In this document: positions 1 to 64,000 of the stretch, piece by piece
Numbering within the stretch: position 1 is the first letter of the stretch
Layout: every line of letters starts with the position of its first letter
Assembly (NCBI GenBank): GCA_025786725.1
Contig: JAHLTZ010000009.1
Coordinates: 186,001 to 250,000, forward strand
Length of the DNA: 64,000 bases
Source of the DNA: Syncephalis fuscata
Lineage: Eukaryota > Zoopagomycota > Zoopagomycetes > Zoopagales > Piptocephalidaceae
Direction: 5' to 3'
Program-made: the position numbers and the translations under genes
Notes under the pieces: model-generated
The model's input: only the letters and a program-made list of their open reading frames with translations
Databases searched by the model: none
What the model was told of the DNA's origin: nothing

Positions 1-99
1 TGTAAAATGTAAAATATAAATTGTAAAATGTAATGGATTTGGAAATATCTTTTATCATAGAGTTATTAAGCATAGGAAACAAAAGAAATATTGGCTCGT

Positions 100-803
100 C
101 TACTGATCCATATCCATTGAGGTGACCGTCTTTTTCTCCTCTTTCTGGGCCAGAATCTTTGCCTTGAGCGATGCCGATGGGATAAGTTCGACGCCACGTT
201 GCAATATCTTGATATCCTCTGCGCGTTCCTGGTCCCGTTTGCCCGACATACTGTAGAAAGTAGTAAAATATAGATTAGTTGGTCAATCCATTTTAATAGT
301 CTATTGCAAATGATCAATACATACCGGTTCTTGAAGTGAGCACGTTCACGTCGCTTGCGAATCTCGTGGACACGTTGCATTGCCTTGACAGTTGTTTGCA
401 TTAAGTTGCGGTCATAACGTACTGGAATATTGCGACGTTTCTCAAATTCAAATGTAGCATCCTAAATAAATAGTAATAATTAGATATTAGATATTAGATA
501 TTAAATATTAGATATTAAATGTTAGTAACTTACGATAGTCATTTCCTTGCCAGCTGCTCTACGGAATGCCTTGGTCCAGCGGATCTTACGTGGATTACGC
601 TTCATCTTAAAGTTCTTATGGCATTTTGAACGACAGAAGCGAAAGATCTACTTTTCCAGTATAAATAGCGTGTTTAATAACCTATATAGCTATAGAATTC
701 AACAATCTAGTCTAATACTGACCTTGCTATCATTGCGTACAAAAGTAATGCCATGGCCTGGATAGACCGTTGACGAACAGAAATAGCACTTTTCAAGCCG
801 CAT
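100..803 (-). CDS. RLP24: Ribosome biogenesis protein RLP24 (L24e family)
   Basis: Nucleolar assembly factor that occupies the eL24 site on pre-60S particles and, in yeast, recruits the AAA ATPase Drg1 for cytoplasmic recycling. Four exons read cleanly. Exon 1 begins [18 protein letters not shown], giving the first half of the L24e zinc ribbon (CYFC). Exon 2 begins [20 protein letters not shown], giving the second Cys pair and the basic signature. Exon 3 carries [15 protein letters not shown] and a basic helix. The last exon ends TSMDMDQ before TAG. The tail after the L24e domain separates RLP24 from ribosomal eL24. Introns are 50-80 nt with GT-AG ends. The start at 803 fits the family, which begins MR[IL]xKCxFCSS. 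PAM18 lies divergently about 380 nt away. No break was seen. Confidence 0.93.
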
Positions 804-1185
804 AGTGACAATCCGTCCTTGTTATTGCTATTTTGCGTAATCAAACGTTCAGCAATAATAATAATAGTAGCAGCAATAATAATAATAGTACTAGTAGCAA
901 TACTAGTTGTAGCAGCAACAACAACGGAAAAGAACACGGCTCGTTACAGCGTAAATGTAGGAAAAAAATTGAGCTTTTTTTCTTTTTTATGGCTAACATT
1001 TTTGTCCTCACTAAAGCGTCACCACCAATATTGTTTATTGTGTCTATCGATTAACGACAACACACCCATCTTTATTCATACAATACTATTACACTTGATC
1101 AAGTAGTAAACACTTGACGACTGTGCCTGTACTTGTTTAGTATTGTTAGCGATCACTTGATTGGCCAGCTATTGCCGTGTAAACT
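804..1185. other. Divergent intergenic region RLP24/PAM18
   Basis: This 382 nt stretch separates the divergent starts of RLP24 and PAM18 and probably holds both promoters. It contains a low-complexity AAT/AGC trinucleotide tract at about 850-925, which creates spurious Asn/Ser- or Ile-rich open frames on both strands. I see no further gene. Confidence 0.6.
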
Positions 1186-1642
1186 ATGGTAACTATTAAG
1201 TTATGACTATTATTCATATACCATCGCTCTTAACAACAGCTTTTACCTTTGGTATTAGACGACTCCTATTGCGATTGGTGTTGGTGTTACGGCTGCTGCA
1301 CTAGGTATACGCTATGCGATGCGTAACTTTCAGCAGCTTCCCAAAGTTGCTGGCAGTCAAAACATGAAAAAGTTTTATAAAGGCGGCTTTGACGACAAGA
1401 TGAATCGCCGTGAAGCATTATTAATACTTGGTCTAAGGTAAGGGGCATTAATCTAGTTTATTAACTATTTAATAACATGTATATATTATTATAGAGAAAC
1501 GGGTCTTTCAAAAGATAAAATAAAGGTCGCGCATCGTCGTATTATGCTGCTTAATCATCCGGATCGTGGTGGTTCCCCCTTCTTGGCCACAAAAATTAAT
1601 GAAGCGAAAGAGTTTCTCGATGCAAAGGGTCGTATTCGTTAA
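1186..1642 (+). CDS. PAM18: Mitochondrial import motor J-protein Pam18/Tim14
   Basis: Inner-membrane J-domain protein of the presequence translocase-associated motor (TIM23), which stimulates mtHsp70 during matrix import. Three exons: the ATG alone (1186-1188), then 1259-1437 and 1495-1642. The protein is about 108 residues. An N-terminal membrane segment ([18 protein letters not shown]) is followed by [25 protein letters not shown] and the C-terminal J domain. The essential HPD motif appears as [10 protein letters not shown], and the end is [15 protein letters not shown]. Splicing the ATG to ACGACTCCT gives MTTPIAIG and is the only reading that supplies a start in frame. Small size, one TM helix and a C-terminal J domain distinguish it from other J proteins. 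Confidence 0.92.
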
Positions 1643-2364
1643 AAGAACGCATTGAATTATATATATATATATATATATACACTTCTTATGCTTTCTTTCT
1701 ATGCAAAGTATTCATTTGTGCTCTGTGTTTAACAGTCTATACAATAAATCATCTACAAACCAGATATTGCCAAGTATTAATAGCATTTATTTACTATCTA
1801 TTACAGTAACTAATGGAACAAATGATATATTTAAATAAAACAAATACAGTTAAATTTATTCATATTGACTAATATTTATTAATTTATTACTTGTAATTAC
1901 TATGGAGTGTCTGATACTGAACGTGATCCGCGTTATTGATCCGAACTGATTAGTAAAATGCCGTCATTTTGATTTGTCATTTTGCCCATAATCAATAACT
2001 GTGTGTGTGGGTAACATGCATGTGAATACTGAGTGTATGTATGTGTGAGTATCTTAACTGTATAAATAAAAATCAGTGATTTGTCGGTAATCTCTGTTTC
2101 CGGTTACACTAATGCAACTCACACCATTAGTTTTAAACAAGCACTTGCGTTTTATCGGTAAATTACGTGTTTACTCGTCACCTCTTTCTCCAAAATACGT
2201 TTACACTCACTTTTACAAGGTAAATAGATAGATGGTATATGTTGGTCTAGTTAATAATAACGTACATAGTTTTGTTTGCCATTTACAGTGATAGCTCTTG
2301 CTTATAAGAGTCAGTTTGTTCAAGGTTTGTTATTGCTTTTATTTTAAATTTATATTTAAACACT
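1643..2364. other. Intergenic region PAM18-RIB1
   Basis: AT-rich spacer with the TA run at its start and no supported open frame. It must hold the PAM18 3' end and the RIB1 promoter and leader. Nothing else is recognised. Confidence 0.5.
1658..1679. repeat. (TA)n microsatellite
   Basis: Pure TA dinucleotide run directly after the PAM18 stop, in its probable 3' UTR. Confidence 0.9.
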
Positions 2365-3658
2365 ATGGTAAGTAGTATTATGGCTGGATAGCTATATTCG
2401 AATTAATAGACTGATCTAACTAGCCTCAGTCGTCGACAAACGCAACCTTTATTAGCACTGATAGTGCAATAGATAGTGCTCAGTCTATAAACGAGCCAGC
2501 TCTTAAAGACCAACTGTATGAAGTGACGCGTATCCCTTCAGCGCCTTTTCTGGAAAAAGAAATAACCAACAATAACATCAAATCCAATAACGATATTTCA
2601 TTAATACAAACTAATGTGGCGGATGCAGCCGCACCATTAAATCAGCCGATAATGAGTCTTTCATCCGATGAACCATCTAAAGCTACACGCCACCACCATC
2701 GACAAAATACATCTATAACAGCTTCCCGTTCGGCCCAACCATCTGCCACCGCCACAACTTCATTGAGATCACTAGCCATGCCAAAGGTTAAGTGTCTAGT
2801 ACGTACACGCCTACCCACTACTTCCGGCGAATGCCATGTCTATCTTTACCATAATGACGTTGATGATAAAGAACATATGGCGTTTGTATTTGGTGGCTAT
2901 GCCACCGGATGGAGTCGATCACTTGAAAGATCGTATGGTGGCGACGAGACAGCGATGGATCGTACTATTCGTGGTGCAGCACCAACTGCGCCATCTACTG
3001 TTCATCCTAGTGCCACTGAGCCACTTGTACGTATTCACTCAGAGTGTTTCACAGGTGAAACACTTGGTTCAATACGATGCGACTGTGGCGAACAGCTAAT
3101 AGAAGCGATGCGCACGATGAATAGACAGGGCAGTGGTATTGTTGTCTATCTGCGTCAGGAAGGCCGTGGTATTGGTCTACTGGAAAAGCTAAAAGCTTAT
3201 AATCTACAGGATTTGGGCCACGATACGGTTACGGCCAATCTATTGCTGGCTCACCCAGCTGATGGACGTACCTATGGTGCAGCCGTGGCTATTCTACAAG
3301 ATCTTGGTTGTCAAACATGCCAATTACTTACAATAATCCGGATAAGATTGAGCAACTGCAGCAAGGCGGATGGCTTACTGTTACCAAGCGTATTCCTATG
3401 ATTCCTGAACGATGGCAGAAGGCGATTAAAAGCGATGGTACAACTGAAAGTGAAACGACAACGACGACAACCACCACTTCTGCTTCGTCTTCTGGTGCCA
3501 CGACGCCGGCACAGTCGTATATTCCTAACGAGATGGATGGCTATCTACGGACAAAGGTTGAGCGTATGCGCCATTTGCTTGATATGCCTTCAAGCGTCGT
3601 AGAAGCATTGACGACAACAATGCAAAAGGAGGCAACAGCATTGATGGCCATTAATTAA
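2365..3658 (+). CDS. RIB1: GTP cyclohydrolase II (riboflavin biosynthesis)
   Basis: First enzyme of the riboflavin pathway; it opens the imidazole ring of GTP to a diamino-pyrimidinone ribose phosphate with release of formate and pyrophosphate. The start is inferred as ATG 2365-2367 followed at once by an intron (GTAAGT; AG acceptor at 2422 or 2429, both in frame). A low-complexity N-terminal extension precedes [14 protein letters not shown]. The catalytic domain shows [20 protein letters not shown], which gives the zinc ligands as Cys and CxC, then [18 protein letters not shown]. At about 3332 the frame breaks: the conserved NNPDKIEQL lies in the next frame, as if one A were missing from acaataat. 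The second frame continues [21 protein letters not shown] and a Thr/Ser-rich tail to 3658. Consensus error is likelier than loss of an essential enzyme. Confidence 0.88.
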
Positions 3659-4036
3659 TTGTCACCATTATTAATTATTTGGCTACTTTATTGTTACTTT
3701 TTTGTTTATAGAATATACGTAACAGCTATACGTCGCACTTTATTTTTTTAAATCAACATCATACTATAGTCATTATAAATTCGCTATTAATCATAATTAA
3801 GTATATGCGTGTGTTAGTTTTTAGCTTAAAAATCATTAAGAGACATATGATATAATCGTAGAATACACATTTAATATACACTCAATATAGATATAAATAT
3901 AAATATAATATGTCTTCTAATAGAAAATAAATTTTAAGCTGATAGCATGTAAAATTTTAATCAAATGATACGTTGTTTATAACTACTAAGAATAAAGGAA
4001 ATGGCACAAATGTAGGAAAGAAACAAAAGCTAACAG
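3659..4036. other. Convergent intergenic spacer
   Basis: AT-rich 378 nt between the RIB1 stop and the stop of the minus-strand BAR-SH3 gene. It holds both 3' UTRs, with no gene seen. Confidence 0.5.
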
Positions 4037-6239
4037 CTACATTTTCACGTAATTGCCTATAATAATATAGTGGTTAGCAGTTTAGTAATTGCAATATGGT
4101 TGTTAGTCTTACCAGGAAAAGTGCCTTTTTTACCATTCAAGCTGCCCATCCACCAGCCATCAGGTTCTTCTGTACGTCGGATAATTTCGATCTTATCTCC
4201 GCTCTTAAATGGCAAATCACCAGGCTGATCACCATTAAAATCAAACAATGCGGTAGCAATTTCATTGCCATTTGGAGCTGGTGCGGCTGAAGATGCGTTA
4301 GGTATACTAGGTGATGGCATATCCATTCTAGTATTGGTTATGGGTAATACAGCACCGGCGGTATTAGCAGCAGTAACAGCATTAGCAGCAGTAGTAGCAT
4401 TAGCATCAGCGGCAGGAATGTCAGTATTAGCCGCTACATCATGGGCTGCGTATTCTGGTGGTGGCGATATGGATGGTGATGGTGGCGATAACTGGTTATT
4501 TGGTGGTTCTATTCATTTGATAGCAGTTAGTCAAATGCCAATTAAATATAATAATTTGCTGTAATTACCTGCTGTTTCAAGTTTAACATAGTTGGCTATA
4601 GAAATCAATTGTAAATTAATAAATATTAAAATGTTTGTTGACAACAACTTACCAGGAAAAATGCCCGTCTTATCGTAAAGCCGTCCAGTCCACCAATCGT
4701 TGGTGCTTTCCGTTTTATTGACAATTCGAATACGTTCGCCCTTTTTAAAGTTTAGATCGCCGGCCGTTTCACTGACAAACGGATAAACGGCTACTGCGTA
4801 TTGCTCACTCGATGATGGATGTACAATACGAGGTGGCGATGGAGTTGCTGTATTGGCTGTTGCTGTAGTAGCTGTTGGTGTTGCTCTATTGGGAGCAAGT
4901 CCAGGAGCAACGGCTGCTCCACCTCCAAATTGGTGAGCATTTTGACGCATAGAAAATTCTTTTTTTTCGTCATAAGGCGCACTAGGCGTGGTGGGTGTCG
5001 TTGGTGTTATTGGCGTTACAGCGCCACTTCCGGTTCTGGGCGTTACACCAGAACGAGATGCATTACGCGATACCGTCATAGCTAATGACATTAATAGGCA
5101 AAGTTAGCTGATGGTTAAATTGATCTATCATTTTTCTAATTTACCTTGAGGAGCAATTGAGCGTAACTCTTGTAAAATCTCATCGATTTGTGCTTTACGC
5201 ATGTCATATCCATCCTTGGCCGAATGTGAATAGTCGATATGACGCAACGAGACCAACGGTTGGAATTGTTGATCCAGCATGCTGCTGATTTTCAGCTGCA
5301 ATTGATAGAATGAAATGAAGCATGGTGCAATAAATTTACCACGCATTTGCAATAGCTTTGGCAAATCTTGTTTAAGTGAGCCGTTAATTGCATTGAATAC
5401 TTCGGTGGCTTCACCGGTGGATAATTCTGCCTAAATAGCATCGATAATAGAGTTAATCACGATCATTGTGTATTAAAACTCTACTTACTTGGCGTAATTT
5501 TTTTTCATCATTCAATGATCGTTCTTGTCTTTGATTGAGCGCTTTGACTGATGCACGGTGTCGGTCGTAGTCAAGTCGTTTACGCTCTCGTTTCTCGGTC
5601 GTTTTGTGAATGGCTTTGATTACTGAATTCAGCTCCAATATTGGTGTGATAACCGTGCTGGTCAATATTTCCTATTTCATGCAAACGTAAGCATGTGCAT
5701 TGGTCAAACTCCATTTGCTCATTCCACATGTTATAAACATACCAATTCTGGCTGAATAGCATTACGGGTTGTACGCATAATTTCTGCGTATTTTTCCGTT
5801 GTCTCAATAGCTTCGATGCTACTGGCATCTTTCTCGTTTTCACTAGGTATTGAACTTCCATTGGCGGTAGCCATATGTCCCGTTGAAGCGCAGATTGATA
5901 AAGCGTCAGCAATGTATCAGCAAAGCCTTGTTGGTGTTCCATCAAACTCGATACAGCATCCCGATAGAGTGTTGCATCTTTGTGTAGCTGTTGTGCACTG
6001 GACTCAAAGTCGTTAAATTGTTTTACCAAATAATCATATTCGGCATCATGCGTTTCTAAATAACAGCAATTCAATATCTTTGCAAGTAACTCTAATACAC
6101 TACCCACCCTCCAAACGGCCAGAGGACTCTTTGAGCATAGCCGGTAAACGGGCTATGCCTTTCTTTATACCTTTCCTATTAAAATAAATTGATGAATTAT
6201 ACTGCTTTCTTAATTTCTTTACCTCGCTTACCAGCTCAT
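4037..6239 (-). CDS. Rvs167/Hob-type BAR protein with two C-terminal SH3 domains
   Basis: Amphiphysin-family protein expected to tubulate membrane at endocytic actin patches. The start MSWKGIKKGIARLPAML matches fungal Hob/Rvs N-termini and is assembled from ATGAGCTG plus the exon beginning GAAAGGTATAAAG. BAR-domain helices follow: HDAEYDYLVKQFNDFES, SSLMEHQQGFADTL, KRLDYDRHRASVKAL and FISFYQLQLKISSMLDQQF. A Pro/Thr/Ala-rich linker leads to SH3-1 (AVAVYPF, NDWWTGRLY, GIFPANYVKL), then a second Pro/Ala-rich linker and SH3-2 (ATALFDFNGDQ, DGWWMGSLNG, GTFPGNYVKM, stop). Both SH3 domains keep ALYDF-like, WW and NYV positions, with the last residues on separate exons. Yeast Rvs167 has only one SH3, so the tandem pair is unusual. 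All seven or so introns are GT-AG and keep frame. Confidence 0.85.
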
Positions 6240-7476
6240 AATTGCAATATTACTGTAGATATGAAGAATAGAAGAAGAAGAAGGTGTGATAACGAGACGA
6301 GAAAAAACTGAACCCATCGGTTTTAAACGAGTCGAGTCACCATGCTATGTGTGTGTGTGGCAGTGTTCCAGTTTACTGCAGGTGCCAAGAATCCATGAGA
6401 TCATCATCTCTAAAAAAAGCGATAACTACCAGTCTCACGACTGTAAATGGTCTTTTACACGTTTGAATTCAATGGCACATTTATCATTATTCCTTAATTT
6501 GTACGTAAAATATAGTCTAGGGTCTTGGCAACTATCCTATCTTAATGCCATATTGCATTGACATCTCACTTGGATCCGGCAGCTATAGTACTTTCCAGTG
6601 TTTTAGATTTAGATTTATTACAGCTCCGACTTGGCAAAACCTCACCAACAGAAGTAAGCTATTAGAATAATCGGCCATTTTATAATAAATAGACTTTGTA
6701 ATCTATTTATTGTTATTTAGCAAAATGGCTGATTATGCATTAACAAAATTAAAGCAATATAATTTCATAGATGATGTATTGTATTAAATTTAGCAATCAT
6801 ACGCAAACATGTGCTTATCCAGTACACAATAATGATATATCCATATGCAGACTTGACGTATATGATGACGAGTTAATTTCATCAGAAATGAATCTATTGT
6901 TTTGCATGTAGAGCTATAAATACATACTATCGACATTTATTTATTTAACAAACTGCTGCTTTATTATTTTCATGCCGACAGTGTTTATGTATGACTAGAA
7001 TTACTGCACAGTAATCTTTCAATCCTTTTACCTCAAAATATCTGTTCTTTGCTTAATTGCCACTCTTATGTCTGCTCGGATGTACATATTTAAAAGTATA
7101 TATTTGTATTGTTGTCTACATTCATATAGTTATATTCTATTCCAAATAATAAAGCGTTTAAAATATGGCGAGCATAATACACATCACATCGATATCTTTA
7201 TAGCTTTAAAAATATCTTGGACTTTATTCATTGGGCTCAGCTTGATACCTATATAGTTTCATTTTTATTAAATCAAATATGTAGTAACAGAATAGAATAA
7301 AGACTTTATAGTTCAGTATTACTGTTGTATGTGCTATATGTGTTGAAATCTTTGCTTGATAATTCATAACAAATCTGAAAATGACAATAAATAAAAATCT
7401 ACGAATTAAAACTCTATTCTTGGTGCGCGCCTTTTGTTGAATCATCCACATTTGTTTATTGAATCGCGATAGCAGT
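6240..7476. other. Intergenic region, possible small gene not resolved
   Basis: 1.2 kb between the divergent starts of the BAR-SH3 gene and NUP37. At 6472-6786 there are short open segments, with GTAAGC at 6653 and an AG at 6720 that could be an intron. One frame reads LDLDLLQLRLGKTSPTE and the segment after the AG reads MADYALTKLKQYNFIDD. I could not join them in one frame to a clear start, and I recognise no family. The rest is AT-rich with no evident gene. Confidence 0.3.
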
Positions 7477-9215
7477 ATGGTATTGGCAACAGTTGAAAGT
7501 CCTATAATGAGCCAGGATGGCGGCGACGATCCTCGTCATGACGCACCTATGGCTGACAGTGAGACTAGCAGCAATTTTGACTCGTCAAACGAATATTTGC
7601 CGTAAGTCATGACCTACATTCCAGTACACAATAGATTAACAGCACCATCTAGCTATTCGTGCTCAGAACGCGTTATGACATGCGAGTTTTGTCCTATTGA
7701 TGCCGGACAGGACTTGCTGGCATGGGGTAAGTGGTATTGCTTTATATTGACGCGCGTATACGTATTCAAATACATAGACTAATTATTTAATTTAGGCGGT
7801 GTATCCCAATTGGAAATTATTCGACGCAATAGAGTATGTAAAGTATTAAAAATAGCAAATTACCAGCTAACATTATGTATATCAGAAACAAAAAAACATT
7901 AAAAGCACTTCAAAGTAATAATTATGATAATATTAATTATAATCTATGTTTACCCATTCATTATTTTGTTTTATTAGTTGGACATGGATATCAGTAGCAC
8001 GACATTTAATTGGCGGACGAGTGGTTCGAATTGCTTGGTCGCCCGAGACCAAATGTTCATTAGCAGAAAAAGGAGAGCTGATTATTAATATCAAGCAAGT
8101 AAAATAAGCTAGTTAGCAAAACGAGCTAATCTCTTACAATAACAACAATAATAATAACAATAATAATAATGATTATGGTAATAATAGACTTGCAGTGATC
8201 ACAGGCACACAGCAGCTGCATGTCATTGAAAACGATAGCCAGTCCGTGCATCGCATAGGCAGTGGCGGTAGCGATATTAATGATCTTGTATGGTGTCCAT
8301 CAAATCCCAATCAATTGGCAACAGTTGGTGGTAAGTATATGGAATAATAGAGATAGAAGTAGTGTTTGCTTAATATTATTTATTTACTTTAATTAATTAG
8401 AGGACCATTTATGTCATTTGTGGTCAATTACCGCGGCTCATGGATTGCAAAAACTATCGACTGTATCGTTATCTAGCCCAGGTGTTGCTGTCTGCTGGCA
8501 TCCTACCGATGTAGGCTGTCTTATGGTAGCAGAACGTCTTGGTTATATCCGATTACTCGACTGTAGTCAATGGGATAGCGATGGCGACGGTATTGATGGC
8601 CATGCCACAAAGATAAAGATGCATTGGCGACTTACGCTTACTGCACCTCGTAATGGTGGACCATTAACTGGTGCGAGTTGGAAACCGCAAGATCGAACAA
8701 TGTACCTATTACATCAATGATTAATGCTCTAACTAACTGTATACTGGTTAAATAGATTTGGTGCTATTGTTGGAGATCGGTGGTATACATGGGATTTATC
8801 TGACTTCAAGAAACTTTTACCCGATCAGTCGGGCGAGGCCCATAGTGAAGGTGCTGGTGATTTCAAGTAAATATACGCAGTTTGCATAGCAATACACATA
8901 TTAACATTATTACAAACATGACAGATGGTCACCGGCTCATCCCAATCTATTTGCCACGTTTACCAAAGTACCAAAACCATTCAATGCTTTACGCTGCTAT
9001 GACACAAACTATCCACAAGGTAGTCACAATATTCAGTATATTATTTATGTTAACCTATAATTTATAATGATTTATATTCACAAATATATCTAGTACCGCA
9101 ATCCTACACGCTACCTACGCCAGCACCGCTTCGCCATGTGTCGTGGCATGCGTATGAGCCGTTACTTGTCGGCTGTGCCAATGACACGCTCTATTTCTGG
9201 ACAGTATCTGTGTAA
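7477..9215 (+). CDS. NUP37: Nucleoporin Nup37 (WD40 repeat)
   Basis: WD40 propeller subunit of the Y-shaped Nup107-160 complex of the nuclear pore, binding Nup120/Nup160. The order of diagnostic segments follows animal Nup37: ERVMTCEFCPIDAGQDLLAWG, VVRIAWSPETK, GGSDINDLVWCPSNPNQLATV, EDHLCHLWSI, SSPGVAVCWHPTD, LMVAERLGYIRLLDC, GASWKPQDRT, GDRWYTWDLS, HPNLFATFT and a last blade ending CANDTLYFWTVSV. About nine exons. The exon ending INIK joins the exon beginning LAVITGTQQLHVIE only if the donor is GCAAGT (8095 region), a GC-AG intron. The start ATG at 7477 is the first after the in-frame stop; a later ATG at 7507 is possible. The stop faces the BUD13 stop 14 nt away. Confidence 0.9.
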
Positions 9216-9229
9216 TGCTCTTCTGTTCA

Positions 9230-10646
9230 TTACATATCCTCTACGCTCCATTTGTAGGCTTCCTCGGCAAGTACCGTTTTACCTGCTTGTCGGGCATAGT
9301 ATTCTTTTTCAAATCCATTTGAACGATCTAGCGTGTCATTGCAGTAGTGTATGCGTTGGAATTAATAGATACATCAAAATAAACGAGACTATTTTATATA
9401 TTATTGCTACTTACCGACACCATCCCAGCGGTAGCCAGGTGGAATACCAAATCGATTAGGTGGTGCTGGTGGTCCCGTATAACGTGGCATTCTTTTACCG
9501 CGACTTTTTTTCTCCTATGCCATAGTATGCATATTAACAATTTGTATGATTATTGTGATATAATCGATAATATTGATGGATTAATTAGTAGATTTATACT
9601 ATTAATACAGCCACTTACCGTAATAAATCCAGCTGCTGGATCATCCCAACGAGCCTTTGCCTTTAACTCGGCATTTAATTCTTCATCGTCGGCATATCGA
9701 GCCAGTGGCTTTTTAGCCTCTTCAGCTTCATGTAATTTACGTAATTCTGCAGCACGTCTCTGTACACGTCCCTTGCCCCACTCCATTTCCTTTTCTAATT
9801 GTTCTTCTTCAGCTCGTTTTTTAGCTGCTAATTCGGCTCTTTGGGCTGCAATATCAATACGGCGACCTATTTTACAGCATTTGTTAAGACAATATCATTA
9901 TAATGTTAAATACCGTGCTACCTACCACTTTGATCACGATAAATCGTCTCTTGTCCACGGCCAATAGTATCTGGATCGAGTTGATTGATATATTGTTGCT
10001 TGGCTGCCTGTAATGCTTGCGTGCTTTCTTTCAACTGCTTTGCTGTTTGTAGTCCTGCTCGTTGACCTGTTGACATACGAGGCCCATCCATGTCATTTTC
10101 ATATTGCATAGCATCTATAGCACATGATGTCTAAATTAATACAACAATCTATTACTTGCATCGTCCATAATAGGTACCAGTAGCTACTGATGGTGCTTCA
10201 GCATCACCCACACGCTTCCATGCTGGTGCTTTTGTTGGTATTTTACTTGTATCGACCGCCACCACCAATGGTGCATCTATGCACATTATTACAGTTAGAC
10301 TACAGCATTATACAGTTTACTGCCTATAAAACGATATACTACCTTCATCGTAATCTTGGTTAGCCATACCCATCGCGTCAACTATAAGACCTTCCTTCTT
10401 GCCAGCTGCCGTGCTTGAAGCAAGTATACTGAACTGTGTATCGGCCTCCCAGTTGCTGGCCACCATATCATCTTCGTCTACAATAGTGCCAGTGCCATGA
10501 TGCGCAACACTACTGGCGCCAGAAGGTGCTTTGCGCTTTTTTACCTTTCTAACTCTTTTTCCATCGGCTGTCAGCGTTGTCTGGCCTTCCTTTTGGCCTC
10601 CAGCGCTTAAGTAGTGCTGTGCGATATAGTCGCGTGTCGACGACAT
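9230..10646 (-). CDS. BUD13: Pre-mRNA splicing factor Bud13 (Cwc26), RES complex
   Basis: Scaffold of the RES (retention and splicing) complex with Snu17 and Pml1, acting on the activated spliceosome. The N-terminus [14 protein letters not shown] is followed by the basic [10 protein letters not shown]. The middle has [15 protein letters not shown] and a charged coiled coil ([30 protein letters not shown]). The C-terminus has the invariant Bud13 block: [30 protein letters not shown], and the end AYKWSVEDM before TAA. The C-terminal block binds Snu17 and Pml1 in yeast. Seven or so exons. The junction [15 protein letters not shown] needs a GC-AG intron (donor GCAAGT near 10157), because the nearby GT donor leads to stops. 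The gene shares a 183 nt divergent spacer with RPL5. Confidence 0.92.
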
Positions 10647-10829
10647 GGCCGTGTAAACGACAGAAAAAATGCCACTGGCAGTTATTACGATGCAGTGTAT
10701 TAATTATGAAAGGAAAGGAAAACTGTAAGATGTCACAGCCACGGTGTACAAAATACCACTTGCCACCAGCTCACCATAGATTCAGCCTCCTCTTTCACCT
10801 CACCGTAGGACACCGGAAGATCATTCATT
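10647..10829. promoter_or_regulatory. Shared divergent promoter region BUD13/RPL5
   Basis: Only 183 nt separate the start codons of BUD13 (-) and RPL5 (+), so both promoters and leaders must fit here. No clear TATA or named operator was recognised. The call rests on gene arrangement only. Confidence 0.5.
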
Positions 10830-12225
10830 ATGGTACGTGTCTATACTGCATTATTGTTGTCTATACAAGTGAACAAATCGATGTATGCATCGATAGATGG
10901 ATGGATAGATAGATGAACATCCAAGTATGTTGTTAGTATATGGATGGATGTATTGGTACATCAGTATTGATGTGCATATACTAACCATACAAATAACACG
11001 TTCACTCACTATATGATGATAGTAGTAGTAGCGATAATAGCCATTTATTAACCAGTCAGATATTGATATATCATTTATTACTGCTTCTATAGCCCTTCAT
11101 CAAGGTTGTGAAAAACAAGGCTTACTTCAAGCGCTATCAGGTCAAGTATCGTCGTCGCCGTGAGGGTAAGACCGACTACTTCGCCCGTAAGCGCTTGGTC
11201 ACTCAGGCCAAGAACAAGTATAACTCGCCCAAATACCGCTTGGTCGTTCGTTTCACCAACACCGACGTTATTTGCCAGGTTGTCTATGCTAAGCTCCAAG
11301 GTGATATCGTTTTGGCCGCTGCCTACTCGCACGAATTGCCCAAGTACGGTCTTAAGGTTGGTCTTACCAACTGGTCTGCTGGTAAGTCAATGCATTTTAG
11401 TAGAGTATATGCATACGCATACAGTAGCAATTCGTTGATTGAAGTGATGACCAGCATAGTTCACCTGAACTACTAAAAAATGTTGACCACAAATTTTCTT
11501 TCGCTCCTATCTGATCGATCATTGAATTGCTATTATACGCGTAATAGTAAATACTCGATAGTAATGAAGCAGATAGCTAACAAATAATTTCCATTTTGAC
11601 TATTTGCTACGATTTAGCCTACGCCACTGGTTTGTTGTTGGCTCGTCGTGTGTTGACCAAGCTTGGTTTGGCCGACAAGTACGAAGGTACCGAGGAAGCC
11701 GATGGTTCATTCAACCTCGTTGAAGCCAACGGTGACGGTCCACGCCCATTCAAGTGCTTCTTGGATGTCGGTCTCCGCCGTACCACCACTGGTGCCCGTG
11801 TCTTCGCTGCCATGAAGGGTGCCTCTGATGGCGGTATCTTGATCCCTCACTCTGAGAGCCGTTTCCCAGGCTACGACACTGAGGCCAAGTCCTTGGAGGC
11901 TGAAGTCCTCCGCAACTACATCTATGGTGGTCACGTTTCCGACTACATGAAGCAGCTGCAAGAGGAAGATGACGACAAGTACAAGCGTCAGTTCGGCAAG
12001 TACATTGCTGCCGGTATCACCGCTGACAACTTGGAGGAAGTCTACAAGAACACCCACAACAAGATCCGCGCCGACCCAGTCTTCACGCCAACGACCAAGA
12101 AGTCTGCTGAGGAATACAGCAAGCTCAAGAAGTTCCACAAGCAGCCACTTAACCGCAAGCAGCGCATGGACCGCGTCAAGCAGAAGAAGGAAGCTTTTGC
12201 TCGCGCCCAAGCTATGGAAGAGTAA
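10830..12225 (+). CDS. RPL5: 60S ribosomal protein L5 (uL18)
   Basis: Binds 5S rRNA and with uL5 forms the 5S RNP of the large subunit. Three exons: the ATG alone (10830-10832, followed by GTACGT), exon 2 from 11093, and exon 3 from about 11619 to 12225. Exon 2 reads [20 protein letters not shown], then [15 protein letters not shown] and [16 protein letters not shown], the uL18 signature. Exon 3 continues [37 protein letters not shown] and a basic C-terminus ([16 protein letters not shown]). Codon use is strongly biased to C/G-ending codons (GCC, AAG, GTC, CGC), unlike its AT-biased neighbours, as expected for a highly expressed gene. Both open frames opposite it are shadows of this bias. Confidence 0.96.
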
Positions 12226-14026
12226 ATACTACTTATTCCATAACTATGCGCGTGCCATAATGTCATATTAGCGCAACTTTGAGGAAAAGAGGATGCTTTA
12301 GCTATAAGCGAAGAAGGAAACGCGTCGTCTCTGTTTGTGTGTCATTCTAATCGTGAAATATAGCAAAGCAAACCGGTGTTCAATAATTGAATAGTTCTTA
12401 ACGTGTCATAATGTTTTTATTGGTTGTTTTCTAATGCAATTTAGTATTTTTATTAATTTTATTCCAAATAGAACAGTAATACTATGTTAGTATATATCAT
12501 ATTATTAATTAAATATAATCATTTACAAATATTAACATATTGAAGTTAATTACATTTAATACAGCTATATTGACATCGCTCATCTTGTCTAATATCAATG
12601 TATGTATACTGGATACTATATATACAAGCCATAAATCGAATAGCATTGTACATATAAATATTATAAATAAATTAAAGCACTAATGAGTGGATTGTTCAAG
12701 TGATGAAGAATGAAAGAAAGACAATCGATGCAAAGATAGCAGCATGTAGTTGTCGTAACATCGTACTAACAGCTGTAAATGCACAACAGTAATGATGTCG
12801 TAAATACCACCAGTATAATTGCTAAACAGGCTTATACACCCACAGCTTGTAATGTTGATTTATAACAACCCAGATCAATTAGTAGATCTTATAACATGTA
12901 ATGTGTAAAAAATATTAATGAATAAGTACCGTCAAGTGTAAAAGAAAGAAAAGAAAATATAATGACATAGATTGTAAATGTGCAATTGACAGAGCATATT
13001 TATAAAGACATGGAACCTACATACTAATGATAAAGCAATAAACAGAATACGAATACTAAAAATCAATCAATCCAAAGTGACGGTACATCACAGAGCATAT
13101 TAATAATAAAACAACAATACAGTAAATATAAATGTCATTTGAAACCAAAGACCAATATCATAGAATAAGTATGCAGTGAAGTAACTAGTATAATAGAAAG
13201 TATGGAACTTAAACTCCTTTTAACCGTTTTTTGTGTTAATTGTTTTTTATGTGATGTATAATGACCATTACACAATTTTAATCTTTTATTCGTATTTATT
13301 GGCTGCGGTAATTTAATTATATCGTTCAATGTCCACATTTAAACGGCTCATTATAAAAATGCTTCTTATTTGCTTGTGTTCGCGTGGATTTCAACCGGTT
13401 TCTAAGCCGATCCCTTCCATTGAGGCTATTTTCTCTCTCACTCCGCCTTCCCCAATTGTTGTCACCAACGCTCACATTCACTCGTTGATACTTGTTATTT
13501 CCTTTCATCTTGACCCTTTTCCCTTTTCTCACCATCAAGCAGTGTTGTAACTATCAGTTTCTGTTTATCGTTTGTGTCTGCGTACTGCCGGTTATCGGTT
13601 ATTATTGGTGGAATTGCCCTGTAGCAGTAATAGTAACATAACAGCAGCGGACGAGTTTTGGGCGTCGTGTTGCCTTGTTTCTTTATTGCAATTCAACTAG
13701 AACCAACCATTCGCTATCCTTTGTTCCTTTAACTACACAACCTTAACTGCTACGACTATATTAGTAACAGAAAAGTGCGACAGTAACCGCAATAACAACA
13801 GTAATAATCCAACCCAATCCAACAATAACAATATTAATAGTAATAATTGCTGTAACGACTACGCTTCGTACACTATCACTGCCACTACCATCCTATTACT
13901 ATTATTGCCATTGATAAAACACTGACTAAATTGAGTACCTATTCATAAAACAATTAGCTTGTCAATACTCTTATTGCTATTACTATTGTGAGCTTATAGT
14001 TGGTATATTTCGTGGCGATAACGACC
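12226..14026. other. Large intergenic region RPL5-ERF2
   Basis: 1.8 kb, AT-rich in its first 1.1 kb. From about 13,620 it becomes richer in simple Asn/Thr-type triplets, which may be a long ERF2 leader. At 13,326-13,550 both strands are open for about 70 codons, but neither frame resembles a protein or has splice partners. No RNA gene was recognised. Confidence 0.4.
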
Positions 14027-15636
14027 ATGCCTTTACCGAACGCTAGTAGTAAATCATCACCATCGGCCACAGCACCCGCGCCATTGACGGGTGGTGGCAA
14101 TAGTAATAGCACTAATAATGGCCAATCACGCATTGCTTATCTTCAGTCCTACGGTAATACCGTACGTACAAATAAACCGCCGTCGCTTATTGTACGGTGG
14201 TGGCGCCAATTCCTATGGTCCTTTGTTCGGCCATCCATGCATGGCGGCCGTAATCGCGTCTTGTGTGGAGGTCGTGTGGTAACCGGCCGCGACACATGGG
14301 CCTTTCTAGTCGCCCAGGTTCTGCTAATTGCTCCTTGTGTTCTATTCGCAATTTTCATGTGAGTAACAAAATAACAACGGAGGGTGTTGCCAATGTGCGT
14401 GCTGTATAATGGCTATTCAAACGGCAAGGGGCACATACATGTTTTAGATGCAGACAAATGTGCTCATATATACACACGTACTGACACATTATTATACATA
14501 GATGTCCTTATTTATGGTATGATGTGCAGCCGGCAGCAGCGATCGTATTCGGCTATTTATTTCTAGTCTGTCTCGCTTCAATGTACTACACATCGTTTAC
14601 TGATCCGGGTGTAAGTTTATGTACCATACGCACACATAAAACTAATTACAGGCCATTGGATAATTTAGATTATACCTCGCAATCTAGATCCTTATCCAAA
14701 TACTTCATCTACTGCACCACGCGATGACGCGGCGATTATTAATGCCAACGACGATCCATACGCGCCACCAGCCACTGCTCCTGTACCGAAAGAAACTGTG
14801 GTCAATGGCGTAACAGTACCGCTAAAATACTGCAGTACTTGTAAAATCTATCGACCACCGCGAGCTAGCCATTGCCGACAGTGCGACAATTGTGTTGGTA
14901 GGTGGCCATTAATTTAATGTCATTTTTACTAATGTATCACCTAATAGAGGATGAGGATCATCATTGTGTTTGGCTAAATAACTGTGTAGGACGGCGCAAT
15001 TATCGATCATTTTTCACGTTTATCTGGTCCGGTTCACTACTTTGTATTTATGTTACAGTATTCAGCATTCTTCACATGTTACATGAGTATAGTCGCGAAG
15101 ATGCTGGCATACGTGTGAATTCAGAGTTTATTGATGTTATTCGACGCTATCCAGTCAGATATCCTTTTACATGCAATTATGAGCTATTATTGATCTAAAA
15201 ACATCCTTAACTCGCTAACTGTGATGTGCTTACCTTGCTGCTAATGATTTATTGCTTCATCTTTCTTTGGAGTCTAGGCAGTCTTGCTTTGTATCACGCC
15301 TGGCTTGTAAGTCGTAATATCACTACACACGAACAGGTAGGCTACTGGTGTTATTAGTGTCAGTATAGAACTACTGAATACTAATGTATCTTAGATTCGA
15401 CGAACTACGGTTGAGCGAGATGAGCGTCGTCCCAACCCGTTTGATAGTGGTAGTATTCATAAAAATTGCATGACTGTATTGTGCCGACCACGTATATCAC
15501 CGTAAGTGTATAGCACCGAATAAAACACTTTATTTATATTAATTATCTTTTAAACAGTCATATTAATTGGCGTAACCAGTATATGCAACAAGATCAATCA
15601 CAGCAGGCACCGCCACGAGTAGTTGCTACTGTTTGA
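14027..15636 (+). CDS. ERF2: Protein S-palmitoyltransferase Erf2 (DHHC family)
   Basis: Catalytic subunit of the Erf2-Erf4 Ras palmitoyltransferase, in ER/Golgi membrane. Four membrane segments surround a cysteine-rich domain. TM1/2 appear as [20 protein letters not shown] and [20 protein letters not shown], then the family motif [14 protein letters not shown]. The zinc/DHHC domain reads [18 protein letters not shown], then [22 protein letters not shown] is intact. TM3 is [16 protein letters not shown] and TM4 [20 protein letters not shown]. The cytosolic tail has NITTHEQIRRTT and [17 protein letters not shown], as in Erf2. The join [14 protein letters not shown] before TM4 requires removal of an AT-AC intron (15159-15233); every other intron is GT-AG. 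The start is ATG 14027, the first ATG of the open frame. Confidence 0.92.
15159..15233 (+). other. U12-type AT-AC intron in ERF2
   Basis: A 75 nt intron starting ATATCCTTTT (exact U12 donor motif) and ending TTAC. The branch motif TCCTTAAC lies at 15204-15211, 23 nt from the end, slightly farther than usual. The upstream exon ends in phase 2 (CCA GTC AG) and resumes C TTG CTG CTA ATG, giving V-S-L-L-L-M and the expected TM4. No GT-AG pairing in this interval keeps both frame and TM4. Confidence 0.88.
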
Positions 15637-17042
15637 TTCAACGTAGTTAGCGCCGCTAATGGACTCTAGCGGTGCATGTATACGCATATGTATGTGTATG
15701 TGTGTTATTTTGTTATGTCGTATCGCCACTATCGTCATTTTTATTATTACTAGACAAAATCAGCGACTATTTACTTATCGCCTATGAATTGTGCCCATGC
15801 TACTATACAATGTGTCTAATTATCTAAATATATAAATAACCATATAGTGTGCATTTAATAGTGTTAATCCACACAATTTTTATAATTAGCATTGTATCAT
15901 ATAGTTGGCGTAAAGCACTGCATAATTAATAGTTTGATGCAAGATCATATAAAAATTCATATTTGAGAATCTAATGGCAATTGTATTAAAGAGTTAGAGT
16001 TGTTGTATATCTGCTTTCACTTACTTCAATAAGTAATACAAAATTTGTATGCAACTTTTAAATATAAATTATTACGTTTGAACAACGCCTAATAATATTC
16101 TTATGTGAATCAAAACGAACATACAGTTAAATAAAGCTTGTTTATAGCAATCAAGCAAATGTGGTATATTTATTATTATAAATCTTTATAACTAGCTGTA
16201 TTCAATTAAATTAATGTTGTAATAAAATTGCTGATTATTTACTACATAATAACTATGATTATAGCTTAGCATAATCCAGCATCACATGTTCATTTTGTTT
16301 ATTAACTTTGGTTTATATGGCTAAAAATACATTATAATTATTTTACAACAAATGCATACGTTTTGTGTATTCTTTTTACTAAAACAAATTAGCTAGAAAC
16401 CGAAGAATATTATACTGTGTTTACGCTATAAATAGTATTGCTTGTTGTTATGTGACAATAACATGGCTTCTAATTGGCTTATTGTTATATGAAACTGCAA
16501 GATCTGACATATAGCTGGTAATATTCAATATTTAGTAACACATTTATAAATACAAAATAATATAAGTAACAACCATTACATCCATACAAGGGAATATTTC
16601 ACTTTTTTGTTAAAAATAAAGTTAAGGCAGCTTAGACAGAAAACTTGTTATTACCTTTGCCTCACGCTTTATAAATATCAAATGACTTTAGAATCATTTG
16701 GTTTCCAAACATGAAATAGGTATTTGACCAGCTAGTTACATTGCATGAAAGCAAAATAGCATATTTCTATTACAAACCATGTTGGAACAACCACCGTTCG
16801 GTAATAGGCGAAACGTCTATGCTATAGAAATGTTTTCAGTAGATTTAACAGTTACAATGTGACGTGCTTTCATTTACAAACCAACTATAAAATAAATGAT
16901 CGAGTTGTACTAGATTCCAATTTATCAACTCATAGCTTTTCTACAACTTCATCGATACAATCTACATTTATTAAATTACTCTGCTGCGCAGTTATTCAAA
17001 TCGCCGGTCGATTCAACAACACGAAACTCCACTACTGTCAAA
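15637..17042. other. Intergenic region upstream of kinase-like copy A
   Basis: 1.4 kb, very AT-rich, with no gene recognised. From about 16,430 it has weak, indel-containing similarity to the segment starting near 21,565 (both carry GCTATAAA and a variant of ATGGCTTCTAATTGGC), so the two kinase copies seem to share older flanking homology. From 16,871 the match becomes nearly exact. Confidence 0.5.
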
Positions 17043-18346
17043 ATGGTTAAAATCGACATGTTCACTATTGCAGCTGGCTGCATCTTGGCCCTTGCATCTT
17101 TCACGCCACTCACGGATGCTACCCCTATTGGCTTTGACCGTAAGTTAATAGTAACTTATATTGCTTCCATAGTATTAACATGTAAACAAAGCATCTGCTC
17201 CAATTGGCGCAAACTTTCTAAATGTAAAGGAAAACACGCCAAAAACGCTTGGAATTGATACGCTTGTGATTACCAAGCTATTGCAATCAAACAAAGTACT
17301 GGTTGTGGGCAATGCTAATTTCCAAAATAAGCCGGCCTTCTTCAAGTGCTCTAAAGATCCTATAGCAATGGTTAACGAGAAAAAGGCATTCGATGTACGT
17401 AGAATATTTATGCTTGTAGTCATTGATTGACATTGTCGTTATAGCTACTCAAACAGGCCAAAGACTCGTTTAAAGGCGAAAAAGCAGCTGGTGGCCAGTT
17501 TATTACTCAGCCACTACACGCATTCACCAGCAATGACGGCTACTGCACAATATACACTTATGGCGGTAGCACTACGCTGAGAGACGCGCTTAGTCAAGCT
17601 AGCTGGGCAGACAAGGCCAAGTATTTGCCTGTGATTGCCACTCAGATGCTCCAAGGTTTGGCTTATATGCACCGTGCTGGTGTGGCCCACAATGACATTA
17701 AGCCAGACAGTAAGCCAGCTTAAATGTCGATATTCAGCTTGTTAACAGTTTGCCATTGATTGTTAGATGTGCTTGTCCAGATTTCTGGTGCCAATGTCAT
17801 GACCACACTAATTGATTATGATTTGGGACTAGACATCCGAGTCCCTATTATTCAAGTCAATAAGCCAGTTGTCATTAAGGGTATGACCATGGGATTCAGA
17901 GCTCCAGAAGCTCAGATTCCAGATACTATGGTTGATGCCAGTAAAAGCGACTCATGGAGTGTTGGTGCCACCATTTACAATATACTGACAGGACTGACTC
18001 TTGGCTACGATTATGAGAAACAGCGTGCCATATGGGTCAGCTTTATGCTGGCAGCCGGCTCTCCATCCGCCAACCGCGCTCCACCTGCTGCACCAGCAAA
18101 GAATATGCCGGTCTTCCCAACCAGTCCAAATGGCCAGCTTGAAATGGCACTAGTTACACCGCTATCTATCATGGACACGCTGTTGACCAAAGATCCTAAA
18201 ATGCGTCCGACTCCTCAAGCGCTACTTGAAAATCAACTAAAGCCGGCAACATGGTAACATGGTGCGCTGCTGTGCTCAATAAGCTTCGCGGTGTTCAGCA
18301 GCCTGTTTTCAACCCTGTATCTCAAAGAAAAGCATAAATACACATA
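16871..18346 (+). repeat. Segmental duplication, copy A (kinase-like gene unit)
   Basis: Matches 22,006-23,480 in direct orientation with about a dozen differences counted by eye over nearly 1.5 kb, including introns and about 170 nt of 5' flank. Similarity ends shortly after the reading frame's ancestral stop. Confidence 0.9.
17043..18257 (+). CDS. Secretory protein kinase-like protein, copy A
   Basis: The N-terminus MVKIDMFTIAAGCILALASF is a signal peptide ending near TDATPIG. A kinase fold follows. The beta-3 lysine is probably in PAFFKCSKDP and the alpha-C glutamate in MVNEKKAFDLLKQA. The catalytic loop is AHNDIKPDN (HND in place of HRD but with Asp, Lys and Asn kept), then IDYDLG (DYD in place of DFG), RAPEAQIPD (APE motif) and KSDSWSVGATIYNI (Asp and Trp of helix F). 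Four exons with GT-AG introns. The frame ends ENQLKPATW, while copy B continues about 30 codons to a stop at the equivalent of 18,335-18,337; copy A lacks one G at about 18,235. Secreted or lumenal location is inferred from the signal peptide. The substrate is unknown and I know of no named family for it. Confidence 0.75.
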
Positions 18347-18359
18347 GATAATACAATAA

Positions 18360-18839
18360 ACTTTTTATTAATATTTACTTCTTAATAACAATTTTAATAT
18401 ATATAAATATTAAATACAAATTAATTAATTAAACAATGTACTGCATGTAGAAAGTTTATGGACAAACTGATGTTACAAAATGAAGCTATTTCAAACTGCT
18501 ATAATGTAATTCTGTTTTTATAACAATAATTACTGGTAAAACACAATAGATATATGATGATGAACCATCAGTAGCATAAAAATAATCAATTATGATATAA
18601 AAAATAGAAAATGTTATAAAGAATATAATAGACATAAGTAAGACTAACATATAGATCAATATTATGCATGGTATATAATCAGCAATACAATATGTGTTAA
18701 CTAGCACAATACTAATATATATTGAATAAATATAATGCATAATTAGACAAATGAATAATATAAAATAACAGCATAATCATGTTTACAAGATAAATTTATT
18801 TATAAGCACGAGTAAAGCTAGCACTAGCACTATTTATCT
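18360..18839. other. AT-rich spacer
   Basis: Nearly pure A/T sequence between kinase copy A and the inverted methyltransferase copy. The one open frame on the minus strand (18,486-18,740) is Ile/Tyr-rich and looks compositional. Nothing is supported. Confidence 0.5.
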
Positions 18840-19898
18840 TTATGGCTTGCGACCAACAAATACGCCATATTTCCAGTAAACACGATTAGCGACATTTCTT
18901 CATGCAAATTTGCGAGAACGTAGTCGAATCTTTCTTTTGTAACATTGCATGTAGACATATTTTAGCACTTAGTGAGTTGACTAGACTGAGCACATCAAGC
19001 CATCCCTGGCGGCCCACTTGATCGCACCATTCTCCAAGCGGAAACTCAAATAATGCTCAGTCTCCAGTTGTAGACCAGCTTCTTGTATCATCTGCGGTAT
19101 CTGCCAGACTTTGCAAAGATTGGCACCACGGCTGCGACATACAGTATCAATCCATGTAGTAACCTCTTGACCCAATGGCCCGGCATTCTCTAGGTGAGCG
19201 GAGGTTTCGACAAGCTCAATAGTACCGCCGGAGGAGCAAACACGTGCTAAATCTTTGACAAGTACAGGCCAATAAGTTTCCGGCACTGATGAGCATAATA
19301 GTCGCATATAAATATAGTCGAATGTATTGTCCTCGTATTTGATACCTAGTATTAGTCAAATGATTAACGCAATGTTACATTAATCAATACTTGTTAATCC
19401 TACCCTTAAGAGCATTCATAGTTTTAAACTTGACGTTATTGGGAAACTTATCTGTCAATGGAGCTGGAGATAGATCAATACAATCTATTTCACACTGGGG
19501 AAATTCCTCTGCCATCTCCTATACAGTGTTATTTAGCAAATTGTTAATCGTAATAAATGTTGCAATAAATACAACTGCTCACCTTAGACCATATGCCAGT
19601 ACCACCGCCTACTTCCAGTATTTTTTGTGGATTAGTTAGTTTACTTGTGTAGTTGCCATTAAGTAAATGTTTAAATATATGATGCTGCGCATTTAGCCTA
19701 AATATTCATAGAATAGTGGCTATTTACTAGGTGTTATATTGCCTTATACACAAATACCTACCTATCTGCTTCAGTCTGGTCGTTAGCTAGCGGATAAGGT
19801 GCATTTTCTTCACCATGATAACGCCGGCCTGCTTCATATACAAAAGATGAATCTTTTGCTTGTTCTTGGCCAGATGTAGTGTTTTGTGAATGTTCCAT
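18840..19898 (-). pseudogene. LaeA-like SAM methyltransferase, copy 1 (frameshifted)
   Basis: Same four-exon design as the intact copy at 33,375. It starts MEHSQNTTSGQEQAKDSSF and continues YEAGRRYHGEENAPYPL. Motif I reads ILEVGGGTGIW, with EMAEEFPQCEIDCIDLSP next. The last exon has MRLLCSSVPETYWPVLVKDL, GGTIELVETSAHLENAG, and IPQMIQEAGLQLETEHY. Then the frame breaks: the codons for FPLGEWCDQVG are present one frame over (about 19,047), and at least two more single-base losses follow before the family-typical end GRKP at 18,840. Whether these are true mutations or consensus errors cannot be told from the sequence alone. Its 5' flank is an inverted copy of that of copy 2. Confidence 0.75.
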
Positions 19899-20535
19899 AT
19901 CGATAACAAGGTGTTTTACTAAATTTACGACTGTGAATAAAAACGATGTGCACTTGCAAATAACTAAATAAATTGGGCAATTATATAGAGCAATACAGTA
20001 TCACGAAATGCGTCATCAACTTGTATAATTACCATATGTATTGTTAGATTAAGCAGTGCTACCATGTGGAATGCTAGAATGGCACAAAGGCCTTAAGACG
20101 CATCTTTTTGCCCAGCCTTTTTAACGGCTTATAGAAGTCACTATGCACAGTGAGAATGTTTTGAAAGTTGATTGCAAAAAAGTGCGAATGTGTTATTAAT
20201 CATATGAACAAGTGGGTTTATAAATAGTAAAAGTAGTGCCAAGTTGACAGCAGTTTAATAATGTTCACTATATGATAAAAGAATATGTAGTAAAATGGAT
20301 ATACTGTTGTAAGTTAAAGCTAAAATTTTAATTGGCCATAGGCCTTAAAGGTATACGTCATTTCTTCAGCGTTAAACAGCACTTGATAATGATGGCTCTG
20401 GCGTGGCCCCACTAAATTTCTACTTTTTCAGTGTATACACAAAAGAGGCCCACGTGTTTAAGATATAAAGGCATACGTCACCACTGTATTCGTAGCACAT
20501 GCGCAGCATGCGTTCAATAAGAATGTATACATTTC
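19899..20535 (-). repeat. Inverted arm: 5' flank of methyltransferase copy 1
   Basis: The reverse complement closely matches 30,893-31,520, upstream of copy 2, and in part 61,966-62,465, upstream of copy 5. Shared landmarks include CCAGAGCCATCATTATCAAG and GACGTATACCTTTAAGGCC. With the adjoining gene bodies this makes inverted arms of about 1.7 kb around a 10 kb interval. Confidence 0.85.
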
Positions 20536-21092
20536 AATGAAATGTTAATCTGTTTTAATATTAATTTGCTGTCATCTAACCTGAGTTCTTATTACAATAC
20601 AATAGAATGTGATATGTGAATATGATATGTATATAGGATAATAAAGATGAAAATGAATATATGATGATGATGAGTGTTTTAACTACCAGTATTTCTTACC
20701 ATTTAGCCCATATCCAATAAAACAAATATGTAGTTTAATTACGCCAATATTAGTAGGTTTAGTCATTTGACCCTTAAATCATATTGAATCATTAATAATC
20801 TATTTAATATTTGTGCAATAATAATAATGGAAAAAATATAATAGCTATCTAAATAAATTACTGATCTTATGTGATAAATATTGGCTAGAAATATGATGTA
20901 TATGAACGTTATATGTCTTTTATAGATCAATAGAGCTGTTATAAGTGATTTATGGTTAATCAAACGCAAGAATAAAAATACGATTGTTGATAATACTAGT
21001 CATAATGAATGTAGTTATCAGTAGTTAAAATATAGTGACGGACAACTAGCTATCATATCTACATATTACTATGACGTAGCTTCAGACTGAAT
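20536..21092. other. AT-rich intergenic sequence
   Basis: No supported gene. The minus-strand frame at 20,763-20,969 is Ile/Tyr-rich and fits composition alone. Confidence 0.4.
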
Positions 21093-21515
21093 TTACAAGG
21101 TTATCATCGTTTCTACAGTCTAGTCAATGGTGGATTCTCTGCATTAAAACACATTGACAATACCTACTACACAGTCAATCCAATGGCCATTCAATCGTTA
21201 TTTAATGTCTACAGCAAAACCAAACGCATTGTCAGTATATTAGAGGGCAAGAAACTTGAGCATGTTACTTATAGCTGCATTAGTGCAATGTTAGTAAATA
21301 ATTCGACATACCAAAACACAATCGACATAGCTATTGTTATGTTTTTAGGCTGGCTTCATTGTACTGACCATTTAGTCTGGTAAGCAAATATACGCGTGGC
21401 GATAAACATATTTACTTTGTCTTTGGTGGCAGCACCATTGTGATGTTGTTTGAACCAAGCAATTTCACCTTGGTGCGGAGTTACTGGAGAATTCCAGGAA
21501 ACCGTTGGTGACCTC
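21093..21515 (+). pseudogene. Fragment of phosphatidylserine decarboxylase gene
   Basis: Matches the 3' third of the full gene at 26,856-30,521. It reads QGYHRFYSLVNGGFSALKH, then YYTVNPMAIQSLFNVYS and KRIVSILEGKKLEHVTYS, where the full gene has YYTVNPMAIRSSLDVYG and KRIVSVLESEKFGRVTY. The intron position after MLV is kept, and so is the autoprocessing GGST motif (codons GGTGGCAGCACC). It lacks all upstream C2 and EF-hand-like regions, has frame breaks and ends inside the LLENSRKP segment. Clearly a decayed, truncated duplicate. Confidence 0.85.
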
Positions 21516-22005
21516 TTTATTAAAACATGTTATTGAGAAGGGAGTAGTATTAGCAACGCTTAAGCTATAAACAGCGTTGTTTGTTGCTATGTTACAGCAA
21601 CATGAATTGCAATTGGCCTATTAACGGATGAAACTGCGGGCCATGGTTTGCAACACGCAATGTACTAGCATCATTGGTGACGTGTTTATAATATGAAACA
21701 ACCCAAACATTAATTACTATATTTTTATAGGAAAGCGTGGCATCTCCTTTTTGAAAATAAGGCCATTACTTTTTGCTTCGAAAATACGCCATTTGCACTC
21801 TACACGTAACAGGTATTTAATGGTTTTAGGCCTTTAATCTTTCAAACACGGATAATTATTTGGCCAACTGGCTGTACTGAGCGTAAATAGAATGACTTTG
21901 TTTTTACACTGAAGTCATACTGAAACAACCATCAGTCAGCAATAGACAAGCGCCTATGCTTTCGTGTTGTCTTCGGCAAATTAACTATACCACATTTCCG
22001 GCCAT

Positions 22006-23480
22006 CATTTACAAACCAACTATAAAATAAATGATTGAGTTGTACTAGATTCCAATTTATCAACTCATAGCTTTTCTACAACTTCATCGATACAATTTAC
22101 ATTTATTAAATTACTCTGCTGCGCAGTTATTCAAATCGCCGGTCGATTCAACAACACGAAACTCCACTACTGTCAAAATGGTTAAAATCGACATGTTCAC
22201 TATTGCAGCTGGCTGCATCTTGGCCCTTGCATCTTTCACGCCACTCACGGATGCTACCCCTATTGGCTTTGACCGTAAGTTAATAGTAACTTATATTGCT
22301 TCCATAGTATTAACATGTAAACAAAGCATCTGCTCCAATTGGCGCAAACTTTCTAAATGTAAAGGAAAACACGCCAAAAACGCTTGGAATTGATACGCTT
22401 GTGATTACCAAGCTATTGCAATCAAACAAAGTACTGGTTGTGGGCAATGCTAATTTCCAAAATAAGCCGGCCTTCTTCAAGTGCTCTAAAGATCCTATAG
22501 CAATGGTTAACGAGAAAAAGGCATTCGATGTACGTAGAATATTTATGCTTGTAGTCATTGATTGACATTGTCGTTATAGCTACTCAAACAGGCCAAAACT
22601 CGTTTAAAGGCGAAAAAGCAGCTGGTGGCCAGTTTATTACTCAGCCACTACACGCATTCACCAGCAATGGCGGCTACTGCACAATATACACTTATGGCGG
22701 TAGCACTACGCTGAGAGACGTGCTTAGTCAAGCTAGCTGGGCAGACAAGGCCAAGTATTTGCCTGTGATTGCCACTCAGATGCTCCAAGGTTTGGCTTAT
22801 ATGCACCGTGCTGGTGTGGCCCACAATGACATTAAGCCAGACAGTAAGCCAGCTTAAATGTCGATATTCAGCTTGTTAACAGTTTGCCATTGATTGTTAG
22901 ATGTGCTTGTCCAGGTTTCTGGTGCCAATGTCATGACCACACTAATTGATTATGACTTGGGACTAGACATCCGAGTCCCTATTATTCAAGTCAATAAGCC
23001 AGTTGTCATTAAGGGTATGACCATGGGATTCAGAGCTCCAGAAGCTCAGATTCCAGATACTATGGTTGATGCCAGTAAAAGCGACTCATGGAGTGTTGGT
23101 GCCACCATTTACAATATACTGACAGGACTGACTCTTGGCTACGATTATGAGAAACAGCGTGCCATATGGGTCAGCTTTATGCTGGCAGCCGGCTCTCCAT
23201 CTGCCAACCGCGCTCCATCTGCTGCACCAGCAAAGAATATGCCGGTCTTCCCAACCAGTCCAAATGGCCAGCTTGAAATGGCACTGTTACACCGCTATCT
23301 ATCATGGACACGCTGTTGACCAAAGATCCTAAAATGCGTCCAACTCCTCAAGCGCTACTTGAAAATCAGACTAAAGCCGGCAACATGGTAACATGGTGCG
23401 CTGCTGTGCTCAATAAGCTTCGCGGTGTTCAGCAGCCTGTTTTCAACCCTGTATCTCAAAGAAAAGCATAAATACACATA
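22006..23480 (+). repeat. Segmental duplication, copy B (kinase-like gene unit)
   Basis: Direct near-identical repeat of 16,871-18,346, offset about 5,135 nt. The flank at 21,565-22,005 has only weak similarity to the flank of copy A, so the sharp rise in identity at the gene suggests recent duplication or gene conversion limited to the gene. Confidence 0.9.
22178..23471 (+). pseudogene. Secretory protein kinase-like protein, copy B (two frameshifts)
   Basis: Same signal peptide, exon structure and kinase motifs as copy A (AHNDIKPDN, IDYDLG, RAPEAQIPD). Relative to A it lacks a G near 22,599 (CCAAAACTCG against CCAAAGACTCG) and an A near 23,285 (GCACTGTT against GCACTAGTT); both shift the frame. 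It keeps the G missing in copy A near the end, so its C-terminus stays open to a TAA at 23,469-23,471 (ending NPVSQRKA). Thus neither copy is intact, and the lesions differ. It may be a pseudogene or a functional gene with consensus errors. Confidence 0.7.
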
Positions 23481-23564
23481 GATAACACTTAATAAAGCTT
23501 TAATAAATATTTAGTAAACACGTTTAATAGTATATATTAAATAGATAGAATATAGTGATGGTTA

Positions 23565-24519
23565 TTATAATTTGTTACACAAAAGTCTAACTGGAAGTAC
23601 TCCAGAGTTTTGTTGCTGATAATGGTTAAGGCTATGGGCATTTAATTTTTCTACAATATTAAATAGGTGCTCCTTTGTATTGTAGTAGTGGTCAACACGA
23701 ATACAATGGATATGTTTATATTTGGTTGCGTAGGCTGCGGCTAGTGCAGCCATATGGGGCTTATTTCGCGTGCCAGCCGTTTATGGCAAATAGCCGGCTG
23801 GCTTAAATGCACAATAGCGGACACAATACTGCTGAAACTGGGCGAATAGTTAAAATCTAAACATTGTAAAGTTTTGAATTTGCTTTGCCACTTTTGACGT
23901 AGTCGTACATGGCCCGGACAACTCCATCACCATTGTAAGCGACATTGGTATAATTCCACGTGCTTTCGTAATATGAATAACGGTTATTTCCCCATGTGGG
24001 TTGAGTGCTTGATGGAAAAGAGTACAATTGTTGACCAAAAAACACAATCCCAAATACAGCGACGCATTCAATTAGATATATTTTTGCACAAGCTTGGTAG
24101 CTCAATGGTACATATGCTAACGGGCTTCGCACACACATCATCCCAGAATTCGCAAGCATTTGAAAATTTGGTGCGCACTGAGTTCCGCTTTGTGAAATAC
24201 CACCAAGAGTTGATGGCTGTTTTGAAATGCATTTGCGGCTGGTTTCGATGCACACCTTCTCAAAGCTGCCCTTACACATTTTTTTGCCTTTTAAACAGAC
24301 TTGTTTGGCTTTCTTGCATTTGCTAATGCCAGAACAATCTGGAGTCAAGTTATAAGCGACAGAATTATGTGTCGCAGCAAATGTGTATCTACCATATGGA
24401 AGTTTGCAATAGTTTACTGATCCACTGCATTTGACAAAAGACTTTCTTGCTAATACCAGATTGGAGCAAGAAGCAATTAAAGCAATTACTAACGTTGCTG
24501 ATAATAAAAAACAAACCAT
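23565..24519 (-). pseudogene. Secreted PI-PLC-like (PLC-X) protein, apparently broken
   Basis: Starts with a signal peptide (VCFLLSATLVIALIASC). Next comes NYCKLPYGRYTFAATHNSVA, where THNS matches the first catalytic-histidine motif of PLC-like phosphodiesterases. A Cys-rich stretch (CKKAKQVCLKGKKMCKG) follows. Then come QLYSFPSSTQPTWG and YSYYESTWNYTN, like the mid-domain of the family, but the part between them and the second catalytic His are not visible. After a stop at 23,857 another frame (23,565-23,753) has HCIRVDHYYNTKEHLFNIVEK, like the family's C-terminal strand and helix. So this is one gene with internal loss and at least one frame break. The family call is tentative. If active it would hydrolyse phosphoinositide-like substrates outside the cell. 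Confidence 0.45.
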
Positions 24520-25650
24520 AAGTTAAATAAAAAGATAAGCAAAAGTATTGTAGCAAAATGGTGCGCATAAAAGCACCAAGTGTAAAGCACTGATTTATAA
24601 ATATCAAAAAGACGTTAATTTTATAAGAATGAAGGAGTAGCAATTGAATAATGTAAATGCTGTTATTTTTGAATAAAACAGAACAATGCACTCGCTTAAA
24701 TATGTAATGCCCCAGTAAATAAGTCTTTAACAATTAAACAATTCTTTGTTTGTCTCCACTAAAGCCAATTAGGCAATCATTCATACCAATTCTACTTCGT
24801 CATCCACATGTAGATCAACTGATACTATCCCTATTTTGAATACGCATTGTAATAGCTTATTATTTATTGCTGGTAGTTATTCACAATCGGAGTTTATTAA
24901 AGGTTCTCCGTATCAGTTATATTTATCTATTAGCTATCATCTATGCTGTTTCAAATGCACATCGATACAACAGTTGTGGTAATTATAATTTGGTTTAAAA
25001 ATACCAACGATCTACTTTGCTTTTTTCTAATGTAAGTACTACATTTAATTTTTGGTATACGCTTTATTATCTATTTACCTGTATGAATCTTAAAAATATT
25101 TACTGCATTAATATTGTAAAAAGCAGCAACTTAAATTTTAAACTCTACTTATTGAATAATTACTCTTATTTATCGGAATTTTTGTTATTTAAAACTTTAT
25201 ATTACATATTATTGCACTTATAGATTGTAGTAATTAATATAAATGTTTATACACAGTTAATTTAAAATAATAATGATAAAGTATTTACATAATTACAAGA
25301 ACGATAATTATAGTGATAATTATTAGATATACAAATGCTTGAGTTATTATCTTTATAATTGACTAAAGTAATTAATTCGAAATGATGCAAATATTTGATT
25401 CAAATATAAATTATTAATTGCTTTTAAAATAAACGTGTGCAATGTAAACATATAATTAATATTATTAATAATGCTGTAAATAGTAAAAATAAAACTAATA
25501 ACATTCTAAATAAAAATTCACAATATATTGTTTGTTATTAATAAAACTAGCCAAGTTCTTTAACTTATATTTTTACGTACTTTTATATGTATATCATTTT
25601 TATTGTGTTTCTATAGTATTGTTATAATTTACTTAGGTTTATTCAACTTG
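24520..25650. other. AT-rich intergenic sequence
   Basis: Over 1.1 kb of very AT-rich sequence. The short open frames (24,389-24,733 minus; 25,017-25,223 plus) are Phe/Leu/Tyr-rich and compositional. No gene was recognised. Confidence 0.4.
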
Positions 25651-26231
25651 CTATCTAAAAAATAGTTTAAAATTTTGCCAATAAAAAAACTCGCTTTTGA
25701 GACATGTGTAAGCGAATGCCATCATTATTAGCCATGTAAAGAAAGATGAATAAATGCTTATAATAGCCATATAGTCACGATTCCAGAATTTGCAACAATT
25801 TTCACACTTGAGCACAGAGTTAATATTTGATCCAGTATATTTTGAGCATGCTCTAAAGTTTTTGTTCTGCATATTGAGTAAACTTGAAGTCAAATATTTT
25901 TCGCTTTTAGCAATGGCTATTCTTTCTCTTTCTGAGGTTTGTTGTTTTGCCAAGAATAATTCAGGTTTTCCTTAGACTCTAGTACACTGAATTTCTCAAG
26001 CCACTCTTGCATACATGAATTATTGTCTTTGTTTCACATACGCTGGGTATACGTTTATTCAGACAAACTTTTAAATTTGGCAACCAGCTATCTGAATCTA
26101 AAACAATAATTTCAATCTCATCCAGGCAATAATTTAGACCGGCAATGTAATGTGGTATCGAATTAACGACTATTGGCGTGTTATATTTCTCTTGTATTCA
26201 ATAAGATTTATAGCCATATTATATTGTTTTA
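25651..26231 (-). pseudogene. Unrecognised gene or remnant with one membrane segment
   Basis: I do not recognise this family. Three minus-strand open pieces follow one another: one beginning MAINLIEYKR near 26,220; one reading NTPIVVNSIPHYIAGLNYCL and EIEIIVLDSDSWLPNLKVC, in the neighbouring frame; and one at 25,651-25,953 with RERIAIAKSEKYLTSSLL, a four-Cys stretch (ACSKYTGSNINSVLKCENCC) and a hydrophobic segment (IISIYSSFFTWLIMMAFAY). The non-random composition (Cys, charged residues) against an AT-rich background suggests a real but broken or spliced gene, possibly a membrane-anchored surface protein. No start or splice plan could be fixed. Confidence 0.25.
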
Positions 26232-26240
26232 ACTGTTTAT

Positions 26241-26855
26241 GATACTGTCGAATTACACGATACTGAATATTATTGAAATACTGTCTAATAATCCAATAAA
26301 TTTACTGAATTATTATATTTACTGTTTTTTAACAAATTGGAGATGTTGGTGTAAGTCACTGAACCACATTACGTTTTTTGATCAAATCACAATATATGTT
26401 GTATGTAAACATGAAATTGTAGTACAGTGCATATCTAAAATCTAATAATTACCAAAACATACTTGACGTCAATACATTAAGTCATATCATAACAGTGAAA
26501 TTCATTGGATTTAACGACAGTAAATTGTCTTCCCCCTCCAGGGAAATAGAGCCATAACACGCTGCTTTAATTGAAATAAATAAGACAAGGCTGTTTAAAT
26601 ATAGGAACGTTGCACGCGTTTCCAAATTTAGATATTCCCTTCAAAGGCTGAGCGGCCCTTGAATTACGAATATCAACACAACTAAACGTAAATCTTTCTT
26701 TGTATTTTACATTCATACTTCATACTCTTGTCTTTTATTGCTTTATATACGCTTGCAACTAAGTGTAAGTAGTCTATTATATATAGATTTATGTAAAACA
26801 TTTGCCAACATTTGTACTGCATTTGTTATCTTTATAGATTTACAGTCAATATAAC
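26241..26855. other. Region upstream of the PSD2 gene
   Basis: About 600 nt with no supported gene. It probably contains the promoter and leader of the phosphatidylserine decarboxylase gene; a possible leader intron would end at the TATAG just before 26,839. Confidence 0.4.
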
Positions 26856-29800
26856 ATGAGCTTTTTATTTCAAGTACCAAGTTTTAAAATACGAGTGCGA
26901 GCTATCGACGGGCGGGATTTAGCTGCAAAAGATCGTAATGGATTGTCAGATCCATTTTTAAAATTTAAACTAGGCGATCAAAAGCACTCTACGCAAGTTT
27001 GTTCGGAAACATTATCGCCCACTTGGGATGATCAATTTGATTTGGTATTGCCGCTTAACAAACCACCTACCCACTTGATTGTTGTTTGTTGGGATAAGGA
27101 TCGCTTTGGACGGGATTTTATGGGCGAGATCAAAGTGCCGGTTGCTGATTTATTTATGCGCAATGGCCGTCCACGACTTTTTGATAACAATGGCCCACAA
27201 TGGTATAAATTGGAGACACGTGGAAAAGAAGTAGTCAGTGGGGAGATACAGTTGCATTGGGGATTCAAATGCAGCCAAAAAGACCTACGTCGTCATTTGG
27301 ATTGGTGTGTGCTGCTTGAAAATATATTTGGTCGGAAAGTAGCCACGGAAATGATTAAACGGCAAAAAGAAGACGATGCAGCAGCAAAAGCCAAGTTGGA
27401 GGCAAACTCTAAATCAGGAGAATTTGGCATTGCTAACTTGGGCGGCAGTATTGTGTCGCGTTTAACGGCCGAGGCGCTTCGTCGCAAAGAGCAAATGATG
27501 AAATTTACTGAGAAGTTGACGCAATCGCCTTCTTTTTCCAAGCCTGCTGACTCAGCAGATGATAAGACAACAGCAGATGATAAGACAACAACCGAAGAAA
27601 GCAAAAAGACAAAAAATACTAAGCCTGTAAGTCCAAGCAAAAACGCCTCTGCTTCTACTGCTTTTAAACCGGAAGAGGATAAGAAAGATAAGAAGATAAG
27701 AAGGATAAGAAAGAAGAAAAGAAACAAGATACTGTAGAAGCCGTTAAAGTATCTGATTCAAGCGAGGAAAATAAGACCAAGCCAGCCACTGCACCGGAAA
27801 AAAATAAGCCAGAAAATAATCCAATAGATGCTAAACCTGAAGCAGCATTGGCCACAAATATCTATGGTGCTGCAGATCATCATGGCTATTTGGAACAGTA
27901 TCAGCATGTTAACGTTGACAAAATAACTATGCCAATACCACAAATTGATGGAGTAGACACTGGCTATCCACAACACTCATATGCACATGCTGAATTCCAT
28001 ACAACCACCACCAACATGTCTTTATCAGAAGGAAATGCATCAATGGTAATGCCAGAGGCCGAAATACCTAATTTTACAGCCGAAGAGCGTAAACAAATCC
28101 TTACGATGCCCGAGCCATACATGTATTACTCTGCTGCTGCTGATATTAAACCACTCATTGTAATTGCACAGGAGGCAGCACATGTCACAGAGGCAAACCA
28201 ACCGGCTGGAACGACCGCAAATGAAATGGTTATTTCTGCGGTCAGTGCAGCAGCTAAGGCAGCAGCTGACAATCCGTCCAGTAAAGCTCGTATGATTCGT
28301 GTTGATTCGGATGATGAAGATGAGCCATCTAATAATGACAATATTAAAACCGCCTACACTGCAGGTACTACTCCATCACGTAGTATGTCTTTACCAATTC
28401 AGTCATCAGAGTTGCTGGGCGTTGTATTTGTCGATATAGTTTCAGCAAGGATCTGCCGCCGTTGAAGAACTTTCTTCATACCGGGTTTGATATGGATCCG
28501 TTTACGATTGTTACCTTTGGTCGTAACACATTCCGTACTCAGTCTATTCGCCACACATTAAATCCCATTTGGAACGAACGTCTTTATTTCCACGTAGCTC
28601 GCCATGAGCTATCCTATCCTATCAGTTTTACAATTATGGATAAAGATAAGTTTAGTAATAATGATCGGGTGGCAACAGCATCCTTGCCCATTATGGAATT
28701 ATTATCCGGATCAAATCTAGATGTTGATGACGGCTCTAGCAGCAGTGCCGACATCATGATTCCAGGTGACATGGCCACACCACAGGAACACACCTTAACA
28801 ATGCTGCCGGCTAAGGATAGCGGCTGGGATGGACATTGTACTATTACATTTAAAGTACGATTTATTAGACATCAACACTACGTCGTCGCTTCTGGCACTC
28901 TTTGACTGAGCAATATGACTCAGACGGTAATCAGCGTATGAACCGTGTGGAGCTGATGACCATGCTCGACAGTCTGGGCAGTACACTGGCTGAATCAACA
29001 TTGATGGCTTCTTCCGTCGGTTTAACAAAGATCCTGAGAAAGGTGATGAATTGGAGTTTGATGAACTATCTATTTGTTTAGAACAACATTTACAGACACA
29101 GCATGGTCCACATCCATTGGAATTATCCGCTTCTCCTGAGTCTGCTTTGAGTAGCGGCGATGGATTGGCTGCTCCTGAAGCTGCGGGACGTAAACGTATA
29201 TTTTCTTTCAGCAAAGAAGTTGACAATAGCTCAAAAGAAGAGGTGGCCGAGTCTGGCGAACAGGTCATTCGTATTCGAGAGTGTCCCATTTGCCGTAAGC
29301 CAGATTTACTGGGCAAGGACGACACAAGTATTTTGACACATGTGGCTATTTGCACACTTAACGATCCAAAGAAGGTAGATCGGTTTATGATGGGTAATTT
29401 TGTCACAGAAGCACAGGCACAACGACGCTGGTTCAATAAGTTGGCTGCATTTGTCAGTTATGGCAGCTACAGTATTGGCAAGAACAATGCCAACATTATT
29501 GTATTGGATCGAGCGACTGGCCAGCTAATTGAAGAAAAAATGCCAACTTATATTCGAATGGGCATTCGTATGTTGTATCAGAGTATTGGCTCAAAGACAA
29601 CAGTAGAATCGAAATCAATTAAGAATTTATTTTTATCATTATCGATTAAACAAGGCAAGAAGTTTACAGATCCAAATTCGGTACGGGACATTGCGCCGTT
29701 TATTGAATTCCATCAGCTGAATGTAGATGAAATTGCCGATCCACTTGATTCGTTTGCCAACTTTAATGAGTTCTTCTATCGTAAGCTCAAGCCATATGCT

Positions 29801-30521
29801 CGTCCTATTGCTGCCCGCAACGATCCATTGATGGCAGTATCGCCGGCTGATGCACGCATTCTCTGTTTCCCCACCATAACTCAAGCGACTGAGCTGTGGA
29901 TCAAAGGCGACCTATTCACAGTGCCTCGTTTGCTCGATGACCCAGATCTGGCCGCTTTATACGAAGGAGGTACGTTGTGTATTTTCCGCTTGGCTCCGCA
30001 GGATTACCATCGCTTCCATATTCCGGTCGATGGCGTATTTTCTGCGCCAAAGCCCATTGATGGCGCCTACTACACAGTCAATCCAATGGCCATTCGATCG
30101 TCACTTGATGTCTATGGCGAAAACAAACGCATTGTTAGTGTATTGGAAAGCGAGAAATTTGGACGTGTTACTTATGTCTGCATTGGCGCGATGTTGGTAA
30201 GTAATTAGATATACTAAGAGAGAAACATGATTAACATTGTTATTGTTACGTTTCTAGGTTGGTTCCATTGTACTGACTAGTGAGCCTGGTAAAAAATACA
30301 TGCATGGCGATGAACATGGCTACTTTGCCTTTGGTGGCAGTACCATTGTTATGCTGTTTGAACCAAACAAAATTAAGCTTGATGCAGATTTATTGGAGAA
30401 TGCCAGTAAACCGCTGGAGACTTTGGTACGTAATTTGTGTCGGCATTGATACAGTTGTTAATTATTTGTTTATTTATAGGTAAAAATGGGCGAATCCATT
30501 GGCAAAGCTGTACAAGGATAA
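26856..30521 (+). CDS. PSD2: C2-domain phosphatidylserine decarboxylase (PSD2 type)
   Basis: Converts phosphatidylserine to phosphatidylethanolamine at Golgi/endosome membranes. The N-terminal C2 domain reads IRVRAIDGRDLAAKDRNGLS, then SDPFLKFKLG and WDDQFDLVL (residues about 10-130). A long Lys/Glu/Ala-rich linker follows. A second C2 reads LLGVVFVDIVSA, FTIVTFGRNTFRTQS and NPIWNERLYFHV. An EF-hand-like stretch has EQYDSDGNQRMNRVELMTML. The catalytic part includes FVSYGSYSIGKNNANIIVLD, YHRFHIPVDGVFSAPKPIDG, YYTVNPMAIR and the autocleavage GGST in FAFGGSTIVMLFEPN. The frame is broken at about 27,695, 28,450, 28,876 and 29,000, each time as if one base (often A) were missing; the protein match continues across each. 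Two introns near the 3' end are GT-AG. The pattern favours consensus error. Confidence 0.85.
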
Positions 30522-30892
30522 AATGCCTAATTAACAACAGCTGGTATAATTCACCTAGTTGCTTACAAGATGCTTTATTATTTTAATAAATTTAGTGATT
30601 GAAATAAAACAAAAAGCAGAATAATACTGATTACTACTAATGGCTGTTATTTGTAGTTAGCATATGTTGTTTATGAAGTTAAACAGTGTGCTAATGACAC
30701 AAATACTCGATTACACAACAATCGATCTCACAACTGAGTAATCTTAGCAGCATTCCCAAATACAGCAATGATACCAACTCTTACTCTTTCTGTTTTGTTT
30801 ATCAATAAAACTACAGCTACGCAGTTATTTTAACAATAATATAAGTTATTTATTTATTTTATTATTACGCTAATAATAAATTATAAATAGCC
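30522..30892. other. Spacer after PSD2
   Basis: AT-rich 370 nt with no gene seen. The duplicated methyltransferase 5' flank begins at its end. Confidence 0.4.
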
Positions 30893-31520
30893 ATATATGT
30901 ATTCTTATTGAACGCATGCTGCACATGTGCTACGAATACAGTGGTGACGTATGCCTTTATATCTTAAACATGTGGGCCTCTTTGTGTATACACTGAAAAA
31001 GTAAAAATTTAGTGGGGCCACACCAGAGCCATCATTATCAAGTGCTGTTTAACGCTGAAGAAATGACGTATACCTTTAAGGCCTATGGCCAATTAAAATT
31101 CTAGCTTTAACTTACAACAGTATATCCATTTTACTACATATTCTTTTATCATATAGTGAACATTATTAAACTGCTGTCAACTTGGCACTACTTTTACTAT
31201 TTATAAACCCACTTGTTCATATGATTAATAACACATTCGCACTTTTTGCAATCAACTTTCAAAACATTCTCACTGTGCATAGTGACTTCTATAAGCCGTT
31301 AAAAAGGCTGGGCAAAAAGATGCTCTTAAGGCCTTTGTGCCATTCTAGCATTCCACATGGTAGCACTGCTTAATTAACAATACATATGGTAATTATACAA
31401 GTTGATGACGCATTCGTGATACTGTATTGCTCTATATAATTGCCCAATTTATTTAGTTATTTGCAAGTGCACATCGTTTTTATTCACAGTCGTAAATTTA
31501 GTAAACACCTTGTTATCGAT
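30893..31520 (+). repeat. 5' flank of methyltransferase copy 2 (repeat arm)
   Basis: Inverted match of 19,899-20,535. Its part from 31,021 is a direct match of 61,966-62,465, with few differences. It contains a stretch around 31,182-31,373 that is open by chance in all copies. Confidence 0.85.
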
Positions 31521-32560
31521 ATGGAACATTCACAAAACACTACATCCGGTCAACACAAGCAGAAGACCGTCTTTAGTATATGAAGCAGGCCGGCGTTTTC
31601 ATGGCGAAAAAATGCACCTTATCCGCTGCTAACGATCGAGTGAAATAATAGGTAAGCATTTGTGTATAAGGCAATATAACACCTAGTAAATAGCCACTAT
31701 TCCATGAATATTTAGGCTAAATACACAGCATCCTGTATTTAAAAAACTACTTAATGGCAACTACATGAGTAAGCTAAATAATCCAAAAAGAATTTTGGAC
31801 GTTGGCAGTGGTACTGGTATATGGGCAGTGGTAAGTAGTTGCGTTTGCTACAGTACTCAGAAATGATTAACGTTAAACAGGAAATGGCAGAGGAATTTCC
31901 GCAATCTGAAATAAATTGCATTGATATATCTCCAGAACTGTCGACGACCAAGCTTCCCAGCAATGTCAAGTTTGAAACCATGAATGCTCTCGAAGGTAAG
32001 ATTAATAATTATTGACATCACAGAATCAAATTAATCATCCAAATAATACTAGGTATCAAGTATGAAGACAATACGTTTGACTATGTCCATATGCGGCTAT
32101 TATGCGTAGCAGTGACAGAAGACTATTGGCCTTTATATATGAAGGATCTGGCACGTGTTTGCTCCCCCGCGGTAGCATTGAGTTCTTTGAAACCGACGCC
32201 CAATTGAAGAATGCTGGGCCATTGGGCCAAGAGGTCAATTCCTGGTTTACTGCTGTGTGCCGTAGCCGTAATGTCAACATGGATAAAGCCTGGCAAATAC
32301 CACAGATGATGCAAGAGGCCGGTCTACAAGTGGAAGTTGAGCACTTTATCGAAATTCCTATTGGAGAATGGTGTGACCAAGTAGGTCGTCATGGCTGGAC
32401 TGATTATTACAACCTGATCAGTCCACTGTGCGCTAAAATTATGTCTACATGCAATGTTACAAAAGAAAGATTCGACTATGTTCTCGCAAATTTGCACGAA
32501 GAGAATGTCGCTCATCGTGTTTATCGGAAAATGGGTATATTTGTCGGTCGCAAACCATAA
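31521..32560 (+). pseudogene. LaeA-like SAM methyltransferase, copy 2 (frameshifted)
   Basis: Four-exon copy of the family. Exon 1 starts MEHSQNTTSGQ but soon shifts frame and meets TGA, while YEAGRRFHG is still readable one frame over. Exon 2 has RILDVGSGTGIWAV (motif I). Exon 3 has EMAEEFPQSEINCIDISPEL. The last exon starts MRLLCVAVTEDYW, shifts near 32,160, and is then intact to the end: GSIEFFETDAQLKNAGPLGQ, IPQMMQEAGLQVEVEHF, PIGEWCDQVGRHGW and GIFVGRKP. Nearly identical to copy 5 at 62,466. Read errors cannot be excluded, but several independent breaks argue for a pseudogene. Confidence 0.75.
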
Positions 32561-33374
32561 AGAATAAATAGCGTTAGCGTTAGTCATGCCTATAATTGAA
32601 TTTGTTTTGTTAAACATGATTATAGTGTTATCTTTATAATTATATTCAAGTTGTCTAATTATATCGATTGTTATCAACTGATGTCCAAATAATAATACCA
32701 ATAGTTTATCTGGTTCATTAATTTGTTTATTTTATTACTGTTATTATACAATTATTAAATAATTCATCAAATCAACTATTTAATGTGGTTTAAATCAGAT
32801 AACTACGCTTGGTATTGTTCGTATAATTGAACTACATATTCATTCTATTAAACATAATAATAAGTAGTGAGTAGCATCAAGCATCAAAATAATTACCATC
32901 ACCATTACCTTGTACACGTTTATCCAATCCTATGTTATTTATATTTTATTAGATACACTTCATTAATAAAGGTTGATTATTATTGCTGCTATATTTTTGT
33001 ATATCGCATTCAAGCTGAGACAAAGTTATAAAAGTCTATTAAAATAAAGCTAAAAGATTCAATTATCCATTCCATTAGTAACATATCCATATTTTTCCGT
33101 AACCAGCTTTTAGATTCTTCCCATGATATGTTATGATTTTCATATGTCAATAAAAATGTTGGGAAAATATATGCGCTTTAAGGCCTTAGCAGTATTTCTG
33201 GTATTTCCAGCATGGTAACATTCTGACTCAACGCTGTATATAGTAATCGTACAAGTCGATAATGCATCTCGTGATATTGTATTGTCCATACAATTACCCA
33301 ATTTATTTAGTTCTTTTGAGTACACACCGTTTTTATTCACAGCCATAAATTTCGTAATATATTTTGTTAGCAAT
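32561..33374. other. Spacer between methyltransferase copies 2 and 3
   Basis: 814 nt, AT-rich. 32,601-32,760 is a diverged direct repeat of 61,343-61,500, which lies in the same place after copy 4. Fragments near 32,880 (ATTACCATCACCATTACC) recur near 59,240 and 61,610. From about 33,170 it resembles the 5' flanks of the other copies (TTAAGGCCTT and the leader around CCAATTTATTTAGTT). Confidence 0.6.
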
Positions 33375-34439
33375 ATGGAGCATCCACAGAACACCATATC
33401 CAGCCAAGAGCAAGCAGAAGCCTCGTCCTTTGTATATGAAGCAGGCCGGCGTTTTCATGGCGAGAAAAACGCGCCTTATGTATTGGCTAACGATCTGGCC
33501 GAATCAGATAGGTAGGTGCTTGTGTATAAACAAGCAGCATAACATCTCATAAATACTCGCTATTTCATGGTTATTTAGGCTAGATGGACAGCATCGTGTA
33601 CTTAAACATTTACTCAATGGCAACTACATGAGCAAGCTAAATGATCCACAAAAAGCATTGGAAGTAGGCAGTGGCACTGGTATATGGGCTAAGGTAAGCA
33701 GTTGTATTTATTGCAACATTTTATTACAATTAACAATTTGCTAAATCACATGTATAGGAAATGGCAGAGGAATTTTCCCAGTGTGAAATAAATTGTATTG
33801 ATATATCTCCAGCACCGTCTCTTGTCAAGTTCCCCAACAATGTCAAGTTTAAAACTATGAATGTTATTGAGGGTAGGCTTGATAACCTTTAATATGCACT
33901 ACATCACGCTAATCATTTAAACAATAACAGGTATCAAGTGCGAGGATAATACATTCGACTATGCTCATATGCGGCTATTGTGCGCGGCAATGCCTGAAGA
34001 CTCTTGGCCTATAGTTATCAAAGATTTGGCACGCGTTTGCAAGTCTGGCGGTAGCATTGAACTTGTCGAAACCGATGCCAAATTGGTAAATGCCGGACCA
34101 TTTGGCCAAGAAATTGATAGGTGGTATGATGCTGTGTGTCGCAGTCGTGGTATCGATCTGAATAAAACTCGCCAAATACCGCAAATGATGCAAGAGGCCG
34201 GTCTACAAGTGGAGACTGAACACTATATAGAGTTTCCACTTGGAGAATGGTATGATCAAGTAGGCCACCAAGGCTGGCATGACGTATTCAGTCTGATCCA
34301 CTCACTAAGTGCTAAAATTATAGCAGTCAATAATGTGACACAAGAAAGGATTGACTATGTTCTTGGAAAATTGCATGAAGAAAATGTCGCTAATCGTGTT
34401 TACTGGAGAATGGGTGTATATGTCGGCCGCAAGCCATAG
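33375..34439 (+). CDS. LaeA/UMTA-like SAM-dependent methyltransferase, copy 3 (intact)
   Basis: The only copy in the window with all four exons in frame. Exon 1: MEHPQNTISSQEQAEASSF and YEAGRRFHGEKNAPYVL. Exon 2: motif I as ALEVGSGTGIWAK. Exon 3: EMAEEFSQCEINCIDISPAP, with the acidic residue after strand 2. Last exon: NTFDYAHMRLLCAAMPEDSW, VIKDLARVCKSGGSIELVE, PQMMQEAGLQVETEHY, FPLGEWYDQVGHQGW and VYVGRKP. This is the class I Rossmann methyltransferase design common in fungal secondary-metabolism regulators of the LaeA type, though members differ widely in substrate and none can be assigned here. Introns are GT-AG at positions shared by all five copies. Expression and substrate are unknown. 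Confidence 0.88.
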
Positions 34440-35321
34440 AAATTAAATGGTGCTAGTATTAGTTCTAGCTATCTTTATAACTAAATTATTTTGTTAAATG
34501 TTTATAATGATATTTTTAAAAGTTTGTATTCGAATCATCTGATTATGCCGATTATCATAATTAATGTCTAAATAATAGTCATAATGTAAATATGGCAATT
34601 AGTTGGCTATCATCACACTGAATAACACTAATGGTAGCGCCTGTCATGCTCAATATTAGCTACGATTTTATTATTGGCGTATCTATCACCTCTTAAATAA
34701 CTATAATGCAATTAATGATTCATTTGAATTAAACAGTATGCAGTACTTGTATATTGCGTATCTGTTTTATAGTAGCTATTTTTATTTAACATAATAACCT
34801 GTACCAGTTAATTACCAGCTTGGTCTATAATATTATAACATAAATGTTCGAGACTCTTAGTACCTGTACTTGGTGATATTTATTAGCTCAAGCACTGGCA
34901 TGGAAATTTCGACAATTATTCTAAGGACTACGACGGTGAAATGTGTAAAATAGCGAATTGTATTAAACACAATGAGCAACATCCAAATCCTAGGATTCTA
35001 TAATTGAACAGGTAGGCTGCCCATCATACAAAATAGCCACTTTTGACCATTTAATAAGGCCAATTGTGGGACAAAATTATTTAATTTTTTTACTTTTTAT
35101 TCATTCAATGAATCGATCACCACATTGCCTTCTAGAATACACCGATGACACATCAATTTAATAGGCTTGTATTCCATGATGCACATGTATTTGGTGCCAA
35201 TTGACTTTTACTACTATTGCTTCATTGTAATATTTTTGCCACACATTTTTATAAATATAATGTCAAATGCACACCTATGTATTTGCAGTAATAGTTAAAT
35301 AAAAAACGATACTTTTAATCA
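34440..35321. other. Intergenic region
   Basis: 0.9 kb, AT-rich, between the methyltransferase copy 3 stop and the ABC transporter stop. No gene or structured RNA was recognised. Confidence 0.4.
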
Positions 35322-40163
<4,842 letters not shown>

Positions 40164-40967
40164 GTCGTATCAAGGTAATAACAATAACAATAGCGTAGTA
40201 ATGATAAGGTGGATATACAGATATGCAAAATGCCTGTAACACACTACTACCGTACGATCACACCACTAATATAACCAACTATGCCGTAATAGTAATACTG
40301 AAAGTACCAAGTGTAGTAATAATGAAATAAATACTAAGTGAGAAGATAAGAAAGATAAAACGCAATAAATTGAATTGATCGTCGTAGTGAAGTAAGTAGT
40401 TAATATACTAGAAATGAATCGAATTGAATAGAAATGAATAGAATAGATTCAATAGTGCTGTTGCTCTCTCCTCGTCTGCTCGTGTTTTTCTTTTTAACAA
40501 ATTGTATTTATTCTTTCTCTTTTTCTATCGCCTTTTATGTACGCGTGGTTCATTTCTGCTTTTTATCCCAAATCGGATACCGCGAGAAAGAAAAAGGTCG
40601 CGCTGACAAATGCACACACCGAGTCTGTGAGTTGATTGGCCACGCTTTGCTTGCTATTTGTTTCTCCGTCCCCACCAATGCGCTTTTTGTATTTGGCCTA
40701 TTCCCCTTTAGTACACAGGTTTATTTTTACCAGCTACATTTGCTTAAACGAAGTACATTTGCACACGTTGCTGTTGTTGTGTGCATTTGATCCACCTTCT
40801 TGGTGTTTATTGTACTACTTTCGGTGTTGACTCGTGTTGCTAATAGCTGTATGACGCATCGTTAGTGCATCAAGCTGACAAATAGACATAATGTAAAAAA
40901 CAGAAAATAGATTATTTATTTCTATTATGGTAAGTCGTACGAAACTACTATTCGTTACAAGTAGTCA
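40164..40967. other. Upstream region of the ABC transporter gene
   Basis: 804 nt between the ABC transporter start and the URB1 stop. The plus-strand frame at 40,434-40,790 is Phe/Leu/Ser-rich with no recognisable domain and is probably chance. It likely holds the transporter promoter. Confidence 0.4.
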
Positions 40968-43900
40968 TTATACTTGCTTGGCCCATCGAAGCCATGATAC
41001 GGCCGGTTCAATGCGTTGTACCAAGGCTAGAAAAGTCACATTTTCGCGCATATCGGTAAAACAGTCGGATTTAATGTTATTCCCATTGTCGCTGTCACTG
41101 TTGCTAAGGTCACCGTTTTTATGCGGATAAAATAATAATTCAAATAATCCTATAACACACCGGTTATATAGATGCTGTGTATGCCAGTCTTGATCTGGAT
41201 AGGCCCATGTAGATAGGTGGCTGTCACTAGTATCGAATGTAGCTTTGACAGATGAATATCGATTTAATAGCTGTTCAAGTGATTGGGCATGGGTAGCCGT
41301 AAATATATCAAGGTCACTAGCTGCTGTTTGTAACAATGTTTCTATGGTCATACAGGCAATGGAGAGTACATCTAAAAATGGAGTAATCCATCATGTGAGC
41401 CCGTATTATTAATATTATAGCTATGAAGACAGTAATAGATGTAATGCCCTTTCATTTCAATATCACTTACTGGTACGTGTCACCAATGTGGTCATTATGT
41501 TCTGTATTTGATGTCGCAATGTCCAATTGATCTGCGACTTTGATCGAAGACATAAACGACGGCAGATACGATTAGCCAAACCGGCCAATAGCTGTGTATG
41601 TCTAGGAGATGAACTGATCACCTCAAAGGAAAAGGCGGCTTGAATCCAGGCAAGTACACCATGTTGCATAACAACCTCTTCTAATACACCATCGATATCG
41701 GTAGCTCGGCTTAATAGCTATATATATATATATATCAATGTATATATGCATATAATAGTTCAAGGTTAGTTATTTTACCAATAGTTAACGTATTAGTCAT
41801 TTTTACCTCAAGTACAAGTTCAACATCTACCTCATCACACAACGATGATGATGATGCATAACTGAGACAAAGGTCAATTACATGACGTCGTCTATAGAGT
41901 GGATAATCCTAGTAGATGGTATGGATATTAGTATTAATAATGATGTGTAACACTGTCTAGTCTATTTACCGATGCATCAGTCAAGCCATGCACCAGTAAG
42001 TGTAGCATCCATCGTTTACGTCGCTTTGCATCTGGCGTGGCGGCATGGAATAGACTGTAGAGCATAGGCACATCCTATAGAATAAGATATACAATTAATA
42101 AGCATATCAATGACTATCAAATAATAAATATATACCTCTAGATCAATAATAGGTCTTTGTAATAGAAATCCATTAACGAGTGGATACATAAAGTGGCGTG
42201 GTGTTAGTGCCAACTTTAGTGTATGAACTGCAAAGTGCACTATGATCATAGGTAGACGGGATGGTAATGGATCTCGCTGAGTAATACTACTTTTCAGTGA
42301 AACGAGTAACCACAACACTTGGCGGCGTTCTTTCCAATCAGTCGCCGCCTAGTTCAACCGTAGTAGGATGAGTCATACATTTATCTATAGATTACTAATA
42401 TTCAAACTTACCTGTAACAATGGCAATAACTGATCTAATAAAACAAATGCTATTCGACGTATATGGTCATCCGTTGAGGCGAGAGAAGTTATGGCCAAGC
42501 TTAAAGCGTGTGTCTCTACCCAGAGACGCGTGGGTACAACGTCGCCTAAAGAAGCGAAGAAACAAAATACAGGCAAGAAATAGGCCGGATCATACAACGA
42601 TAGATCCTTTTTATCTGTATCAGATGCAATAGGTGCAACATTGGCCATAGATCGTGTAATAGGATAGTTAATAATACTATGCCACATACGCTCTCTATCA
42701 ATATCACTTAGAAACGATAACACGGCCGATGTTAACTGTGATCTATTATTAGTTAGCAGTAATGGAGTCACTACTCTTGACGTATTAGGATGTGGACTCC
42801 ACTGTAATGCATAGGTAAGCATCGGTTCTTCCTTGTCAGATCGTTCATATCGCAATAAATAATCTAATTGATACCGATCAGCTTGACACAATGACGCCTT
42901 ATAATGAGGCATTAATCGATCGATCAATGGACGGGAATAGATGCAAGTAACATGGCTATCGGCCAGTTCGAGCAATAGACCAATGAATAGAGCACGGTCG
43001 TGGTCGTTAGAGAGCCATGATAATGATGTACTCATTAGTTGATTGATCCATTGATCTACTGGTTCATTTAGTGTCTAAATATAATTATGTGTTAATTAAT
43101 ATTATAAATATCTATCTACATTTACCTCTAAATCATTTTGTTGTAATAATCTAAATATAGCCTTAATCACCGGTAATGTTTGAGGTGTATTGTTACCAAG
43201 TTGGATAGTCAATTTATCAAGTAGACTTATTAAAAGTGACCCCTTCAAATGTGATGAATAAATCGGATCAAGTAACAAGGCTAATAAAAATCATGTTAAA
43301 CTAATATAACAAAAAGTATAATGACTTACCTAGAATTGAATATATAGACGTGGGTAGAGTATTCATATTGATAATAGTATTGAAACAACGAGTAGTTATT
43401 GCTGTATAAAGTGAATATAGTGATTCATCTTTATATTCTAGTAATTGTTGAACCAATTCAATTACTGTAATAATTAATGATGATGATGATGACTGTGAAA
43501 GGCCATTTAATCGTTGTTGTAATTGGATTAAACGTTCTTGTCGATATTCTACTGATGTAAATGACCACCATTGTTTTAATAATGACAATGCTTGTTCATT
43601 GTTACTATTATCATTATTATTTGTTGTTGTTGATAATAGTGTATTTAATACACCATTCATTAATAAATAGACTGATTTAATATCCTCATCTTTAGTATGA
43701 GGATGCCAAATAGCCTCAGTTGAATCTAGACTCTCCTCTGCTAATCCCCATGTACAGAATAGTTGTGTATATTGGGCAATAAAGGTTAACCATGTAGATA
43801 GAGGCAGTGTAGCGGGTAGTCGATTCATGTTAATTAGTCGAGTTACTTCATGGCGTACATGTTGATCGAGGGTAGAAGCAAGGGCGAGCAATTCTAACCG

Positions 43901-44977
43901 ATTCGGTGTGGCTTGTATTAATAATCGTTCTACATCTTCATCCTTTAACTTAAAGGGAATTGCTGATGCTTCACTAGTAAATATAACTGGACAGGCAGTA
44001 ATACTACGCTGATACACAAGTGTGGATGCACTAGCAAATAGTAAAGGTGATGTGGCAGCCACTACTACCAACAACACTTCATCCAATGCTTCACTCGATG
44101 ACTGTCGCCATAGTGTTAATAGAGATTCGGCATGCTCTTTAACCATCATCATTGTATTAGATCGACTGGCTAGTAATCCAAATAAATGACCCATTAATTG
44201 TGTCATTGATGTTGATAGAGGACTGTTAAGTAGATGGGTCATCATAGACATCAATCCTGCATCATCGATAATATCTCCATAGACTTGTAATATAATAGAG
44301 GCTTGTGTATAATCAAATGATTGTACAAGATCATTGTTGTAGTGATACGTACAACAACCATCGACGCAATGATTGGCGTAAATGGATAGGCAACGCATCA
44401 ATTGTTTGAGTGGTCCAGCTATAAGATAGAATATCTATTAACAGTTAAGTATTAAATGTAAAAGTAAGTATTAAATATTAGATTAAAAGGATACGATAGG
44501 TAATTATCTCGGCTATTTGTTTTTCAATTACGCCATTTAGTTGTCTTTCTCTATCATAACTAGATAGGAAATAGGCCCGAATAACACTATTACTTAATAA
44601 ATAACTACTATCATTTATAGTAGTAGTAGTAGTAGTAGTAGTCGTGGTTATTGGTTGAACTTGTTCAATAACGGATAAACATCCACGAATATAAATAGGT
44701 GTCGTTTTATCAAGTGTTTGTAATTCAAGTTGCATTCGTAATAGTAACATATCCATTATCATTAAACGTTCCTGTGCCGTTGATCGATTTAATAAAGCAA
44801 GTAACGTAGTTCGATCTTGCCATTGGCCAAGATGATAAGGTTCAATAAGTCGCATCATATTTAGAATAGGATGATCATGTGGTTGACTACTTTATATAAT
44901 ATATATAATATATTAGTATGCCATCTATTTACTTACAGTAATACTATACAGTTACTTACTCATCTAATCATCATTGG

Positions 44978-45011
<34 letters not shown>

Positions 45012-48000
45012 GTAAAACTTACTATGTTTACTAGGCCTTCGTGTAAAAGTAGCTTCATTAGAACAACCAGGGAACCATGATGTGTGTTTTAGTCGTTGTA
45101 TAACTTTTGATAATATCTTTGTAGGCTGACATGTCTTGTTATTTGCTATATCATAAACTAGTTCATTAAGAAATACAGCCGGTACAAATCCATCCGCTAA
45201 TACTTCAAGTAAATAGGCTATATAGGTAGCAACACCACTATGGGATGCCCGACCCATCTTCCACTCTTCTAATAAGGCCCACAATAATGGACTTGTAGGT
45301 AGACGAGTGGCAATTGATTCAAGATAAGCTGTCCATGTCTGTACTAGTGCATGTTGTTCATTATCTGACTCGCCATCAATCAACATCGCCGATGATGATG
45401 ATGATGAAAGCGGATGTTTGTCTAAAATACGTGTCACTATTTGAGCCACTGCATCTGATACAGTATACGGTGATGCAGTACATGTATTAATGGCTTTTCC
45501 TATTACTTTTAATGCTTCCATGGCTTCTACAGACAATGGTTGTCCCAGTTTGTTCATTTGAATAAAGGCATTGACATAGGCACATGCTTCAAGACGATGA
45601 TGTTCAAATAGACTTGATTCACTTAGACCGCGAATAACCACTTCAGCTGCCAATGATCTTACGGCAGCACATGGTGAACTAACACTTAGTGCTAATGGAC
45701 CAGATAGTAATACAGATAGCGTATCTATTAACAATATTAATGGCAATTATCAATAATTAGTAGATGATCATTATAATATATCCATACTTACTTGGTTGAT
45801 GTGTGTTTTTATTACCATAACTCGTCTTCATTAATCTTAAATAGCCAAGTTGTAATCGTGGATGAATAGTTGATAGATCAGCCGGTAATAATTTGATCAA
45901 ATTAAACTTTTGACCGGCCATTTGCTAATATTGTCATTAACAAGTTAATATTACATTATTAGTATTATTATTATTCTATATATCCATCTACTTACTTTGC
46001 CTTGATAACAAAGATAATAGCCAACAACACTGATGGCCTTTTCTGATAGTAAATCTCCTCGTTGATCATCCGATTTCTTGGCTACTAATCCAATAATGGT
46101 CTGTACATCAGGCAGTGAGAGCCATAGACGTAGTTGAATATCCTCTAATGTAGATTGCCATATAGCTGGACTTTTACTCTGGACTATCATGGCTTGTAGA
46201 GCTGCTTCAATATTGGCCATTTTAGTTAGTATTCTTTCCACACCACATAATGTTGTAAATTGCACCAGTCCACTAGCATGTTGAAGTCCTCGACTAAGTA
46301 ATGTACGTGATAGTGGTGGTTGAGGTAATACATGTGTCATAATGGCCGTTACTGGTGGTGGCAGTAGAGTGGCATCCAATGATGGTATTGGTAATCCTAA
46401 AATCTTTTGTAGTAAGGCCATATTGGCCAACCATGGTGTTGAAAGTCTTGGTTCAAAGCTGATAGCATTTGCTCTCCAATAACTATCGATAGGGTAATTA
46501 GCACTGTAATTGGCAACGATGCTCATAGTAATATACATACACTGTTAAGATATTAGGCCATGTACGAAGAATATAGAGTAACAAGTCGCGTTGTTTTACA
46601 TCTTCTGTTGGTTTAAGTAATGGCAGTAAGCGTAGAATAATCGTTGTTCTCCACTGGTTGGTGAACGTCGACGAGCTGTTGTTGTTGTTGCCGTATCGTT
46701 ACTTGATGTCTCTGTCTCTTTTATAGCTGTATTTATTTCACTGGCTTGCCAATGACTATCAACATTGCCACCTAATCCATATTGTGGACTGCAAATAGTT
46801 TCAAAAAACTCATAAACTACAGTCGGAATACGGCCTATATGTATTGAAAATAGTTTAACAATCTATTATTAACAATATAATTAGTATACACGATAATTAA
46901 TAGGAAAGCGTGTTTGATATCTATAAACATACATGTTCAAGGATAGACGGTGTAAAGATGCTTATTACTTCAGATCGTGGTAATCGCTGATCTTGTACAA
47001 TATGGTTCTTTAAGGTATTTAAAGTGGTCTCAATAATCTAATTATAAATTAGTATATACAGTCTAATAAGTAATGTCCATTTACCTCTTCTTCAGTGTCC
47101 ATTGAAAGATGACTCAACACACCAGTGGTAAATTCTTTACTAGAAACAATTGTTCTTTTTACCATAATGTCACCATACTGAATAAATGAAAGCATAAATC
47201 GAACATAATGACTACGTTCTAATAATACAGCCATAGTCAGTATTAATACTATTGACACTAGTAATAGTTGCAATCAATATTACCTGATGGTTTATTAAAT
47301 GTTTTATCGCTAGTATCATCTTTAGGTTGCGCCTTTGATTGACTGGCAATACGACGTAGTGCCTATAATGTCGTTGAATAATCAGTATTTGAATTATTTA
47401 TTTTTATTACTACTTACATTAAGAGAGAAATTGAAATTGGCATATAGTTCTCCGGTAATAGTTGATCCCTGTGCGTTCATAGCTGTTAATAGTGCTAGTG
47501 CAGCTATTTTAGCATCGGATTTTGATGAAGATAATAGGCGATAAACTAATTTCATTCGATCTTGTGTAATTAATCGGGCCAGATTTACACCAGTTTGTCG
47601 TAATTCTGACAGTCGATAACAACGCCGTAGTAATTCGCCAAAACTAGATACCAACAGTGTATCAAATGTCATATTACTCAACTAATCACTGATTTAATAT
47701 ATTATTCGATTATATATTATGTATACACAACTTACCTCGCGTGACCGATCCCATAGTCGTGTTAATTCCTCAAGGTTACCGGTACGTAAATAGGCATCAA
47801 GTAAGCCAATACCTGGTGCTGCATTCGCCCGTGCCTCTAATTCATATTTAAGACATTTTAACGCTACAATATACATAGTGGCCATTGAATTAGTAAACCG
47901 TCTGCATTCAACTCGTCTATTTACCTCGCTCAAATAAAACCAATTGTTCATTCTTTACTGCTGCATATAGATCGGCAATAGTCGTAAAGGCCGTTGGATC

Positions 48001-48039
48001 GTATAGCTTCTCTGACGCTAGAGACACGACATCAGCCAT
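40968..48039 (-). CDS. URB1: Nucleolar pre-ribosomal-associated protein 1 (Urb1/Npa1)
   Basis: Large alpha-helical scaffold of the early pre-60S particle (Npa1 complex with Npa2/Urb2, Dbp6, Nop8, Rsa3). The N-terminal half matches the family in order: KCLKYELEARANAAPGIGLL, GNLEELTRLW, NMTFDTLLVSSFGELLRRCY, GVNLARLITQDRMKLVYRLL, KIAALALLTAMNAQGSTITG, HYVRFMLSFIQYGDIMVK and SKEFTTGVLSHLSMDTEEE. The rest is Leu-rich helical repeat sequence with little identity, as usual in this family, ending WLRWAKQV. More than 15 exons; the one at 44,478-44,858 contains a Thr run from an ACT repeat. One intron (44,419-44,494) has a U12-type donor. One apparent missing base occurs at about 46,640. The start MADVVSLASEK is at 48,039. 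Confidence 0.82.
44419..44494 (-). other. Probable U12-type GT-AG intron in URB1
   Basis: A 76 nt intron on the minus strand starting GTATCCTTTT (exact U12 donor) and ending TTATAG. The joined frame reads EIITY-PGPLKQLMRCLSI. ACTTAAC at about 44,443-44,450 could be the branch site, 26 nt from the end. A nearer AG gives the wrong frame. The U12 call rests mainly on the donor. Confidence 0.6.
44978..45010. repeat. (AAT)n microsatellite in a URB1 intron
   Basis: Uninterrupted AAT/TAA trinucleotide run, just inside the intron bordering the exon at 45,011-45,746. A second ACT/AGT run at about 44,617-44,643 is coding and gives a poly-Thr stretch. Confidence 0.85.
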
Positions 48040-48397
48040 GTTGAATGAATGTGAATGAGCGGGAAAAGGAATTCAATATTTTTCTTTTTTTCTTGGTGTT
48101 AAAATACATGTTTTTATTTTTAAACCAAAATTTCAATAGTGTAACTTTATTTATTTAATTTGGGCTATATTTTGCACTTGAATAAGTTAAATAATTGTTT
48201 AAACATAGTATAAATGTTATTAAATATTAAGCATGTATATAGACAAACTTGATTGCTAGAGAAATACTAATTGTACTAGATGAGACTATTCTGCTCCTTT
48301 GATTTGTACAATTTTCTTGAAATTCTAATGTTTAATAACAGTTCTAATTAGTTATTTAATAAAAGATCTGTATTGATTCACTTTATACCTTTAGCGA
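48040..48397. other. Spacer URB1-MFS
   Basis: 358 nt, AT-rich. It contains the URB1 promoter and the MFS 3' end. No gene was seen. Confidence 0.4.
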
Positions 48398-50187
48398 CTA
48401 TACAGTTTTTGTTATTAGTCTTGGTGGCACATCCGCTTCCATCCAATGGCTAAAGACAAACGATATAGCACTCAGACCAGCCAGCGAACTCCAGATTAAT
48501 AATGAATTAAAAGGGAAAGGCAGACCACTATTAACGGACCAGCCCCATACAGTGCTGGTAAATATCGGAGAAATACCGTAGGCAAGCGAGGATAAACCCC
48601 AGGTCAGGCCATTGAGTATACCTAGCATACCGGTGCGTGATGCGGCATCATTAAACTAAAATAGTTCAAATAAGTATAGTATAATAACAATAAACTACTA
48701 CTTACTAAAAGCAACGAACTCGTCGTGGTAAGTGACATGGCAAAAGAATGAGCGCCAATACAAAGTGCCACACCCACCCATATATACACGGGAAGTGATC
48801 CAACGGTAGCATCAGTGGCGACAATTGCCTGTAATAAAGGCAGGACAAGTATGGCTGGCAGTTCAATAAGTAGCCCAATTTGAAATAGTTTTAAAGATCC
48901 GGCAAAATACTGCATTGGCACGTATAAGACTGAGTGGGTAAATACATTGACAATGCCTGAAAAAGCGACTAGAGTGCCGATCTGTTTAGGAAGCATAGAT
49001 AAACCACCATCTTCAACGGCTGTGGGTAGCCATACAAGAATGAGGGCAATAAAAGAAGAATGGATTAAATAGGCCACTGTAATGGCTACCATAGGAGGAA
49101 TACAGCTACGTAGCATGGGATGAGTAAATAAGTGGCGTAGCGCTAGTTTCTCTGGTATTAATTGCTTAATCTGCTTAATCTGTTCAACATCAAGTAGTTC
49201 TGCTACAAGTTCTTCGGAGCTTCTTTAGGCAATAGCGGTTGCTCATCGGCACTGTCTGTATCATGTTCGCTTGCTTTATCACTTTTATCGTGCTTTTTTA
49301 ATGTTTCTTTGTTAAAGCACAGCGACATTATAAATCCAACGGCCAGTAAAGTCGTACTCATTAATAGCGGAAGTAAATACGGATACAAAGTAAATATGGA
49401 TACGCTATTAATTGACGGTTTCGGCATTGATTTAGATAAATAGCCGCCTATAATTGGGCCAATCGTATTTGCTGCGCCATACCCAAGAGATAACAAGCGA
49501 AATCCATAGGCTATATAATTTATAATATTAGCAATTAATGAGATGATGTACAATAAAATAACTACCTTGAGTTCTAACACTAGTGAGTTCACCGACAATA
49601 GTTCTCCAGATGCTTAGACTGCCATTTAAGAAACCAAGCAACGTTATCCCCAAAATGGCAATGGAGAACGTAGGTGCTATACCAATGATTAATGGACATA
49701 AAACAGAACCAAACTGCGCCACCAGCAACGGAGGTCGTCGACCAAACCGATCGGCAATCCATCCCCAACCAATACCTAAAAGTGTTTAGTGTTTAATAAT
49801 GCAACATAGATATCACACTTACTTCCCAAGGCATTAGCAGTGTTCATTACAGATAAAAATATGCCTACAAAAATACCAACATCTGCTGCTTTGGAATCGG
49901 GATAAAAATTACTGACCTGTTTACACAGTTGAATTAGTAACAAATATCAAATGTTTATATGTTAAATATTTACCATCTGTTTCAAAAATTATTATCGAAT
50001 ATAGTTAGTACATAAATAAGCATTATATAATTGTCCTCACTTGATGCAGAAATGGATAGCAGGTGGTAATGGCAATAATACCTGCTGCATAACAAAATGC
50101 TGCAACAAACAGCTGTTTTTTAGGCAAATGTGCTACCACATCCATCTCATCTTCTATGGCCGATTTAAATCGTTTATATATTGCCAT
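48398..50187 (-). CDS. Major facilitator superfamily transporter
   Basis: Twelve-helix MFS protein. The N-terminal helix KKQLFVAAFCYAAGIIAITT precedes the loop 2-3 signature WGWIADRFGRRPPLLVAQFG (matching GxxxDRxGRR). Then come GITLLGFLNGSLSIWRTIVG and GYGAANTIGPIIGGYLSKS (loop near helix 5, as in drug:H+ antiporters). A charged central loop (HDKSDKASEHDTDSADEQPL) leads to the C-terminal half: PPMVAITVAYLIHSSFIALI, FAGSLKLFQIGLLIELPA, MLGILNGLTWGLSSLAYG and FVFSHWMEADVPPR. It is related to the ZRT/MFS-like fungal transporters with a divided central loop; the substrate is unknown. One frame break at about 49,213 in the loop (PKEAPKNL then stop, while EELVAELLDVEQIKQ follows one frame over). 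Seven or so GT-AG introns. Confidence 0.82.
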
Positions 50188-50415
50188 GGTCAAACAATAA
50201 TAAGCTGAAATAAAAACAAAAATATCAAATATTTACTTTGAAAATTAAATGGGATGATGCACATACAGATGACGTGTTCCAGCAATGGCTACGCAATCAT
50301 ACACGAGCATGGTAGCACAAATAGCTTTATTTAGTAGATATACAGCTATTTTGAACATAGTTTATATAAAATTATATAACGTGTATAGCTATATAGCTGC
50401 CATATAACAGCTGCT

Positions 50416-51785
50416 TCATTGTTTCAAAAGATCAAATTTTTTAACAAAAAGCATGTTCTATAGCAAATTAGTTAGTTATTATTTATTAAAGCATTAGAGC
50501 TACACACCTTAAACCAATGTGGCATAAACGACAAAAACCAAAAGAGAGTCGAATGAGTACCAGCGTATATTTCCTTAGGTGGTGATTTCTTTAATAAAGG
50601 ACGCACTACTTGACGGCAAAAGTCTTCCGTGGATGTGCGACCCGGCTCTAATAATAGGTATATAGTAAGCCATCTATAATCTATTATAGCGATATTGTAT
50701 AATTACCTTGTGACATGTGCACTCGTTTTTCTACTCTTTCTTTGAACGGCTCATATAAAGTGCCTATTATTGTCGTAGTTAAAATCATGGCATAGTAATT
50801 ATTTATTGCCTACCTTCTTTCCAAACAAATTCCTCCATACTATTGTCAGCAATATTGGACTGAATAGAACTGGAAATAGTATATTAGTTGTTGTTGATGC
50901 AATACATAATAAATTACCCCGGATAGACTGTGGTCACATTAACATTAAATGGCAATAGTTCCAAACGAAGAACATCTGACATAGCATGTACAGCCGCCTT
51001 GGAAGAAGCATAAATTGCTAAATAGCTACAATTAAACAGAATCACTACTAATGTTTATTGTAACACTTACTTGCCCAAGGAATAGGACATATGCCGGCAA
51101 TAGAACCTATATTAACAATATTGCCTGAACGACGCTTCATCATATGTGGCGCAACAATTTGTGTCATGGCCAATAATCCCCACACATTAGTGTCATAAAT
51201 TTTACGAGCAATTGTAAGATCCTGATCAATGCCTGGTGCAGTACGGGATAAACCAGCATTATTGACCAAAATATCTATTAATTTGTATAAATTAATACTA
51301 ATATTGATGTTGTTTATTTAACAGTACATACCAATTCGTCCTTCAGTTTCAATAATTGTCTAAGTTATTATTATTATTATTAGTAACTGATAAACTATCA
51401 TTTTCTTTATTACATTAACTGCACTGTTCATCGTTTCTGGCCGAGTTACATCCAATGATAAAGCGTGAATGCCCAATGCTAATCAATGTGTAAATACAAG
51501 CAAGTTGCTAATAGCACACTCACCTTCAAGCTCTGACATGGCCTCGAGTCGTCTAGCCGTGGCATAAACTATACATCCATTCTAATATAGAAACGAATAG
51601 CCATTAGCATTAATAACAGTAATTGAAACCTTATGTTTACCTGTGCAAATTCAGCAGCAAGACCTGCACCTACGACATGATATCAGCTTGCGAGTCTCTA
51701 TTTTAACCAGCCACCACTCACCAATGCCTCCTTTACTGCAGCCTGTAATAAGCACAACTTTTCGTTCTTGATTACCTGTCGACAT
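50416..51785 (-). CDS. AYR1: 1-acyl-DHAP reductase-like short-chain dehydrogenase
   Basis: Ayr1-type SDR; yeast Ayr1 reduces 1-acyl-dihydroxyacetone phosphate with NADPH and also acts on triacylglycerol, at ER and lipid droplets. The nucleotide motif is VVLITGCSKGGIG followed by AGLAAEFAQ. Then come GCIVYATARRLEAMSEL, ALSLDVTRPETM, DILVNNAGLS (NNAG motif), WGLLAMTQIVAPHMM, NIVNIGSIAG (Ser of the catalytic set) and IYASSKAAVHAMSD (YxxSK). The end FWFLSFMPHWFKNMLFVKKF is hydrophobic like Ayr1's tail and comes from a last exon spliced at TTTAAG/AACATG, stop at 50,416. About eight exons, several under 40 nt. Frame is kept throughout. Other acyl-ketone reductases of this SDR group cannot be excluded. 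Confidence 0.85.
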
Positions 51786-52224
51786 AGTAGTATGACAAAG
51801 TATTTAACTAAGCAGCACCAAAACCACTAAAATATTGCTGGATGAAAGAGAAACGAACTTTAGTATTGCTAGCACCTTCAAACTGCTTATTTATCCAAAA
51901 TTGTAAATTTAGCATAGGTGGCACACTCCACGTCATATCAGTACTTGCATGGAATACATGTGTTCGGCACTATATATAACCGAGGTTACTCAAACAGCAC
52001 TAGTTGTTAGTAAAACAGCCAAAGCATAAATATCAGTCTCTATTTATTATAACTATTAATTATTGGACATATTTACTTTCAGTGATTATTACAATTAACT
52101 TAGTATAGTGTCGCCAATACTAAATACCTAGTTATCCATTTTATTTTATAAACCATATGGTATTTATTTTATTATGAATAAAAATATTGTACCGATCCAA
52201 AGAATCAGTAATATTACTTGTAGC
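51786..52224. other. Intergenic region AYR1-ARP9
   Basis: 439 nt, AT-rich, holding the AYR1 promoter and the Arp9 3' UTR. No gene was recognised. Confidence 0.4.
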
Positions 52225-53810
52225 CTATGGATTTTTGGCATGAATAACACTAGGACCACGTTGATTGTAGTCGGCTTTGGTTATAAAATTCTTTGAATCA
52301 CTTAGTGCCACCTATTTAAATTAAACATTTATCGTTAATACGGGCATTTAATAGATTTAAATAGTTTATCCTACCTTGGACAGAATGCTTGCTCCTAAAA
52401 TACCAAATAGTTCTGGATGTTCTCGATATTCGCCAAGATAGTCGGGCACACCAACAAAGCGTATTGATGACATTTGTGCTTCACCGCCATTCTCGCTAGC
52501 CGGAAATAGCTTGGATAGTTCAAACTCTAGCCGCTCCCGCAATCCTATGTCATAATGAGTTAATTAATGGTATTTTGTTGTGTTATTATCATTATGGTTA
52601 TCAATTTACCATTTAGATGGGCACCACCACCGGTTAATATTACATACTCGCACAATGCTGATCGTTTGTCTACTTCACACGCCATGACAGCAGTGGAGAG
52701 TGCTTTTGCTAGCGATGGCAGATCCTTGCCAATCAGATGTGGATCAAACAATGGTTCAGCAAAGACCTGATGTGCACTATGGATTGTAATCTATTATTCT
52801 TACATATTAATTTACGCATTACTGTATCTTATAGATCCATACCTTGTTATTCTGATATTCTACTTGCTGTTTCTCATGTTTATCTGTAGATGTGTGCAAT
52901 ACATTACAGTTATTTGATTGGCGTAAATATTGTGCCAAACTTTCCAATAATGATGGATCAATGTTTGGCTCTACTTGTCCCGGTGCCTGTAGCAGCTTTA
53001 ACAAATAGAGATCCAAATCGGCTGTGCCCATTTCCATTCGTTGATTGGCATGTCGCTGTACAAATCCATCAATCACTGGCGTGATAACTAATACAAACCA
53101 CTATTAAATTAGTTTATTTTAATTAATCAATCAATGACTTGCCAATAGTTTCATATCCAATATCAATAACTACACCTGTCGTTGTGCCTACGCCATAGGC
53201 TGTTAACAATGGCTGATCCACCATCATCATGGCCGGCGTATTGAGCTGTTCAAATAGTATTTGCGTAACACGTTCTCTTTCGCGTTTATTCCAATCTTCA
53301 GGCACGCCCATAACAATTGGCGAGTTATTAGTAACACGTCGACAGCCCAGCTGAGTAAATAGAATATGATCGCTAAATACACTTATTAAAATTGTACTTT
53401 ATCATTATCATAGCGTGATAATTACCATAAAGCGGCAAATCGTGTCCAGTCGACAATACGACCTGTTTGAATGGGCCGCAAAACAGTATCTTCGCACTGA
53501 CTGGCCAGTGACTCGGCTTCTGCGCCAAATATCCACTGCTCTTCCGAATCTATTTCATCGTCGCCTTTCTCTTCTTCTCCTATTTCCGCAGTGCTCTGCT
53601 CAAGTGGTGGCTGGGTCTTGCGCGCCACCACTGTCGTTGAGAATTGCTTATTTTCACATTAATAAATTATTTATTTACTCGCGTTTCTAACGTATTAGTT
53701 ACCGGTAATGTTGGTGGACCTGTAGGATCGGCAACTCCTCGAGTGGCCCGAAAATAACGCGAGCCACACAGTAAAGTGACCACGTTGTCTTCGCGAAGAG
53801 CTTGTTGCAT
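52225..53810 (-). CDS. ARP9: Actin-related protein, Arp9-like (SWI/SNF-RSC subunit)
   Basis: Divergent actin fold. N-terminus MQQALREDNVVTLLCGSRYF, followed by an acidic insert (EEEKGDDEIDSEEQW). TVLRPIQTGRIVDWTRFAAL matches the 'P.qeGrI.nW' block of fungal Arp9. Then come NNSPIVMGVPEDWNKRER, TPAMMMVDQPLLTAYGVG, TGVVIDIGYET (phosphate-loop-like), VIDGFVQRHANQRM, CEYVILTGGGAHLNG (phosphate-2 motif) and a C-terminus with FGILGASILSK. In yeast Arp7-Arp9 forms a module on the HSA domain of the remodelling ATPase. Arp9 is favoured over other ARPs by the insert and the GRIVDW block, not certain. Six exons, GT-AG, in frame. It shares a 169 nt divergent spacer with HBS1. Confidence 0.75.
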
Positions 53811-53979
53811 GTTGAATAAAAAATATCCACGGCGACAAAGTGGTGAGGAAAAGAGAAACAGCGAATTGATTAAATAAAACACTCAAACACTAGCTGTAAT
53901 GACGATATCCATAATAACTTTACTTCTTCACTTTTGTAATTCACTCTGTTTACTCTACCAGAGCGTATTGCAACACAAC
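53811..53979. promoter_or_regulatory. Shared divergent promoter region ARP9/HBS1
   Basis: 169 nt between the two start codons. It probably supplies both promoters. No named site was recognised. Confidence 0.45.
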
Positions 53980-56900
53980 ATGTCGCGACACCGCAATATA
54001 CGCAATCTTGCCACAGAAGGTAGTTTGATACTTATTATCTAAAAGCGTATACACTCAATACCTAAGCGAATTAATAGATTATGGCGATGATGCCTATGAC
54101 GAAGAATATGGAGATGACTATGAAGGAATCCCAGAGCTTAACGATGAGCAAGAAGGTATAGAACTACTTGTAATGATTAATGCAGTCATGAAATTAACGG
54201 TAAATCAATAGAGGACATGCAACTAGGAACTGTGCAAGTACGCTCGCTGTTGGGCGACGAGATATCAATTACCGATGAAAAGATTCGCGAAACACTTTGG
54301 TATTATTACTTTGACATAAATCAAACTGTTGACTGGTTACTACGTAAGTTAAAAGTAAAACATATGAAATGAATCAATATTAATAAATAATATGTTAATA
54401 ATATATATATATATATATATTAGAAGAACAAATAAAAGCCAAAAAACAATCAATTGCTACAACTACAACAACAAAGTCAAAAAATACATCGGGTAAGTTT
54501 ATTTAATATGAATAGATGGAAAACAATAAGCGCAAAAGTAAAAAGGGGAGCGTATGAATATGAAAATATATAAATATAAATATTTGTGTGTGGTACTGGG
54601 TGTCTGACGGCTCAGTCGTAGGAGATGCCGCGATGGCGGTTTCGAGCGTTGATCATCATTTTGATAAAGCAGTATTGGTCACTTCAATGGCATCTACAGT
54701 GTCACCATCGACGAGGTCATTAAGCGATTTATTGAATCAAAATACGATGAAAGGAGGAATGGGCCTACGTGGATTGGCCTTGCCATCGTCGCCATCTTCC
54801 TTAAACTTGGCAGGAAATAGTTTATCAAGTCAACGTGATACTGCCGCAAAAGTCTCTTTACAGAATATTAGTAGCCATAGCAATGTTAATAGTGGTAGTG
54901 GTGTTGGTGGTTTACGGCAACTTGCTTCACTTGGTGGTGGTCAAAGTTTAAAAAGCATATCAAGTGGATCTACATCAAGTTTGGCGGCTATTGCAGCAGT
55001 AAGGGCCAATTTGTCCAACAATATCATTAAAACGCCGTCTATTTTAAATCAAGCAACTAAAAGTGATGCAGCAACAACATCTACACGGCCTATGCCCTTA
55101 TCGTTAATTAATATGGGCAAATCCACGACTACATCTTCTTCAATAGCCAATGCATTAAGCGGAACATCTTTAAAATCGTTAATGCAAAAAGACGGCAATA
55201 ATCAATTGCCTGCCATTAACGCCGCTACTACCACTACCACTTCTGCTACTGCTACTAGTGTTATGAATATAGAAAAAAATGAATGGATTGCTGCGCCTTC
55301 ATCATTTGCTTCTTTTATATTTGCAAATATTTATACTATGCACTGTCCAGTGAATGAACCATCAATGACGTCTTTACTAACATTTAATACTTTAACATCG
55401 CCAATTTCATCGATAAATGTTATAGATAAACGACAAGATAATTCACGTAAAGAAACAAAACAAGCATTGGCAGGACAACAACAGCAGCAAAAAACATTCA
55501 AGTTTGATAGTCCAAGTCCCGATGATGTTGTATTAAAGGCACAATCACAGCGTACTGGACAGAAAAGTACGTATTGCTATATTAATGTATATTAATTGGT
55601 TAATTTAATTGTAAATAATAATTAGCAAGCAAATCTAAAGAAAGTGCTCAATCCAATGATACAACACAATTTGAAATGGATATGGCCAGTCTAAATATTA
55701 ATGTGGCAAATGAAAGTGGCAATACATCGACATCTATAAAACACACACCAAAGAAAGGAAAGCTTGATGTGTTGAAGGAATTGGAGAAGCGGGAACGGCC
55801 CAATATTAATCTTATTGTTATCGGTAAGTGAAGAGTTAAAAATTATATTAATTTATTGATTTATTAATTGGCTAATATTGATAGGACATGTGGATGCGGG
55901 TAAAAGTACATTGCTAGGACATTTATTATATCTACAAGGCAACATTAATGAACACACTTATAAAAAATATCCTTGTTTATCTATTAATATTTACAATATG
56001 TATAATAATAGGATATGTTCTTAATACTAGACGATATATACAAATGAACGAGAGGCTCAAAATATTGGTAAAGGATCATTCGCACATGCTTGGGTATTGG
56101 ATGCTACAGAGGAAGAACGATCTCGGTAAGTATTACTAGATAATAGTATTGTAACAATACTAATAAATAATGTACAGTGGTATTACAATGGACGTGGCCA
56201 CAACTAGTTTAGAAACAAAGCATCGTAAATTTACTTTATTAGATGCGCCAGGCCATCGCGATTTTGTACCACGTATGATTTCAGGAGCCGCTCAAGTAAG
56301 AATGAAATGATAGATAAAGAGATATTAGCTGTATTTATCTATTCAATCTATATTCATAGGCAGATGCAGCCATTCTTGTCATTGATGCTTCTAAAGGAGG
56401 CTTTGAGGCAGGATTTGGTCAGCGAGGACAAACACGGGAGCATGTGGTGTTGGCGCGCAGTCTTGGTATTCAACAGCTAATTGTAGCTATTAATAAAATG
56501 GATACAGTAAGTTGATTGCTAACAAGTAAGCGTTATTGATGAATAATGCCATTCTATAAATACATAGGTTGATTGGTCAGCTACCCGATTCAATGAAATT
56601 AAAGAGCAGTTAAATGCTTATTTGATTCAAACGGGATTCAAGTCAAATAGCATTTCTTTTATACCGTGTAGCGGTATGAATGGTGTCAATCTATTGGATC
56701 AAGGTCGTAAGGAGCCGGGATTAGAATGGTATGCTGGTGTCACTGTTGCTGAAGCCATGGGTAAGTGGTCGTGCAATGAATGATTATAAATAATGACAGT
56801 TATTAATGTATGATTATAGATAAATTCGAATCTCCTGAACGTGCGGTAGATAAACCGTTTCGCCTACCGATAGTAGATGTATTCAAGGGATCAGTACAAG

Positions 56901-57761
56901 GAGCAGGCGGTATTTCAGTCAGTGGTAGAATTGAGAGTGGCCATGTTCAAGTGGGTGATGAAGTTATGGTTCGGCCGGGCGAAGAACTATGCGTAGTCAA
57001 AGGTAAATCGAATATATAAATATATAGATAATAATGCATCGACTAAAAATAGCATAATTAGCGATGGAAGTAGGCGATGAATTACCCGACTGGGCTGCAG
57101 CAGGAGATACAGTCACTTTAACGGTCACTGGCACTGAGATGATTCATTTTGGGTAGGCTTTAGACGAGTTTAAACTAACATTTGTGATTAATGTGATTAA
57201 TAATGTGTCGCTAGTACGGGTACTATTTTATGTTCACCTTTGACACCGGTACCTGTGGTATCTCATTTTAAAGCAAGAATTGTAGTATTTGAACCAAGTA
57301 TTCCAATTACTATCGGCTATCCGGTAAGTTTAAACAGCTAAAAAAGTTGTAGCCATCGTAACAAAGTAAATGCGTATAGACGGTACTATTCCATCATAAT
57401 TTGAATATAGCCGCCACTATTGTTAAGTTGGAAGCGGTAATCGACAAAACAACCGGAGAAGTGACTAAGAAGAATCCACGGTAAGTTGCGGAATAATTAC
57501 ACAAGCAATACTAATCTTTTATTACTTACGTATTTGCAGACATTTATCAAAGTCATCGGCTGCATTAGTAGACATTCGAACTGAAAGACCCATTTGTTTA
57601 GAGCTATTTAGCACATCAAAGGAATTAGGACGCATTACACTAAGAAAAGATGCCGATACTATTGCGGCGGGAATTGTTGTGGGTAAGTAGAAATAAATAT
57701 ATACAAATTTAGACGAATGATAATAATAACGCATTGTTTATTAATAGAGATTTTTAGTTAG
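53980..57761 (+). CDS. HBS1: Hbs1/Ski7 translational GTPase (eRF3 family)
   Basis: Partner of Dom34/Pelota in no-go and non-stop decay. The N-terminus [13 protein letters not shown] leads to an acidic HBS1 N-domain ([20 protein letters not shown], the Dom34/ribosome-binding helical region). A long Ser/Thr/Asn-rich exon (54,616-55,566) follows. The GTPase shows G1 [11 protein letters not shown]2 [14 protein letters not shown]3 [12 protein letters not shown]4 AINKMDT and G5 IPCSGMNG. Domains II/III follow ([54 protein letters not shown]), ending VVEIFS. About 14 exons. The join [18 protein letters not shown] needs removal of an AT-AC intron at 55,967-56,041. The long exon is 951 nt and symmetrical, so skipping keeps frame; with it the protein would be the Ski7-like form. 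Confidence 0.92.
54616..55566 (+). other. Possible SKI7-specific cassette exon in HBS1
   Basis: 951 nt (317 codons), phase 1 at both ends, low complexity (Ser, Thr, Asn, Ala). It carries one ordered-looking stretch, [18 protein letters not shown], resembling the PSxFA-type exosome-binding motif described for Ski7-like isoforms. Skipping would join TCG G to CA AGC without a shift. That the exon is alternative is inference. Confidence 0.5.
55967..56041 (+). other. U12-type AT-AC intron in HBS1
   Basis: A 75 nt intron starting ATATCCTTG and ending ATATAC. The branch-like GTTCTTAAT lies about 17 nt before the end. The exon ends TAT AAA AA (phase 2) and resumes A AAT GAA CGA GAG, restoring the conserved switch I region up to GITMDV. 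GT-AG alternatives in the interval leave the frame wrong or meet TGA. Confidence 0.88.
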
Positions 57762-58567
57762 CAAAAATAAATGTTTTTGTAAATGTTTTTGCGTGTAGCA
57801 TTATTGTAATGATATAAATTGGATTAGCGATTAGTTGATTGCGATGAATTTATTTAGATTGACTATTACTTTGATCCCCGGGGGTAGTAAATTATTTTAC
57901 ACAATCGATTGTAATGAGTTGATTAGATTAATTTGTATTTAAATGGCTATTTATAATAAACATTAATGTAATATAATAACATTATCGTTTTTATAAAATA
58001 GAATTGATTAGATGTAACAGAACATTGTATTAGTAATAATTTTAAGCATTTAAATAAAGAATGTAACATACTATTTAATTTCTTTAAGCATTTGAGGTCT
58101 ATCATTATTGCTGTTGGCTATGTGTAAAAGATTGATCAAATATTAACATATTACAATAAGTTATATTCTCTACAGTTATAACCACGTTAGCTATTTTAGC
58201 AATGATAGCAATAATTAGTTAACTGTTCTATTTAATTATACTAGTTTTGTTGTATTAATATATACATAGTATTTACCATTTCATTTTTACTTTTAATTTT
58301 AATATTTGCCAATTAAGTTAAATAAAATGTTATTATTATATAAAATATTGAGTATCATTTAACACTATTATACAATTTAATTAAAGTTATTGGCCATTTA
58401 GTATGATTTGTGGCTAAATGACTATTTTGATAAAGTTCAATTTATTGAACATGATGATGGCCGGTAAATGACATTAAATATCAAATTGTAATGCTTTGAA
58501 TACTTTACAGCAACAACAATATGGATTGGCATTTATTAACATATATACTAGCACATAGCCTCTACCT
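57762..58567. other. AT-rich region between HBS1 and the Fanzor relic
   Basis: 0.8 kb, extremely AT-rich. The last ~100 nt (from about 58,480) may be eroded Fanzor coding sequence, since open pieces such as QQQYGLAFINIYTS lead into it, but no alignment is possible by eye. Confidence 0.4.
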
Positions 58568-58977
58568 ATTCGGCCACTTGATGATAAAATTCCATTTATT
58601 ACTTTTGGGGCTGCTCGATTTGCCACTTTTATGAAAGACAAGATTGCTGGACTGGCCAATCGTTGCAGAAAGATGCTTAAAACTACTGAGCAACAAGGAC
58701 TTTTGGTGATTGTAGATATTGACGAATACAATACATCAAAGTCTGTTCCAAATGCAAGAAAATGAAGATGGCAGGTTTACATTTGGAGAAACACAACAGC
58801 ACAATGCATAGCGTACTTGTTTGTTAAAACAAAAATTGTCGTACGGTATGGCAGCGTGATGTTAATGCCAGCAGAAACATGCACAGTATATTCAGTACAA
58901 TGGCCAGTGGCGAATCAAGGCCTTCTGATTTCTTACCACCTATTACTACAAGAAATCAAACTGACACTGTTGCATAA
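58568..58977 (+). pseudogene. Relic of a Fanzor (eukaryotic TnpB-like) nuclease, C-terminal part
   Basis: Open piece 1 reads IRPLDDKIPFITFGAARFAT, then FMKDKIAGLANRCRKMLK and VIVDIDEYNTSK. After a one-base slip at about 58,740 (TCAAAGTCT) the next frame reads KVCSKCKKMKMAGLHLEKHN, then SVLVC, a TAA at 58,825-58,827, NKNCRTVWQRDVNASRNMHS, and GESRPSDFLPP to a TAA at 58,975. This order is the end of Fanzor/TnpB proteins: the DEY-TSK segment, a CxxC...CxxxxC zinc ribbon, the RuvC-III RDVNAxRN with its catalytic Asp, then a G-x-RP-x-F tail. The N-terminal half (WED/REC and RuvC-I) is not found. It is a dead, truncated insert. An inverted repeat starts at its 3' end. Confidence 0.72.
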
Positions 58978-59210
58978 ACATCATAATCAAATGTAGAGTT
59001 TTATTGTAAGTAGCATGAAATACTATTTAATATTTATTTTGATATTGAAAATTGGCAGATTAATTAAGACACTGATTAATTCAATCGGAGTTGACGTGGC
59101 ACTGCTTCAACAAACCATTTCTCAGTAGTAGAAACGGATAGACGATTTGTTATTCGTTATTGATCTTTCTGTCCCCAGTTTAAAGACAGGTAGTCAAAGT
59201 ACGGTAGCTT
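58966..59210 (+). repeat. Inverted repeat, left arm (at Fanzor 3' end)
   Basis: The reverse complement aligns, with scattered differences, to 63,626-63,866. Shared pieces: CACTGTTGCAT, TAGCATGAAATACTATTTAA (TAGCACGAAATACTATTTAA in the other arm), ACACTGATTA, and the inner end GTCAAAGTACGGTAG. The arm overlaps the last codons of the Fanzor relic and may be the element's terminal region. Confidence 0.75.
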
Positions 59211-59932
59211 TGAAAATTTAATGATAATCGAATTAACCAGCAAGTCACCATCACCATAAATTCGTCAGCATCGCCATTATCCTGTACGCATATATCATTT
59301 ATCCATACCCATTGCATTGCATATCCATTGATCTGCATATCATTCTGTCCTACAATAAACGTGTTGTATTCAAAGCTGTTGTTTGGTGCTATTTTTATCA
59401 TTTGTGGGTCTGAATTCATTTTACTTATTTTACTCATTAAGTTATGTACACTAGGCATCGCCATTGTTATTAGTCCACCGTCTTATCTTCATCAATCTTT
59501 GCCTTATATTATTTTATATTTTGTTAGCTATACTTTTTAAACAAAACTTATTTATTTGTTGCTAGCTATATCCGATTCAAGTTTAATCATAATAATAAAA
59601 ATGCGTAATTTCAAAGCTAAAGATTCCAACCGTTCATACAATTACTAGTACGTTTATATTCCTTGTAGCCAGCTTGCTAGACTCGTTCGTCATACGTTAT
59701 GACTTCTATATTTGACGATGATGGTCAAAAGGATGCATTTTAAGGCCTTTGTGGCTTTCTAGCATTTTTTACCTGTCCTCGCTACCCAGTCCATTGATAT
59801 ATATAATAATTTTACAAGTTGGTATTTCATGATATTTTATTATCCTATATAACTGCCTGTTTATTTAGTTCTTTCAAATACACATTGTTTCTATTCACAG
59901 TCTTAGGTTTAGTAAAACGCCTTGTTATCAAT
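59211..59932. other. Region upstream of methyltransferase copy 4
   Basis: 0.7 kb. A segment at about 59,222-59,340 resembles 61,589-61,680 and part of 32,880-32,930. From about 59,735 (TTTTAAGGCCTTTGTG) it is a diverged version of the methyltransferase 5' flank. Open frames here are not protein-like. Confidence 0.45.
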
Positions 59933-60982
59933 ATGGAACATTACAAAACACTGCATCCGGTCAACAGCAAGCAGAAGATTCATCTTTTGTATATGAAACA
60001 GGCCGGCGTTTTCATGGTGACAAAAATGCACCTTATCCGCTGCCTAATGATTCAAGTGAATCAGATAGGTAAGTATCTAAGTATAAGACAAATAGCACTA
60101 AGTCTTATAAGTAGTCTTTATTTCATAATTATTTAGGCTAGATAGACAACATTTTATAATTAACCATTTAATCAATGGGAATCATATGGGCAAGTTAGCT
60201 AATCCGCAAAAGATTTTAGAAGTGGGCAGTGGTAGCGGTACATGGGCTAAGGTAAGCAACTGTGTTTATTAAAGCACTCAGAAATGATTAACGTTAAGCA
60301 GGAAATGGCAGAGGAATTTCCGCAATCTGAAATAAATTGCATTGATATATCTCCAGAACTGTCGACGACCAAGCTTCCCAGCAATGTCAAGTTTGAAACC
60401 ATGAATGCTCTCGAAGGTAAGATTAATAATTATTGACATCACAGAATCAAATTAATCATCCAAATAATACTAGGTATCAAGTATGAAGACAATACGTTTG
60501 ACTATGTTCATATGCGGCTATTATGCGCAGCAATGCCAGAAAACTCTTGGCCTGTAGTCATTAAGGATCTAACACGTGTTTGCTCGACTGGTGGAACCAT
60601 TGAACTCGTCGAAACCAACGCTCAGTTGCAAAATCCTGGACCATTAGGTCAAGAGGTTAATGTGTGGATTGATGGTGTGTGTCGCGCGCGTAGCGTCAAC
60701 GTACATAAGATCTGGCAGATACCGCAGATGATACAAGAAGCTGGTCTACAACTAGAGACTGAACATTATGTTGAACTTCCGCTTGGCGAGTGGTGCGATC
60801 AAGTGGGCCGTCAGGGGTGGCTCAATATGCTTGAAGTAGTCAACTCACTAAGCGCTAAGATAATAGCTACCAGCGATGTTACAAAAGAAAGGATAGACTA
60901 TGTTCTTGAAAACCTGCACGAAGAAATTATCGCTAATCGTACTTCTTGGAAAGTGGGAGTATTTGTTGGACACAAACCATAA
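59933..60982 (+). CDS. LaeA-like SAM methyltransferase, copy 4 (one frame break)
   Basis: All four exons are present. Exon 1 has one apparent missing T near 59,944 (CATTAC against CATTTAC in copy 5); beyond it YETGRRFHGDKNAPYPLP is open. Exon 2 carries ILEVGSGSGTWAK (motif I, with Ser for the second Thr). Exon 3 EMAEEFPQSEINCIDISPEL. Last exon MRLLCAAMPENSWPVVIKDL, GGTIELVETNAQLQNPGPLG, IPQMIQEAGLQLETEHY, ELPLGEWCDQVGRQGW and VFVGHKP. It could be functional if the exon 1 break is a consensus error. 60,277-60,507 is virtually identical to copy 2, unlike its other exons, which points to gene conversion. Confidence 0.75.
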
Positions 60983-61965
60983 AGACTAAATAGTGTTAGT
61001 ATTGACTCTAATTGTAACAAGTTGAGTGGTAATAACTTTCTTGTTACAACAAACCAAGTGTTAAAAGTATGACAATATTAGTTAAACCACCTTCATTGCA
61101 TTTATATAAATAACATTGGTATGTAACCGATAGTCCCTGACAATCCCTGGTAGACCCTGACGGACCTTGAACTATTTTTTAATATGAAATTACGCATTTA
61201 ATATTGCTAGTATAATATCTTTACTAACAAATATCAAAATTATAAAATGGTTTAGCAATACACACATATAATAAAAACATTATCTATTTTTATTCACAAT
61301 ATCGTGTTTACGGTTGTTACATTAATAATTTTATAAATAAATTTATTTTGTTAAACATGATTATAGTGTCAATTTATAATTATATTCAAATTGGCTAATT
61401 ATACCGATTTCTATCACTGATACTCAAATAATAATATCAATAGTTTATTTAGCTCATTGTCTTGTTTATTTCTGTTGCTGATATTATACAATTATTAAAC
61501 AGTTTCTTAGCCATTTGCTTTAATTTAAGGGTCAAATAAATGCATTCGATAGTATTCTTTTCATTAAAAATAAAATCGGATGGTGGATGACATCAGCCAT
61601 CAAAACTATCATCACCATAAATTTATCATCGCCATCATTATTCTGTACACATATCCTATATCTACATACTCCATTTCATTGTATTTTTTAGTAAAAACTT
61701 TAACTAGATAACAATAGAATAATACTAGCGTAAAAAACAGTACTGTATTAAAATGTAGACAATTATGTGCGTATTCATGTTGAGCGCATATTTTCAATAT
61801 GTTAAAAATATGAAGGCAACATATGCTTTTATTTCTTGAGCATATGAGCTCTTTTGTGTGTATTAAAATATAACCGTTGTTTACATAGCTGCCTCAATTT
61901 AATTTGTCTAAATTCAAATTAAATTGCCAAGTATCTATGTAAGCTGATCCTAATGGTATCACGCC
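60983..61965. other. Spacer after methyltransferase copy 4
   Basis: 1 kb, AT-rich. 61,343-61,500 is a direct repeat of 32,601-32,760. A tandem-like CCCTGAC motif occurs at 61,134-61,162. No gene was seen. Confidence 0.5.
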
Positions 61966-62465
61966 AGAGCCATCATTATCAAGTGCTGTTTAACGCTGAA
62001 GAAATGACGTATACCTTTAAGGCCTATGGCCAATTAAAATTCTAGCTTTAACTTACAACAGTATATCCATTTTACTACATATTCTTTTATCATATAGTGA
62101 ACACTATTAAACTGCTGTCAACTTGGCACTACTTTTACTATTTATAAACCCACTTATTCATATGATTAATAACATATTCACACTTATTTGCAATCAACTT
62201 TCAAAACATTCTCACTGTGCATAGTGACTTCTATAAGCCGTTAAAAAGGCTGGGCAAAAAGATGCGTCTTAAGGCCTTTGTGCCATTCTAGCATTCCACA
62301 TGGTAGCACTGCTTAATTTAACAATACATATGGTAATTATACAAGTTGATGACACATTCCGTGATACTGTATTGCTCTATATAATTGCCTAATTTATTTA
62401 GTTATTTGCAAGTGCACATCGTTTTTATTCACAGCCGTAAATTTAGTAAACACCTTGTTATCGAT
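61966..62465 (+). repeat. 5' flank of methyltransferase copy 5 (repeat arm)
   Basis: Near-identical direct copy of 31,021-31,520 and inverted copy of part of 19,899-20,410. Confidence 0.85.
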
Positions 62466-63494
62466 ATGGAACATTTACAAAACACTACATCCGGTCAACA
62501 GCAAGCAGAAGACCGTCTTTAGTATATGAAGCAGGCCGGCGTTTTCATGGCGACAAAAATGCACCTTATCCGCTGCCTAACGATTCGAGTGAAATAAATA
62601 GGTAAGCATTTGTGTATAAGGCAATATAACACCTAGTAAATAGCCACTATTCCATGAATATTTAGGCTAAATACACAGCATCCTGTATTTAAAAAACTAC
62701 TTAATGGCAACTACATGAGTAAGCTAAACAATCCAAAAAGAATTTTGGATGTTGGCAGTGGTACTGGTATATGGGCAGTGGTAAGTAGTTGCGTTTGCTA
62801 CAGCACTCAGAAATGATTAACGTTAAGCAGGAAATGGCAGAGGAATTTCCGCAATCTGAAATAAATTGCATTGATATATCTCCAGAACTGTCGACAACCA
62901 AGCTTCCCAGCAATGTCAAGTTTGAAACCATGAATGTCTCAAGGTAGATTAGTAACTTAATACAAACAGATCATATTAATATCCAAATTATTAGGTATCA
63001 ATACGAGACAATACATTTGATATATTCATCTGCGACTATTAGGCGTGCAATACGGAAAATTATTGGATTAATTATCAAGGATCTGGCACGCCTTGCTCCC
63101 CCGGCGGTAGCATTGAGTTCTTTGAAACCGACAGCCTATTAAAAAATGCTGGACCATTGGGCCAAGAGGTCAATTCCTGGTTTAATACTTTGTGTCGTAG
63201 TCGTGGTTCCAATGTGAGTAAGTTTTGGGAGATACCGCAAATGATGCAAGAGGCCGGCCTACAAATGGAAGTTGAGCACTTTATCGAAATTCCTATTGGA
63301 GAATGGTGTGACCAAGTAGGTCGTCATGGCTGGACTGACTATTACAACCTAATCAGTCCACTGTGCACTAAAATTATGTCTACATGCAATGTTACAAAAG
63401 AAAGATTCGACTATGTTCTCGCAAATTTGCACGAAGAGAATGTCGCTCATCGTGTTTATCGAAAATGGGTATATTTGTCGGCCGCAAACCATAA
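62466..63494 (+). pseudogene. LaeA-like SAM methyltransferase, copy 5 (degenerate)
   Basis: Closest to copy 2. Exon 1 is frameshifted. Exon 2 has RILDVGSGTGIWAV and exon 3 EMAEEFPQSEINCIDISPEL. The start of the last exon (62,998-63,130) has many small losses, so NTFDYxHMRLL is only partly readable. From 63,157 it is open again (GQEVNSWFNTLCRSRGSNV, IPQMMQEAGLQMEVEHF, PIGEWCDQVGRHGW), then loses one base at about 63,460 before the GRKP end. The density of breaks is greater than in the conserved genes, so this is probably a true pseudogene. Confidence 0.8.
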
Positions 63495-63625
63495 AGAATA
63501 AATAGCGTTAGCATTGACTATAGTTGTTTTATAATTAAATTCATCTTGTTAAGTATTTATACTTTGTTCTTAAATAACTACTATGTAATAAATGACTTTT
63601 TTCATTATAACCAACTTTATTAAAT

Positions 63626-63866
63626 AATGGATCTACCGTACTTTGACTCCCATTCTTGAACTAAACAAAAAGATCAATAGCGAATAATAAACCATCGATC
63701 ATTTTAATACAGAGAATTGTTAATTATTGAAGCAGTGTCACATTAACTCCGATTAAACTAATCAGTGTCAATTAATCAGCACAATTTTTAATATCCAACA
63801 TCAGTATTAATAAGTGTTAAATAGTATTTCGTGCTATTTGTAATAAAATATTACATTAATTATGAT
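63626..63866 (-). repeat. Inverted repeat, right arm
   Basis: Diverged inverted match of 58,966-59,210. The inner end CTACCGTACTTTGACT and outer part ATGATGCTGATGCAACAGT are recognisable. Beyond it (63,867-64,000) no Fanzor coding sequence was seen. Confidence 0.72.
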
Positions 63867-64000
63867 GCTGATGCAACAGTAAAATATTAGAAAATAGAAA
63901 AGAGTATTCAGACGCAAGAAACCACACTGTACGTAGTAACAACAATAACAATTGCAGAATGACATGAGATTGCGATCAATGGCTTTTATTAATATTTGAT

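Follow-up and report, generated by a model that had tools for sequence, protein, structure and literature searches.

The ERF2-like gene of Syncephalis fuscata is interrupted by a stretch that begins with AT and ends with AC, and the question that it raises is whether this is a genuine U12-type intron, read by a minor spliceosome, or has a more ordinary explanation. The gene lies in a window of 64,000 nucleotides (the whole stretch of DNA analyzed) and its features are as follows.

14027..15636, + strand: ERF2/ZDHHC9-type DHHC palmitoyltransferase gene (gene model; 7 exons, 389 aa)
14027-14358, 14502-14610, 14669-14897, 14948-15158, 15234-15336, 15395-15501, 15558-15636, + strand: ERF2 exons (gene model)
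14359..14501, + strand: intron 1, GT-AG, ordinary type (gene model)
14611..14668, + strand: intron 2, GT-AG (gene model)
14898..14947, + strand: intron 3, GT-AG (gene model)
15159..15233, + strand: intron 4, AT-AC U12-type intron, 75 nt, phase 2 (sequence, gene model, homology)
15159..15168, + strand: U12-type 5′ splice site ATATCCTTTT (predicted pairing with the U11 5′ end and U6atac)
15204..15211, + strand: U12-type branch site TCCTTAAC (predicted pairing with U12, one A bulged)
15230..15233, + strand: 3′ end TTAC of the AT-AC intron (gene model)
15337..15394, + strand: intron 5, GT-AG (gene model)
15502..15557, + strand: intron 6, GT-AG (gene model)

The gene product matched human ZDHHC9 (E 2.3e-65, residues 74-385) and yeast ERF2 (6.4e-35) in the PDB and, when spliced at the AT-AC ends, the Pfam DHHC family with 136.9 bits over residues 199-330, the profile being reached to position 131 of 133. 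It has the same DHHC domain as the ERF2/ZDHHC9 palmitoyltransferases, and as far as seen it is an ordinary enzyme with one special intron: five of the six introns of the gene model are GT-AG and 50-143 nt long, and the fourth alone is AT-AC.

U12-type introns were recognized by a 5′ site RTATCCTT, a TTCCTTRAY-like branch site close to the 3′ end, ends of the AT-AC or GT-AG type, and a coding frame and conserved protein restored once the intron is removed. The stretch 15159-15233 has the 5′ site, the branch site and the paired ends, and its removal restores frame and protein. The original prediction had placed an AT-AC intron with U12 motifs and a TTAC end exactly here, and both its coordinates and its sequence were correct. 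When the intron is retained the frame reaches a stop 13 residues past the V of RRYPV. Removal of the intron brings TM4 into frame after RRYPV, as had been predicted, and the resulting junction aligned without gaps with human ZDHHC9 and with the Basidiobolus protein P0003 (PVSLVLVIYTFVFEWSLGGLTVYH).

The motifs are most informative as a pair. The exact pair, defined as 5′ and branch motifs within 20-50 nt, occurred once in the window and in none of 400 dinucleotide shuffles, and the relaxed pair occurred twice, with a shuffle mean of 0.03 and at least two occurrences in 1 of 400 shuffles. The 5′ motif alone did not reach significance within the window (2 matches against a shuffle mean of 1.37), and over the genome ATATCCTTTT by itself was common, with 190 occurrences compared with 124 of the control. 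The whole assembly of 28.95 Mb in 299 contigs contained 8 exact and 44 relaxed pairs, compared with 0 and 1 for the reversed patterns.

The second AT-AC intron of the window lies in HBS1:

54687..57760, + strand: HBS1 gene part as modeled, 13 exons with 11 GT-AG introns and 1 AT-AC intron
55967..56041, + strand: AT-AC U12-type intron, ATATCCTTG ... TTCTTAAT ... ATAC, 75 nt, phase 2

The junction formed by removal of this intron matched mammalian HBS1L without gaps. Over the region searched, HBS1 of the window was 100% identical to a public S. fuscata protein. Exactly the same junction, with the AT-AC intron absent, is found in P0121, the public protein of this species, and an annotated splice of this type suggests transcript support. 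Most of the first HBS1 exon as modeled here is missing from P0121. A 3′ end 8 nt from the HBS1 branch was rejected: it leaves three extra residues relative to HBS1L, which an end 17 nt away removes.

Nine of the 44 motif-pair places in the genome were second copies with the same or, in contig C229, nearly the same matched stretch (for those on C262, C267, C287, C298 and C299 this judgment used the matched letters alone). Among the 36 distinct sequences, the near-identical copy L049 was left out, and the remaining 35 were all searched against Pfam, L045 with two ends. In 17 of the 35 a Pfam match over the curated cut-off spans the inferred splice. These include ERF2 and HBS1, the others being L013 (AAA), L014 (WD40), L015 (Trs85), L017 (SMC hinge), L031 (ChAPs), L032 (Spc24), L035 (peptidase M18), L037 (lipid-droplet hydrolase), L041 (Brix), L042 (eukaryotic SelB), L043 (TatD), L044 (TCP-1), L047 (S4), L057 (PPR) and L058 (GOST). 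The weakest of the 17 is L047, with GT-AG ends and a branch distance of 28, which could be an ordinary intron. The other 18 had no match over the cut-off across the splice: L030 was DNA polymerase delta-like, under the cut-off and not crossing the splice; L040 (ABC-2-like) and L045 (CCCH finger) gave matches under the cut-off; one of the two L055 candidates matched TAF2 over the cut-off, again not crossing the splice; and no Pfam family was found for the other L055 candidate or for L002, L012, L016, L034, L036, L038, L039, L046, L048, L051, L052, L054 and L056, among which L034, L046, L054 and L056 look like chance matches.

The ends of the 17 supported introns were AT-AC in 11 and GT-AG in 6, a coupling that is partly our own reading, since in five of them (L013, L017, L037, L058 and HBS1) we chose the 3′ end by hand over the first choice of the script. 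Twenty-seven of the 35 motif-picked candidates start with AT; the set was picked by strict motifs and one spacing range, so that the count is a lower bound and the AT-AC share only indicative. In ERF2 the second A of TCCTTAAC lies 23 nt from the intron end, a distance that the original prediction had noted as a reservation. It is indeed long, but the 17 supported introns span 8-28 nt and the caveat is a mild one.

Nine of the 35 candidates were present at two places, eight of them on two contigs (C14/C267, C24/C287, C46/C262, C62/C238, C85/C229, C165/C230, C233/C298 and C256/C299) and one twice on C2 (219862 and 239018). Retained haplotypes, duplications or redundancy among the assembly pieces could account for this. 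Candidate L042 (C62:17477, also C238:125619) matched eukaryotic SelB domain III with 61.8 bits, the cut-off being 27, and its peptide may be part of a selenocysteine elongation factor-like protein; most fungi are not known to use selenocysteine.

The genome was found to hold minor-spliceosome parts, as the original prediction expected. A U11 snRNA scored 47.5 bits (Rfam cut-off 39), its alignment showing AAAAAGG at the 5′ end and a AUAAUUUUU stretch followed by C, and a U6atac snRNA containing AAAAGGAGAGA scored 37.8 bits (cut-off 33). A U12 candidate scored 34.6 bits, under the Rfam cut-off of 53, with E 4.1e-4. It contains AUGAGUAAGGAU, and its GAGUAAGGAU can pair with the ERF2 branch site; from its sequence, the identity of this locus as U12 is strongly indicated. 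A strict Sm-site pattern had no match in U11, U12 or U6atac (0 of 3). The PDCD7 family was matched with 29.2 bits (cut-off 27), covering only profile positions 266-306 of 306, and the SNRNP25 family with 38.1 bits (cut-off 22.8) over positions 40-88 of 89, with one in-frame stop inside the match that an intron would explain. Weak PDB matches were obtained to PDCD7 (0.0065) and to 1v2y (0.0069), which we take to be mouse SNRNP25. None of 14 control genomes was over the cut-off for U11, U12, U6atac, PDCD7 or SNRNP25; with U11 searched up to E 10, weaker matches appeared in 3 of them.

Base pairing was predicted with RNAduplex, with no shuffled control for any of the values. For the ERF2 intron it gave -6.1 kcal/mol between the 5′ site and U11, -7.0 kcal/mol between the 5′ site and U6atac, and -10.1 kcal/mol between the branch site and U12, with one A bulged. 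The HBS1 intron paired more weakly (U11 -4.4, U6atac -6.2 and U12 -4.9 kcal/mol, the last without a bulge).

The search for U4atac with the Rfam model gave nothing over the cut-off. The best match had 21 bits and E 2.78 and was absent from a rescan at E up to 1, and at E up to 10 weak matches occurred in 11 of the 14 control genomes too. Three complementarity patterns derived from the local U6atac also gave no convincing U4atac, with counts of 0, of 5 places besides the U6atac locus (control 3) and of 4 (control 3). Two of the seven rows of the second pattern were the other strand of the U6atac gene itself, and the other five places, in our reading, lacked the expected downstream parts or were protein-coding-like. 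The snRNA search proposed with the original prediction was positive for U11 and U6atac over the cut-off, gave a U12 below the cut-off but with branch-pairing sequence, and left U4atac not found. The working minor spliceosome that the prediction had proposed for this fungus is supported by these parts together with a further 34 distinct candidates of the U12 type, of which 16 are domain-supported.

Taking together the anatomy of the DNA, the motif excess, the coding continuity, the U11 and U6atac genes and the PDCD7 and SNRNP25 matches, we consider it almost certain that 15159-15233 is a genuine U12-type AT-AC intron in an S. fuscata ERF2-like gene, read by U11, U6atac and U12. In the course of splicing, U11 and then U6atac would read the 5′ splice site ATATCCTT, U12 would pair with TCCTTAAC so that the branch adenosine bulges out, and exons 4 and 5 would be joined at AG/C, restoring a serine before TM4. 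The branch site used would be TCCTTAAC and not the adjoining TCGCTAAC (15212-15219), and a U4atac is presumably present.

If, instead, the true form were the GT-AG intron of the public model from S. plumigaleata, the AT-AC motif would be there by chance. The original prediction had stated that no GT-AG option joins the flanking exons and gives TM4 in frame. For the reading frame this needs qualifying, as six GT-AG pairs keep it: three whose donors fall in 15100-15239 and whose acceptors lie no further than 15289 (15113-15277, 15126-15272 and 15126-15281) and three from further upstream (15027-15272, 15027-15281 and 15032-15277). For the protein the statement stands, since all six pairs remove most of TM4 or more. 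The last of them reproduces the junction of the S. plumigaleata model, P0001:

15032..15277, + strand: GT-AG pair giving the junction of P0001 (FIWS/GSLALYH here, FIWS/GGLALYH there); it spans the AT-AC intron and removes surrounding residues

On the other hand, of the four Zoopagales whose public ERF2 models were compared, three skip the stretch around the AT-AC intron: P0001 from S. plumigaleata, P0241 (partial) from S. pseudoplumigaleata and P0002 from Thamnocephalis. More than half of the DHHC profile is missing from these three, their match ending at position 49-61 of 133, compared with 131 in the AT-AC model and in Basidiobolus. They jump from NYR, or at most 8 residues later, to GGLA, no two of them from the same residue, and in P0001 a further conserved stretch is missing too. 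A true GT-AG form is exceedingly improbable. At this place the ERF2 model of Basidiobolus (P0003) is intact, and so is P0027 from Piptocephalis, which likewise belongs to Zoopagales. The simplest reading of the three shortened models would be that the relatives share the AT-AC intron and that gene callers expecting GT-AG ends bridged it. No S. fuscata ERF2 protein was among the matches listed by the protein searches, which together covered lengths of about 84-681 residues (best 120 of 1064 in one of them), so that no public model confirms the AT-AC junction; the search aimed at shorter S. fuscata models listed S. pseudoplumigaleata alone. The lack of a listed protein and the stop in the unspliced frame would also agree with a sequencing error or a pseudogene, stop and frame break being damage. 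Yet the ERF2 exons are open and conserved, the insert carries both U12 motifs as the exact pair that no shuffle produced, and in three relatives the models break here as well; damage has next to no probability.

Removal of the AT-AC intron by the ordinary (U2) spliceosome is a further alternative: U2-type AT-AC introns exist, and a CTAAC at 15215-15219 has its second A 15 nt before the intron end. However, the 5′ site runs on as ATCCTTTT, which is of the U12 type and unlike the AAGT-like end of the U2 consensus, and TCCTTAAC matches the U12 branch motif exactly. The 44 motif pairs against 1 in the control and the matching minor snRNAs indicated in the genome also argue against the U2 spliceosome, and its use here is very unlikely. 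A different doubt concerns the origin of the minor-spliceosome genes. Syncephalis is a mycoparasite, the assembly is in 299 contigs and the snRNA genes are on contigs other than that of the window, as would be expected if these genes came from the host fungus in the culture. Both AT-AC introns, on the other hand, are on the window's own contig, which is that of S. fuscata, and the U6atac, U12, U11, PDCD7 and SNRNP25 loci have a GC content of 0.36-0.38 and a tetranucleotide distance of 0.16-0.22, within the range of 0.15-0.32 found among pieces of the window. This composition speaks against host contamination, although a host of like composition would look the same, and we give a host origin very little credence.

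The U12-type intron of S. fuscata ERF2 belongs to a kind that had been reported before in a small number of other early fungi, the same phylum included. According to the sections of Larue et al. (2023, PMC10639083) used here, Rhizophagus irregularis has 205 minor introns and Basidiobolus meristosporus 249, Ascomycota and Basidiomycota show no convincing support for them, and the ancestor of Zoopagomycota is inferred to have undergone pronounced loss, despite the wealth of such introns in Basidiobolus. Syncephalis does not occur in the text of that paper, whose data tables may include it; the part of PMC8476143 consulted has no occurrence of U12; and our literature search returned nothing on Syncephalis with U12 or on Zoopagales with minor intron. 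Within the literature searched, minor introns in Zoopagales are apparently a new record for the order. Placing a minor spliceosome in this order bears on how often fungi lost it. If gene callers did bridge the AT-AC intron in the three public ERF2 models, annotation-based counts of minor introns in Zoopagales may be too low.

The same sections of PMC10639083 allow a comparison with known systems. All four minor snRNAs are reported there for Rhizophagus, whereas U4atac was not found in S. fuscata by our searches. The AT-AC share of minor introns is given as about 26% in human and 77% in Blastocystis; 11 of the 17 domain-supported introns of Syncephalis were read as AT-AC and 27 of the 35 motif-picked candidates begin with AT, a share that is indicative. 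A minor spliceosome kept in Zoopagales that, in contrast to most species, handles mainly AT-AC introns, with U4atac absent or changed beyond recognition by the Rfam model and the pairing patterns and U6atac chaperoned otherwise, is very unlikely. In having minor introns S. fuscata agrees with Rhizophagus irregularis, also an early fungus, and with Basidiobolus, which like Syncephalis belongs to Zoopagomycota, Syncephalis being placed in Zoopagomycotina, order Zoopagales.
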